From positions 24,537-88,536 of the forward strand of contig JAJIRX010000830.1 in assembly GCA_023853785.1 (NCBI GenBank): a DNA stretch of 64,000 nt. The letters run 5' to 3'. Positions within the stretch are counted from its first letter, which is position 1. Each line of letters begins with the position of its first letter. The position numbers and the translations under genes were made by a program. Positions 1 to 64,000 of the stretch are shown one piece after another. The notes below the pieces were generated by a model. That model saw nothing but the letters and a program-made list of their open reading frames with translations. It ran no database searches and had not been told where the DNA came from. Source of the stretch: Psilocybe azurescens. Lineage: Eukaryota > Basidiomycota > Agaricomycetes > Agaricales > Agrocybaceae.

Positions 1-7
1 TTTTGTT

Positions 8-3000
8 ATGATTCTGATTACATCATTACCGGAATCATGGGATAATTATACCTCGGCATACCTCGGATCAAGTGGCAACAAGCCGGATCTGAAGTCACAA
101 GAATTAGTCGCTATTTTATTGGAAGAAGATAGGGCGACGGAAGGGGAGAGGAGACTCAATTGGAGGGACCTCTCTACAAGCAAAATCCAAAAATGCGAAG
201 GGCAGCAAGAGAGATAACTCTGATAAAGAGTGTTATAACTGTCACAAGAAAGGCCACATTTCAATGGAATGTTGGGCCAAAGGGGGAGGCCGGGAAGGCC
301 AAGGACCGAAAGGCCGGAGAGGACCAAATCGAGCAGGACGAGCACATCAGGCGCGAGACGAGGTTAATAATTCATTAAATGATGCCTCATACATGTCATC
401 CTACAGCACAAATTCACACAAAAATTCAAAATACGATTGGTTATTGGACTCTGGCACTACATCACATATTTGTACCATACGAGAAGCCTTTTCCGACTAC
501 CACCCATTGACAAATTCCACAATCCGTGGAATTGGACCGAACCCTGCAATTGCGAAAGGTTGCAGAACCGTATTAGTCAATTTCTCCATAAATGGAAATA
601 ATCTCCAACATCAATTACGCAATGTGCTACACGTTCCGGATGCAGATAATTGCTTATTGTCCCTTAGCCGACTTGAAGATAGCGGTGGATGGGTACAATT
701 CAAAGGTGGAAAATGCACTTTACGAGACAAAAATGATCGCATAATTGGAATAGGAAAGAAGAGCAATGGGCTCTATCCACTCAAATGCCGAGCACAATTA
801 CTTGGGCAAGAACGCACCAATTATGCAGCTGTGCAGAAACCAACATGGGATCAATGGCACCGGAAATATGGACACATTGCCATTTCATCACTCGAAAAAT
901 TGGATCACGAGAAAATGGTAAACGGCATGGCCGTGGATCAATCGTCGATCCCATCACAAACGTGTGAAGCTTGTATTCAAGCTAAGCAAACCCACAAACC
1001 TTTTCCGAGTGAAGCTGAGAACCGCTCAGAAATTCCTGGAGAACGTATAATGAGTGATGTATGGGGTCCTGCAGGAGTGAAGTCAATTGGAGGCTTCAAA
1101 TATTATATTTCCTTCACCGATGACTGTACTCGATACAGTACTGTTCTATTTCTAAAGGACAAAACAGAGGCAGCTGATCGGATCAAGGAACATGCCATCA
1201 AAATTGAGCGCCAAATTGGGCGCTACCCAAAATGGATGCGTTTCGACAATGGAAAAGAGCTTGTCAATGCAAAAACTAAAGAATGGGCAGCCTCATGTGG
1301 TATTGAAATAGAAACTTCAGCACCATATTCACCCTCACAAAATGGAGTTGCTGAAAGATTTAACCGCACACACTTGGAATTAGCAAGAGCAATGTTAATT
1401 GCCAAAGATCTACCTTCATTTTTATGGGATGAAGCGGTAGCACATGCTAATTACCTACGGAACCGTGCCCCACACGAGCTCTAAAGGGAAAAACACCTTA
1501 CAAAGCCTGGTTTAAAAAGAAACCAGATGTTTCTCACCTTCGGGAATTTGGATGTGATGTTTGGGTGCTTGATGAGACGGAAAATCTATCAAAATTAAAA
1601 CCAAGGGCAAATAAAATGACCTTTGTAGGTTTTAATGATGGATCAAAGTCTATCAGATATTATGATTCAAAGCACAGAAACATTAAAACATCACGGAATG
1701 TTACCTTCAATGAAAATGACAAGCCTCAAGAGCTCAAAATAGTCACGGAAATTCCTGGTTTGCAGACTGAGGGGGAGTTAGCAAATATTCCAGCCTCGCA
1801 AACCATTCCCCAACCCGAATTTATACCAGAAGAAGCCGAAGAAATTATTCTGGAAAGTCCAGAAGTCTCGAGAACAAATAGATTCCGTGAAAGGACAACC
1901 ACAGATTACAAGAAACTCAATAATCCGAATGCAAGACTTCCAGCACCACGGTTTTCTCAACAAAATATTCCTGCATTGCAATCTAATCAACCGGAACAAT
2001 TATCAGTCATTCCACACGACAGAATACGATATACACCAAGTCCTACTCCTCCTCCCGATGTTTTTAGATCAACAGAATCGTCAAAAGGGAAGCAACGCGA
2101 ACGAGCCAATCTAGCTCGACATCTTACAGATGAAATATTCCTTAAATTGCTAGGAATCCAATCTGAGGATTTTTCCTTCGCAGCTGCTCATTTAGATCCC
2201 TAAATACCTAATTCTGTTGAAGAGGCACTCACAAGTCCCGAAAAGAACGAATGGGAACGTGCTATGTGGGAGGAATTAGATGTCATACATAAAATGGAGA
2301 CTTGGGAGAAAGCTCACATTCCGGAAAATCGAAAACCAATAGGATGCAGATGGGTCTTTACAAAGAAGCGAAACGAACACGGAAAGGTTATCAAATTCAA
2401 AGCTAGAATAGTTGCTCAAGGTTTTTCTCAAAACCTGGCACTGATTATAGCAATGACGGAACCTTTGCTCCTGTAATGCGATTTGAAACCTTACGGACAG
2501 GTTTAGCACTCGCAGCAATTAATGGATGGGACCTTCGTCAATTAGACGTGAAGGGAGCCTATCTAAATGGTCATTTAGAAGAAGAAATTTATATGGAACA
2601 ACCACCCGGTTTTAACGATGGTACAGGGCGAGTATGTCGACTTAAGCGCTCGCTTTATGGACTCAAGCAAGCAGGAAATGTTTGGAACAAAGAATTTAAT
2701 TCTGCAATGAAAGAACTCGGTTTTATTCAACTAAAAACCGATTCCTGCTGCTATCTACGACGAGAAGGAAAAGATTTCGAAATTTTATTGGTCTGGGTCG
2801 ATGATATTATATCTATGGCAACCACAAGCACCCGGAACGACTTAGTAGAAAAAGAACTGGGTGAAAAATTCGAAATCAAAGCTATGGGACGACCAAGCAT
2901 GCTTCTAGGAATGGGTATAACCCAAAATCCAAATAAAAATTCGATTACTCTCTTCCAGACAGCATACATCAATTCCCTACTCAAGAAATTTGGATTGCAA

Positions 3001-3885
3001 GACTGTAATCCAGTCTCCACACCTCTAGATCCAAATGTTAAATTGGATTATGATCAAAAGGAGAAGAACGAACCTCAAGAGTCCGAAGAATTAAATTCCA
3101 AAGCCTCAGCAAGTTATGCAACACTCATAGGATCTTTAATGTACCTATCAATTGGTACACGACCAGATATTGCATATTCAGTGCAGAAACTTGCACAATT
3201 TACGCAGCAACCAATGCGGAAGCACTGGACCGCCGTTAAACGAATATTTCAATACCTTAAAGGTACCCGGACTCATGGATTCACCTACGGCGAGTCAAAC
3301 GATTCATTAATTCCAGAATTAAATATATATTGCGACGCCGATTGGGCAGGCGGAGAGGACCGAAAATCCGTTAGTGGATATGTAGTTACTCTTGCAGGAG
3401 GCGCTGTAGCTTGGAGCTCGAAGAAACAAAGCTCTGTAGCATTATCTACAGCCGAAGCGGAATATGTAGCAGCTACACATGCCGCTAAACAAGTCCTTTG
3501 GCATAGATCTTTATTCAAAGAACTTGAAATTGATCTGCCAAAAACTTCAACAATCTTCTCAGACAATCAAGCAGCCGTTTCGATCGCGCATCACCCAGAA
3601 TTTCATTCCCGAACGAAACATATTGACATATCACTTCATTTCCTACGTGATTTGGTCAAGGAAGGAACATTAAATCTCGTTTATATTAATACACACGAGA
3701 ACCTAGCAGACTTATTTACTAAAGGTCTACCTAGGGCTATCCACCAAGACTTAACCTACGAGATTGGTGTTCTGTCCGAGCAAGGGGAGTGTTGGAATCG
3801 TCCTGACAATGCTCGGACATTCCACATTATTTATTGTAGAATATTAGAGTCTCTTCGAGACTCATCTCTAACTTTCCTTATCTAG
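8..3885 (+). pseudogene. copia Gag-Pol polyprotein, broken in four places
   Basis: Seen in order: a Gag C-terminal piece (8-217); a CX2CX4HX4C zinc knuckle at 231-272; the protease motif DSGTTSH near 450; a GAG-pre-integrase segment with an HxxxxHxxxxC-like region around 860-1000; an integrase core with its three acidic residues in SDVWGP (about 1055), FDNGKEL (about 1245) and QNGVAERFN (about 1350); the RVT_2 reverse transcriptase with QLDVKGAYLNG (about 2540) and the catalytic WVDDI (about 2795, usually YVDD); and RNase H with CDADWAG, STAEAEY and SDNQAA (3330-3570). Breaks: a frameshift near 200 between Gag and the knuckle, a one-base loss near 1480, a TAA at 2201-2203, and a one-base loss near 2435 in an A run. 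The last open frame reads on into the LTR. Confidence 0.92.
3781..3789 (+). other. polypurine tract of the copia element
   Basis: A short purine-rich run (CAAGGGGAG) sits directly against the first base of the LTR. This is the expected position of the plus-strand primer for reverse transcription. Confidence 0.75.
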
Positions 3886-4077
3886 GAATGTTCTCATATA
3901 TTCTAGCATAGCCTTACATAGCCTCAAAGGCTATTTACTTACATAGTAATTAGTAGAATACTGTAGTATATTCCAGTTACAGTAGCTAAAGGTATATAAG
4001 AGCGTCTCGAGGACGCGGAAAATATAAGTTTTAATCAACTATCACTGCACTACTTTACAATAGCAATAATTAACACA
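3790..4077 (+). repeat. 3' LTR of the copia element
   Basis: It begins TGTTGG right after the polypurine tract. It contains a TATA-type box (TATATAAG, 3993-4000) followed by GC-rich sequence, and ends near TAACACA. The start is firm. The end is approximate, because the second LTR is not in the window for comparison. Confidence 0.75.
3993..4000 (+). promoter_or_regulatory. TATA box in the copia LTR
   Basis: TATATAAG lies about 200 bp into the LTR and is followed by a short GC-rich stretch. This is the usual place for the core promoter of a copia LTR. Confidence 0.5.
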
Positions 4078-4277
4078 ATATCCGAAGTATGATCATTAGT
4101 TATTAATATTAATTGCAAAAATAAAAGAGTAAAATCAATGGAAATAAACTCTATGAAATAACAATTAAATGAAACAATAGTTAAATTAACATGGGAGCAA
4201 AGCCTCCCTATAGATACATTTTTGTATTCTGTTCAGTCCGTGGGATGAAATTTCACAGGCACATGTGACATGCACAT

Positions 4278-5060
4278 GTGCCTGGCATCGCCAATTGGCA
4301 CAACAACAATCAAATGAACATGTCCGTCAGACCCCACCCTTTCTTCCAACTACCACCACCACCACCTTGTTGGTTGGAGCCAGGCGACAGCCAACCCAAC
4401 GCGACAGAGGATGACAACGACCACGACGGCCATGCCAACAACAATGACAAAACGAGAACGGGGGCAACAGCTGCGACAACGACAAGGATGGGGATGGCAG
4501 CTGCGACAGCGACGAGGACGGACAGGATGAGGATGAGGACAGGGACAGGGACAATGGCTGCGACAACAATGAGGACAGGGACGGCGGCTGCAACAGCGAC
4601 AAGGATGGGTACGGCAGCTGCAACAGCGACGGGTATGGACACATACAACGACAGCAGCTATGACAACAACAATGCAGAAGACAGCAATGGGTACAAGGAC
4701 AACATGGACAACACGTACAAAGGCAACAACAATGAGAACGGAGACAATGGCAGTGACAGCAATGAGGGCAACGAGAACGGAGACAATGGCTGCGACAGTG
4801 ATGAGGGTGACAGCAACAGGTATGAGGATGGCAAGGATGGCAGCTGCAATGAGGACAAGCACGGCAGCTGCGAGGCTGCGACAGCAATGAGGATGCAAAC
4901 GACAGCGACAGGTACCAACAGGTATGAGGGAAGGCAGCTGCGCCAGCGACAACAAGGGCAAAGATGACGCAGATGGCAGTTGCAAAGACAACACAGACGG
5001 TGGCTGTGAAGACAACAATGAAGGGTACAACATGTACTGACAACCTGACGGACGACGCGT
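4278..5060. repeat. low-complexity GACAAC/GACGAGGAC-type repeat, copy A
   Basis: A degenerate tandem of GAC, AAC, GAG and GGC triplets (for example GGCAGCTGCGACAGCGAC) leaves long open frames on both strands: Asn/Asp/Gly- or Thr/Ala-rich on the plus strand, Val/Ala- or Cys/Pro-rich on the minus. This is what triplet repeats produce, and I do not call a protein. The first ~100 bp (4335-4410: CCACCCCACC..., CCACCACCACC, GGAGCCAGGC...CCAACCC) matches the start of the similar block at 11.94-12.04 kb, so the two are members of one repeat family. Confidence 0.75.
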
Positions 5061-5576
5061 TGAACTACATAGTGTGTGATTTGATATATAAATCGAAAAC
5101 CAAAACACAAACCAGAGAGGAATGGTCTAGACTAGATAAGACGACTCTCTCCCTGTTGAGTTAAAGTGAGGGCTGGCTTTGCCACTAGGTTGTGTAGATG
5201 TATGTGGTCTGAGGAGGGCAGGGACGTATGAAGGAGGAGGAATGGATCAGGGAATATAAAATGCCCTTGAGTATTTACTGGGAGGAAGCAACCCAACTTG
5301 ATTAGGGTAGAACGGTGTGAACGAAGAGTGATGACTGTGGAAGGGCCAAATGACTAGATAAATTGTAGGGATTGATATGGGGGCAGGAGTGAGAATGTAG
5401 TCTTGATCCTAGTGCGCTTCAAGCAAGTCTGCAGTGTCTGCAAAGCTAGAAGTAAAGCCTGCTGGTGGAGTAATGGCTTGAGCGGCCTGGAGTGATAAAT
5501 GATGAAGGATTGTGCGATGTTTTTGATCCAAACCTCAAACAGAACAGTGAGGTGAATGAGGGATGACTAGGGCGAT
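5061..5576. other. no gene recognised
   Basis: No coding pattern, RNA or clear terminal repeats. From about 5509 a ~75 bp unit (GCGATRTT...TGATCCAAA...) appears twice in diverged form, leading into the next repeat. Confidence 0.5.
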
Positions 5577-6829
5577 CGAAGGTGACGACCTAGCGATATT
5601 CTTCATCCAAAAAATCAAAAAACACAGTGAAGCCGGATAAAGGGTGTCTGGAGCGATGGATGAAGATGACAACAAGACCAAAATTGCTGAATAAAATATT
5701 CCGGAGCAACTGAAGCGATGGGGAGTTGAAGATCTTGATGTAGAGGAAGAATGAAGGGTCTGGAGGATGGTAGGATCGAAATGAACTGGACAAAATTCTC
5801 TGTGATGAGAGAACGAGAGTGGTTGGATAGGCTGGTCTAGCCTCTGATGAACGTCTTGAATAACTGGAGTGATTGTTGAATTTCGTGCTGAATATTGATA
5901 GAGATTGATTGAATGCGTGCTTGGAGTGCTGGACTGAGTACTTGATAACTTGAAATCTTTGCTGTGAAGAAAGTTGGGGCTTGTAACTTCCTTGTATTCC
6001 AAGCGATACTAATACATGGTTTATATACCAGAGAACATAGAAAAATATTTAAAAGAGATCAAGCGTCCAAACTATACTAATCATTCTGTAGAACGACACC
6101 CAGTAGTCCCATCTGTCAACTACATACAATAGATTGAAAGCTGATGGAGTTTAGGAGTGAAAAATAGAAGGATGAGTAAGTAAGTAACATAGGATGAGTA
6201 AGAAGTATAAGCAGGATTATGAAAAGCGAAGTGAGATGAGTAAGAAAGAAGCGAAGCTGAGTAAGTACAATAAGCAAGAATGACAAAAGGAAGGAAGGAT
6301 TAATCATATGAAAGTGTCAGACAATAGAAAAGGAGCCAAAATAGCGAACAAGTACCATGCTAATGAATAGAACCAGTCTATTCATGGCACAGCTCAGTCA
6401 TCCATTACCAAGACTGCTGAGTGAGACAAAGATTTGCTGCATATGTGGAATCTAGTTAAGGACCAAATAGTTGTAGATGACCAAATGCTGATGACGATGG
6501 TGATATATGATGCTGTGCAGTGCAGTGCATACTAGGATGGATAGGAATGATGTCCAAGAATAATCTCGCGCATAGCCTTGAGGTTCGAAATAGATAGACG
6601 ATTTAATCATTGATAGGGAATGTAGCTGATCAAATGGTTGAAGTGGAGATTGAAAGTTGGAATGGAGCTTGAAGTGGACTGTGAATGGGCTTTGACATTG
6701 AATATTGAGGATGTGCTTCAGATAAAAATGCAAAATAATAACCCTGGCTTCTGCATGCAATGGGAGTCAAGACAGATGCTCTAAGCTTATAGATAAATCT
6801 CATATCCAATCAAAATTGGTGTATGACAG
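5577..6829. repeat. unnamed interspersed repeat, copy 1
   Basis: About 1.25 kb that recurs in the same orientation as copy 2 (7206-7314 plus 8453-9451). The best-matched part, 5930-6829 against 8560-9451, is nearly identical over about 900 bp, and both copies end at the same bases (GTGTATGACAG). No coding motifs, no TG...CA ends and no transposase were seen, so its class is unknown. Confidence 0.85.
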
Positions 6830-7205
6830 CATACAATGGTAAAGTACTGCTCCCGCCCCCCCTTTTTTATTTTTATTTTTATTTGCTTTTTTATTTGCTT
6901 TTTTCTTCCTTTGTCTTGGCCTCGCATGTAGATAGTAATGTATTAAATAGTTATTAATATACTGTATTCCACTAATCTGAATTTATGTTAAGATTGAATT
7001 TATTTACTGTATCAAGTCCACTGGAGTCCAGTGGACTGCAGTTATCTTAGTCCATATTCACTGTATAGTATAAGATCTACTAAAGTGCAGTGGAATCCAC
7101 TGGAGTCCGCTGGAGTCCACTGGACTCTGTTTACCTTTACACTCAGTATATAGGCAAGTCCAGTGGAGTCCATATGGACTGTGTGGGGGATGGTAAAGTA
7201 CTGGA
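6830..7205. repeat. short palindrome-rich insertion between the two repeat copies
   Basis: The segment holds C-runs and T-runs (6853-6905) and then several palindromes of the TGGAGTCCA type (CCACTGGAGTCCAGTGG near 7018 and relatives to 7175). The words TGGTAAAGTACTG at 6838 and 7190 bound it as direct repeats. It looks like a partial member of the same group as the elements at 7.3 and 11.35 kb. Confidence 0.5.
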
Positions 7206-7314
7206 TTGAAGGTGATAACCTAAGCGATATTCTTCAACCAAAAAATCAAACAACGCAGGAGGCAGATAGAGAGTGACTGGAGTAATGGATGAAGATGACA
7301 ACAAGACCGGTCTC
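7206..7314. repeat. unnamed repeat, copy 2, left part
   Basis: Matches 5577-5690 of copy 1 (AAGGTGA..ACCTA.GCGATATTCTTC and the following CAAAAAATCAAA stretch). Its continuation is cut by the element at 7315-8451. Relative to copy 1, about 145 bp (5690-5835) is missing at the insertion point. Confidence 0.7.
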
Positions 7315-8451
7315 AGTACTTTACAGTGCCCCACGGGTACCGGTCAGAACCACTTGGACCCAGTCAGAACTGATCGGAACCAGTCGGAATCCACTTGGAA
7401 CTGGTCAGAATTTGGTCGGAATTTCATAATGTACTTAATCAGTGTATAATACAATGCTTAGTCAGCATTACATAATAATTGCTTATATAAGCTTATAGAT
7501 AATGTATTGAAATCACATGATATAGTCTGCTTAGTCAGTATTACATAATATTTCTTATATAAGCTCTTAAGTAATCATTCACATCACATGATATTTGTAA
7601 TAAATGCAAAATTATAAAATACACTCTACAGGAATTAAACCAATAGCTTCATATATATTAATTCTATACACACATTACCAACTACACTATTATTGCTTGT
7701 GGTATTATCAACATTTTATGAATTATATACCATTCTTTACAACACCCAATAATGTATTCTGGCACTTCCTCTGAAGCTATACCCACATATTATATATCAA
7801 AATGATCAGAAAATTGAGGGCAATGCATCTGTAATTACACCATCATCAGAATATTATGTCAGCATGTTCAATATACAAAATACTGTAAATTTAAATATAT
7901 ATAGATATTGTAAACTACATTTTGCAACAAAATAGCACTCTGTTAGCTATATATTAATAGTGTTACAATAATAGAAATTAATGGAATACAAAGATTAATT
8001 TTATTCAAGACATTTAGATTATATAAGCACAGATTTATATGAAAAATAGGTATTTCTTTACCAGAAATTTTTAATTTTATATAACTATTATATAAACATA
8101 TTCTCCTCAATTTTACAATTCTAACAATACCAAATTTGTCACAAACTGTTGAGATCTATGTATACTTTTTGTGTTATTACTTGCTGAGCTGTAAATAGTA
8201 TGCTGACATAATATAGTTCCGCTTGGTACCACTCGGATTCCACTCAGAATTGGGTCTAATTGGGTTTCAAATTTGATGAATTCCACTTGGATTCCAGTCA
8301 GATTTTGGTCGGACTTGTTAACAGTGGAACCAGTCGGTACCAGTGGTTCCGATCGGAATCCAGTCGGAAAAATTTGGACATTTTACTGCTAATTTGGCAG
8401 GGACACTGCCAAATAAAATTCCGATCGGTACCTGTGGGGAGTGTAAAGACC
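7315..8451. mobile_element. non-autonomous TIR element with GGTACCGGTCGGAACC-type subterminal repeats
   Basis: The ends are inverted copies: CTTTACAGTGCCCCACGGGT at 7319, and at 8448 (read on the minus strand) CTTTACACTCCCCACAGGT. Both continue into ACCGGTC/ACCGATCGG repeats. Inside each end are repeated TCGGAACC, TCGGAATCC and CACTTGG words; the centre (7430-8210) is AT-rich with no coding motif. A MITE-like or deleted DNA transposon is the best reading. The target duplication is not clear. Confidence 0.7.
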
Positions 8452-8452
8452 T

Positions 8453-9451
8453 CGGCTGGTCTAGCCACTGATGGACATCTTAAATAATGGAGTGCTTGCT
8501 GGATTTCTTGCTGAAAACTGATAATAACTTCTTGGGTGCGTACTGGAGTGCTGATACTGATTACTGATAACTTGAAAACTTTGCTGTGAAGAAAGTTGGG
8601 GCTTGTAACTTTCTTACATTCCAAGCAATACTACTACATGGTTTATATACTAGAAAACATAGAGAAATATTTAAAAGAGATAAAGTGTCCAAACTATACT
8701 AATCTTTCTGTAGAACGACACCCAGTAGTTCCATCTGCCAACTACATACAATAGATTGAAAGCTGATGGAGTTTAGGAGTGAAAAATAGAAGGATGAGTA
8801 AGTAAGTAACATAGGATGAGTAAGAAGTATAAGCAGGATTATGAAAAGCGAAGTGAGATGAGTAAGAAAGAAGCGAAGCTGAGTAAGTACAATAAGCAAG
8901 AATGACAAAAGGAAGGAAGGATTAATCATATGAAAGTGTCAGACAATAGAAAAGGAGCCAAAATAGCGAACAAGTACCATGCTAATGAATAGAACCAGTC
9001 TATTCATGGCACAGCTCAGTCATCCATTACCAAGACTGCTGAGTGAGACAAAGATTTGCTGCATATGTGGAATCTAGTTAAGGACCAAATCATTGTAGAT
9101 GACCAAATGCTGATGACGATGGTGATATATGATGCTGTGCAGTGCTGTGCATACTAGGATGGATAGGAATGATGTCCAGGAATAAGCTGTGCATAGCCTT
9201 GAGGTTTGAAATAGATAGACGATTGAATCATTGATAGGGAATGTAGCTGATCAAAGGGTTGAAGTGGAGATTGAAAGTTGGAATGGAGATTGAAGTGGAC
9301 TGTGAATGGACTTTGACATTGAATATTGAGGGATGTGCTTCAGATAAAAATGCAAAATAATAAACCTGGCTTCTGCATGCAATGGGAGTCAAGACAGATG
9401 CTCTAAGCTTATAGATAAATCTTATATCCAATCAAAATTGGTGTATGACAG
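8453..9451. repeat. unnamed repeat, copy 2, right part
   Basis: Collinear with 5837-6829 of copy 1, with only scattered substitutions. It ends abruptly at 9451, where archaemetzincin-like coding sequence begins, so this copy replaced or cut away the 5' part of that gene. Confidence 0.85.
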
Positions 9452-9778
9452 TGTCTGCTGCACCACAAGCCATGAACTAGGGCACTGCTTTGGGATCAAC
9501 CACTGGATATACTACGCATGCATTGTGCAGGGGAGCTCATGTCTGGTAGAGGATGTCAGACAACTGCTGTATTTGTACCCCATAGATCTTGTGAAGCTGC
9601 TGTGTGCATTAGGGATGATGGAGGAGGTGCGTGATCAGGCGTTGTTAGCCCTCAAAGGTGCAGCCATTTGTGGCCTTTCCAGCATGGATACAAGCATGCG
9701 TGGTATAAAATTACTGGGAAAGATTAATAGTTCCTATTATTCCACACAGAGGTACGAAGACACAATATGAATACCCTA
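9452..9778 (+). pseudogene. archaemetzincin-like (peptidase M54) 3' fragment
   Basis: The frame carries SHELGHCFGINH, the HExxHxxGxxH zinc site of archaemetzincins, a family of small metalloproteases of unclear substrate. It is followed by YYAC and the SSxLVEDxRQ..YLxPxDL pattern of fungal members. The family's Cys after the third His is Trp here, and a Cys of the later CPxx pair is Tyr, so the second zinc site is damaged. All sequence upstream of the active site is missing, because an unrelated repeat abuts it at 9451. The C-terminal part after 9620 looks diverged. I read it as a dead gene fragment. Confidence 0.65.
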
Positions 9779-10578
9779 AGCCTATGTTCAAACAGGATCA
9801 AAATATTTAATTTTGGTTCATGCATAAGCCAGGGCCCAACTTGAGTATACTACTGATGTGAAGTATCGCTCCTCCTGGTTGTCTACCCCTGGGAAGACCA
9901 CAAGACTTGTATTTATTTGGAGCTATTGTGCTCATTTAATGAGATTTGTCTCTAACACCAATAAAATCATCCAAGGCAAATCCTGCCAAGGATTCCTCTA
10001 GGGTAAGTATTAAAATTTGGGCAGATATGATCCAAACAATAGATAATGACTTTGGCAGATGTTTCTACATTTATTCCTGACTCCCACTACCCTCAGATCA
10101 TCAGACTCGGAGGTGATTGCTATTGACATCAATACATGCCTTCAACACAGTAATGTTGATGAAGAGGTTACTATATCACTTTGATTCAGATATATATCCC
10201 AGTTCTTGTCTGCAATGTTATAGGTCAGAGATTTCTGGATAACAATGCTTCAAAGATTGAATGTCTGATGCTGCATACTGTGTGATCATGACACATTAAA
10301 TTTCTTCTCCATTTACATGTTAAACAGAAGCTTGGAGATATGGCTACCATGCTGTGGAATCTCTTCGCACTCAAACCACAGAATAACCACTATCTCTTGA
10401 ACATGAGCATGTGGTACAAGTCAGAAGATGTGTATGTGATTGCTAGATCAGTGGAATATGAAAGTGCATTCGTCATAGTGCTACACTTAAATAGAGGTAA
10501 TTACAACTATGCACCACATTCAAATCACTCCTATCTAGTTGAAAATATTGAAAAATATACAAGAAATATAAGCCCCAC
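9779..10578. other. no gene recognised
   Basis: About 800 bp between the archaemetzincin fragment and the 3' end of the HNH gene. Open frames here (for example the plus-strand frame at 10340-10690) run antisense into the HNH exon and show no domain. Confidence 0.5.
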
Positions 10579-13500
10579 TCAAGCAGAGACTCTATATCTA
10601 GCCGCCTCCAGTTCAAGGATGGCATGTTCTGACATATTTGCAGAGGTGCCATTTAGGTCGAGTGTCTTGCTTTCCTCCATGTCTTGGTAGAACTTGTTGA
10701 TCCACGCAGCAGCCCCTGATAACCGAGCCACTTTGGCACATGCAGCATGAATGGCAAGGTAAGTTGGAGATGGAACAGGAAGGTTCCCTAAATTGGATGT
10801 TGTGAAGGTGAAAATTTCTGGATGGCCTTGTAGAAAGGACTGCATTTGCAATTCAAGCTTGTATCTGTTTGGTTCATTCTGAAAATATTGTATTTCAGTC
10901 AAAGTTCAAACCATCAAGAGTTAAGTTGGGTTAAGGGGAATGCACTGTTGCAACAAACCAGATTAAAAACCTATCAAAAACTGCACAAAGTCTGGAACCC
11001 AAGGTCATCACATTTTCCAAGCAATGGACATTGGAACTGTGCAATTCATCAGCAAGGCTTTTATACCCAAAGTGGCACAAGACAGCCCACATTGTGGAAG
11101 CATAGTCCTGCTATACAGTGACTCAAAAACTGTCTGAATGTTTTGGAAATTGAACTTAAATTGACTATAGTGTCATGTAATATTAATGAAATTACATAAT
11201 TCAAAATGTACTGGAAAGCCCTGCATCACAGCTTTCAGGAGGTATAATAAATGTTTGTATTTGTTTGGTTTATCTATTATTATTAAATACTATAAAAATA
11301 ACACATCCAGACAGTTTCTTTGCAGCCCGTTGGAATCAACAAAATAAGGGAGGTCTTTACCCTCACCCATATATTCCGGGTGGAGTCCACCAACTCCATG
11401 CCGGAGTTGGTGGAGTCCACATGGAGTTTGGTGACTTTTTTTGGCAGGTGTACCAGCCATTTAGAGGTGGAGGCTCCACCTGGAGTCCAGCTGGAATCCG
11501 CTCATCCTCCATGTGGGCCAATGTGGAGGATGTGGAACTCCATGTGGACTCCATGTGGAACTTCATCTGAGTCTCACATCCTCCATATGGATTCCATATG
11601 GATTTGACTCAAGAAGCATGTATATCAGCATTAATACACTATTTCAGGGTCAATTTCTAATGGACTCCAGGTGGAGGATGATCCCCAGATTTTATTTATA
11701 TTTTATTTATATTTTATTATAATGTAAAAAAAAAAAGCACCAACAGGAATTGAACTCGGGCATCCGAGAACGCCGCACACTGACATTAAACCAACTAAGC
11801 TATAGAGCCTTTGTAATTTATCAAATTTTGATGGGCTACATACCAATACGGCTATTTACTCGGCATTTCTCGGCAAGTGACAAATAACGTCACGTATGTG
11901 ACTTATTGATGCCACGTCGGTCCGTTTATTATTTCCACCACCCCACCTCTTCCTCCGACCACCACCACCCCGCTGCCGGCCGTCATGCGTGCCCCCCACC
12001 CTCGCTGTCGTCGGTCGGAGCCAGGCCCATGCCAACCCGACCCGACACGCATCGCATCGCAACGAACCGCTGACCGGCGAAGAACAAAACGGACACCCGC
12101 CGAACGAAGGGGGGGTGAGTACGAACGAAGACGGAACGAGGCAGGTGGAGAACGAGGAACAAGGCAAGGCGAATGCGGAACGAGGGGGAACGAGGCGATG
12201 CAATGCGAGCGAGGAACGAGGTCGCGACCCCAGGTAAGTCAGCGAATTCGCATGCCGCCGCCATTAACCGCTCCCCCCCCTCTTTTTTTGTGTAGGCCGG
12301 CGACGACAACAACGGGTACGTACGGTACGTACAACGATGGGTACGACGGCACGCAGGACGCGTATGGACAACGACACCAACACGTCGCAGACCATGATGA
12401 CGACGCGTACAACGGCCGCTGACAACGGCGACAACGGCCACAACGACCACGACCACGGCGTGTACGGCGGCCACGACAACGGCGATCACGACGCATACGA
12501 CGGCCACGACAACGGCGACAGCGGCGTCGACGGCCACGACAACGACAATGGTGTACGACGACAACGGCGGCGTGTCGACAGCCACGACAACGACAACGAC
12601 AACGCGTACGACAGCCACGACAACGACAGCGACGTGTATGACGGCGACGACGGCGTGTCGACAGCCACAACGGCGACGACAACGCGTATGGCAGACACAG
12701 CAGACACGACAGCACAACGTACGGACACGCCGGACGCGCGGCCACCACGGCGTGTACGAAGGCTACCACAGCGTGTACGACGGCCACCACAACGACGACA
12801 ATGCATACGGCGGGGCTACGAGCGACGGCCATCCTCTCGCCCTTTTTTCTTCTTTTCTTTTTTATCTCGTTTTCTCTTTTTTTTTTTTCATGCCCATGTG
12901 CTTCTATATTTATTTGAACCAACTATGTACCCTCTCGCCTCCTTTTTTGTCTGTTTTGTATGTTTTTCTTTTATTTCTTTTGTTTTATATATTTTTATAT
13001 ATTTCTTTTTTATGTTTCAGTGGTGATGAACTTCGCTAGTAGATAATATTGTAGATAATAATGTAGTATATAGTTTTTAATATATTATATATACATTCTT
13101 ACATGAATTTACTCTAAGAAAATACATTCCGATTAAAATCTGGCTATAGCTGGACTTTGTGAAATTCAATAAGTCTGCTCTCTGATGGCCTAAGCTGGAA
13201 TATTGTTACCCAGGTATGGAGTCCAGGTGGATTCTAATTGAACTCCACCTGGACTCCACCTACCTGGACTCCACCTGGACTACCTGGACTCCACCTGGAC
13301 TCCACCTGGACTCCACCTGGACTCCACCTGGACTCCACCTGGACTCCACCTGGCCTCCAGTTGGATTCAAGTGGAATTGCTTGAAGTCCATCTGGAGTCC
13401 ATCTGGAGTCCACCTGAACTCCACCTATCAAAGATAACTTTCTGAACACTTGGATATGTTCCAGATGGAGTCCATGTGGAGTCCACCACTTCTGTATGGA

Positions 13501-15711
13501 GTTGGTGGACTCCACATGGAGTATATGGGTGGAGGTAAAGTACACAAATAAGGTTTTGTTTAATTGTAAACATGCAAAAAAATATCAAATAAATGAAAAC
13601 ATGTTTAAAATATATGAACAGGACTAAAACCATACATTCCCCAGGTTTATATCCCACTATTCTCTGCTACACAGCCATGCATTCTCTTTCTGCTGAACTG
13701 CGCTCTAACATCATCTATATGCTGGAGAATGATGATTCTATTTGCAAAATTGCTGCCAAACTTGGTGTTGGGAAGTCTACTATTGGGGAGATACGGCTCT
13801 GGGATGGAGTTACCTATGAAGGAAAACCATGGAGGCCATCCCTCTAAGCTCACTCCCCATGACTGCTGCCATCTGGTTCAATTTGTTACCACTGGAAAAG
13901 CCGATACTGCCACACAACTCCACCACCAGCTTCTCAATATTACAAAAATATCTATCTCCATTCAAACCATTCAAAATTCCCTCAAAAAAGAGGATCTTGT
14001 GGCAAGAGTCAAGATCAAAAAGCCATTACTCTCCAAGAACCATAGGAAGGCTTGCTTGGAATTTGCCCAGAAGTATGAACACTGGACATAAGAAGACTGG
14101 AAATGTGTTACATTCACAGATGAGACCAAGATCAATTGCATTGGGTCAGATGGAAGGCAGTGGGTGTGGAAAAAGGCCAGTTCTCCTCTCCAAACTCAGC
14201 ATGTGCAGCAAACCATCAAATTTGGAGGAGGACATGTGATGATTTGGGGTTGTATGACAACAAGTGGTGTTGGTTACATGTGCAGAATAGAGGGCAGGAT
14301 GGATAGAGAACTCTATGTGAGCATTTTGGATGACCATGTCTTTCAAACTCTGGAGTATTACAACCTTAATCAGGACAACTTCATCTTCCAGCAGGATAAT
14401 GATCTCAAGCACACATCCAAAAGGCTCAGAAATGGTTTAAAGACCAAGAAGTAGAGCTTCTAGACTGGCCAGCACAATCCCAGACCTCAATCCATTGAAC
14501 ATCTGTGGCATATCCTCAAAATGCTCCTTGCAGAATATGAAAATGCTCCAAAGAGTATCCAGGAGTTGTGGGACAGAGTACAGGAGGAGTGGGAGAAAAT
14601 ACCCAAGGAGGACTGTGTGAAATTGATCAATAGTATGCCTAGAAGGGTTGCAGCTATTTTGAGGGTAAATGGAGGTCACACAAAGTACTAGTTTATATAG
14701 ATACCCATATTCCAACAGGCCACAAAGAAACTGTCTGGATGTGTTATTTTCATAAAGTATTTAATAATAATAGATAAACCAAACAAATACAAACATGTAT
14801 TATACCTCCTGAAAGCTGTGATGCAGGTCTTTCCAGTACATTTTGAATTATGTAATTTCATTAAGATTACATGACACTATAGTCAATTTAAGTTCAATTT
14901 CCAAAACATCCAGACAGTTTTTGAGTCACTGTACATGGATAATTGTGATCACAAGTTAAGAGGTAAAGATAGAAAGGAGACATACTTCTTCTGGGCCTGG
15001 TTGAATGGATGCATTAGTGGACACAGGGAATATGTGTGCACACTGCATGTATTCCATCCTTGCACTGAGGTCGGCCTCAAACTTTGTCACCAGCTCTTGG
15101 ATTGTCATTACTGGATAAACATCATATACCCTAGTCACAACACAACGATATCTGTCTTGCACAAAGGCCTGACAACAGATCAATTAGTGATAATATATTA
15201 GGACAGGGCAACAGACTAAACGGACATATTTTTGGCTTGAAAAGGGGATTGAGAAGCCACCTGATGCTGCAAGATTGCGTTGTTCATATCTTGTATCCTG
15301 GCAAATGAGCAATGAGATACACCATATAATTTGTGTATTTGTATGTGATCCCTATTAGCGTGAACTGGGGATTGCGTCAGACAGAACTTCCACAATTCAG
15401 AGTAGATTGGCGAGCACACATGCTCATATAAAATGATCAAAGTACATTTTTCCAACAGCAAGAACAGCAGAATCATCAATGAACTTGCTGATCTCCAATG
15501 CAATGTGTTTCAGTCCTAAGTTAGTGGGCACATAATGCATGAGATAGTCCAGGACTTGCACGTAAACAAGATTGTGTCCAATTGCAAGGTCATTGCTGTT
15601 GTTGTTGGCCAATTGTAGAGACTTCTTGAGTCTCAAGCAAATATTATACGCACTCACAATGTGGGCAAGTTGTTGGAGTCTCTCAGGAACTTTGTGTGGC
15701 AGCAAAGCCAT
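10579..15711 (-). CDS. HNH-endonuclease-domain protein, intron invaded by a Tc1/mariner element
   Basis: Minus-strand exons read as a mushroom HNH-domain (HNH_2-like) protein. An N-terminal helical exon (15711-15424) ends GKMYFDHFI. A diverged piece follows at about 15340-15230. The exon 15168-14986 has YRCVVT and the metal-site motif QCAHIFPVSTN. Exon 11107-10946 has YASTMWAVL, ENVMTL and FDRFLIWFVAT. The last exon, 10878-10579, has NEPNRYKLE, LPVPSPTYLAIHAACAKVA.LSGAA and ends at a stop. Splice signals fit: donor GTATGT at 14985, acceptor TAGCAG ending at 11108, and a 67 nt intron 10945-10879. The intron 14985-11108 contains a whole Tc1 element (11116-14931); without it the intron would be ~60 nt. 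The N-terminal exon structure is uncertain, and the gene is probably disabled by the insertion. Confidence 0.72.
11116..11322 (+). repeat. left TIR of the Tc1/mariner element
   Basis: Inverted copy of 14723-14931. Differences are single bases (for example TGTCTGAATG against TGTCTGGATG) and a few bases near 11292. Confidence 0.93.
11736..11809 (-). tRNA. degenerate tRNA-like sequence (pseudo-tRNA or SINE head)
   Basis: On the minus strand an A-box-like TAGCTTAGTTGG starts at position 8, as in a tRNA, and a B-box-like GAGTTCAATTCC follows 35 bp later. The seven 5' bases pair with the seven 3' bases except for one U-U, with two G-U pairs. A run of eleven T follows at once, a strong RNA polymerase III terminator. 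The anticodon arm and D stem pair poorly, so it is unlikely to be a working tRNA. Anticodon not assigned. Confidence 0.5.
11940..12850. repeat. low-complexity GACAACGGC-type repeat, copy B
   Basis: After a ~100 bp leader shared with copy A (CCACCCCACC..., ACCACCACC, CGGAGCCAGGC...CCAACCCGAC), the block has an intron-like segment (CAG/GTAAGT at 12232 to TTTTGTGTAG near 12295). It then runs for more than 500 bp of GACAAC, GGCGAC and CACGAC repeats. Open frames on both strands are repeat products. The block lies inside the nested TIR element. Confidence 0.75.
13216..13425. repeat. tandem 12 bp repeat CTGGACTCCACC
   Basis: About ten near-perfect units of CTGGACTCCACC (13245-13350), then diverged ones. 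Each unit contains half of the TGGAGTCCA palindrome that fills the subterminal part of this element at both ends. Confidence 0.9.
13677..14691 (+). pseudogene. Tc1/mariner DDE transposase, broken
   Basis: It begins with a helix-turn-helix of Tc1 type (IAAKLGVGKSTIGEI) and proceeds to the DDE core. The first acid is in TFTDETKI near 14115; GGGHVMIWGC is near 14230; the second acid is in FQQDNDLKHTS near 14400; the third is in the SxNPIEHLWHILK region near 14500. It ends GGHTKY and stop. The frame shifts at least three times (near 13800, 14140 and 14450), and a TAA lies at 14089-14091. The family cuts and pastes the element at TA sites. This copy could only move if helped by another. Confidence 0.88.
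14723..14931 (-). repeat. right TIR of the Tc1/mariner element
   Basis: Inverted copy of the left TIR at 11116-11322; ends GAGTCACTG followed by the duplicated TA. Confidence 0.93.
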
Positions 15712-15985
15712 GTTGGTGGTATGTGGTCACAGGAGAAATGACAACATTTTTGAGATTCTGTTGAAAACTCTTAAGACAAGCCAGCACGTGTTTCCTGGAA
15801 AGTGCGCAGTTATAAATATCACTCAAGGGTTAGTGTGTAACTACCTGTGAAGCTCAGTTCTCCCCCCGGCGAGTGTAAAAAGCTCATTGACAAACCAACG
15901 CTCTGCTGGATCTAATATATGACAGTCTAAATAGTGGCCCATGTTATGAATTACAGGCCCCATTCAATTGCAATGATGTGTAATC
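15712..15985. other. no gene recognised
   Basis: Upstream of the HNH gene; could hold its promoter. No recognisable TATA element or other gene. Confidence 0.35.
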
Positions 15986-17235
15986 AGCATAAAGAAACAA
16001 GAAAAACTGTATTAATATAAAGTACAATCGCAACAACAGGCGGCACAATACACTCCCAAGTCAAACAGCAACAAGAAAACTCCCTCCCCTACACAGCCTT
16101 ACGACTGATCAACAACGCTTTCTGCACTCTATGTGATTTTGACAGTCTGGGAAGAAGGAAGAAGACACACCGTGAGCCATTAAAATCAAAATTAAAATAA
16201 ATAATATAGAGAAGGAAACGTACCTTGGCATATAGCGACTCAACGACTTTACTGATCTGCTTGAGAGTCTCAATGGCAGCTCCTCTGGTGTGCACATGCA
16301 ACGGCTTGCATGCTCTCCACGTCATGTGAGGATGCATACCACAGCACAAGCTTGATGGTGAGCAGGGCATTTACATCTTTGGGCTGTTGTCGTTTTTATT
16401 TTTTGAGAGGTGGGGGGTTTGAGGATGATGGTGGTCCAGAATTGATTGATGATTGATGACGCAATGGAGGCAGGGGTGCAGGCAACAAGACATAGAATTG
16501 GGCAGAGAGAAAAGGAAAAGCAGAATTGAATGGAACATCAGTTAGGATACAATGCATATGCATATGAAGAAAAAAGGGAAAAAGATGGACGGCAGGCAAG
16601 GCCAACACCGCTGCATGAACAAAAAAAGCAAAAAAACACCCACCAAGTTTAACATAACCTTGCACAACAGCATATACTTCAACACCTCCAGCGCCTTCCC
16701 TCCCCCACTTCCTCCTCCCTCACTGCCACTCCCCCTCCTCACTCTCGCCGAGCACGGACAGATTCTCAAACGCCCTCGAATAAATACAAGTACATGGTGT
16801 GATAGTCCTTCTCCTCTGCGTGCAGGATGCCTGACTGCAGGTTGAGCTGTGCCTGCAGTGCAGGTGGGCTGTAGACTGTGTTGGCGGCTATGCAGGAGGA
16901 TATTAGAGATGCATGGGTGGGGTAGGGGTTAGCGTAAGTCTGGATAGTGCGGGGAACAAGGAAGAGGAAGAAGAAAAAGCAACACACCTTGGCCTCGGGC
17001 ATGTTGCCCAGCCTGCAATACACGTGGCTCTCAAGGAGGTGCACCTCTGAGGATCATCTTGTTGTCGAGCCACTTGAACACCGCGAGCAGGGTATTGATG
17101 AGCACAAGTGAGGGCTGGTACTGGTAGGACTCGAGTTATCTGTATGTATGTACGATAATTTAGCATACAAAAACCAAAAACAGGAATTATGACAATGAGA
17201 GAGTGTACGCACAGTCCAACAAGCCACGATGATAC
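15986..17235 (-). pseudogene. 26S proteasome subunit RPN6 fragment, copy B
   Basis: On the minus strand a TPR/helical-repeat piece (HLLESxVYxxLGNMPEAK, then SLISSxxAANTVYxPPALQAQLxLQSGILHAEEKDY) is followed by a jump to the C-terminal exon (YxxAIETLKQISKVVESLYAK). This is RPN6 (PSMD11), a lid subunit of the proteasome that carries a PCI domain. The PCI core exons between them are gone, frames shift, and the 5' part stops at 17235 inside unrelated sequence. It is collinear with 20.95-22.56 kb including the non-coding 3' flank, so the two are copies of one segment. Confidence 0.8.
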
Positions 17236-18597
17236 TACAATGGTGTGGGGCATTTAGAACCCACTAGTCAGTAGATGCAGCTCCAGGAATCTCCACTGCT
17301 GATACAAAGGTGGCGGTGTGTTTCGATGGGTGAACAGCATTGACCTGCAGTCGGTGTACTTACTGTCAGGCATACTTGGGCTGGGGGGCGGTGCCGGCGA
17401 GCACAAGCCTACAAGATTCAGATATGCAGAGTGACAGCTCCACTCACTCAGAGTAACACAGATGCAAAGAAGGCAGGCAAACAAAGCCTGACATGATGCA
17501 GGCTTGGTGTCGTGCCTACCATTGGATTAGAAAGAAATGTGAGCTAGAGAAAGGAAAGGTGGGCGAACAAGGCTGGCAGTCACGCTACCTGCTGCTCCTG
17601 GACTCCTGGTTGAGACACCCCATCTGGATTTTTGACTCTCTCAGCCTCCCACATGTTTGCCAGAGGTGTCATCTACATTTGAAGTCGGCCGCTAGTTTGC
17701 TTATGAGGAAGGAAAGTGGACCAAGACACATGAGAACAATGTAGACACTGGTATCTATCTTCTTTGATCCAAAAACCAAGCCTGAACCAGGTGAGACGTC
17801 CAAATTCAACCCCTTCATATCCACACACAGCTCTCCGTCTTCCAGCACTCCTACTTCTTGTGCAATTCATGCAGGTGCCTTCGTCTAGGGGGTCTTCAGG
17901 GTTTTGGGTGGCATTGTAACAGAACCCAATGTAAATATGAAGTGGGCGTGAGCAGTGAGCGAAGTTTTGAGTGCATCTACAGTGGATCCGGATTTGGGTG
18001 TCAACTTTGACGTCAACCTTGGGGCAACGGGCTAGAAGGCGCATACATTCTATTAGGAACACATTCTAGAGTTGATACCAGCAGATGGAAACACTGACGT
18101 TGATGTTAAGATGTCTGCACAAAAGAAATTATTCACCTGCACCACTGAGAGAGTGGACTCGATTCCAGGCTCCTTGGGTGCTTATTGTGTTCAGAAGGTG
18201 TAGGAATCGAAATTGATCAGAGGTACAGCATTCATGTTGACCAATGTCACTAGGACAGAGGATAGGACTGATAGTACAGTTGATAGTGTATAGCAAGCAG
18301 TATGGAGAGGGGGTCGATTCTAGAACAAAGGGAACAGTATGTATGGCAAGTAGACATGAAGTGAAATGGAACAGTGGAGGCAAGATATAGTAGCATGTCA
18401 TTGCACTGCCTGCCTAATATATTCTGAAAGTAAATGTCCCCTGTATTCAAACATATCAATATGTTGAATTTTAATGGAAGGACGGGTTTATGACACAACT
18501 TACAAGGACCGCCAGTGAACTGTCTTGCAGGAACTGGTTAACCATGATCCAAAATGGACAAAATTAAAGTGCATACCATTCACCTGAGTGTAATGGG
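17236..18597. other. no gene recognised
   Basis: Open frames exist on the minus strand (17673-18062 and 18129-18498), but I see no domain and no consistent splice pattern. One minus-strand frame near 17790-17700 (DGELCVDMKGLNLDVSPG) reads like protein and may be a remnant. Confidence 0.4.
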
Positions 18598-19348
18598 CCA
18601 CTCCTGATATTGTTTAGCCTCATGCTGCATAGAAAGCATAGAGATATCTTTTGATGCAATGATACCTTCTAACCGTATTGCAGACGCTTGTGTGCCAAGA
18701 AGATATAGCTCACGTTGTGGTGGTTCCTGTTGGGAACGGAAAAAGGTCTCTATGGTAGCTCCATAATTGGCACTGTCTGATTGTTTACGGTGATGAATGG
18801 ATAACTGGTGTTCATTGAAGGGTCCAAATAACTTGAATGTCCAGTAAGGACCTATGAACATGAGAAAGAGGACTTGGCAGTCGTCTGGGACATGTTTGTT
18901 TTGACGATGGCTTTTGCCTGGTTCTCGGCTTGCAGAGCCAATTCATGGAATTGGGCCATGATAACTGGGTTTAGTGCCAAGTCAGCGGGCCTCAGTAGGT
19001 CATGGATGTATGTCCATATCAGCTTCTTTGACTCAATCCCAGTCTAAATAGGAAAGGTTCTCTAAGTCGGAAGTTGACGAGAGCCATGTCCAGTATTTCT
19101 GATCTTGTGTCATTGCAGTGAGGTTTCCACAAAAGCCTGAGTTGGGGATAGACTGTGAAGCGACCAGGCAGAGTAAGCTTATGCTCATGGAGGAAATCAT
19201 TGACGACCGGATAGATAATATCCTCCAGAGGGTCTTTCTGTGTCTGAGTGTTGGTCCCATTCACGGAACACATAACAAGGTGTCGCAGATGGTTGGGTAC
19301 TTCATAATTTGGACTTAACATGAATAGTATTTTGAACCTGATAAACAA
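18598..19348 (-). pseudogene. unknown Agaricomycete protein, possibly PD-(D/E)XK nuclease-like, frameshifted
   Basis: Joining frames across two single-base shifts (near 19030 and 18895) gives a continuous protein-like sequence. It includes PQLRLLWKPH, RSEILDMALVNF, then LFRLGIESKK, then IWTYIHDLLRPADLALNP and VLFLMFIGPYWTF. The Asp in ILDMALVN and the ExK-like ESKK spaced behind it resemble the D-(n)-ExK catalytic pattern of the PD-(D/E)XK fold. That is an inference from one motif. I do not recognise the family by name. The shifts make it a likely pseudogene. Confidence 0.4.
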
Positions 19349-19550
19349 GTCAATTGGCTGTTTAGAGGGCCATACTTAATCTCACATACTTGTATTGACC
19401 AGGTATTGACGCTATGCAGAGTGGTCGTTCATCAATGAATCAATAACAATTGTTCGTTGGGGGTAGGTTTTTAATCGGAGCTTGAATTGAGTATGTAACC
19501 GGATTGACACATCATTTAATTTAACTCAACCCACTATTACCTTGGTCACG
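19349..19550. promoter_or_regulatory. intergenic region with 5' leader of the next gene
   Basis: No domain. The last part is probably the untranslated leader of the gene at 19602, because a well-formed intron (GTAAGT at 19551 to TTTCAG at 19601) ends exactly at its ATG. Confidence 0.35.
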
Positions 19551-19601
19551 GTAAGTCAGAGTCTCTTCCAACTATGACCTTGGATTAACCTATCATTTCA
19601 G

Positions 19602-19943
19602 ATGCTTGTATTTAATGAGAAGTATGTCAAAGGATATGCATTCAACCATGACAAAGTCAAGAAGGTGTTTGACATTGAACCCAATGGCCATGTTGCATTC
19701 TCCCTTATGTGTATGATCGTGAGCAAACATCGTGACTCCTACATAGCCGTTGCAGAAGGTCATCTGCCCAAAGACAATTCTGAAACTCGTAGAGCTATCT
19801 TTGTGCTGGATTCTGGAAATGACTATGATGAGTTGAAGAAGAAGGAGTTAACGGACGTTGCACCCTGGTTCAAAGCTGCTCAGAAGAATACCCTGACCAG
19901 ACCAGATGTGTACATTTATCTCGATTACATATATGGGCGATAA
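19602..19943 (+). CDS. small hypothetical protein, 113 aa
   Basis: An intact frame starting at the ATG right behind a 51 nt intron (19551-19601) and ending TAA. No signal peptide or membrane segment. Composition is mixed and charged, with GYAFNHDKVKK near the N-terminus and RRAIFVLDSGNDYDELKKKELTDVAPWF in the second half. The pattern resembles the gene at 23579-24012 (GFIFSHNRK; ICLVIANNKSETEMAKTKDQALIKAF), so the two may be distant members of one family. Function unknown. Confidence 0.55.
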   Translation: MLVFNEKYVKGYAFNHDKVKKVFDIEPNGHVAFSLMCMIVSKHRDSYIAVAEGHLPKDNSETRRAIFVLDSGNDYDELKKKELTDVAPWFKAAQKNTLTRPDVYIYLDYIYGR

Positions 19944-20054
19944 TTAATTGTGTGCAATTAAGGCAAGTGTCCTTATACTCTGGGATATTTCTATTATAAC
20001 AACACAAACATTGTAGGTTTTTTCCTCTTTCCTCACCCATTTTTCGTCAAATTA

Positions 20055-20331
20055 TACTTGTGGGATCAAAAAGTGATCGCGATTATGTAAGACATGCGTG
20101 GTTTGCAATGCAGACACGTTCTAATGTTTGTATCGTTGCTCCGCTCCTTCAATATCCTTGACCCGGTTCTAATTATTTTTTAGTATATCGTAGCATTTAC
20201 TCATCCCATTTCCGAAGAAACATCATGAATTTAGCATAAAACGAAAGAGCCAGACCGCTTTTCGTGAGGGAGAGTATCGAAACCAAAGTGGTATGATTAC
20301 CTAATCGCGATCACTTTTGATCCCACGAGTA
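20055..20331. mobile_element. ~277 bp MITE with 30 bp TIRs
   Basis: The ends TACTTGTGGGATCAAAA(A)GTGATCGCGATTA (20055-20086) and the inverted CTAATCGCGATCACTTTTGATCCCACGAGTA (20301-20331) match over about 30 bp with one mismatch and one extra A. There is no coding content. The target duplication is not clear. Confidence 0.75.
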
Positions 20332-21099
20332 GTCGACTTTTCCCGGCCCTTCCTCACTTCCGCAATTTAGGCCATATTTTCAAGACCGGGTTACTTCCTA
20401 GTATCAGACATCCCCTTTGCGAATAATGGTTTGGTTAACATGCCCCAGATCGCTCGAGGCCCCCTTGAGGCGAGGGACGAGCGTCTTCCAAGGTCAAATC
20501 TAAATAAATCACATTTATTTCCGAACGCATCAGCTGACGTCTTGCCGGTACATAATGATTACTATATTCTTAACCAAATGTACAAGTTCGGATGCTCCTT
20601 TTGCTCTGGTCGTAGTGTTTGTCTGGATCTTTCATATTCATGCTTGGCCCTGAGATGCCTCCTTGTTCTGTAGGCCCTTGAAAGCCCGTCATTACAGGGC
20701 TCGCTGAGAGTCACGCGGAACATGATAAGAACACGATATATCAATTGGAAGATTGACAGTGTTACAGATGTATACGATGCGTAATGAAAGAGAAAAGCGG
20801 CGGTCGCTGTCTGGGGAAATGGGGTTTCGTGTAAGTATTAGATGTTGAAGATAAGATAATGTGAAAAAGGGGCTGCAGTAATCTTGGGACGCTAAGCTTA
20901 CATACCTTTCGTCGAGAACACAATGATGTACAACGAGCATAATGAAACAAAGATATAAAAGAGCAGCTGTGCATTAATCTAAAGTACAATTAAAAGAACA
21001 GGCGACACAACACGCGCGCTCCCGGGTCAAACAGCAACCAGGAAACTCCCCTACTACCCAGCCTCACGGCCGACCAACAACGCCTTCGAGTTCTAGAGT
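20332..21099. other. no gene recognised; start of the duplicated RPN6 flank
   Basis: 20332-20940 shows no domain. 20940-21099 is the non-coding 3' flank of RPN6 copy A and matches 15990-16100. Confidence 0.5.
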
Positions 21100-23020
21100 C
21101 TAAGCAATTTTCACAGTCTGGATAAGGAAGCAGGCACAACGTCAGTCATCGAAACCAAAACAAACAATCTAGAAACGGAAACTTACCTTGGCATATAACG
21201 ACTCGACGACTTTGCTGATCTGCTCGAGGGTCTCGATGGCGGCTCCGTATGTGTTCTGTACGGGTGTTCAAGAGCGAGTGAGTGAACGGCGTACAAGGGG
21301 GGAGGGAAGGAGGAGGAGAAAGGAAAAAGAAAAGAAGACTTACATCGGCTTTCGGCTCGTCGTAGATGACGAGACACCCGCGACCCTGGTCCAACACGCC
21401 ATAGAGCACTTTATCAAGGATCATCTTCGACAGTCTGCCATGCAAAAAACAAAAAAAAGTCAACGCTGACATCCCACCAGACCAACGCAACGCAAATAAA
21501 AAAACGCACTTGGTCCATCGACCAACCGTGCCAGAGAAGTCCCGAAATCCCAAATGGTGATAATAAAAGCCGCGACTCACTGACCTGATACTCCCTCAAC
21601 ATCCCCTAAAACGCCCTCAAATCCCGCTTCTGGTGCGCGCGCGCGACGGCTCACATACTCTCCACGTCTCGCGAAGACGCGTACCGCAGGGCGAGGTTGA
21701 TGGTGAGCAGGGTGTTCACGTCTTCGGGTTGTTATTGGCGGTGCGGTGGCGGCAGTGATCGAGAAATGACTAGGTGGTGGAGGCAACGAGAAACGGCGTT
21801 CGCGTTGGTCAGGGAGAGAATTAGGGAAAGGCGGGATTGAATAGAATATAACGTCAGTTGCGATACGATGCATATGCATGAGGAAAAAAGGGAAAAACGG
21901 ACAAGGTAAAGCACGAGCATGAGCACGAGCACGATCGACGAAAGGCCGCACGAAAGAAACACAATACCCACCAAATTCAACATAGAATAATCTTGCACAA
22001 CAGCATATACTCCAGCTCCTTCAACGCCTTTCCCGCCCCCACTACCCCCTCTCACTACCCCCCCTCGATCTCGCCCAGCGCCGACAGTTTCTCAAACGCC
22101 TCAAAGAAATACGAGTACGCGGTGCTATAGTCCTTCTCTTCCGTATGGAGGATGTCGGACTGCAGATCGAGCTAGACTTGAAGGGAAGGCAGACAGTAGA
22201 TTGCATTGGCGGCTGTGCGGAAGGGTATTAGGGATGCCTGGGTGGGGTGGGGGTTAGCGTAAGTCTGAGTAGTTCGGAGACCGAGGAAGAGGAAGGAGAA
22301 AACGCAATACACCTTAGCCTTGGGCATCTTTCCCAGCCCGCGATACACCCGGCTCTCGAGGAGGTGCACCTCCGCGAGGATCATCTTGTTGTCGATCCGC
22401 TTGAGCTCTGTGAGCTGGGTATCGATGAGCGCAAGTGCAGGTTGGTACTGGCGGGACTCGAGTTATCTGTATGTATGTACGATAACTTAGCATACAAAAT
22501 CCAAAAACTGGAATTATGACAATGGGAGAGTGCACGCACAGTCCGACAAGCCGCGCTTCGAGACTGTGCTTGTGCTGCAGGAAAATACGCTTCTCCTGGT
22601 TGGCCCAGGCGATGCTGTCCGTCAGCGCTTTCATCTGCACTTTCTGGGAGTCGGGGATGGCGGCGAAGTAGTCCAGGAGCGTGCGGACTGCGCGGGGTGG
22701 TAATCAGAGATCAGATCGATGGAATAGAGAGAAGGAGGAGTAAGGACGTACTGAGCTTCGCAGTCTTGGCTTTGGCAGTAGACGACATGAACACCCGTGA
22801 GCGGTTGATGACCTCCGTCAGCCCCTCCGCGTACTTGTGTGCATGCATCTGTCAGTCAGCTCCATCCATGAAATGTACATAAGACCCGAAAGCGTACTTT
22901 TGATCACGATAGAGCTCGCTGAGCTTGACAAACGCCGCATCATGGTCCCTTAACCCCTCCCCACTCTGGCCGGTTTAAGTCGCTAGGATCTGCTTGTACA
23001 GCGCCTCAGGAGTGGAGGTG
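21100..23020 (-). pseudogene. 26S proteasome subunit RPN6 (PSMD11), copy A, inactivated
   Basis: Read on the minus strand: KLSELYRDQK near 22910, ALTDSIAWANQEKR near 22600, HSLEARL, a TPR-like block (LLESRVYRGLGKMPKAK..LQVxLDLQSDILHTEEKDY), then YASSRDVESM, LREYQ, MILDKVLYGVLDQGRGCLVIYDEPKAD, and the last exons TYGAAIETLEQISKVVESLYAK and TVKIA with stop at 21100. RPN6 is a lid subunit that clamps the proteasome core and base. Breaks: TGA and TAG within the SRDVESM...LREYQ exon (near 21610-21660), a TAA near the N-terminus, and complete loss of the PCI exon expected between LREYQ and KMILDK. Introns are still recognisable. Confidence 0.85.
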
Positions 23021-23054
23021 TACGCGTAAGCTTACGCACGCACAGGGCGACAGC

Positions 23055-23345
23055 AATGATGGTCCTTTGTTGTAGGCAGAGATGATGACGACCAGGTTGA
23101 TGTTCCGCTCGAGGATTGCGCGAGGATCTCGCCGGCTGTGTAGTGGACGGGTGGGTGAAGTGGAAGTGGTAAGGAAGAAGAAAAAGCAGAGGGAGGAAGA
23201 GAGAGGAGGACTGCGCGCCGAGGATAACACGTGTGGTGCTATCACCGCACTCCTCGTCCTAGGTCCTGCTGAGCTCGATCATGTTCTTCACGGCGGAGTG
23301 CGCGACATCGATCTCGCGCAGGCTCGCATTGCCATCGTTCGTTAG
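23055..23345 (-). pseudogene. chaperonin CCT3 (TCP-1 gamma) fragment, joined to RPN6
   Basis: The minus strand reads REIDVAHSAVKNMIELSRT, then an in-frame TAG, then DEECGD, an intron with GCGCGC at its start and CACAG at its end, and AxILERNINLVVIISAYNKG. This is the N-terminal apical-adjacent part of CCT3 and is related to, but more decayed than, 26.04-26.47 kb. It ends against RPN6 copy A without a spacer of its own, so the two pseudogenes are fused. Confidence 0.75.
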
Positions 23346-23578
23346 TCTGCATACATGAGGGAGAACAGGATTTGGATTGGGATTGGGATTAGTAACGGAT
23401 CAGGTCAGGGTTGGAACCAGAGTTATGGCGAGTAATCAGGGACTGAGGGTGATTCACGCACACAATTATCAGGAATAACAAATGCTTAATCACGTGATAT
23501 GTTGATTCTCTTCCAACGCCACCTCACCCATCTTTACAACGTCCCTCTGTCTTACTCTCCTAGTGAAGTTAACATCCA

Positions 23579-24012
23579 ATGTGAGTCCTTTCTGCTGTAG
23601 ATGCTACGCCAATGGCTCACATGCATATACCTTTAGGAGCTCGGCAGAGCAACCACAAGTTCAGGAGCAGGCTTTGTGGAAGCGTGGAGGCCCTGTTCCC
23701 GAGAAGGTGTTCGGTTTCATCTTCAGCCACAACCGCAAAATTGCCTGGGCAAATAAGCACAACATTGCGCCTGAGCAGCCGGAATATATCCGAGTTCAAT
23801 TGGCTTGGAATGCGATTGCGAAACAGCTCCCGACAGGACACCGACGCCTGGCACTCGTTCACGACGATAAATCTCCTGTAATCTGCCTGGTCATTGCAAA
23901 CAACAAATCCGAGACAGAGATGGCGAAAACGAAGGATCAGGCCCTTATCAAGGCGTTTCAGAAAGTAGTAGGGGAAGAGAGACAGCCACAGTGGTTCCGC
24001 CAGACTTTTTGA
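23579..24012 (+). CDS. small hypothetical protein, 125 aa, start codon split by an intron
   Basis: Exon 1 contributes AT (23579-23580), the intron runs 23581-23636 (GTGAGT...CTTTAG, 56 nt), and exon 2 starts with G at 23637. This gives ATG then SSAEQPQVQEQALWKRGG and an unbroken frame to TGA at 24010-24012. The spliced length is a multiple of three. Without splicing the frame opens on an unlikely Cys-rich leader. No signal peptide or membrane span; KVFGFIFSHNRKIAWANKHNI and VICLVIANNKSETEMAKTK stand out. Possibly related to the gene at 19602-19943. Function unknown. Confidence 0.55.
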
Positions 24013-25598
24013 GCCTCGTTACCCATACATTATCGCCTCATGACCCATTAATGCATTTCATTAACTAGCATGCTACCTAAAAACTCCTAATCCTATCTAC
24101 CATACTCGTCTTTAATGAACATGAGAATATGAACACTCAGAATTGTGCATACGGGTAAGCGGAGGTGTCGGACTTGAAGGGAAGTTCTACAGTCATAGAC
24201 CTAGATTCAACAGAGGTTGCGTGCCGATATGATCCTGGTGCGGTTGAGAATGGACGAACCAAGAAGAAACGAAAAAAAGCAAGGAGATGGTGGTGGTTGA
24301 GAGGAAAGGTAGGTGGATCTGGCGTCGTTGATTTGGGTTATGGGGCACTTTTGATAAGAGTAGGGTAGGGTGGGTCACCGCGGGTGGTGGTAAGGCAGGC
24401 TGGCGGTAGGCTGGTACAATATTACAGGGCCCTTGAAAAAGCGAAGTTGACTTAATCCTACAAAATCATTCGGGTCAGTGTCTGAACTTGAATAGTTAGC
24501 ATACGATATTTCGGGGATACATAGGTGCAAAATTCCGAACGCCCGCTCCGCCAAACAGAATCTGTCTTCCATGATAACATATCATCGAAAGATTCATTAT
24601 TACGCTGAGAACTATATCTCATTTTCTTAAAACACGAAAGGATGCGTTTACTTCTACGTAGAGAAGGATATGCCCCAGAACAAGGGCAAACTACGATTGG
24701 GGATATGCGACGAGCCCTCTGATTTCGATGCTCATGTCGAACAGCTCATCGGAGCTATAGGCTTGTCCAGGCCTCGTTGGCTCTTAGAAAAATCTCCCCT
24801 ATCGCCATCGACTTGGCTTTGATTTCTCATCGTAATGTTATTCACGACACTACACAATTCCAGCAGCATAATATAGAATATAATAATACAGAATTACAAC
24901 ATTAAGCGTAGACGAAAGACGAGATCAGCTCAGATTGCTATACATGTTTCGCAATTGCATCACCCATATGTGCTTGATCACGAACATAAAGGTGAAGGTA
25001 GTAGGATGATGATGGAGAATCGAGCTTGAAGAAAGCCGCTCCAATTTCATCACACCTCCACATCCGCTCTGGACTTGATATCACGATCATCTATTGTCGG
25101 GGGCTCTCGTCCAGTGGATGTAGTGCCAGCACTTGCGCTATCCGATCTGGACATCTCCGTTTCGTTGACTTTAATTCGCAACTAACAGTTTAATCCATCA
25201 GGAATCGGCGTCACTGCGTTTCGGTAACCTTGTGCAACACAAAGGGCTCGAAGTATGCGGAACGCATGAAAGAGATGGACAGTCGGATGGAACGTGCGTT
25301 AAGGCTGAGGTGCTGAAAATAAGAATGAGGAACTATATAAAGGTGAGAAGATGCATCGACTTACGTAGCGAGAAAAGAGTTGGCGTAGACTAATCGTGCA
25401 GAAACTTCGTAAGAGAACGGAAGGCGATGGTATAGAGAAATAAAGACGCATACATTTGCTGATGACGAAGTGGATTCCCAAGAACATCAGATTCGTGTGC
25501 ATGGAGGCGTGAGTGTGTGTTGCTCGAGGGCTGCGGTGCGGGTGGGTGGTGTTATTAATATCAACATACGAACGAAGGCGAAGGAAAGAGCAGCAGAA
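24013..25598. other. no gene recognised
   Basis: About 1.6 kb with short open frames on both strands but no domain and no splice-supported gene. The stretch after 25300 runs into the decayed 3' end of CCT3. Confidence 0.45.
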
Positions 25599-26745
25599 AA
25601 ACACACCGGACACCCCCTTCTCCATAACGACCAAATATGGCTTTAACTCCAACAACCTTTCACACAACCCCTTACCTGCTCCACCTCGATCTCCTGAGCG
25701 CGCGCCCAGTCCCTGAACTCCATGTTCGTCTAGCTCTCGCGCTTCTTGTACTCAAGCGGGAGGTCGAGCAGGATGATGCGCCGCCGCATGGCGGGGTGCG
25801 TAACGTCTGTGTTGAGGAGTACGCCCGAGAGCACGCGCGATTCTTCGATATCGCCGCCCGGGATCTTCTCGACGCGTGCATATCTCTTCATATCAGCATT
25901 CGTCTGCCTATGCACACGGCCCTGCCTGTCTCTGCCCATGCCCTCCCCCGCCGCAGCTGCAGCACGGGCGCGACACCATGGCCGTGGCTTACACCGACAG
26001 TACACACTGCCTGCAATGCGAGCGCACACATTATATCCGACTAAAACCTGAATAACTTGGCGCCGATGAATGTCTTGAAAAGGTCGAGAGTTTGCGCGTC
26101 GTTGGCGGTGTCGATGGGGACGGAGATGCGCTGGATGATGGAGAGCACCTCGGCGAGGGCTTTGTTGTAGGCGGAGATGATGACGACCGGATGAATGTCC
26201 CGCCCGAGCTGGGAGAGGAGCTGGGAGAGGGGCTGCGCGAGGATCTCGCCGACTGTGCAGTGAGTGGAGTAACGGGAGAGAGGGGGAGAGGGAGTTGAGT
26301 GAGAGAGGAAAAAGAAGGGAGGGGGCGACTGCGCACCGAGGATGATAACACTGGGGTGTCGTCGCCGCACTCTTCGTCCTGGGTCCTGCTGAGCTCGATC
26401 ATGTTCTTCGCGGCGGGGTGTGTGACGTCGATCTCGCGCAGGATCACGTTGCCGGCGTGTGTCAGTCTGCACGCATGAGGGAGAACAGGAACAGGATTGG
26501 GATTAAAAACGGGATGAGGTCAAGGTCGGAATCAGAATTATAGCATTGGGATAATGAAAAAGAGAGGAATGACGCACAGGATACCACCCATGCGATTGAG
26601 GATCATATTGAGCATGGCTTTGTGGCCCAGACACTCTGCGACCTCTGCACGTCACCATCGCCATCACGATCTTTAGTGGTGCTGGCCAAGGATAAGATGC
26701 AGGGAAGCGCACCTTTGCAGCGGTGATGTTGGATGGGTATCTGCC
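25599..26745 (-). pseudogene. chaperonin subunit CCT3 (TCP-1 gamma), inactivated
   Basis: Minus-strand exons in order: SNITAAK (26740), VAECLGHKAMLNMILNRMGGI, NVILREIDVTHPAAKNMIELSRTQDEECGD (26460-26360), GEILAQPL..RDIHPVVIISAYNKALAEVLSIIQRISVPIDTANDAQ (26270-26060), KRYARVEKIPGGDIEESRVLSG, DVTHPAMRRRIILLDLPLEYKKRESQTNMEF, and ERLLELKPYLVVMEKGVS (25610). CCT3 is one of eight subunits of the cytosolic TRiC chaperonin that folds actin and tubulin. Here one base is lost in the DGTTSVII region (near 26350), an LSQL is duplicated, and a shift lies near 25680. The ATP-hydrolysing and C-terminal regions are missing. Confidence 0.85.
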
Positions 26746-27299
26746 CCTACACCAACTAAATAGACCAGGAACGCTAATGACGATTAAGAATAAACATATT
26801 TTGAGTCGGGTCGGAAGAAATGGGCCGGAAGCAAAGAACAAGCACACCGGAACCACACGGCGATAAAATTTGGATCGGAGCTTGAATAAATGTTCCCCCA
26901 ATCGTCTGCGCTACCTGAGTGGTATTACACTGCGGCTATCAATCCCATGCTATGACTTCAATTGCAAGTTGTATACGAGATTTATTTATGAGCCTGTTAT
27001 TACCCTTCTCGTGCTCCTAATAACAAGCCACGCCACCTGCACAGTCAGTGCCATTCCCTAACTCAGGTTACACAAATATAATCGTCAGAAAGAGATACGG
27101 AACTACGTATCGCAACAATGATCAGTACGGACTTGATATAATACTGAACTTTTGCGTAGGGAGATTATATCACGCTGAATTATGGAACCACCATGGAGAC
27201 ATTATAAAGCACGAATGCGAGTGGGTACGCTGCGGCCGAATCCAGCACCGACATCACCATATGCTTGAATATTCTTTGCAGGCCGGACGGTATTATGCA
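26746..27299. other. no gene recognised
   Basis: The plus-strand open frame at 27048-27314 is His- and Tyr-rich without a domain and partly overlaps the minus-strand gene fragment downstream. Not called. Confidence 0.4.
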
Positions 27300-27720
27300 T
27301 ATGCTGAAGACTAAAATATTTTGCTAATGTGGAAGGCATGGCTGTGCCTAGTGAGATGAACGTAAGACCACTTTTCATGTTATTGAGGAGATTGCGGTTC
27401 GTATAGGTGGATGGGTTGGTAAACAGCCCTGCTAAAACCATCACAGCATCTAAGAGACCCATAATAGCATGAAAAGCGATTAATAGGAGTGTGTATGCGG
27501 AGTATAAGCTCTGCAACAAAAATTAATAGCGGGACCCAACACGAACTTCCCCAGATATTATCGCACCTCAATATCTGTGAAGAACGTAGAGACATAAAAT
27601 ATACAGTGATGTCTTTATTAACTACTGACCAGCAGTCCGTCTGATACGATAAGCGCAGAAAAGAACAGAAACTCATCGAGTATAGACATGCACGACAGGC
27701 CTGCTCTCAGCATCTCGAAG
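27300..27720 (-). pseudogene. multi-pass membrane protein fragment
   Basis: On the minus strand ILDEFLFFSALIVSDGLLV is followed by an intron (GTCAGT...TTCACAG), ILRCDNIWGSSCWVPLLIFVAELI, and after a frame change LYSAYTLLLIAFHAIMGLLDAVMVLAGLF with a soluble tail. Three hydrophobic segments with SDGLLVxRC between them resemble the large Agaricomycete family of seven-span hypothetical proteins, but only the middle of one is present. Both ends appear truncated. Function unknown. Confidence 0.4.
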
Positions 27721-28421
27721 ATGAATTCCCGCGTGTCTCCATTTCCCAAGCCCGCCCACTCGCGCGTGGGATTCAAGTAACCTTGAGGCGACTTTGAAGA
27801 GAACAGGAGAAGAGAGGTCCGGCCGCATCATTCTTCAGTCTTCAGCCAGCAGCCTTCCGTCTGAATGGTGCTCACCGATTCGAGGTTCGTGCTGTATGTA
27901 AATGAATGTACGGTCGCATATATCCGAATCAGACAATTAAAGCGGAGGCTAATCTTCAGCTTATTGGCGTCAACGCCTATCTCGAACCTACGGTGTTGGA
28001 GCGGAACTTCTCGGTGGAAAAGAAACTGATTTGGACGGATGGTTTAGGCTCACGTATTGCCTATGCTCTTAACATATCGGATCAGAGTTAGTGCTCAAAT
28101 ATTCTTGCAGTACATCGTTTCTTCAGGGATCCTCTAGTCTCATACTATATCATTTACTTCATGAACCTTCGGTACTGTGCCAGATGTTGATATACTATTA
28201 ATACCATCAGTCTCAGCGTCCCATCCTCCTTAGGATGAAACGTCGAGACTATAGATATACCGGCAAGGGATGTGGTTCACGTCATTTTAGTATCGGAATA
28301 AATTTTATCTCGTAACGCATCTCCAGCGAAACGAAGAACGCAATATATTACGTTGATACCTAACGATCTAGGTCCTCATAAATGCGACCCATAACATATC
28401 CACAAGCTCAGCAATTCAGTT
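27721..28421. other. no gene recognised
   Basis: A short plus-strand open frame at 27906-28091 shows no domain. The end probably contains the leader of the C2 gene. Confidence 0.35.
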
Positions 28422-29125
28422 ATGCCAGAACTCTTACGCATGCTTAGTACAGATGCCCTGTTGAAAGTAAGTCAGCTTTAATCGACTGTCGCAACACATA
28501 ATCTCAGGATACACCGAGAGCTTCAGCGGGGTTCGTGCAGCCTTCGCCTGCGCTAGCACCAACGTCGACGAGCAGGTTTAACCCTAAGAAGCTTCTTAGG
28601 AAATTTCCTGGGTTATGCGGGAGGAGGGACAGGGCAGGCGCCTACATCCCCTGCTGTGGATGTACAAGGGAATCTCGTGCCGCCTGTGCGAAGCGGGCAA
28701 GGAGTGATGTGGGGTTATCGGAGAAGAAGGCGGATATGGAGAAAGAGAATGAGGAGGAGCGGAGGAGCAGGTTTGGCCAGCGATGGCTCAAGGGAAGTGG
28801 AAGCGGGAGCGGGAACGTCATCTTCGGGGGTAGTGGGAGTGATACGGGTGTTGTCGCTGGTGGATCGGGGGTAGGGGCAGGGGCCAGCAGGAGGCCGGCG
28901 AAGCTGCGAGACGCGAGAAGGAGGAAGAGCAATTTCGAGTTCAAGGGCGTTAAGAACAATATTGTGGGTATCGTCATGCTGGAGATCCAGGGCGCGGATG
29001 ATCTGCACAGGCTGGCCGACAGTAGGCTGATAATTTACTTATCGAATCTATTCTTAACATTAGCATGTGGACGAAGCAGGGTATTAATAGCATACTCTAT
29101 TCATGCATCTAATCCATATCACTGA
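28422..29125 (+). pseudogene. truncated C2-domain protein, likely N-terminus of a phosphatidylserine decarboxylase-like gene
   Basis: Two exons: 28422-28466 and, after a 41 nt intron with GTAAGT and CTCAG ends, 28508 onward, in phase. The product has a Ser/Arg-rich disordered N-terminus, a Gly/Ser-rich spacer (SGSGSGN...), then FKGVKNNIVGIVMLEIQGADDLHRLAD. That is the first strand of a C2 domain, as found in fungal C2-containing phosphatidylserine decarboxylases. The frame leaves the C2 pattern right after LAD and soon stops, so the calcium loops and the catalytic decarboxylase part are absent. The assignment to that enzyme is inferred from the C2 start alone. Confidence 0.5.
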
Positions 29126-29738
29126 AATGTTGTTTTGATGCCTATCTCTCCTTTCGCCACAAAATATTCAATCTACTCCATAATAAGGTACGGAAGAATC
29201 TTATAACCCCAACTAGCATGATCGCGACGTCAAAGGAAAATGCGTGGGGTCCTTCAGTGGGTGAGACGAGACTTACAGGCATCAATTCATCCTGCATGCA
29301 CATGGACACAGAAATGCAAGGTTATTTCTATCCTGGCAGCCGTCGGTGGAAATAGAAAGCCAACTAGAGTAACACTTTCAGTCATCGTGTACTGCGGATT
29401 CTGTCTTCATCAACCAAATACAACTATAAATTTATGATGCGTGCTTTCTGATGATACAGCATAAATTGGGAAGTCGTAATTATAGAGCCTACTCGTATCA
29501 TGCTGTACAGAGACGCCGTATGCGATACAAAGTCTAATAATATAACTCAAAGTTGTATCAGAGTTCAACATGTCGGAGTTCTGTTTCCAACGAAGACCCC
29601 GTGTCGCCTTTGGTCAAAATGCTCCTGGCGACCTGTTCTAAGTTCGCTATCGCCTGCAATCAAACGAGCGCAGGGTGTAGTCGAATCAATATTGATGAAG
29701 TTGATAGGCATCTAATTTGTGAATGGACTCTGCCTCTA
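29126..29738. other. no gene recognised
   Basis: Intergenic sequence up to the target duplication of the KDZ element; no domain or RNA seen. Confidence 0.45.
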
Positions 29739-29746
29739 GACTCTAA
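29739..29746 (+). repeat. target site duplication, left (GACTCTAA)
   Basis: GACTCTAA stands directly before the KDZ element and again directly after it at 43805-43812. Zisupton-type elements are known to duplicate 8 bp on insertion. Confidence 0.9.
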
Positions 29747-30198
29747 CACATAGGGAAGTTACATTGTAGCGAGTGACTCGGTCCATAGAACGCTTACAAT
29801 GTATACGAGTCACTCGATGCCAATGAATTCTATGGAAAGCATTTATACCTAATAGAGTAATGGACCATACAATATAGCAGCTGATTCAGTGCTACGAATG
29901 TATACATATAAGCATGCTGCTACCCATCTCGGGCTACGACCATTAAAGTTGTCGGGTCGGCCCCGTCTATCTCGGTCAATTGCCGACATAAAATATGTAT
30001 TGCATTGTGCTACGTTAGCTATCATGAGAAGCAACATATGCCACTTTTTAAAAGTATTTCGTAAAATTTGCGTATGTTACTACATTATTATTAAGCTCAA
30101 GCTGCTACTAAAATTCCGAGATCGGCCCCGATGTCTATCTGCCGGTCGACCTTCTACTTTAATACGGCTCGGGCCCGATATTACACACCCCGTTACCA
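29747..30198 (+). repeat. left TIR of the KDZ element
   Basis: Inverted copy of 43353-43804 with about 5% differences by eye. It holds two interlocked inverted repeats near the tip: CGAGTGACTCG (29770) with CGAGTCACTCG (29806), and TACATTGTA (29760) with TACAATGTA (29795). It also carries three CGG-N2-CCG sites. The open frame seen in both TIRs is not a gene. Confidence 0.95.
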
Positions 30199-30650
30199 CG
30201 TTTAGTAAAAATGTGTATTGAAAAATAACTACATATAGCACACAAGTCATTGAACAGAGAAATTGTTCTAAACGGAAGCGGGTTGCGGCCGAACAAATTT
30301 GCGGTCGGCCACGATAATTGTCGGCCTAAATAGCGAATTGCACCACATTGTTCGAACATAAGTCAACGACATTAATGACTTCTCGAAATTGATGTCATCT
30401 ATTTCTATATGTAAGACTTTGTTACCCAACTCGGGGAGCGGCCGGTCAAACGATGATATCGGCCCCGTAGGGAATCAACCATGTGTTGACCACAATGGTC
30501 TGTTGAGCTGAGAATATATTCAGTATATATGTGCTGTGCAGTGAAGTAGGCCAATAAAATTTCTGATGAGCTACATATAAGCTTTAAATTGGTAGGCAGA
30601 CCGGTCGTGTAGATACAGTAGGCCTCGTAGAATGTCAGGTATGAAAATAT

Positions 30651-32790
30651 TTACAAAAGCATGTCATCGTCTTCGTCATCAACTGCAGACTGTCCTTCGC
30701 TGTCGGGATCCCTGTCATCTTCGTCAACTTGCAGCCAGGTGTGATCAACAAAATCAAAAAAAGAAGGTGAAAAAGGACGACGAGGGAGAGTAATTCTGGT
30801 GGGGGTCACAGAGTGTACTCCAGTATCTGCCTGAACCGCGCTAGTCAAAGATTCAACACGGGAGCCGCGTCGATCAGCTGACGGGGCCGTTAAGCAATTA
30901 GTAGATTCATCATCATCAGAAGAATACCAAGCACCGGCAACATTGGCCGCGCCGACAGGAGACGTGAAAGAATTGGAAGGAATACTGGTACGCCGTGAAT
31001 AAGTGCTCAGGAGTGGTATATCATCCTCATCACTGTCCGTAGAATCCGACCACACACCGGCCGCTTCGGCAACCCCAACTAAACGTTCATTCCCCGGCTT
31101 CGCAGGCCTTGCGAGAGAAACATCGGCCATAGCTGGTGCATTTATGGAGGAGTTGGGTCCATCCGAAGCAAGATCATCGTCAGAAGAGATCGCCCATGTA
31201 GCAGCTAAAGTATTAGCATCGGTTGAATGTGGGTGTGCAGCTTCTTTGTTGTCAGATTCATCATCGGATGATTCCTCTAACCAGAGTGCAGCGGCCTGGG
31301 CAGCTAGGTATCGGGTTGTGTCAGCAACAGTTGTCTGACCCTCAGCATGAGGTTCAACAGCGTCATCACTGGAGACAGAGGATAGGTTCCACATTGCGGC
31401 AGCGTCTGCGGCCGTGCTCACGAATGTTAAATTCGGCGCCGACATTTCTGCAATTGGCACCGAAGTGAGTGGGGCAACCGGTCCCGACACTGAAGTGTTG
31501 ATGGATGCGGATGACAAATTGGCAAGATTTTCATGCGGGGAAACAGTTTCTGCTGAGCTCCAAGTAGTCGTTCTTACGTTGGGTAGTGGATCAAGGCAGT
31601 CGGGAATAGAACGGGTGTGGACGCTGTTTGGCGAGTCGGCTCCGATGGCCGACACTGCAACTGATTCCGCAGAAGATACATGATTGGTTGAAGAGTCTTG
31701 TCGACGGCGACGACCATCGGGTAGCGATTGTGAGTAGCCAGAGTGAGGAATTTCCCGAATATTGGGGTCTTCTGCGAGAGCCTTCAGGTCACTCGGGGTA
31801 AGTTCTGCTCCCCACGTCCATTTTTGAGAAGATATCGGAAGGGATAAAAGATCAGAAAATTGTTCAGCCGCATTCATCGCCATCCGCCTCGACCGACGCG
31901 TAATCAAAATGTTGTCAATGGTGTCAGGATATAACTTAGTGGTCGCTCGCCGGTACGGGCCCGTTGCCGATCGCGTGGCGGAATCTTCATCGCCCTGCGC
32001 AGGATCGCCCGTTTGTTGTTCTTTCAAGACAACCGCTTCATGTACTTGATGGAAACCGGCTGCCCGCCTCATGTTCAAATCGCTATCGGCATCGGCATGT
32101 ACGTGAGCGGCCTGCGCTGCGTTCGAAACGGCCATAAGGTCTTCGCGCAATTCTAGTGCTAGATTAAGATAACTTTTGCAGCGGTCGCAAGATGGCGACG
32201 GCACCGATGTAGGCGGGCGCGGCCCCAGCGTCTCGGTCACAATGTCTCGCAGTTGATAAGTTGCGTGAGTTCGAAGGGCATCTTTGATTATAAAGCTATT
32301 CAGCGTATATTTCATTGATACTTCATCGTCGCTATGCCACCAATCATTCAAGTAATTGTCGACTAGGCGAACTGGACTGTCTTTATCTACACCGGCATCC
32401 AATAAAGCTTGGAAATTGTCGGAGAATTTGACTGGATAATGTTCATACGGAATGTGAACTAGCGAAGCCGCTAACGACCGAACAATAATGGGAATCGTGA
32501 CCGAAAGGCCGAGTGCCGATGCCCGGCCAATAAAAGACAAGACCAATTCCTATATCGATGTCGGGTGAAAATAAATACCACAAGTTAAATTCATTACATA
32601 CGACCTCAGCGCACAGGAAGTGTTGTTTCCACTCCTGTTGGTCAATAGGTGACACGGCGATGACAAGAAGTGCTGCCCGAAATCTTGACTCAGCATAATA
32701 TACCAGTTCTTGTATGTCGGCGTGGATTGAATAGTGAGCGCCAGTCAAAGTAGTAAGTGGGTTGAACACTACAAATTCTTGGTTGGACAT
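30651..32790 (-). CDS. acidic protein with five AAxxAxxW..SSDD repeats, encoded behind the KDZ transposase
   Basis: Exon 1 begins ATG at 32790 (MSNQEFVVFNPLTT); an intron from GTATGT (about 32601) to TATAG (about 32553) joins in phase to a 630-codon second exon ending at 30651. The N-terminal third looks globular and contains CDRCKSYLNLALELREDL (a CxxC). The rest is Ser/Asp-rich and disordered. Five spaced copies of a motif, small residues then Trp then SSDD, occur at about 31412-31360, 31320-31250, 31220-31170, 31074-31020 and 30954-30900; examples are AAQAAALWLEESSDD and AANVAGAWYSSDD. The tail is also acidic. The gene starts 60 bp after the transposase stop, same strand. Family not recognised. 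The repeated Trp/acidic motif suggests a multivalent docking segment. Confidence 0.7.
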
Positions 32791-32850
32791 GATCGATTGA
32801 GTTCAAGATGAGTGTGAATAGATAATCGATCACAATATAAAATTACATAA

Positions 32851-35800
32851 TCAAATGAATGGAGACACATAACGTTTGCAACTATTTTTAAACGCAAGAT
32901 CGGCACCGACCGCATACTTGTGCCACATTCGACTTTGCCGAAAAGCGTAGGCTTTCGGGCCCGAATTGATATTTGCCGTGTCCGATACTTTTGCCCACTC
33001 TTCTCGGCGATGAATGAAATATCGGACAGTCCATAACATTTCATACTCGACTAAGACAATTTCTTCATTCCACCTATTTTTTGTGCCCGAGCGCGCAGCC
33101 AGTGGACGCGGTTGACTGTAAAAAAGTTTGTCATTATCGGTATATTGCAGAAACGAACATTCGATTTACATTCATTTTGAAATCGTTGTTGAGCGTCGGG
33201 CCCGTTCAAACGATCGGTATCGGCAGCGGCCCCACTGTTATTTAGCAAATGCCAACGACCAGTCATCCATATCCATGGCAATTCAATTTTGGATGAACCG
33301 GGCACATTGGGCTTCCAAATAGCGGTGCTTGGCTTCAGATCGTTACATGTGAGCTCCCGAAATATGTTGAGGAACTCATGTTCGCATTTAAGGGCGATGA
33401 GTCGGGACCGACATGCCGAGTATATACGAGCGTGTAGGATTTTAGCATGATTCAGTGATTTCACTTTTTCTGACCATCATTCCGAATGCTTGTACGGTTT
33501 CCGGTGCGGACAACGTAGCGATATAGAAATGAGATGTCGGCCACAATATCCCGAATACGCCTGATATTGTTTCGAGCTTGATTTTTCCTTAATTCTAGTT
33601 CTGCACTGGCGAACCTTTGGGGAACATTGAAATTGGAAGGAAGAGACAGTGTTTGCCGTTCGGGAAATATGGTAGTTGAAGTCGATTCTGTACGGCTGTC
33701 CGCAGTAGGCCGCTCACTTGCATCGGGCCCGTGTCGGCCATCTTGATCGTCATCATCGAATTCGGCCTCATCTTGGAAATTTACCAGGTCAAAGCTACGC
33801 GCAATATCGGGCACTTTGGCCGCTTGCTGCAACTGTTTAATCTGCCCAAACATTGAGGTAAGTACTTGGCGCAGTTGACTGACTACCTGACGGTCTTGTT
33901 CCAGTGGTGCTGTCCCAAGCCGACGAACTTTGTCTTGTAATTCTAATCTAATTCAAAAATCAGTGTCGGGTATCAATGCCATTTTACATACAACACACTG
34001 TTTTTCTTCGACTTGTAAAGTAAATCGTAGCCAGGTATTCAGCGGACAATCAGTGTCGGTGTCGGTGCCGGTGTCGGTGACTGGCTCATCGGTCAACGAA
34101 TGCGGCATTCGGGCACCATAGATATCCATGCGCTTAATGTCGACAGGGCGCATTGCTTCGACACTTTGAATTTCGTCTTCCCATTCATTAAGTATTGACG
34201 GATCAATGTCTCCAGATAGTTCTATGAAATAAGAGTTGGCCTGGCCGACCATAATAATTGCATCTGCATATCTGATGCAAAGAACTTGCGTAATTCCGAG
34301 CATTTTTTGTAGTTGGAATCCGCAGTGTGGTCGTCGAGTACTTCTTCCCTGTGCGCCAGACTTGCTGTCCGGACCGAAGATGAAATTGCGTTTAGGTTTG
34401 ACCACAGTGATTCAAGAATTTGGCCTGCGACTATTGCAGCACCAGGAACAAAAGTTGTTGCATAGCGAAAGAAACAAACATCCTTGTGGCCATGAACATG
34501 GAATAAGTCAATAGCCTGGTCAATATTTAGGCCAGCTGGGATCATATGACCGATTCGGTCAAAAAGATACACAATCCATGTGCAGACGATGTCGTATATG
34601 AGAAGTAACCCTTGTTCAGGTTCAACATGAGTTGACTTGATAGCCTGCAGTAACGCATAATCAATATTCTTTTGCTGCTCCCCCCTGAACAGGTCGGCCA
34701 ATGTATTGGGTGCAAAGCACCCATGACGAGCACATGCAAAGGCCACCTTGCCTGTCCTGTCACATGCTTTTGTCGACAGTAATGCGTTCATAATGGCTTT
34801 GAATGTATTTTCACAAGGTGCTTTCTGCAGGGTATCGGTCAGTCACATTGTCTCGGCCAAAGATCGGCCCCAAAACCGACATACTGTTAATCGGTCGACG
34901 GCAGATTCTAAGAAAGCTTGATAATGATCACGGTTGGGGGCCATGCCGGCCCCATCAATCAACCAGACGTCGTCATTACATTTTTGCCGAACATGGTCGG
35001 CTTTGAAATTGCCATCGGTGACAAAAATACGTTTGTATACAGATCTGTACTAAAATATGGTTATATCTGAATTCCTATATTTGTGAATTACACTAACCGA
35101 TTGGGATCGTTCTTCCAATCATCGGGCAAGTTTATACCAGGTTGAGGGCAGGTCGGGCAATACAGAGATAATGAGCCAGCTGGTGGGTTGCGAGGATCTT
35201 CTTGTTTGTGTCCATAGCCGGCCCATCGTAATTTTTTAGCCATCGCCAAAGACGTGACATTCGGCGGAATTCATGATATAAATTCACAATGTCGGCCCGC
35301 CCGATCGGCATTGTCATTCTTCGGATAAGAACGTAGAATTGGTAGGCCGATGCTTTCAGCTCCAGATTGAATAAGCGAAATTGATCCATTAGCTGTACGG
35401 AGAAGAGAGTCTGTATCCTTGTAAAGCTGGCTGGGAGAAGACGGCAGGAAACCAAATCCAATGGGACCGAGTGTTCACCTCGGCAATGACAAGTTACCAT
35501 GGCCATGTAATGAATACCATTAGTGTGAAGAATTCTTACATATGTGTTGTTTAAACCATCGGCTGATGGGACATTTGGCTGTACCCAGGGATTGTTGAAT
35601 TCATTTTGATGCTGAGCGTTATCGGCCCCACTGACCGACTCTTCTTCGGCCAAATTACCTTCATCCATGTCCGTTTCTAAATAAGGGCCGAAATCTTCAA
35701 CATCGGCCTCGGGATCGTCGCCGTCCAAATCGTCGGCCGTATGTTCTTCGACATAATCCTGACCGTCTTCGTGAAAACTTTTGTAGCACTGATTCAGAAA

Positions 35801-36669
35801 AAGAAAAGCTTTTTCATCGCCGCGTTGATCCGAACCCCAGTCTGTTGCCCCTGTAGGATTTGAATTATCATGGTCGAATGGGTGGGAGGCCGACATATCG
35901 GCGAACGTTTTTGTCTAGTCGGCCCCGATTCGGTTGCAGCCTGCATCGTATTTAGTTTTTCCTGTTCCCGTCTGTCTGGATGTCGCTGTAACGATTCCAA
36001 GTGATTGATTTGAAATTGGAGGGAGTCGCATATCGCTAGGCCAGAACGGTGTGGAACCAACACATAGCAGCCAACTTCCCATAACTCAGCTCTGCGGAAG
36101 TGGGTTTCCGCCCAGCATTCAATTCTATGAAAAGGAGCAGACTGGTGGGAATGTCTCATGCATTTCGCGACAGACAGGTTCTGAAAGTGTACAATCAATA
36201 CATCTCCATATCGCCCAGAAGCCAGCTGAACAGGATCGGCAATGTTGCTTGTCCGCCGGCCAAGATTCTCGCACCAGTGATGCTTGCAGTAAGTCTTCTA
36301 TTCTGTCGACCCATTCTCTCATGTATTCTTTTGGGTCTGAGAAAGCACTGTATCAGCATTTATCTAACCAATTTGATAATCAGTTACCTTCGTTTTTCTG
36401 CGGCGGGGCATATTCAAAAGGTCGGGAATGCTTCCACCGTCAGTGTATATATTTTGATTCACTGATTGATCCCTGAGATCTGCCGGGTCATTTGACATAC
36501 TATTCTCTGTTATGGTGGAAACTAGAGGGACAAAAATTCTTCTTTGAGCTCTGGGACCACTGAAGACATCGGAGAGATGGGTAACGGCCTGAGAGGCTTC
36601 AACACTTCCTTGAACCAGATGTTTTGACTTTCTTTGCCTTTTATTCGCTGGGCCGCTTGAAGAGTTCAT
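32851..36669 (-). pseudogene. KDZ transposase with cysteine cluster, frameshifted
   Basis: Start chosen at 36669 (MNSSSGPANKRQRK), the usual short basic N-terminus. Next: RRRKTK, an intron, YMREWVDRIEDLLQ, the CxC cluster (CRSC..WRCIDC..PVCREC and HxxHQSAPFHRIECW), THFRRAELWEVGCYVLVPH, NTYVRILHTNGIH, RLLPASFTRIQTLFSVQ, LELKASAYQFYVLIRRMT, LYHEFRRMSRLWRW, CPTCPQPGINLPDDW, VTDGNFKADHVRQK, then CARHGCFAPN.LADLFRGEQQKNIDYAL, IYDIVC, LFHVHGHKD.CFFRYAT, ILESLWSNLN, LAHREEVLDDH, and a C-terminal coiled and RxR-rich part (RNNIRRIRDIVADISFLYRYVVR, EMLWTVRYFIHRREEW). These are the KDZ signatures with the RNase H-like catalytic region. One-base shifts lie near 36165, 35915, 35215, 34330 and 33070, several in A runs. 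Confidence 0.93.
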
Positions 36670-36854
36670 GGTGTGAAGATGAGAGTCATATATACATCGC
36701 TTTAGCATGTAGCTGAGTACGAAATAATGCACATGAGGGTTCCATGAGGCGTGCAGGCAAAGATCTCACCGTGCCAATGCTTCTTAATTCATGACCACCC
36801 CCATCACCGTTTTATTTTCCATTCTTCCGTTTCCAATCATATTTCACAAACGAC
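36670..36854. promoter_or_regulatory. shared promoter region of two divergent genes in the KDZ element
   Basis: 185 bp lie between the transposase start (minus) and the earliest ATG of the plus-strand gene. A TATATA (36692-36697) faces the transposase. No CGG-N2-CCG site lies in it. Confidence 0.4.
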
Positions 36855-38939
36855 ATGGCTACCGCAATCACATTGCAAAGCAAAAACGCAGACCAAAGAT
36901 GTTCAATTCAGAAGAACTCCAACAAATTCTACCTTTCAAAGAATCCTTTGTAAATGCCCGGACAGTCAAAGAACGTCTCTCCATCTTGACAAATCGCATA
37001 TTGGTGGCAATATTTAATTACTGGGACAGCCAGGGAAAAAGGGCAACGGATGACCTTGAGAGTCGCCGTTGGACACAGGTATGGATATATAAACTCATTC
37101 CGCATCTTTCTGAATATGGTTCAGGCAGTCATCACCTGGTGCTCGAATAATTGGAGGGCAGACAGAGGAATTGCTCGCAAGTCCAACCATTTTCGACCAA
37201 AGAGACCTGACGTCCTCTGGCATAATCATCAGGCGATGGTTTGGGCAGAAATTGCCAATATCATGGGGATCGAAAAAGCGTCCGCCGACACATTTGGTTG
37301 GTTCAGATATCGGACAGCGGCGATAAAGAACATTTGGACACGCATGACTGAGGGTGAACGCAAGGCTATTGACAATGAGGTAGACATGTGCGCAATGAAA
37401 GGGTACAATGAACACACACAAGCAAGGTCAGTAAGTCGGCACCGATTCCATGACATATCCTAACTGCATTTAAGTCTGGCGAAGAAATATCACGTCAAGA
37501 GGATTGATCAATCAATGAAAGATCAGTATAATGAGATGGGGATGACGAGTGTGATTTTTGTCTGCTTTCCACTGCCTGACGGCAAGATAGCAGTCGATGG
37601 GTACGTGAATGACCGACTACCATCATATAGAAATCGGGCCGCATACCTTCGGCCGAGATTATCTCGGGGCCGACGACTGTTTGCGGCCGGTATATATCGA
37701 TCTAGTACGCAGACAACGACTGACGTAGTTTTAGGTACGAGCAAATTCGCGAACTTGATGAATGTCCCGGCCCAATCGTTCATGAGTATATATAAGGCCG
37801 ACATCGACCGGATGAAACAAAATATATTGGATTATATGACCGGGTTGCAAAATCTCAAGAAAAACGGACACTTAGCGTTCACAGTCAACAGAACTCCGAC
37901 TAAGAAACCAATATTCACATTTGGCAACACAACCAGTGGTTTCCCAATCATACCTATTCCCTTGCCAGACAAAAATTGGACCAAAAGTGATTTGGAAGAT
38001 GTCTTTAGCTTATATGTGAAGAATCATTACAGTGAGTACCATCAGCGATATACCGGGCCCGACACATATGACTGTTTGGTAGGACTCGCTACCGGCGGCA
38101 TAACGGACAAGGTGCCGTACACCGAGATCGGAAAGAATCAGCAAACTTTTATCCCCTCAAAATATCTGCCGTTAAACATGAAGTTCGCAAATCCCAGAAA
38201 TCTTCATAAAGAAGATATACAAGCATTTTTGCACATTTAGTGCACCGGCAGCAAATATATCAACCACAGGACACATTTAGGTTCCGTTGCATTAAGCATA
38301 AACATGGGCCGGTGCCGACAAGATATCCAGATGACCAGCCGGTGGCCAACCGGGCCCGACGTAAACCGGGTCATAAGGATGGAAACGGAGGAAAACATAA
38401 AGAACGACTTCCTATCGAAGAAATTGACTCCACAGTATCGGTCCTTCCATCCACAGATCAATCCTCAACGACACCGGCCCCCGACCGATCACGGGGCCGA
38501 GCTGACACAACAAAATCACCAACATCCGGAATGGGAAAATGTCGCCATCAACAGACAAGCCACGACATCCACTATCAGTCAGCGCTTGGTATATGTCACT
38601 CAAGATGTCATGGAGCGCATGTATCCTGCTGGCATGGAATACCCACTACCGGTCAATGGTCCAGCCGACGGTATGCCTATGTATTTGGTTGATTCCACTG
38701 AATATGCAGGATATTGTGCAACACAAAGTGAAGGGAATCATCATATCGTAGCCCAAGGTTTACATCATATTTCGGATTCTCAAATTGATTCTACCTTACT
38801 GGGTGCCACCATGCCAACACCAAGGGCAACACCTATGCCAGGGCCAACTGTTTGCTATACACAATCCCCAAATACCAGTGTTGTGCCAAGTAGTTTGAAG
38901 AAAGTAAAACAAAAAAAAGGTTACATTCAATGGTATTGA
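36855..38939 (+). CDS. KDZ-element cargo gene of unknown function, divergent from the transposase
   Basis: Start is either 36855 (MATAITLQSK, which needs a one-base shift near 36897) or 36899 (MFNSEELQQILPF). Exon 1 ends at 37078; intron 37079-37124; exon 2 (AVITWCSNNWRADRG..., HNHQAMVWAEIANIMGIEKA..) to 37426; intron 37427-37474 with branch site CTAAC; then exon 3. Exon 3 holds MGMTSVIFVCFPLPDGKIAVDGY, AFTVNRTPTKKPIFTF, PIIPIPLPDKNWTKSDLEDVFSLYVKNHY, FIPSKYLPLN and, after a one-base loss in a T run near 38229, VHRQQIYQPQDTFRF. A disordered tail ends at 38939 after another frame change near 38350. No catalytic motif is recognised. I believe similar proteins accompany KDZ transposases in mushrooms, but this is from memory of motifs only. 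Confidence 0.6.
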
Positions 38940-39132
38940 AATAGCCTCTGCAGTGATATCAGCTCCAAAGTCACTGCGAAGGAGCGCTTCGGAATAAATG
39001 ACCAGCCCCAAACCAAGTCTTCCACCGAGGACCAAACAAAGTCAATAGTTATCGAGAATGAGACTATTATACTACAATAAAAAAAATATATACATGTGTC
39101 CCCAACATGCTATAGAGCTTAAGACTACATTA

Positions 39133-42030
39133 TCAAAGACGAGCCTTTTTATTTTTTCCCGCGGTGGCTGAACTCTGAGCGCGTGGACGTTTGCCCGAAT
39201 GCCCCGGAGTGGGGCTGCGCGACATTGTTCTTGAAGGGCTGGGAGATGCAAGACGAGGCGAACGACGAAGGTCAGCAATATCTCGGTCATGTACGAGTGG
39301 TGGAGCAAGAAGAGAGGCCGACGGAATAACAAGCAGAGATGACGGGGCCGGTTGAGGAATGTCAGAGCCGAGTGTATGCGGCCCCGAGGTCGGCGACGTG
39401 ACCTGAGTCGGATTAACGGTGGTCGAGCAAGAAGAATCCAACGCGGGGCTGGGGTGAGAAATGAAAGAGTCGGTATCGTTCGGCCCCGATGTTAACAACG
39501 TACGAAGAATCGGCTCAGCGGCAACCGATTTGGTCGGGTCCGACACGGGGTTGTGCTGTTCAGATACAATGATGTCTAAAATATTTGCCCCCGACGTTGA
39601 TGATTCACCGGGAACTGTTTTGTGGCCGATGGTATTCGGCCCCCGACGTGAGCGGCGGGGGGAAAAAGTAGGCTGTGCGGCAGTCAATCCAGTTGGGTCT
39701 GAGACGCCCGTCGGTTTGTTGAGAAGCAACGGGGCCGATATTGGTCAGCCCGAAGTTGACGATTCACCTGGATTTTTTTTTTGCAGCGACTGAATCGATG
39801 GAGTCCAATGCGATTTCGCTCGGCCCCGATGGCTGCGAAGCAACATTCTTCTCCTCTGACCGACCATCTACGTTTTCCGATAGCGGGGTACAACTTGGAA
39901 GAAGTGGTTTCTGCTGGCGGTTGTGCTGATTGCACAGATATTGGGATGGGTTCCATAGGGGTGCCATCAACAATCATTATGGTGCTATAAGAAGCCTGCT
40001 CCTGTGAGTTATTCGGTGTTGGAGGAATTAATTGGATAGATGGTACAATGGTTGAACGAACCGACGAAAGGTCTAACTGCTGTCCTTTGGCCGCATCGTG
40101 TTCTGACCAAATAGTTTCGGTGCCAACTGGGGCAGCAGCCCCTCAGCAGAATTCGGGGCCGCGTACATCGGGTTCGTGACGTCGTCCGGAGTTGTTGGTA
40201 TCGGGGCCGATGATTGATAGTCAACTACTTGGCCGGTCGCCGAATTATCCATAAACGGCACCGACTGTTGAGTAGTCGGCCCCGACCGAAGGCGTTCCTT
40301 CAGTTCAGTTTGAATTTCTTCGTCGACCTGCATTTCTACTGTCAGCCCATACGGCCGAGCGATCGCTTGACCTCCCACAGGAAGTAAGGTGCCTTGAATG
40401 GAACGTAAGACTTGCATAATGTCCAAATACCTGTCCTCGAAGTGTGTCAATTTCTCGAAGACATTGTCGATCTTCCTCTCCAGCTGAGTAACACGATCGC
40501 CGAGTTTAGCATTCGGCCCATGAGCTGCAGATTGCTCCATTTGGGCGCAGGCCTCGTTGCAGTCGTATACCATCAACAAGGCAGTGGACGCAGTGGTTGT
40601 CGCAGTGACCACTTTAGAGGTCAGAGCGTCAACACGAGCTACAAGGTCTTCATCATCATTATCTTCGCCCATAGCTTGAAGAAAATTTAAGGTCGATATC
40701 TATTTTTTAAAGTAATGTACACACCACGATGTTTCCCTTTTTCCAATGTTGAAAATCGCGGTGCACAATCTTCGTCGGTCACGGCCGACTCAACATTCAA
40801 CGGCCGACCGGACGTTCCAGCAGGCTGATGTTGCTCTGTAGATTTGGGCAGACGCCGACGTCGAGGTTTTCGACGTATGACCGTTGGTACTTCGCCGTCA
40901 TTATCACCATCACGCTTGTCGATGGCTGACTGATCTTCACGAGCTCGCATAACGGCTGGTGGATGTTTCATCCGCTGATTCCTCGATCTTGATCGGCTGC
41001 GTATCGCATTCGATACACCACCGGGCCCGAGACTGCATTTCACCTTCTGCCGGCTACATCGATAACACGCTCCTCGGCCACGGGCCCGGTCATAACAGTC
41101 TGCCTGTGCTTTGATGCATCGGTCGCATGATTCCCTGTTCAATCGGCCCTGTTCAGGCTGCGGCCGAACCTTTTCATCTTCTTCGTGACCCGCACTATCG
41201 ATGGGTGAAATTTCACGTTCAGAATTACTTTCTGAACTGGATTTCTGTCCTCGGTACGACATGTCATCCGCCGCACCACGTCGGCCCTGAGTGAACACCT
41301 GGCGGCCATGATCTCGAGGCACTCTCAGTACCGGTATAACACCTTTCGGAAAGACAAATGGTTGAAGTTCGGGGGTGGATGGCACCTCGGGAATCTTTTC
41401 TGGATGAATCTGTACGTTCTGTGGTGATAGTGTTCGGGCGGGCGGCGACTGACGCAGTGAATCGACTACGTCCTGCTGGAGTGACGGTGATCTAGTCCTT
41501 GACGACGGACGCCGAGAATGAGCCATACGTTCCTCAGCTCCTCCAGAACGCATCGTTAATTCAGAGTTGTTCGCTTTCCCATACTGTATAGTGGGTAAAT
41601 GCAATTTTTCCGACGGAAGCTCTTTTTCTTTGCTACTTAAGAGTGGCCGTGGGATCGGGGCCGATATCGTATTATCGAAGGTCGCCATGTTACGAAGATG
41701 TTGCTGTAGAAAATCTTCTGTACGACCAACCTGTTTGACCTCTTTCCAAGCTTTCAAAAACCCCCAAAAAAACAATGGAATGTCAAAAATCGGCCGCAAA
41801 TGTGCGATCTCGGCGCCGGTCATTCCTTGGAGGACGAATATTTCATGCTGCAAAATTCATTGCTATCTTAAAATATGTATGATATTCTCATTACTCACCA
41901 ACTTTCCCTTCATTTCCTTAATTTTCGATGAAACGGTTCCGCTGGCCAATCCGCTGCGGACATAATTATCTAAATTGCGAAGAGTTTGCTCGAGCTCGGT
42001 CGCAGATGGAATAACAATGCCATTGGACAT
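39133..42030 (-). CDS. Zn2Cys6-cluster protein with coiled coil, KDZ-element cargo
   Basis: Exon 1 42030-41899 (MSNGIVIPSATELEQTLRNLDNYVRSGLASG...), intron 41898-41848 (GTGAGT...TTTGCAG), exon 2 41847-40735, intron 40734-40675, exon 3 from 40674. Exon 2 encodes a helical segment (HEIFVLQGMTGAEIAHLRPIF...), a basic Ser/Pro-rich linker, then a cysteine array around 41131-41037. Its spacing, CX2CX6CX9CX2CX6C, is that of Gal4-type Zn(II)2Cys6 DNA-binding domains, with basic flanks. Exon 3 has a coiled coil (LVARVDALTSKVV, RVTQLERKIDNVFEKLTHFEDRY) and a long disordered Pro/Ser/Thr region to a stop near 39133. One frame change lies near 40085. The coiled coil suggests a dimer, as expected for recognition of inverted CGG triplets. 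Function inferred: element-encoded DNA-binding protein. Confidence 0.7.
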
Positions 42031-42255
42031 GGTTGTTGTGGTTTTCTGAAATTTGTAGTAGAAGTTGATGCTCGGGGGCGAGTCGGCTGAGGACTAAAGA
42101 AGGAGACTGGTAAAGATAATATAAATGTCCGTTGGATTCGAAATCAACACACACGTGATCTAAACAGTGACAAACAATACACGAACTCGGGCGCGACGTT
42201 ATCTGCGGCAATCTTTCCAAACATATCGTATTCTGATCCCCCGAAAACAGAACAT
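42031..42255. promoter_or_regulatory. shared promoter region of the second divergent gene pair in the KDZ element
   Basis: 225 bp between the Zn2Cys6 gene (minus) and the plus-strand gene at 42256. No perfect CGG-N2-CCG site, only near matches (for example CTCGGGCGCGA at 42185). Confidence 0.35.
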
Positions 42256-43196
42256 ATGGAGCCTGTTATACAAGATACAATCTCCAACCTCGCGGAATCG
42301 ACGCTACCTGACACCACCCATAGTACATCTGTTGGACCACTTCATGGGTACCGCTTAAATGGCCAACCGCCCGGTGCTGTAGAGGCTCCCGCAACCTGCG
42401 AAAGAGGTGACATTCGGCCTCAGCCGACTATCAGCCTGCCTGTTGGTTTTACCTCATTGCCCGGGCCCGATGGCAACACGATTTACGTTCCAGAATTCTT
42501 AGTTTCCACTGCACACAAAGAATTCACCGTGGCGCGGCAAAGAGCAGAGCTTCAACTTGAAAAAAAGTCAAGGTGGTGTAAGTTTTTTCATTTTTCTAAT
42601 TTGGACGATAGGAGAAATGTAGGGTATATGTAGATCGGTGCCCATAGTAGTCCTGTGTCGTTGCCGGCCGTTAGATCGGAGCCGATTACAATCGGTCTCG
42701 TCGGTGTCGGTTACATTCAGCGGGGCCGACAATTTTCCCATGTTGATTTAATCGGCTTCATATCTCGGGGCCGGTTTTATTTAAACCACAATATTTGCGG
42801 GTAATGTTTTACATTCAAATCTGTACCCTGTTCAACATCCGAGCTACTTTCTCTGTCTTTCACTGTTCATTGTTCCTTTTGCTCACTCATTTTACAGTCT
42901 CAAAATAGCACTGGACGAAATTTTGTCATTCTTGGAAATAGGGTGTTGGTCCCAGCCGACCCGGTAAGCTGAAATGTAGTACGAGGCAAATAGCAATTAA
43001 TATAAATTTTTAGCATTTAACCGAACGTGAACTCCTTCAGATAGATACTGAGGTCCATTATCTCTGCCACACACTTGGCATATCCTACAAGGACGCCAGC
43101 CACCGGCTTTACATCTCCGAGTGGGAGAAGCTTAAGGCAAATGACTCAGCCAAAAGATATTTATGGAGCTTGATAAGCAAAGTTCTCGAGCTATAG
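42256..43196 (+). CDS. short KDZ-element cargo gene of unknown function
   Basis: Exon 1 from ATG 42256 (MEPVIQDTISNLAESTL...) carries a PTISLPVGFTSLPGPDGNTIYVPEFLVSTAHKEF segment and a helical end (ARQRAELQLEKKS). A long intron-like stretch (42580-42897) holds five CGG-N2-CCG sites. A middle exon (42898 to about 42961: NFVILGNRVLVPADP) splices by GTAAGC...TTTTTAG to the last exon, HLTERELLQIDTEVHYLCHTLGISYKDASHRLYISEWEKLK, stop at 43194-43196. The phase between exons 1 and 2 does not fit without a one-base change, possibly in the seven-A run at 42560. No domain recognised; small, soluble, probably helical. Confidence 0.55.
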
Positions 43197-43352
43197 AGAA
43201 ATTTGACCACAAATTAATGGCTCTCTCAACCGATCTTTCGGCTGACCAGCCGCATATGGTGGAATGATTTGTAGTTCTTATGATTTATCTACACCATATG
43301 TACACCATAATAAATATAAATGCACATTTGTTTGTATATTTTAATACAAAAC

Positions 43353-43804
43353 TGGTAACGGGGGTATGTAATATCGGGCCCGAGCCGTATTAAGGTAGAA
43401 AGATGACCGGCATATAAACATCGGGGCCGATCTCGGAATTTTATTAGCAGCTTGAGCTCAACAATAATGTGGTAACATACGCAAATTCTACGAAATACTT
43501 TCAAAAGGTGGCATATGTTGCTTCTCATGATAGCTAACGTAGCACAATGCAATACATATTTTATGTCGGCAATTGACCGAGATAAACGGGGCCGACCCGA
43601 CAACTTTAATGGTCGTAGCCCGAGATGGGTAGCAGCATGCTTATATGTATACATTCGTAGCGCTGAATCAGCTGCTATATTGTATGGTCCATTACTCTAT
43701 TAGGTATAAATGCTTTCCATAGAATTCATTGGCATCGAGTGACTCGTATACATTGTAAGCGTTCTATGGACCGAGTCACTCGCTACAATGTAACTTCCCT
43801 ATGT
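43353..43804 (-). repeat. right TIR of the KDZ element
   Basis: Inverted copy of 29747-30198, ending CTTCCCTATGT, with the same two interlocked palindromes at its tip and three CGG-N2-CCG sites. Confidence 0.95.
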
Positions 43805-43812
43805 GACTCTAA
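43805..43812 (+). repeat. target site duplication, right (GACTCTAA)
   Basis: Same 8 bp as 29739-29746, directly after the right TIR. Confidence 0.9.
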
Positions 43813-43865
43813 ATACTAGTAGTAATATCTAATCCTTCTACATCAAAGGTCCCCCAGGTCTCGGA

Positions 43866-45596
43866 TTAAACAGGACGCCAGATATCTATTGACATCACCT
43901 TCCGGAGCGATGTTAGACAGGGCTCCCTTCGTGCCTGCTTGTCAACCGTCGCAAAGGGAGTATGTCTGTCGCCGCAGAACGCTAGTTGGCCCATGAAGCA
44001 CCAACGAAGAGCGGGAAACGCCTGAGAATACGTTTTCGTGAGATTCAACATACACTCTGCATGCCATCGTTCCCAAGCCTGCTCTCGCATCTTTGCTTGT
44101 TGTAATATACCGGTTTCATAGTCGACGTTTCGCCCTTCATGAAGTGGAATTTCAAGCGATGTCAGATATGCGGTGATATCAAGGTCAACGGGTAATGCTT
44201 TAGTCGTGTAATAGTCAACTCTCGGCGCGAGAATGTGGGTGTTGGTGACGTAAGTATCCTGAGAGAATGCGAGTATTTCGATGTCAACAAGGGATTTGAG
44301 ATATTTAAAGATATCGTCGTGGCGGATTACCCATGTGCTTCGGAAACCTTGTTCGCCGGCGGATAGCCAGAGTTGTCTAAGAGTGGATATTGAAGAAATG
44401 GCTTGTAAAGACTGCTGGGGAATATCCATGTCGTCGAAGGTCAGACGGAGTGAAGTAAGAACATCGAAATGTTGATGTAACATCGGGAAGAGGAGCCGGT
44501 CCATCTCTGCGTGATGGATGGGATGAGCAATGTGGACTGTCTCCAGTTGATCATTGGAGAAAAGGAATGTCAGGATGTCGCGATATCGAGAATGGGTCCA
44601 TAATCGATAAATCGACGAGAAATGTCGCAGTGACGAGACGCGCCCACAAGTGCGCAGGAAGTTGCGGGTACCAGCACTGGAGGCGTCCACAGAAAGCGAG
44701 CTAATGCGCGTGTTGTCGCCGAAAAATAGGCTAAAAGCGTGCTCGGTGTCGAATGGGACCGAATCCAAGACCAGCGATCGGAGATTTCGGAAGGTGGGTA
44801 TATTGTTGCAAAATTCGGCGTTGTAGTGAGTTCGACGGCCCTTCCATACGAGCTGTCTGAGGTGCGGTGCCACGGTATGGATGAGGTCTTCGATAAACAC
44901 GTTTTCTTTGCTGCCGTTACTGGAGGGCCAGTCGATGTCGAGGCTGAGAGTCTCCAAAGGAAACGATGTCGTTCCTTTTGTAGGGCAAGTGGCAATGTTA
45001 CTAGAGTCCACGAGTGTTCCTCGTATACGAAGATGTTTGATAGACGTGGTTCGTATACAATCCAGGATGTTGAAGGAGGTAAAAGAAGGGCCATCCCAGT
45101 TCAGAATGTGGACGTTTGGGAAGAATCGGGTGATGGTTTTTTCACAAGTGTTGGGAGGAGAAATAACATTTTGCACATCGGTTCCTAGGTTTGGAAAAGC
45201 AGTACTTGGAACCAACTGAGGTGGGGTGACATTTAGCTGACGCACGCAGTCGGCAAGGCGGGATGGAGAAACTTGAAGTGACGCCTGTAGTTCGGGGTAA
45301 AGTTTTGTTGAATTTAGCTCTACCTGCAGCGCCTTGTATTTACTGAGGGCAGCGAGTCTGCAGCAATCCCGGTCGACGAGCGCAAGAGTTTCGAGGTCTC
45401 TTTTCGAAAGGTAACGCGTTACTTGGTCAAACAGTTCGACAGGCATCTTGAACAATGGAAATGCCGACGACCCAATATGACCACTATGAACGCGGTCAAA
45501 AGTAAGGGGTATGATGTCGAACATCTGCCCGTATCTTGAGTCCGTTGCGAAATGTGGGCTATTTGAGTCGAGGAAGAAAAATGGATGGGTGTTCAT
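43866..45596 (-). CDS. F-box protein, Agaricomycete type
   Basis: An unbroken 576-codon frame from ATG at 45596 to a stop 61 bp from the KDZ element. An F-box lies at about residues 45-95: FPLFKMPVELFDQVTRYLSKRDLETLALVDRDCCRLA. The rest has the irregular leucine-rich look of the large mushroom F-box family (LRSLVLDSVPFDTEHAF, LTSLRLTFDDMDIPQQSLQAI). F-box proteins bind Skp1 in SCF ubiquitin ligases and present targets through the C-terminal part; the target here is unknown. Translation could also begin at the Met just before PVELFDQ. It is the longest clearly intact host-type gene in the window. The KDZ insertion may have replaced its terminator region. Confidence 0.85.
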   Translation of the reverse strand: MNTHPFFFLDSNSPHFATDSRYGQMFDIIPLTFDRVHSGHIGSSAFPLFKMPVELFDQVTRYLSKRDLETLALVDRDCCRLAALSKYKALQVELNSTKLYPELQASLQVSPSRLADCVRQLNVTPPQLVPSTAFPNLGTDVQNVISPPNTCEKTITRFFPNVHILNWDGPSFTSFNILDCIRTTSIKHLRIRGTLVDSSNIATCPTKGTTSFPLETLSLDIDWPSSNGSKENVFIEDLIHTVAPHLRQLVWKGRRTHYNAEFCNNIPTFRNLRSLVLDSVPFDTEHAFSLFFGDNTRISSLSVDASSAGTRNFLRTCGRVSSLRHFSSIYRLWTHSRYRDILTFLFSNDQLETVHIAHPIHHAEMDRLLFPMLHQHFDVLTSLRLTFDDMDIPQQSLQAISSISTLRQLWLSAGEQGFRSTWVIRHDDIFKYLKSLVDIEILAFSQDTYVTNTHILAPRVDYYTTKALPVDLDITAYLTSLEIPLHEGRNVDYETGILQQAKMREQAWERWHAECMLNLTKTYSQAFPALRWCFMGQLAFCGDRHTPFATVDKQARREPCLTSLRKVMSIDIWRPV

Positions 45597-45617
45597 CTCG
45601 GAGAAAATCAGGGGCAA

Positions 45618-47692
45618 GACTCGACAGTTTGTATCATACGTACTTGTAGAAATTTTGGGGATTTAGGGTTGTCTAAGATTTGGAAAAGAACATTGTTTTA
45701 TTTGCCTCGTGGACGCCACCGTTTAAATTTTACAAAAAGGTGTGAGCAAGGGGTAGGTCTGCCGAAAGAGACAGTGAACGCCCTGTACGAGAGTGACGCA
45801 TTTTTAGACTTTTGTCGGAGGCATCTTGAAGGCGGATATCATCAATCGAGTTCAACTTGATACATCATTTATACCAAGGACGTAAGTATGCACAAAACTA
45901 AGGTCAAGATTGAAACAACAGAAAGAAGTGGCAGTTTTGTACGTACACATTGTCATTACCGTTGCTCGGGGAGGTTCGGGGCACTATTAAAATGGTGCTA
46001 ATTAACCCCAGGGCGCAACGCATAGACAACACGAGGTATTATGAGAGACGTCATGGAAGAGACGTCATGGAAGTTTGGACGGGGTAAAAGGGCACTGGTT
46101 TCTCGAAACAGTCGGTATGAGACCTTATAAGAGTTGGAACGGAGTACTCAGGGGTTTGTTGATTCTACACTATCTAAATATTTGTCCCAGATGTTGTATA
46201 TGTTTACAGGGTTTTTAGGCGCCGCTAGTACACGACAGAGAGGGTCTTGACCATGTACTTGAACAAGCAAGGTGCTGTAGTATGAGCAGTGATTCAGTAG
46301 GATTCGGCTTGCGGGGACAAGGCCTTCATTAGAGATAAGCCGTAAACTACCATACTCAACAAGACTGGTGAATCTACGACAGCCCATCCGTTTTTCATTG
46401 TTCATTCATCATTGCCAATTGGGAGTCAAGCTTGTTAAGGACGCATAGCACGGAACTCCGATGGAACTCGTATATCTCTCTGTAGTACTCCTATATTTAT
46501 ATGAGGATTTCAATTGTTACGTATAGCCAGACAGGAAAGTCTTTAAGCGTCTGATAGCGAACATTCAAGAGTTTGGGGGAGATAATTGTTGTCGGAGAAG
46601 ATGCTAAAAGTCCTGGAGAATGCGAGCCTCTAAGTGCCTGCGGGTGCTCAAGACCCCAATCTATAAAGGAGACCTGATCTTATCGGAGGTCACTGGTCCA
46701 TGAAGAATGGAAATCACACTGTCGCACACAACCAAGCAAATAAGCACTCAGTACTCATTCCCGGAAGATTGAAAGACTAGAAGCCCACCATTAATAGCAA
46801 TGTGGAAGCATGCCTGCCGATACTACTAGAGATTGAGGGGAATAGAAAGATCGCATGATATACCGTCCCGTCGACATAGTATGCGCCGTGCCCTAATGCT
46901 CGGATTTGGAGGAAGCTCTACTGTTAATAGACAGATCCGAGGATGTCCTGACAAGAGTGCATCGGAGCTTACGATGGCAGGGCAATTTAGTCTCTAAATT
47001 TCCCCACCCTTCTCCTACGTTGATCTTTGATGCAATTTCATGGTATAGTTGTCTACAGATACTTATTTAATAACTACGGGATATTTCCAGAAATACATTA
47101 CTACATCCTTATTTTTAGTTTTTTCTCTCTAGAGTTTCGTTGATATGTACAGATTCATAAATCAATGAAAATGGCTGTGTGTTGCAAATCATGCTGTAAT
47201 ATTTGCGTAAGGATTTATCACTTCACGATCCGTGAAAGATAGGAGCACTTTGGCATGACTCAACCCCGAGAACTTTCATTCTTGGGTATCAGCTGGATCC
47301 TCTTGAGAGTTTGGTTACTCCACCCACCCACTCCGTAATAGTACAGATGAACACATATCCAGGATCTAGTTACCGAGGAATGTCCCAGGGACCAGTTCAA
47401 TCCTGGTTATAATCAGTCGACCTCCTTTATCAGGCAGTCTGTCGGTGTCCGTTAATAGCTTATTATTTATAGATAGAAGATCTTAGAATTGTTAATTTAA
47501 TGTGGCATATCTTCTTCTCGAGTCGTTGACAGTTTCGAAGGTATACTATCTTTGATTCTGATGTACTGTGACTTCAATATTTACTATGGGATGATAAAAC
47601 AATTAGACATTGGGTTGCTCACATCTTCACCTCCTCTCGCTCACCAGTATCTCAACCGAGTTGAACATATTCACCAATCTTCAAACAGGGCT
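45618..47692. other. no gene recognised
   Basis: About 2 kb. A minus-strand open frame at 46148-46405 (85 codons) has no domain. The end may include the leader of the reductase pseudogene. Confidence 0.45.
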
Positions 47693-48925
47693 ATGACATC
47701 CAATCCACGTGTCATCTTCGCACAGCGTCCAGCGTCGCACGAGTCGCCGAAGATTGGAGAGCATCTTCGACGAATTACGCACAATTGATCTTGATCGCGT
47801 CCCTCTCAATGGCAGGTATCTAATGAAAACTCTCATTCTTAAGTATCTGCTTTAATGTCATGTGGAGCCCATCGCTATTCTGACACATTCATGGTAATTT
47901 AACCCAGAGCCTGTCATGCGGGAGCGCATGAGGGACCCGTCTATACCCAGCTATACGACTACCTTTACCGTTGGTGGCCCATATGTGCTAATGTGTGGGG
48001 CTCACTTTGTACTTCATTTCTAATTGCACGTTGATATCTCCAGAATCCTTGGGTTTGGAGTCTGGTATTTCTCCGTTCAGAGAAGGATGGGTTCAAAGCT
48101 GGCGACTACCTCTACGGCTTAACAGTTTGCGAGGCTTACACCGTCCGGCCTTACGTTGACGGTATGTCATCTAAATATCCTCATCGACTTTGTATATTCA
48201 CGTACCGATGAATAACATAGGGCGTGTCAATTTCAAGTCGGAGGAATGGGTACCAGACACGTTGACATGGACTCACTGGCTCTCCAAGTGGTCCCGAATC
48301 CCAACGGCCTCTACCCTTTGGTCCAATTACACCAGTATTATAGAAACACCCGGCCTTACTACGTTTGCAGCGATGGAGGGTATCATCGACGGTAAAGAGG
48401 TAAGGCAAAGATCTCGCTCTCGCGCCAATTTTGAGCGTAATTTATGCCGGGAAAGACTCTCTTCGTATCGTCCGGGGAATCGGCAGTAAGTGTCGAAAAG
48501 AATGCGAATTGGCTCATGATTGACGCACACAAATCTAATTTAAGATTTGTGGAACGTCCGGGACTGACGTCCTCACACCCAACGAGCATTATAGGCTTCA
48601 AGTAATCCTGGATTTACCCTCAAGTATATTCTCCTGTTGGCCGCTGGATTGCATAGAACGCGTTTTGTATTATGAAGAAAGGCATCGGTATTCGGGGTTC
48701 ATTGGCCGGGACCTTATCCCCCAGTACATGAGCAAGTTATTCGAGTTCGTCCCAGCCTGGATAGCACAAGGAAATTTACCAAGTAGAGAAACAGAAAACG
48801 AGGGTATCGAGAATGCGTCGCAGGTCTTTATCGATACTTTAGCCAGCGGGCATGAGAAGACTGGAACGCTCGTCGTTGTGGTTGCAGAGGAGCAATGTGT
48901 AGTCTTCCCTAGGGTCCTCGAATGA
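47693..48925 (+). pseudogene. NAD(P)H-dependent medium-chain reductase, central domain deleted
   Basis: The start MTSNPRVIFAQRP and DLDRVPLNG, then MRERMRDPSIPSYT, RILGFGV..SEKDGFKAGDYLYGLT, VNFKSEEWVPDTL, SNYTSIIETPGLTTFAAMEGIIDGKE and KTLFVSSGESA follow the ADH_N_2 group of medium-chain reductases (leukotriene/alkenal double-bond reductase type) up to the start of the nucleotide-binding fold. After a donor at 48487 the Rossmann domain is absent. What follows is the far C-terminus: GFIGRDLIPQYMSKLFEFVPAWIAQGNLPS.ET...GIENASQVFIDTLASGHEKTGTLVV, stop at 48925. Frame changes also occur near 47785. Without the cofactor domain it cannot be active. Confidence 0.75.
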
Positions 48926-49638
48926 GAGTCTACGCAAATGAAATAAGAATTCGCACTCGAGTGAAAAATCTGACTACCAACATAGGTCAATCATGATATT
49001 TCCCGAGTTACATTGGGACAAATTGTATGTTTGTAAGTTATACCAATCAGACAGTCCAAAAACGATGGTAGTTTTTCCAAAGCTGTGTTTTTCTGTTGGC
49101 GATCACATAGTTGATGAGATCATTCACTGCTGGCAGGGGGGGTTTTAGGCAGGGTAAAATCTAGGTTAAATATTAGCTTGATTGTATTAGAATTTATCCA
49201 GCTTTCACCTAATCGAAAAGACAATTAAAATGAAAACTGTGACCTGGCTCAAAATAGTCGAAACAAGAGAAATTTAACAAGTCTTTTATGGCGTGATTTA
49301 TATTTAATTTTATGGAGATTTTGTGCCACCGAAAACAATAGCAACATTTGATATTTATGGAGAATTGTTCCTCAAATTAAATGTTAAAATTATTTATGGA
49401 CAAAAACGATCAAAAGGCAACTATTATCAATAATTTCATACTTTCTAAAAGTAAAAATCGATCGTGACATTTTACCGACAATAAAAATCCTGCCAAAAGT
49501 TATACTTGAACTGCGCCAAAAGGAATAGGGTGCTGAAGGCCCTCTGTGCGGGTGCCTAGCAACCCGATTTGAGCACACTCGAACCTAGTATTCCTTCAGG
49601 CAATTGATAAGCAGTGAGACGGAGATTAGATAGGTTTG
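48926..49638. other. no gene recognised; AT-rich
   Basis: Strongly AT-rich between 49200 and 49450, no coding motif. It may be the 3' non-coding part of the Tnp2 element, but I found no CACTA-type end. Confidence 0.4.
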
Positions 49639-52600
49639 TTATCTTACCCGAGATAAGGAGACCACGGCGATGACATTGCGATCTTCCCACCGCATGGGAC
49701 AATAGGCGAAGTGCGAAGCGATATTATCAAGTGGATACAGTTCGAGTTCATCGAGTTCTTTGCTCCATAACTGTGCCCGGAGGAAAGGGAAAGATGAGAA
49801 CGGATCAATTTTGACCTCAGATGGCATATAGCGTCGGGCAGCCGCAAACATTAGCAAAGTTTCAGGGTTATCGGGTAAGGAGAGCTGTACGAAGTATTCA
49901 ATCTGAGCGGGGAGCATTACGCCTTGCCGTCCCAAGTCAATCAAAACTGAGCTATTTCCCAGATGACGTGAAGCCACTGAATATGTGATTCCTTTGATAG
50001 TGAGTGTCGATATCACCGAGATAGAGTTAGGGCGATCGCCATCAAAGGTCTCGAGGATACAGGACATTAATGCAGGAGGGATTCTGGTATTAGGAGTAGT
50101 CGGTTTTTCGTCAATGTTATCAACATCGTCCAGGTTCCTGATGGCAAAGCTTAACATGTCGGTCGCCAAAGTATCTCGGGTCTGAGGTTGAATAAACTTC
50201 TGAAATATGGGCTTGCAGTGTCGAATAACTTCAGGAGTCCCTGTTTGCTCAAGAATCCGCCGAAGGTTCGATGAACGGACAAAACTTTCAGCAATAGTCA
50301 CCTCATATTCACCTGCCCATATTGAAATAAATAAAATATCACATAACTTGCTTTATAAAATCAATCATACCTTGTTTGTAGTTGGTTAGGATGCGCTGGA
50401 GCATCCCAATCATACGCTCAAACGGAAATGCCCACCAAGAATGCACAGGACCATATAGAAGGATGTAGTCGGCCAAGTGGAGTGCCATATGGTGGTTGGG
50501 AACAAATTTGAAGGTCGGAAAGAGCTCTTTATTCCGCTCAAGTAAGCCTGCATGTGCTGCAAGTACTCATCGGGCGTGGGCGGGCGAAGACGTTTTTCGT
50601 GAAGTGGCGATAGACACCGCGGAGAGGAGAGAAATCGTGACATCCAGGATTTTCCGGCACCGCACTGATCGTGGATCTCCTGGATCTGCAGACCACCAAA
50701 GACGCATAAGGGTAATAGGGAAGAACACAGCGCCCAGAACTCGCCATTGGTCCGCTTTTAGTTTACCGTGACTAGCAGATCCCAACTTTGCTGGAACGGA
50801 GGTGAACCACGAAGGCGTAATTGTAGATGAGATGTCATCATGAATTTGTTCCATTTCTTCCTTATTGAAGATGTGGCCACAATTGGTCGATGTAGTGACA
50901 TGTCCGTAAGGGTCAGTTTGCCTTTCGACCTGGATTTTACGCTGTGGGTAGGTGATATGTGCATTGAGTATCATCACATACTGAATGCGTAGACATGAAA
51001 ACATACCCATTCTAGAATACCACGGGCGTAGTCTGCCCGGGTGAAATGGGAAACCTACGGCTGTCAGTGGCCAATGGTTTACACCCACGATGCGCGAGTT
51101 CCGAGCAAGCAAGGTCCAGTGCTGCAAGACGGAGATTCGACAACCTTTTAACCCATAAAGCCATGCCAATTTCGGTTTGCAAGTCCTGGTTGAGAGGTCG
51201 AGTTAAAATTTTCATTAGTCGAACAACACCCTTTTTGTCTGCAGGATCCATGGTGGTCCAGCGATCGGAGAATAGCAAGTCGATTGAAGGAGTATCAACG
51301 TCTGGATCTTTGTCTAATCGTATACCAAGAATGTCCTGAAAATGTTTATTGATTACACCCAAAAAGAGATTGTGCATGGGATCGATGACAACAAAGCGGG
51401 TAGGATCAAAATAGGGGAGACGTAGAAGCTCCGACCATCGTACACCTGTTTGAGCAAATATTTCTTCACTCTCGAGTCTAGTCGTGGAACTGATGTACGC
51501 CTGCAGATGTACGTGTTTCTTCATTAGTTCGGGGCCGCCAGAGGTGATTCTCAAGGTGTCCATAGCCATGCACGTTGCGGGTACAATGACATACGTGGCA
51601 AAAATTCTTATGGGCAACAGAACCAAATCCTGCTAATTTTTTGGCCGCAATTAAATCACATACTAAGCACGCGATAGCGCACCGAATCAGTCTTCCGTTT
51701 GGATGACAATGGGTGTGTGTAAACCAAACACCGGGGCACCAAAGTTCCAAGAAAAAGTCGACAATAGGCCGAATATAGTGGTTCAACGTGTCGAGTGGAG
51801 GTTCATGAGGGCCAGGTATAATACCAGCGAGAAACATGTATTCCGATTTGTAGCGAGTATCGGGAGGAAGGTTGAGACAAACTAAAGATATAAGCCCAAT
51901 TGAGACCTTCTTTCCTGCTTGCTTATTCGACAGTGGGTTGAAAAAGTCAACTGACAGGGAGAAGACATAGTGACCTTCTTCGCCGCTTTCGCTGAAAAGG
52001 TTTCCATTCGGCCCTTTGAAATTTCTCAGCATATTGCCATCAAAGATATCGTTCATGTCTTCTCCGTTGCTGCCTGAGTTAGTCCATGCACTGTCCATTT
52101 TCGCTTCCAACCCCGGTTGCCCTAAGAGGCGCCCAATCCAATCCTTCAAGTCGTGAGGCCACATATGTTTTGATCGGAACCGAAATCATAGAGCCTGAAA
52201 TAATGCGGGGGCGAACAAGGGGCGTTTTGCACCGTATTCCAAAGCGACGATGGGTGCAAAAGGAGGGATATATGGGTATCGGCGATCCTTCATTGAACGT
52301 TGGCTTGTAGGAGGCGTGACAATCAGTGTCGGGGCAAACGGCATAGATAGTGGCCTTGGCGTCAAGGTTGAATTCCTTGTCAGCGGTACGAGGGTCGATT
52401 GGGAAATCAGACAGTAACTTGACGTCAGCGCTGGGAGAGCGATGAATGCTCGCGCATGAGGCATAGCTGAACGATATAACGCAACATGGCATATAAAAGA
52501 GCACATCCCCTGCGATTAGTTCCCGATATGACCTGGCAAGCAACGACCATGAATATAGAAAGTTGGATTAGAGGATCACTCGACGACATGAGAGGTTTAA

Positions 52601-53170
52601 AATGATGGTCTAGAGGTTACCAAGAGTAAGTATAAATAGTGTGTTGGAATACGACTGGGATGTCAATTACCGTTTGAGTATTCGATGGAAGATTTCTTAG
52701 GGTGCTGGACAACTTCTTGGGCCTTTTCCCAATCTTCCTTCGCAGATTGCAACATTCTCTTGATGACATCAACTTGTTTCCGGACAGCGTCCTTAGCTGC
52801 AGTGACGGCTGGAGATTTGCAGGTAATTTTGGTAAGATCTGATTCGAGATGGCGGCAATTGTCAATTGATTTGGCCAACGGGAATAGTGGAGCACGAAGG
52901 AAAGGCAATCTCTCGCGAATGGTGAAGTTTGGTGGCGACTTCCGCGTGTAGGGTACTGGCTGAAAATTCTATTTCACTCAGACGTTCAAGGACCCGATGT
53001 ACACGGGCAATCCTCACAGATGAGTCCTCCGTAGGCTGATACAGAGACGGGGATAGATCGTGGACGATATCAAGGGAAGAATCTGCTTTCGGGGAGTTGG
53101 ATAGTTTTGTCGTAGCCAGATGTTGAATTATGGTATCAAGTTGGTTCTGAATAACGTCTTCCGCAGCGTC
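49639..53170 (-). pseudogene. Tnp2 (CACTA/EnSpm-type) transposase, decayed
   Basis: Minus-strand segments in order: a helical N-terminal region (LPFLRAPLFPLAKSIDNCRHLE..., 52908-52663); an AVCPDTDCHASYKPTF zinc-ribbon-like piece (about 52370); DLKDWIGRLLGQPGLEAKMD; MLRNFKGPNG; YVFSLSVDFFNPLSNKQAGKKVSIG; LAGIIPGPHEPPLDTLNHYIRPIVD; GRLIRCAIACLVCDLIAAKKLAGFGS..KNFCHVCHC; RWSELLRLPYFDPTRFVVIDPMHNLFLGV; TPSWFTSVPAKLGSASHGKLKADQWR.LGAVFFPITLMRLW; and the C-terminal LGRQGVMLPAQIEYFVQLSL...FAYCPMRWEDRNVIAVVSLSR. These are Transposase_21 (Tnp2) signatures. Frame changes near 52165, 51520 and 51110, besides introns, show it is inactive. The element's termini were not located. Confidence 0.9.
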
Positions 53171-53719
53171 AACAGCTTTCTGGGCTAAAGCAGATTGACT
53201 GGGAGGCGCCCTGCATGCTGATGCTCCTGGGCTGTTCGATCACGAAGGGAGTGGGCCTTCTGGGTACGAGGGTCGATATCTTTGCCTCCGCACTTGTAGA
53301 ATGCACAATGGCAGGGAACTTTGACCATATCTGTAAGAAACCCGACACCCGTTGTACGACGAAGAGATCGCTGGAAGACAGTGAAAATGCGAAGGGATGT
53401 GATTTGGGGAGATATTGTACAGCAGACACCCGATGTACAAAGAAGGGAGCGTCGGAATGGATGAAGTTGTTGAGGGTTGAAATTGGGAGCGACAAAGACG
53501 GATGAGATGTTGAGGGCAAAGCTTGCAGCTCTGAAGAAATACTCGAGGTTTGAGCGAATATGGAACAATTGTCGCCTTGCAACCATTCTTGCTCGCTCGG
53601 GCCGGGCGCCCCCACTGAGAAAGTGTTATTGTTCTCGAAAAGGGAGAAACATCTTGAAGGTCTTGAAGTCCGGAAACTGATATCTGGACACCCAGATCTC
53701 ACGTTATAAGCTCGTGACT

Positions 53720-54045
53720 GAACATTGAAACCGTCCACTGGACACCCAGTGGACGATCTCGTCAAGCGTGGCGGAGTCGGTGTCTGCAAACTGCGTTGGG
53801 TCGTGTTGGGCATTGAACGTTGAACGTTGAGATCGTCCACTAGACACCCAGTGGAAGATCTCGTCAAGCGTGGCAAAGTCGGTGTCTGCGAAGTGCGTTG
53901 GGACGTGTTGGGCGTTGAACGTTGAGGTTGGGATCGTCCACTAGACACCCAGTGGATGATCTTGTTCAAGCGTGGCGGACTCTGCGAAGTGGTGTTGGGC
54001 GATTGTATGAAGTCCGCCGAAGCTCTTACCAAGCACCGCCAAACA
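53720..54045. repeat. three ~103 bp tandem units, array 1
   Basis: Units start at about 53726, 53828 and 53931. Each holds one hairpin, then TCGTCAAGCGTGGC...GTCGGTGTCTGC...GCGTTGGG.CGTGTTGGGC.TTGAACGTTGA. The array recurs at 57660-58043. A long minus-strand frame across it is a repeat product. Confidence 0.85.
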
Positions 54046-54387
54046 ATTGAACCACCCGCTAGCTCGCTCTCCGCTTCAACCCGTACTATCTTCTTGGCTC
54101 TCAACTCCATATCAACTAGGTGTCTGGTTGATGTGGAGTTGATATCCGTCGGTCATATTCCTCTCTCTCATAGGAACTGTCAACTGGGTGTCTAGTTGAG
54201 TTCCTACCAACTTGTAATTACTCGACTCAATCGTTCAGATATATCATTCGGTAAGTGCTTGGGACCTTCTACATGAAAAAAATAGAGAATATAATAAGAC
54301 TTCTTAAGGGAACTTCCTTCCAAAAGCATATCCCTCAGCTCTCGGACGCTTTCAACTCCATATCAACTGGGTGTCTAGTTGGATATG
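53732..54387. repeat. hairpin family with constant core, cluster 1 (six copies)
   Basis: Copies at 53732-53755, 53831-53860, 53932-53961, 54104-54139, 54173-54204 and 54359-54387. Each has the core AGACACCC / GGGTGTCT (or one change) between inverted arms. The arms differ between copies (GATCGTCCACT..AGTGG.AGATC; ACTCCATATCAACTA; GGAACTGTCAACT). Confidence 0.85.
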
Positions 54388-54884
54388 CACCACCTTTCTT
54401 TCGACACCAACTAAAGCTCGTCCCACCTTTCGCCTTGAAGCTTGCCCCATTCGACACCGCCTCCGCCATATTCATCCTCCTCCGATGGCGGAAATGCTGC
54501 TTTCGGATCCCATTCAGTTATCCCCGGTCCTTTCCTTCCTGCCTGAGCCTTGGTGGACTGCTTGACTATCTGATTGATCCCTTCCAGTGCACGCTCTTGC
54601 TGCCTGTTGAAATTATCAGTATCTCCTTACATGTATAATGCAGGAATATTTACTTGTGAAGCAAGAGGTGCCCAAATCGCCGACGTCCAATGTAATACCA
54701 GAAGAATTATCAGAAGATTCAAAATCCTTCCGACCTTTCCGCTATTGTAGTCACTTTCATCGTATATCTTCGCCTTTTAATCTGACATTCATCGGTAGGT
54801 TTCTCAACAATTCTCGGTATGTTTTTCTTTCACCGCTCTTTTCCCATACAGTGATCTCGAAAGACCCGGCCGATACACCACTTG

Positions 54885-56017
54885 CTATAAAATGTGCCTC
54901 GGTGGTTGTCGTTGTCTAGTGTCATGGTCAGAGGTACATTCAAGAGAGAAATTATCACGACGTACACTGATTGCTTGCACCTCCACTCTCTTGCTAGCAG
55001 GGGCCAAGACCTGGATGGGAATTGACGACGAATTGGTGAATATATATACCCTTCCATGGTCACTTCCGCAGACAATCGCGGATCCCTGCTCGGCAAAGGC
55101 TCCATCTTTGACACACTTCTTGGTACTGGGGATTGCGAAGGCGCAAGAGGGAGAAGAGCGCGGTAAGTCGCATAAATCAAATCCTTTTGACAAATTGTCA
55201 ACAAGTAATAGCTTGCTTGAGGGACAGGTCGTCGCATTGCCACTGATCAACTTTGTGAGTATCCAAAAGATCGTGCTTATTTTGGACTTACATTCCCGAC
55301 TTCAGGACCTTTCTCCATTCTTCTCGAGATGTCTCTACATCGTGGCAAACCCTGAGAAGAGCTACTGTAAGTCTCAGCGGTCTTCGTTCCAAAAAGTGCT
55401 TACATTTCGCCAGTTTCCAGAATAAAAACTAGGGATCTTCCTGCCTCCCTCAAAAATTGAACAGATCGCGGTATGCCGATCTTCTTTCTTTCGTTGCTTT
55501 TCACTGACCACAGCTCAATCATAGTTCCTGTTGATCGACTAATTTATATTACTCCACAATGGTGCCAGATATAACTCACCATTTCTACCAATATCGTACA
55601 AGGCAATACTACCATGGTGACTTGTTATTGCAAGGTGAGATTTTTGCTGTCAAATGCAATTGCTTCAACCGGGTCACTAGCTTCAAACACCCTATTACTA
55701 GCCAATTCGACCATTCGTGCCTTGAAAGTTGTCAACATAATTTATTCAGGAAATGTTGAAAAGGCCTACATCGACCCTTGGACGCCGATAAATGACTACA
55801 AGACCACGACCAGTACCAAACGCGATTGGCTTCAGTTCGTCGTTCCTGGGCTGCCCAGCCAGGTCAGACACGTAATTTGGCCCCATCGTTTCCCAGGATC
55901 TTCGAGAATATCCAGGCACTTCTTCGTGGAAATCTCCCAGATGCGCACCGCTTCATCGTCACCTACAACACTTTCAGATTCAGCGAAGCCGTTAGTCATG
56001 ACATAACGTATCTCCAC
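54885..56017 (-). pseudogene. WD40-repeat protein fragment
   Basis: The minus strand reads VVGDDEAVRIWEISTKKCLDILEDPGKRWGQITCLTWL (56000-55850), then across frame changes GRGLVVIYRRPRVD, ARMVELASN.VFEASDPVEAIAFDSKNLTL, later AFAEQGSAIVCGSDHGRVYIFTNSSSIPIQVLAPASKRVEVQAIS (55110-54960). These are beta-propeller blades of a WD40 protein of a type common in mushrooms. Several frame breaks (near 55840, 55780 and 55620) and missing blades make it a remnant. WD40 propellers are interaction platforms; no specific partner is suggested. Confidence 0.65.
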
Positions 56018-56540
56018 TAGCCAGTAGTTCGCCTCCGTGGGTGAAAGATAGACAGTTCACTGGGCCTGTTGGTCCTTTGAACTTAGCGTACTTGTAGTAG
56101 GCCCAAATCATGCATAATTAATAAGTTATTTCATGAACCCTAAAACACACCTCATCTGGTGATGAGCGCAGATAGACGGAAACAAGACGAAAACATTTAT
56201 AGAGGAGATCAGCCAACATGAGAGTCGATAGTACTATGTCAATTGCTTCTGAGGTCAACCCATCCTATTATATGAGAACCGATTTTATTGTTGTCATTCA
56301 CTTATTGTTTACTTAACGACACACTTAGATGACGCATGATGTATAAATCTGGTAAGTGTGTCCTGGCACTGTCATCTCGGTGTCAATATCCCCAAGGCGA
56401 AGACAAAGACAAAGCTGTCGGATCCGGATTTAAAACAATGCACTTATTATTCAAGCTGGTAACGAAATACAAAGCAAATACAATACAGGAATCAGACTAT
56501 AAGTGCGTCCACATCGAAACGCAAATGTAAACTTCGAACC

Positions 56541-57432
56541 ATGGATGCTCAGATTGAAACCCATCTTCCACTGATCACGGCTAGGCTCATATTTGCTCCC
56601 AAAGTGTTTCACCCTCCTCCTACCATTACTCCACGAATGGAGTTTCCGTCAATTATTTTAGAAGAACGAGAGCATTCTCCTACTCCCGACATCAGGCTGC
56701 CGCGAACTACTCCAGTCCAGCGAGCGACTACTCCAGTCAGGCGAGCGACTACTCCAGTCCGGCGAGCGACTACTCCAGTCCGGCGAGCGACTACTCCATC
56801 CAAGCGGGTCAGAATTTCCGAAGCTCCTTCAAAGGGTGTACAACGTGGCGCATCACCAGGCCATTCAACCATAGGAGATGCAATCGAGGTCGAGTTCATC
56901 ATGTCAGATGATGACGAGATCATGGGCGACGACCACGACGAAGAAGCGAGTGAGGACGAAGAAGCAACCGGAAGTGAGGGAATCAGAAAGGGGTTGATAC
57001 CGAAGCCAAAGGGTGATGTATCGCTAGCCCAGGAAGAGGGGCGGCTATAACCTCAGCAAGGCGTTAGGTTGGAACCAGAAGACCTATGACAGTGTATTGG
57101 TAAGTCACCCTGTAGAGTCTAAATACAAAGCCGCTGACCGAAAACTTAAGAGTGTCGTCACAAAATTGGCCAAGGAGAAGCTTGATACAAGCAAGAGCTA
57201 TCGTGGGCAAAGCAAGAGAAAGGTTCATCAGCTCTTAGAGACTGTCAGTGACATTTCGTTCCCCAAATTATGTTCAAGGACTTACTTTAAGAATCTAGGT
57301 TCACAAAGAATTCAGTTTCCTGAAAGACTACGAGAAAGATTGGCCAGTACATGACATGCTGAAGACTTACCTAAAAACAGTTCACAAACAGCTCGGAATA
57401 CAAGGGGAAGAGAGACCACTGAGGAGATCGAG
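56541..57432 (+). CDS. Agaricomycete hypothetical protein with TTPVRRA repeats
   Basis: Exon 1 from ATG 56541 holds a Pro-rich region, a repeat of (TTPV.RA) five times made by a 21 bp minisatellite (56709-56797), and an acidic patch (SDDDEIMGDDHDEEASEDEEATGSEG). A one-base shift near 57040 leads into RGGYNLSKALGWNQKTYDSVL, the start of a conserved helical domain. After introns at about 57101-57118 and 57244-57299 it continues KYKAADRKLKSVVTKLAKEKLDTSKSYRGQSKRKVHQLLET and VHKEFSFLKDYEKDWPVHDMLKTYLK, ending in a basic RRSRR before a donor at 57437. I know this domain only from mushroom hypothetical proteins, often near repeats. Function unknown. Confidence 0.6.
56709..56797. repeat. 21 bp minisatellite inside the coding region
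   Basis: About four and a half units of ACTACTCCAGTCCGGCGAGCG, a multiple of three, so copy-number change keeps the reading frame. Confidence 0.9.
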
Positions 57433-57555
57433 AAGGTAAGGAATTACATATAAGCATATCAGCAGAACAGCATTTGACGAGACTTACAGATTGCAAGGCG
57501 GGCTTCATCGAAGAGTAAGGAGTAGATAGTAGTACAATATACCACAAATAAAGAG

Positions 57556-57907
57556 GTCCTCTGGACACCCAGGAAGACGCTCAATTCAAACAAGATATGT
57601 TCTGGTCACCCTGAACACGTTGAAGACAGACAGAGAGTGAGCATCCTGGTCGTATTACTGGTGCACTTGAGCATTGAAACCGTCCACTGGACACCCAGTG
57701 GACGCATCTTGCCAAGCATGGCGGAGTCGGTGTCTGCAAACTGCGTTGGGTCGTGTTGGGCATTGAACGTTGAGATCGTCCACTAGACACCCAGTGGAAG
57801 ATCTCGTCAAGTATGGGCAGAGTCGGTGTCTGCTAAGTGCTGTTGGGACGTGGTTGGGCGTTGAACGTTGAGGTTGGGATCGTCCACTAGACACCCAGTG
57901 GACGATC
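57556..57907. repeat. hairpin family with constant core, cluster 2 (four copies)
   Basis: Copies at 57556-57578 (weak arms), 57681-57704, 57774-57803 and 57878-57907. The last is a perfect 11 bp stem, GATCGTCCACT/AGTGGACGATC, around AGACACCC. Confidence 0.85.
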
Positions 57908-58043
57908 TTGTTCAAGCATGGCGGACTCTGCGAAGTGTGTTGGGCGATTGTATGAAGTCCGCCGAAGCTCTTACCAAACACCGCCAAAGGCGATTGAACC
58001 AAGTCCGCCAAGCTCTTACCAAACACCGCCAAACAATTAAACG
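57660..58043. repeat. three ~103 bp tandem units, array 2
   Basis: Copy of the array at 53720-54045 in the same orientation, with the same order of units and the same following segment (GCGATTGTATGAAGTCCGCC...CTCTTACCAA.CACCGCCAAA), here partly doubled near 57985. Confidence 0.85.
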
Positions 58044-58272
58044 CCTTCAACCCTATCTCCTGGCATATCAACCAATGGGGTATATTAAAAATTATGAAGC
58101 TACAGAATCGCGTTTCCTGGATCTTTCAACGCCTCCGGAAGTAAAGCTATTCTCCACCTACCCTCAAACCAGACTGCCTCACACAAGACAAGAATCTGAA
58201 GGGTAAGACATATCATCAAATTTCAACAAATTTGCATTGCGGGTGCACTAACTCACTTTTTGACAGCAAAGT

Positions 58273-58790
58273 CTACGCTGCCCTGCATCCTTTTCCACCC
58301 ATGTCAACTGGGTCAGACGGATTTTTCTTGCCTATCCTCATGACCACAATATCCCTCGCGCTATTTTCCCCGCCCATCTTGTCAATAACATTGTTGTACA
58401 CGAGGCCTGTTCGGTTCTTACATGATATCTGGAATTCATGTGACTTGCGGCCTTCAAGGATGACTATGTGATAGTCGTAGATGTATGACTTGGGGAATGG
58501 ATCTCCAAAAGCACTGTGCGCCTGCTTCAATTTCGGAGCTGCATCTTGGACCATTATATTGCCAAAGAATGGCTCTTGTTTCACCTTTGGCGATAAAGTC
58601 GCCCTGACTGTGAAATATTTGACCTAGGAAGTAGTGAGCTTGTATAAGTACAATAACCCAATATATCAATTTCTTTCATACCTTCTTCAAAGCATAAACT
58701 GGGAGTTTTTCGGGCATTTCTGATGTTCAAAGGCGATTGAGCACAAAGATCGACTTCTTTGCTGTTTGCTTTGCTCCCAACTCCGAGACC
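58273..58790 (-). CDS. Agaricomycete hypothetical protein, partial
   Basis: The minus-strand frame FGNIMVQDAAPKLKQAHSAFGDPFPKSYIYDYHIVILEGRKSHEFQIS..NRTGLVYNNVIDKMGGENSARDIVVMRIGKKNPSDPVDM reads like a conserved mushroom hypothetical family. It has the NxVI...N..GNI/DIVVMR.G..NPSDPVDM pattern, with an upstream exon piece near 58790-58680. Start and end are not certain. Function unknown. Confidence 0.4.
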
Positions 58791-59202
58791 ATACACTTTA
58801 TATAATAATTATTGTGAGCCCTGTTGTAACCATGTAATTCATTCTACGCACTTGTGCATGTAGATGGATAACAAAATCATAACAATTATAACAATAAACT
58901 TGTGATGGACAACCGGACAACTTACTTGATTTGTATTTGATGTTCGCTCAGTTTTGCAAGTCGACAAAAGAACGCTATAAATACCGACTTGCATTATAGC
59001 CGCAAGTGGATCGCTAAGGGTCGGATTGAGTACTAGTTTGCATTGCGTCGACACTTTCTCCACTTGGCGACTCAGGAGAAAGGAGCCATTGTTCGGTTAC
59101 TCGGTAGCTTGAAATCGTATACCCATGTAGTGAAACAATAAAGTTATTATATTCAATATATAGCAGTAGTATTACGGTTGCAAATTGCTTTACCGAAACA
59201 CC

Positions 59203-61567
59203 ATGCCTTCGAGTTCATTCCTACAGCAGATTTTACCACTGTCCAGGCCGCGGACTAGAACCAAGGACGTTGAGATGAACGAAACACCGCATCTAACAGC
59301 AAATTCCAGAAATCACCAACCACGGTTAAGAGGTATTTACACAATGCTATATCTGTCCATTTTCTAATACAGAGATCTAGAATCTCATGGGCTTGTTTAC
59401 TCCCCTCACGTTATATACCACCGCCTTTTGGATATGCGCTAGGACTGGTGCCGACTTCGAGCCACCCATTGGCAGGGGAGCAGCTGGATGCAGTTCCGAG
59501 ACCACTCATGGATGATAGCCCTGGACGCTTGTCCGCCATAACCTCTGTCCAACCAATTTCAACTTCAATTCCTTCCTACGCTCTGCATTGGGATCACCTT
59601 TTCAGTTCAAATTTGGTGAAAAAGGCCAATATCCCGCGAAGCGCCCATCCCATCTTTGAAGGCAGAGCAGGGAAATATAAGGGTACTGAACGACTTCCGA
59701 TCTCGGAAGAATCGATGGTCGAGAAAACTCGCGTCGTCGAACAGCAGGCATTGGCAACCAGGCAGATAATTAATCAGAAGAGTGCTGAGGTAGAGGCTCA
59801 GGTATGCCTTAAAATGCCCTGTATATGCAAATTGACTTCAACATATATAGGCCGAGAAAACACGCTTCATCGAACAGGAAGGACTGGCGACCTAAATTGT
59901 TGCTTGGACAGAGGGAGGAACGGATCATTGAATTAGAGTGCCCAGGCACAGCTATACGTGCCCTCGGAAACCATTTAAAAGCTAACAAATGATAGGTCGA
60001 CGTTTATAAAACCGAATTATCGGAGTTCATGGCACGACTGGAGAAGCTGGAGGGGGATATCGCGAAAAGGGACAATCTAGGCAACGGGTCAACCACTCAG
60101 GTTGCTGCCGTATCGACCCCAAATTCCTCCAACAATCCTTTGCCCAACAATCCTTTGCCCAGTGGGGAAGACATTCACATGGCCAGTGCCACTGAAGTGG
60201 GGTCGGAAACGGTCATGCTCCATAAAGCATCACACGCAGAAGATGCCGCGACAACCAAAGAGAGCATTTCGAATGAGGGAGACTCAAGTTCTATGGCGAA
60301 GGATGCCGAGGAACGGGCCAGGAACCAATTGAATTCAACGACGATGAATTCGAAGGCGATGATGTCAACATGCACGCATGACGCACAAGGGAACCAAAAA
60401 CAGGAAGGGAAGAAAGTTACGGGAGAAAACACCGTCGTGCTGCGTTGAACAATGATGATGATGAAATGACCGCCGAGTCCAACAGTGATAGTGACAAGGA
60501 GGGCGATGACGAGGACGACGAGGACGACGGGGAAGAATTGGTAAGATGCCTTTTTGTCTTGGAGATCTTACACTGACTCTCTCACAGAACGACGATAAAT
60601 CTTCCGTCCCAAAGCCTGTCTTTCATTTCCAAAGACCACGCGGAGGTGCTGGGCCACGATTACGAGTGGATCCTACAAAGCCTTTCAATCCCACCACCAA
60701 GCCAACACCCAATCCCACAAACATGCCAACGTCGTTACTTCAGCCACTTGGAATGACACCAGAGCAAGTTGCGGCAATTGTCCAGGATCGCCCTTGCCAC
60801 TCAGGGCCAGAATTGGCAAGTCAGTCGCCCGACACGGACCTCAAAGAAAATGTTACTGGGACGATTGTCGAGCAATCGAATAGAGAGAGGATTCCAAGAA
60901 CACGCGAGTTGGTGGTAAGAAAATAAATGTCTTCAAAAGAAAATGGTGGACTGATTTTTTCCACAGTCGGCAATCCGGAAACATATGAACAAACTTCTCC
61001 AGATGCAGAACGACAATGAGATCCGTAAACTTCCACAGCCAACCAAAGATACTGTTGAAGCCTTTGCTGACGGAGAAGGGGAAGGTCCAAAGCTTATTCC
61101 AATGGAGCTAGCATTCTCTCTACAAGAAGAAGGAGCCGTGGAACGCGCGCCTGGCCGAGATGTTTTTTGACGATTTCTTGGAAAACCAAGGGGAACCTTG
61201 CGCATTGAGAAGTCCGAATGGCCCGTTATTTATGAGAAGTATTGGCAGCGCTTTGGGAACCTCAAGAAGGAATGGAAGAGTTGGCAAGCCAAGGAGGGCT
61301 AAGACGAGTAAAGAGGTGAAACTTCGCAACTCCCAAAGAAGAAAAAGATGCAGAAGGTGACAAGACGGGATGCTAGGCGACACCATGTAAGTTGACATTC
61401 ATTTATCTAAACAAATAGCTGGATGCTTACCGAATTTCAGCTCAAAGACCTCCGAATTGAAATAACGGACGGAAACAAAAGCAAGTCCGATGGAAGTGTT
61501 GATGATGTATGGTATTTCCTTTGGGTTGTTGCGACTAGGCTTGGTTTGGGCGTGTACCAGCTCTGAC
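59203..61567 (+). CDS. Agaricomycete hypothetical protein, multi-exon, probably decayed
   Basis: A likely first exon begins MPSSSFLQQILPLSRPRTRTKDVEM (59203). It continues through exons with SNLVKKANIPRSAHPIFEGRAGKYKG.ERLPISEESMVEKTRVVEQQALATRQI (59600-59800), a coiled-coil piece (DVYKTELSEFMARLEKLEGDIAKR, 60001), a low-complexity acidic region (60430-60540), PKPVFHFQRPRGGAGPRLRVDPTKPFNP, RTRELV, then SAIRKHMNKLLQMQNDNEI..PTKDTVEAFADGEGEGPKLIPM and SEWP..YWQRFGNLKKEWKSWQAKEG. Donor and acceptor sites fit several joins (for example 60540/60588 and 60917/60966). Frame changes after 61140 suggest decay. A nuclear or chromatin role is conceivable from composition only. Confidence 0.5.
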
Positions 61568-61960
61568 TAGCAGTGTCGAATGTGGAAGTAACCCCGCAAG
61601 TTCGTTATCAGGTCGGTCGCTGGCTTAGTCGAACTCATTCCATATCTCCAAATGATCGACCGTGATTTCAATCGGTACAATCGTTATGGAAATGCAAAGC
61701 CCGGAAATCCATACCGAGAACGAACGCGTCTTGCAGGGGCAACACGAGCACCAGGTCGGCTATCAAGGGCCTCCCGAGGAACTTCTACGACAAAACCTGG
61801 TTGTCGAACCTCACTAGCGAAGAGTTGAGCTTTTTGCAACCCGAGCCAGAGATGGCGTTCCCTGTAATCATAGCATACAATAATTAGTATACCAATTAGT
61901 TTGATTCCAATACGTACTTACAATCGATACCCAGTTATGCCATGTCAATAGCGAAGTCAA
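61568..61960. other. no gene recognised
   Basis: Sequence after the multi-exon gene; no domain seen. Confidence 0.35.
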
Positions 61961-62895
61961 ACATTCTGGACACCCAGAACAAGACTTCAGAGTAGCCTCA
62001 AGATATATCAGGCACCACTCCAGACACCCAGAGTAAGAGCCGAGAAGAGCGCCGTCAGTCAACCGACGAGTCGAAGGGAAGTGGTGCACCAGGAGGCATC
62101 GGTCGAAACATTGCACATATATCGCCATTGCCCCGGACACAGTATCAGTCCTCACTCTAGACACCCAGAGCGAGAAGAGAACCGTGAACCAACCGCTGGG
62201 CGAAGTTGCTGTTCCTCTTAGGACACCCAGAGTAACATCCTCAGCCACGACTCTAGACACCCAGAGCCGAGGCGATGTTGCGCTACCCTAGCCATGACTC
62301 TAGACACCCAGAGTAGTGGACGGAAGGCACAAGTGACAATGTCACAAGTGCCAACAGTCGAAGTGAGGCGCGGACGAAGTGCACACGTGATGTTTGTACG
62401 CAAAGACGCTGACAAACACTAGTGCCAGTTGTTGTCCTAAGTCGTTTCTCAACCTCTTTGACGACGACCAACGCGACTCTGGGTGTCTAGAGTGCTTCTA
62501 CAGGCCGTCTGTCTACTCCTACTTATCTCTCTCTTTAATACACACTAATTCACTCGCATAACTTCGTCTCTCTTCATTTTGACCACTTCCACTTATACCT
62601 CTACCCAACCTCTACCTTCTCTCATTACGACGTGTTGACGCTGTATTCTGGGTGTCTAGAGCCCAGAGTCCTCCACCCAACCTCTCCCTCTTCGGGACGG
62701 TTGTTGATGCTGTGTTCTGGGTGTCTAGAGCCCAGAGTCCTCCACCCAACCTCTCCTCTTCGACGTGTTGACGCTGTGTTCTGGGTGTCCAGAGCCCAGA
62801 GTCCTCCATCCCAACCTCCAATACCCTCAAATCCTACCGCTATCTCTCCTTTTGGCGCTTTGACACCGTGTTCTGGGTGCCTAGAGCCCTAGTCG
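61961..62895. repeat. hairpin family with constant core, cluster 3 (about ten copies)
   Basis: Plus orientation (AGACACCC or GGACACCC core) at about 61964, 62017, 62151, 62216, 62249 and 62297. Reverse orientation (GGGTGTCT) at about 62476, 62646, 62715, 62777 and 62869. The arms here are mostly ACTCT/AGAGT and TTCT/AGAA. The switch of orientation near 62400 makes the block a loose large inverted repeat. Confidence 0.85.
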
Positions 62896-63002
62896 CTTCG
62901 CTCTTGTCCAACACACTCGACGCAATTTTATCGTTCAAACAACTTCTATTCAATGTATGTATTCAGTATGTTTGATAGGCTCTCATTACTAAACTCCTGC
63001 TA

Positions 63003-64000
63003 GAATGAAACCCGCCTCAGTTCCAGCGAAATTGACCATTCTTTCGGGCATGCTTTCCTTAGGAATGGGGAGATCTACTATTCCCCCAACTGCTCGCTGT
63101 CAGAGAAGTCGTACCGGAATACCACGAAAACAATCCCTACCCCTTTCATCGCCAGGATGCGCGATATGAAAGGTTCCTATCGCCCACATGGTGGACGCGA
63201 CCATATCACTATCTCGCGTTTGTTCCCTACGACCCTCATTCGATGGACTCGTGTTTGGTTGCCTCCGTGAATTTGTCCCCCACATCATATCATATGGAGA
63301 TGGAGATAAGTACGGGTTGGCATCAGAGAAGGTTCTCAGTGGAAGGATTTGGAGGATGGCCTCCTCATGATCGCTTTCCTCCTCAATAAACATCACCGAA
63401 CGCAAATTCGGCGGCCCTGAAGCCACCTCTTCCATCTTTCTCGGTTTGGCAAAGCCTATCGGGAACACCGCTCTGCTCGTCTTTCTATCGCTGCCTCACG
63501 CGATTGGTTCCTCATGTGGATGGCATTAATCTCCGGCAAGATGGCCGATATTTTGAGCTTAAACGAACCCGAGGAAGCAAAAGACTGGTTCTCTCTGCTC
63601 AGCGACGACCATATTCCAGAAGCTTGGTTGAATTCCATGATAGCCTCCAGGATATGCAGCTTTTCTCAGCAGTGTCCACGTGTCGGGACCTTCCTCAACA
63701 TTCACAATCCACAGCCACACCAACCAAGCGTCCAATGGTTCCTTGCCTTTCATATACCTGTTTGGTATTGCTGGCACCCAGGCGGTCCTGACCAATTGCG
63801 GCCCCAGCGCACTTCTTACAAGATGCGACAACTTTTATCCCCAAGTCACCATCTCGAACGGTTCCGATCGTTCCTTCTTCGGCACCATCACCTGCCCTTA
63901 TCTCCCCTTCGCCGACCTACGGAGCTCGCTCGATGAGTACCAGAAAGCTAAGAAAGCTTACCTTTGCTACGAAGCCTTGGGAAATTTTTTTCGCTGATCG
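63003..64000 (+). CDS. Agaricomycete hypothetical protein, 3' end outside the window
   Basis: Continuous protein-like sequence appears from about 63420: RFGKAYREHRSARLSIAASRDWFLMWMALISGKMADI, then WFSLLSDDHIPEAWLNSMIASRICSFS...VGTFLNIHNP.PHQPSVQWFLAFHIPVWYCW. This follows a mushroom hypothetical family with DWFMVWMALLS, IPxxWL and HIPVWYxW signatures. The 5' part from the ATG at 63003 changes frame at least once. Two Trp-rich hydrophobic segments are present. Function unknown; truncated by the window edge. Confidence 0.5.

Follow-up and report, generated by a model that had tools for sequence, protein, structure and literature searches.

The window, that is, the whole stretch of 64,000 nucleotides of Psilocybe azurescens DNA that was analysed, harbors a KDZ (Kyakuja-like) DNA transposon at positions 29747..43805, its right end lying at 43805 and not at 43804 as in the original prediction. 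This copy, C714, is bordered by 480-bp TIRs (left, 29747..30226, plus strand; right, 43326..43805, minus strand) whose arms are 93% identical, and a 7-bp TSD, actctaa, lies outside them. A perfect 7-bp TSD is found in 13 of 14 elements, that of C136 being imperfect. The element begins with CACATAGG and ends with CTATGTG, fitting the CA..TG ends of Kyakuja. The original KDZ paper is reportedly that of Iyer et al. 2014.

The transposase gene (33464..36765, minus strand) has several exons and a CxC2 domain, and its product matches PF18758 (130.8 bits) and PF18803 (61.8 bits), both above the Pfam cut-off. Two further genes, one on the plus strand (36990..38936) and one coding for an acidic protein on the minus strand (30651..32549), have no Pfam match. 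All three are conserved, the transposase and plus-strand genes in all of four diverged lineages, as is the Zn2Cys6-like gene described below. KDZ transposase, 7-bp TSD and CA..TG ends are all shared with Kyakuja as described in PMC12730594, whereas two Laccaria families are stated there to be without TIRs, a lack that is perhaps not defining for Kyakuja. KDZ transposons include TET/JBP-bearing ones (PMC12730594, PMC12810828); unlike these, the window element has no TET/JBP match, a search of the genome giving 15 matches, 11 of them above the cut-off. Structured RNA was rejected as an account of the region, no Rfam family reaching the gathering score in 29000-44500.

The Zn2Cys6-like gene

On the minus strand, positions 39136..42093 comprise an N-terminal exon (41866-42093, with an ATG at 42030), a main ORF (40690-41856), a next ORF that is coiled-coil-like by eye (40076-40699) and a basic tail (39136-39744). 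The order of these parts is conserved, which suggests that they form a single Zn2Cys6-like gene. The main ORF contains a six-cysteine pattern, CX2CX6C-X9-CX2CX6C, at 41035..41127 (minus strand). The gene is present in all ten copies examined, with the cluster in one reading frame in only four of them (C714, C323, C136 and C33). A CX2CX6C-X-CX2CX6C pattern in one frame is also found in the homologous protein of the distant element C438.

The original prediction had called this a Gal4-type Zn2Cys6 protein. A Zn2Cys6-like gene does occur in all four lineages, but the cluster does not seem to be of the plain Gal4 type, its halves aligning to Pfam Zn_clus in swapped order. The whole window ORF scores 18 bits against a cut-off of 21, and the cluster domain alone 24.6 bits (22.3 bits in C33), in two half-matches; exchanging the halves adds 2-4 bits. 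The C438 protein reaches 13.8 bits against Zn_clus and lies below every Pfam cut-off. In the PDB the cluster matched Pho7, and its AlphaFold model, made without an alignment, is poor (pLDDT 53). Among 8000 candidates scored, one homologue of the window ORF was found, in Psilocybe cyanescens, as a gene model without the six-cysteine cluster; the C438 protein has two homologues, both from the same species. As in Gal4-type factors, a six-cysteine cluster goes together with inverted CGG triplets at a fixed spacing, whereas here the halves are seemingly swapped, the protein is transposon-encoded and the sites lie within the element's own coding DNA. Among the matches listed, the literature gave nothing on point for a permuted zinc cluster and nothing for DUF3716, and no title or abstract dealt with a Zn2Cys6 partner or a site array in KDZ elements. 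The terms "zinc" and "transcription factor" are absent from the main text of the KDZ study PMC12730594.

An element-wide array of CGG-N2-CCG sites

The element (29747..43805) carries 45 CGG-N2-CCG sites, of which 19 are a perfect TCGG-N2-CCGA, in agreement with the roughly 43 and at least 18 sites originally reported; of the 18 coordinates then given as examples 17 are exact, and the site placed at 33412 lies at 33402. The remaining 50 kb of the window holds 8 sites, one of them perfect, and not the single site that had been noticed there. The claimed specificity for a spacing of two is borne out: inside the element, every other CGG-Nx-CCG spacing from x = 0 to 20 occurs 1-13 times. Dinucleotide shuffles of the element give a mean of 2.65 and a maximum of 9 sites (500 shuffles), so the enrichment persists over the composition-matched null that had been proposed as a check, and those of the flanks a mean of 4.92 and a maximum of 11 (200 shuffles) against the 8 observed. 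Of the 45 sites, 28 fall in coding segments, where 1000 synonymous-codon shuffles yield a mean of 6.5 and a maximum of 15. The null models were also run on controls and on a further nine copies or lineages. An unbiased dyad scan placed CGG-N2-CCG at the top in four of the five copies tried; in C323 it ranks fourth and a local repeat ranks first. The two middle bases had been thought to vary freely, but they are G/C only in 33 of 45 sites, with the consensus RTCGGSSCCGAY.

Sites are spread over the whole element body at random-like distances, with no concentration at the ends. The widest site-free stretch, 34063-35920, lies over the transposase gene, where synonymous-codon shuffles predict few sites too. 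Each TIR has three sites (29958, 30123 and 30170; 43375, 43422 and 43587), which are near-mirrored at 212, 377 and 424 bp from the left end and 211, 376 and 423 bp from the right. Nucleosome-like phasing was rejected: in the four lineages tried the distances are aperiodic, and the gaps vary slightly more than at random.

Array and Zn2Cys6-like gene are common to the four diverged lineages. Conservation of the sites had been named as a further check, and between lineages CGG-N2-CCG sites are kept more often than CGG dyads of other spacings (31/43 versus 24/55, 9/36 versus 1/45 and 16/38 versus 10/51), with p values of 0.0008-0.019 in six one-sided Fisher tests. Three inserts nested in array elements are nearly free of sites: those of 7828 and 1943 bp have none, and that of 2634 bp has one. 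CpG o/e of array elements is about that of their own inserts, and CpG protection was rejected on this ground; C438 has a low value. The nulls, the spacing specificity and the retention between lineages thus support a selected array, specific to spacing 2 and resembling a protein site rather than a simple repeat, as originally proposed.

Short derivatives and other spacings

Seven short elements contain a 155-bp unit in several copies, each unit having a single palindrome, and their sites lie in repeat arrays towards both ends; none has a match to the proteins of the window element. The original prediction had counted related elements with sites and without the gene as evidence against it, and these seven fit that description, but they have TIR ends in common with the window element and look like derivatives mobilised in trans. 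A search for the source of the 155-bp unit within autonomous copies gave only matches of 17-28 bases.

The distant KDZ element C438, with its homologous Zn2Cys6-like protein, has 25 CGG-N3-CCG sites against one N2 site. That a distant relative encoding a separate version of the likely binding protein has a differently spaced palindrome suggests a self-recognition tag, the link between protein and spacing resting on two families read, with this single N3 element among them. Genome-wide, close pairs exceed the reversed-pattern control for N2 (390/149) and N3 (295/102), and not for N1 (33/60) or N4 (39/97). Among the first 50 N2 pairs listed, 47 fall within copies that have a Zn homologue, and these copies belong mostly to a single subfamily. 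Three contigs with TET/JBP matches have N3 clusters too.

Possible functions and known systems

The best explanation, to which we give a probability of about one half, is that an element-encoded Zn2Cys6-like dimer marks the element's own DNA end to end, probably keeping it free of silencing. The DNA-binding protein, probably a coiled-coil dimer, would read a CGG half-site with the cluster of each subunit and, as a dimer, recognise an inverted pair of them separated by two bases (RTCGG-SS-CCGAY). About 35-60 such sites per element would be kept by selection in TIRs, non-coding DNA and exons, and the protein would mark its own element together with the derivatives that share the sites. Once bound, it would most likely bar silencing chromatin or methylation and leave the element open to the transposase, as VANC does in Arabidopsis; alternatively, the mark may serve to render the element mobilisable. 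In at least one further KDZ family the spacing has changed to 3, which would give that family a separate address.

A role as transposition accessory, in which the protein on its sites would draw the 14-kb element together by compaction or bridging and thereby let the transposase pair its two ends, is rather unlikely. The near-mirrored TIR sites of C714 and the arrays kept near both ends of the short derivatives would fit it, but the body-wide distribution does not, and in C529 and C92 just one site lies no more than 700 bp from an end. It is improbable that the KDZ/CxC2 transposase or the plus-strand protein occupies the sites with the Zn2Cys6-like protein as a bystander: their genes are likewise conserved in four lineages, yet inverted CGG triplets at a fixed spacing are the signature of Zn2Cys6 dimers, and the C430 locus has a KDZ domain with no array in 4 kb and no Zn homologue among the matches listed on its contig.

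Zn2Cys6 proteins are mostly transcription factors, and the sites could serve the element in ordinary transcriptional autoregulation of its genes, the surplus ones having arisen through drift; this is very improbable, given the excess of coding sites over the codon-matched null, the general retention of sites between lineages and their presence in derivatives where element genes were not detected. Composition, codon bias or repeat expansion with no binding at all deserves hardly any credence. CpG o/e is higher inside the window element than in its flanks and sites cluster at short distances in C529, but the array exceeds the nulls based on dinucleotides, codons and other spacings, hardly any sites occur in the nested inserts, and N2 sites outlast matched dyads.

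For the proposed anti-silencing mark, the closest known system is that of the VANC proteins, the anti-silencing proteins of Arabidopsis VANDAL transposons (PMC5735166, PMC10398659). As described there, an element-encoded protein goes with a short motif that occurs at high density in the same element, the motif differs between related elements (here N2 and N3 families), and motif-bearing tandem repeats occur, here in the short derivatives only. However, VANDAL are plant MULE-like elements with a protein that by its description is unrelated, VANC motifs are mainly non-coding, against 28 of 45 sites in coding segments here, and loss of methylation is demonstrated for VANC (PMC5735166, PMC10398659), whereas for the KDZ element it would be a prediction. 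The KDZ code, moreover, would lie in the spacing of inverted triplets. The tie between an element-encoded protein and demethylation of its own element, proposed here, is also known for maize Spm TnpA, which is named in PMC10398659. A possible if tentative extension is a spacing code, in which the half-swapped Zn2Cys6 dimer of each fungal KDZ family would match its own CGG-Nx-CCG, present body-wide and also in exons, coat self DNA and distinguish it from host and rivals, and TET/JBP elements would aim their dioxygenase via N3. Unlike the sites considered here, those of Spm TnpA are subterminal, and they belong to another superfamily and another protein.

To our knowledge, few cases are known in detail of a transposon acting on the whole of its DNA and leaving that of the host alone. 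The array would provide, in fungi, an address readable from sequence, with natural variants at spacings 2 and 3, some having the gene and others lacking it. Such an address might also account for the way in which TET/JBP enzymes encoded by transposons find their targets; the function of these enzymes is stated to lack experimental validation (PMC12730594). The array would also represent a second signal under selection within transposon genes.

The CGG-N2-CCG array of the C714 element

The DNA transposon at 29747-43805, here called C714 after its contig (window C714:24537-88536), is recognised by its TIRs, target-site duplication (TSD) and transposase domains. The TIRs are 480 bp long and 93% complementary, the TSD is 7 bp, and the transposase carries KDZ and CxC2 domains, both above the Pfam cut-offs. 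The CA..TG ends and 7-bp TSD agree with those of published Kyakuja elements, whereas its TIRs do not, the two Laccaria families described in that paper being without them (PMC12730594). The remaining genes matched across four lineages are an acidic protein (30651-32549, minus strand), a plus-strand gene without assigned function, and a Zn2Cys6-like gene. The sole homologue found for the ORF of the latter is from Psilocybe cyanescens (81%), which makes a host near Psilocybe probable. The acidic protein has no match in Pfam; by eye it shows recurring short W-x-SSDDD-type motifs.

The element contains 45 CGG-N2-CCG sites, against a mean of 2.65 in dinucleotide shuffles (maximum 9 in 500), close to the original prediction of about 43. 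Eight sites, rather than the single one predicted, lie in the window's other 50 kb. To avoid dependence on the predicted motif, all 3-mer/gap/3-mer pairs (gaps 0-20) were counted; CGG-2-CCG is top-ranked in C714 and in three further copies (C136, C454, C529). In C323 it comes fourth, with a local repeat in first place. The site consensus in C714 is RTCGGSSCCGAY. The middle two bases had been thought to vary freely, but they are G/C only in 33 of the 45 sites and are therefore not free. Half-sites are also in surplus, with 134 TCGG (27 within full sites) and 112 CCGA (32 within full sites).

Segments matched between lineages were treated as coding; their exon boundaries are approximate, and there is slight overlap between two of them. 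On this basis 28 sites lie within 9222 bp treated as coding and 17 within the remaining 4846 bp, and their density is therefore similar. Synonymous-codon shuffles of the coding segments give a mean of 6.5 sites (maximum 15 in 1000) against the 28 observed. In a four-lineage alignment, 94% of the triplet bases of C714 sites are identical in C136, compared with 72% for flanks. N2 sites are kept more often than CGG dyads of other spacing in C136 (31/43 against 24/55), C454 (9/36 against 1/45) and C529 (16/38 against 10/51); six one-sided Fisher tests of retention, which share lineages and are not independent, gave p from 0.0008 to 0.019. Among 117 site columns, 71 are confined to one lineage and 5 are common to all four, so sites turn over with their number maintained. 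Nested inserts carry no site in 7828 bp (C447), none in 1943 bp (C136) and one in 2634 bp (C323).

Related copies and a second spacing

Ten copies from the 70-Mb genome (937 contigs), autonomous or covered in part (C714, C323, C136, C454, C529, C447, C92, C33, C683 and C781), have 34-59 sites each. All ten have the Zn2Cys6-like gene at least in part; its cysteine cluster is in one reading frame in C714, C323, C136 and C33, and damaged or split across frames in the remaining six. Eight palindromes run 21-25 bp apart at L048:6899-7059, and comparable close runs occur in C33 and C92.

Seven shorter elements (C549, C446, C580, C166, C220, C673 and C254) share TIR ends with C714, and a search with the C714 proteins gave no match in them. 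In the same order, the matches to a 155-bp unit number 22, 29, 24, 25, 21, 14 and 17, and the full sites 12, 15, 12, 11, 4, 2 and 4. The consensus of the unit contains a single palindrome, and full sites are fewest in the three elements with the lowest CpG o/e. The arrays are oppositely oriented at the two ends in C446, C166 and C673, the three run through the repeat finder. The short elements (stretches L042, L044, L046 and four more) are CpG-poor, with inverted arrays of the unit and decaying palindromes. Since they carry palindromes without matches to C714 proteins, the sites seem to be important in cis, now or formerly, to elements lacking these genes. Simple tandem expansion of a segment on the TIR side could also account for these arrays.

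A distant KDZ element chosen as control, C438 (G000:C438:669276-680634; stretches L051 and L049), has 25 CGG-N3-CCG against one CGG-N2-CCG in 11.5 kb, where shuffles give a mean of 0.70 N3 sites (maximum 3 in 200). In L049 all 14 N3 sites lie outside an insert at 4095-5674, which has 196-bp inverted repeats and is Tc1/mariner-like by eye. The six-cysteine protein of C438 shows homology to its C714 counterpart (tblastn E 3.5e-4), with a coiled coil after the cluster by eye. Two Zn2Cys6-like paralogues related to it flank the KDZ match on C644, C547, C810, C643 and C438, and might be heterodimer partners. In the 4 kb read at a KDZ locus on C430, the only CGG-Nx-CCG (x 0-20) is a single N2 site, and the matches listed include no Zn homologue on that contig.

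Site pairs 5-35 bp apart were also counted genome-wide against the reversed pattern: 33 versus 60 for N1, 390 versus 149 for N2, 295 versus 102 for N3 and 39 versus 97 for N4. Among the first 50 places listed for each of N2 and N3, 47 of the N2 pairs lie in copies with a Zn homologue (C33, C79, C92 and C19), mostly of one subfamily. Of the 50 N3 pairs, 20 lie on contigs with a TET/JBP match (C108, C215 and C241, the last under the cut-off), and at least 4 belong to a single unrelated repeat. On C215 the TET match is 7.8 kb away from a weak Zn2Cys6 homologue (E 1.2e-4), and the same geometry, at 8 kb, recurs on C713, C547 and C548. Among the matches listed, no Zn2Cys6 homologue is found on C108 or C241, and no TET match at about 8 kb from the homologues at C642:49182 and C438:691094. 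These data cover one genome. Since copies within one family are related, only four N2 lineages and the single N3 element that was read count as independent, together with contigs from match lists.

The Zn2Cys6-like protein and possible functions

The six-cysteine cluster (41035-41127, minus strand) matches Zn_clus with its halves in swapped order, the second half aligning in Pfam to the first half of the profile, and a PDB profile search matches Pho7 in the same swapped manner (E 0.15). Exchanging the halves yields one continuous match over profile positions 2-30, and raises the score from 24.2 to 26.8 bits in C714, from 24.5 to 26.3 in C33, and from 13.8 to 17.4 in C438, below the cut-off of 21. 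This suggests a permuted cluster without proving it, because the two halves resemble each other. AlphaFold without alignment gave a mean pLDDT of 53 for the cluster. In C33 the cluster also matches DUF3716 weakly, over nearly the full length (E 0.5).

Judging from these sequences, a dimer of the Zn2Cys6-like protein would most likely bind the inverted CGG half-sites, with their spacing serving as the address and site density across the element providing specificity. That exons contain sites, as do derivatives lacking the genes, speaks for marking of the element over promoter control. DNA methylation is plausible in this host, given the two DNA methyltransferase and 15 TET/JBP matches in the genome (11 of the latter above the cut-off). 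The closest tested precedent is VANC, the anti-silencing proteins of VANDAL transposons in Arabidopsis, for which the published reports describe a dense short motif that differs among related elements, and loss of methylation across the element (PMC5735166, PMC10398659). The VANC motifs are described there as mainly non-coding, whereas most C714 sites lie in coding segments. An anti-silencing role of the array and the Zn2Cys6-like protein is the most likely reading, with a role in a transposition complex as a serious rival.
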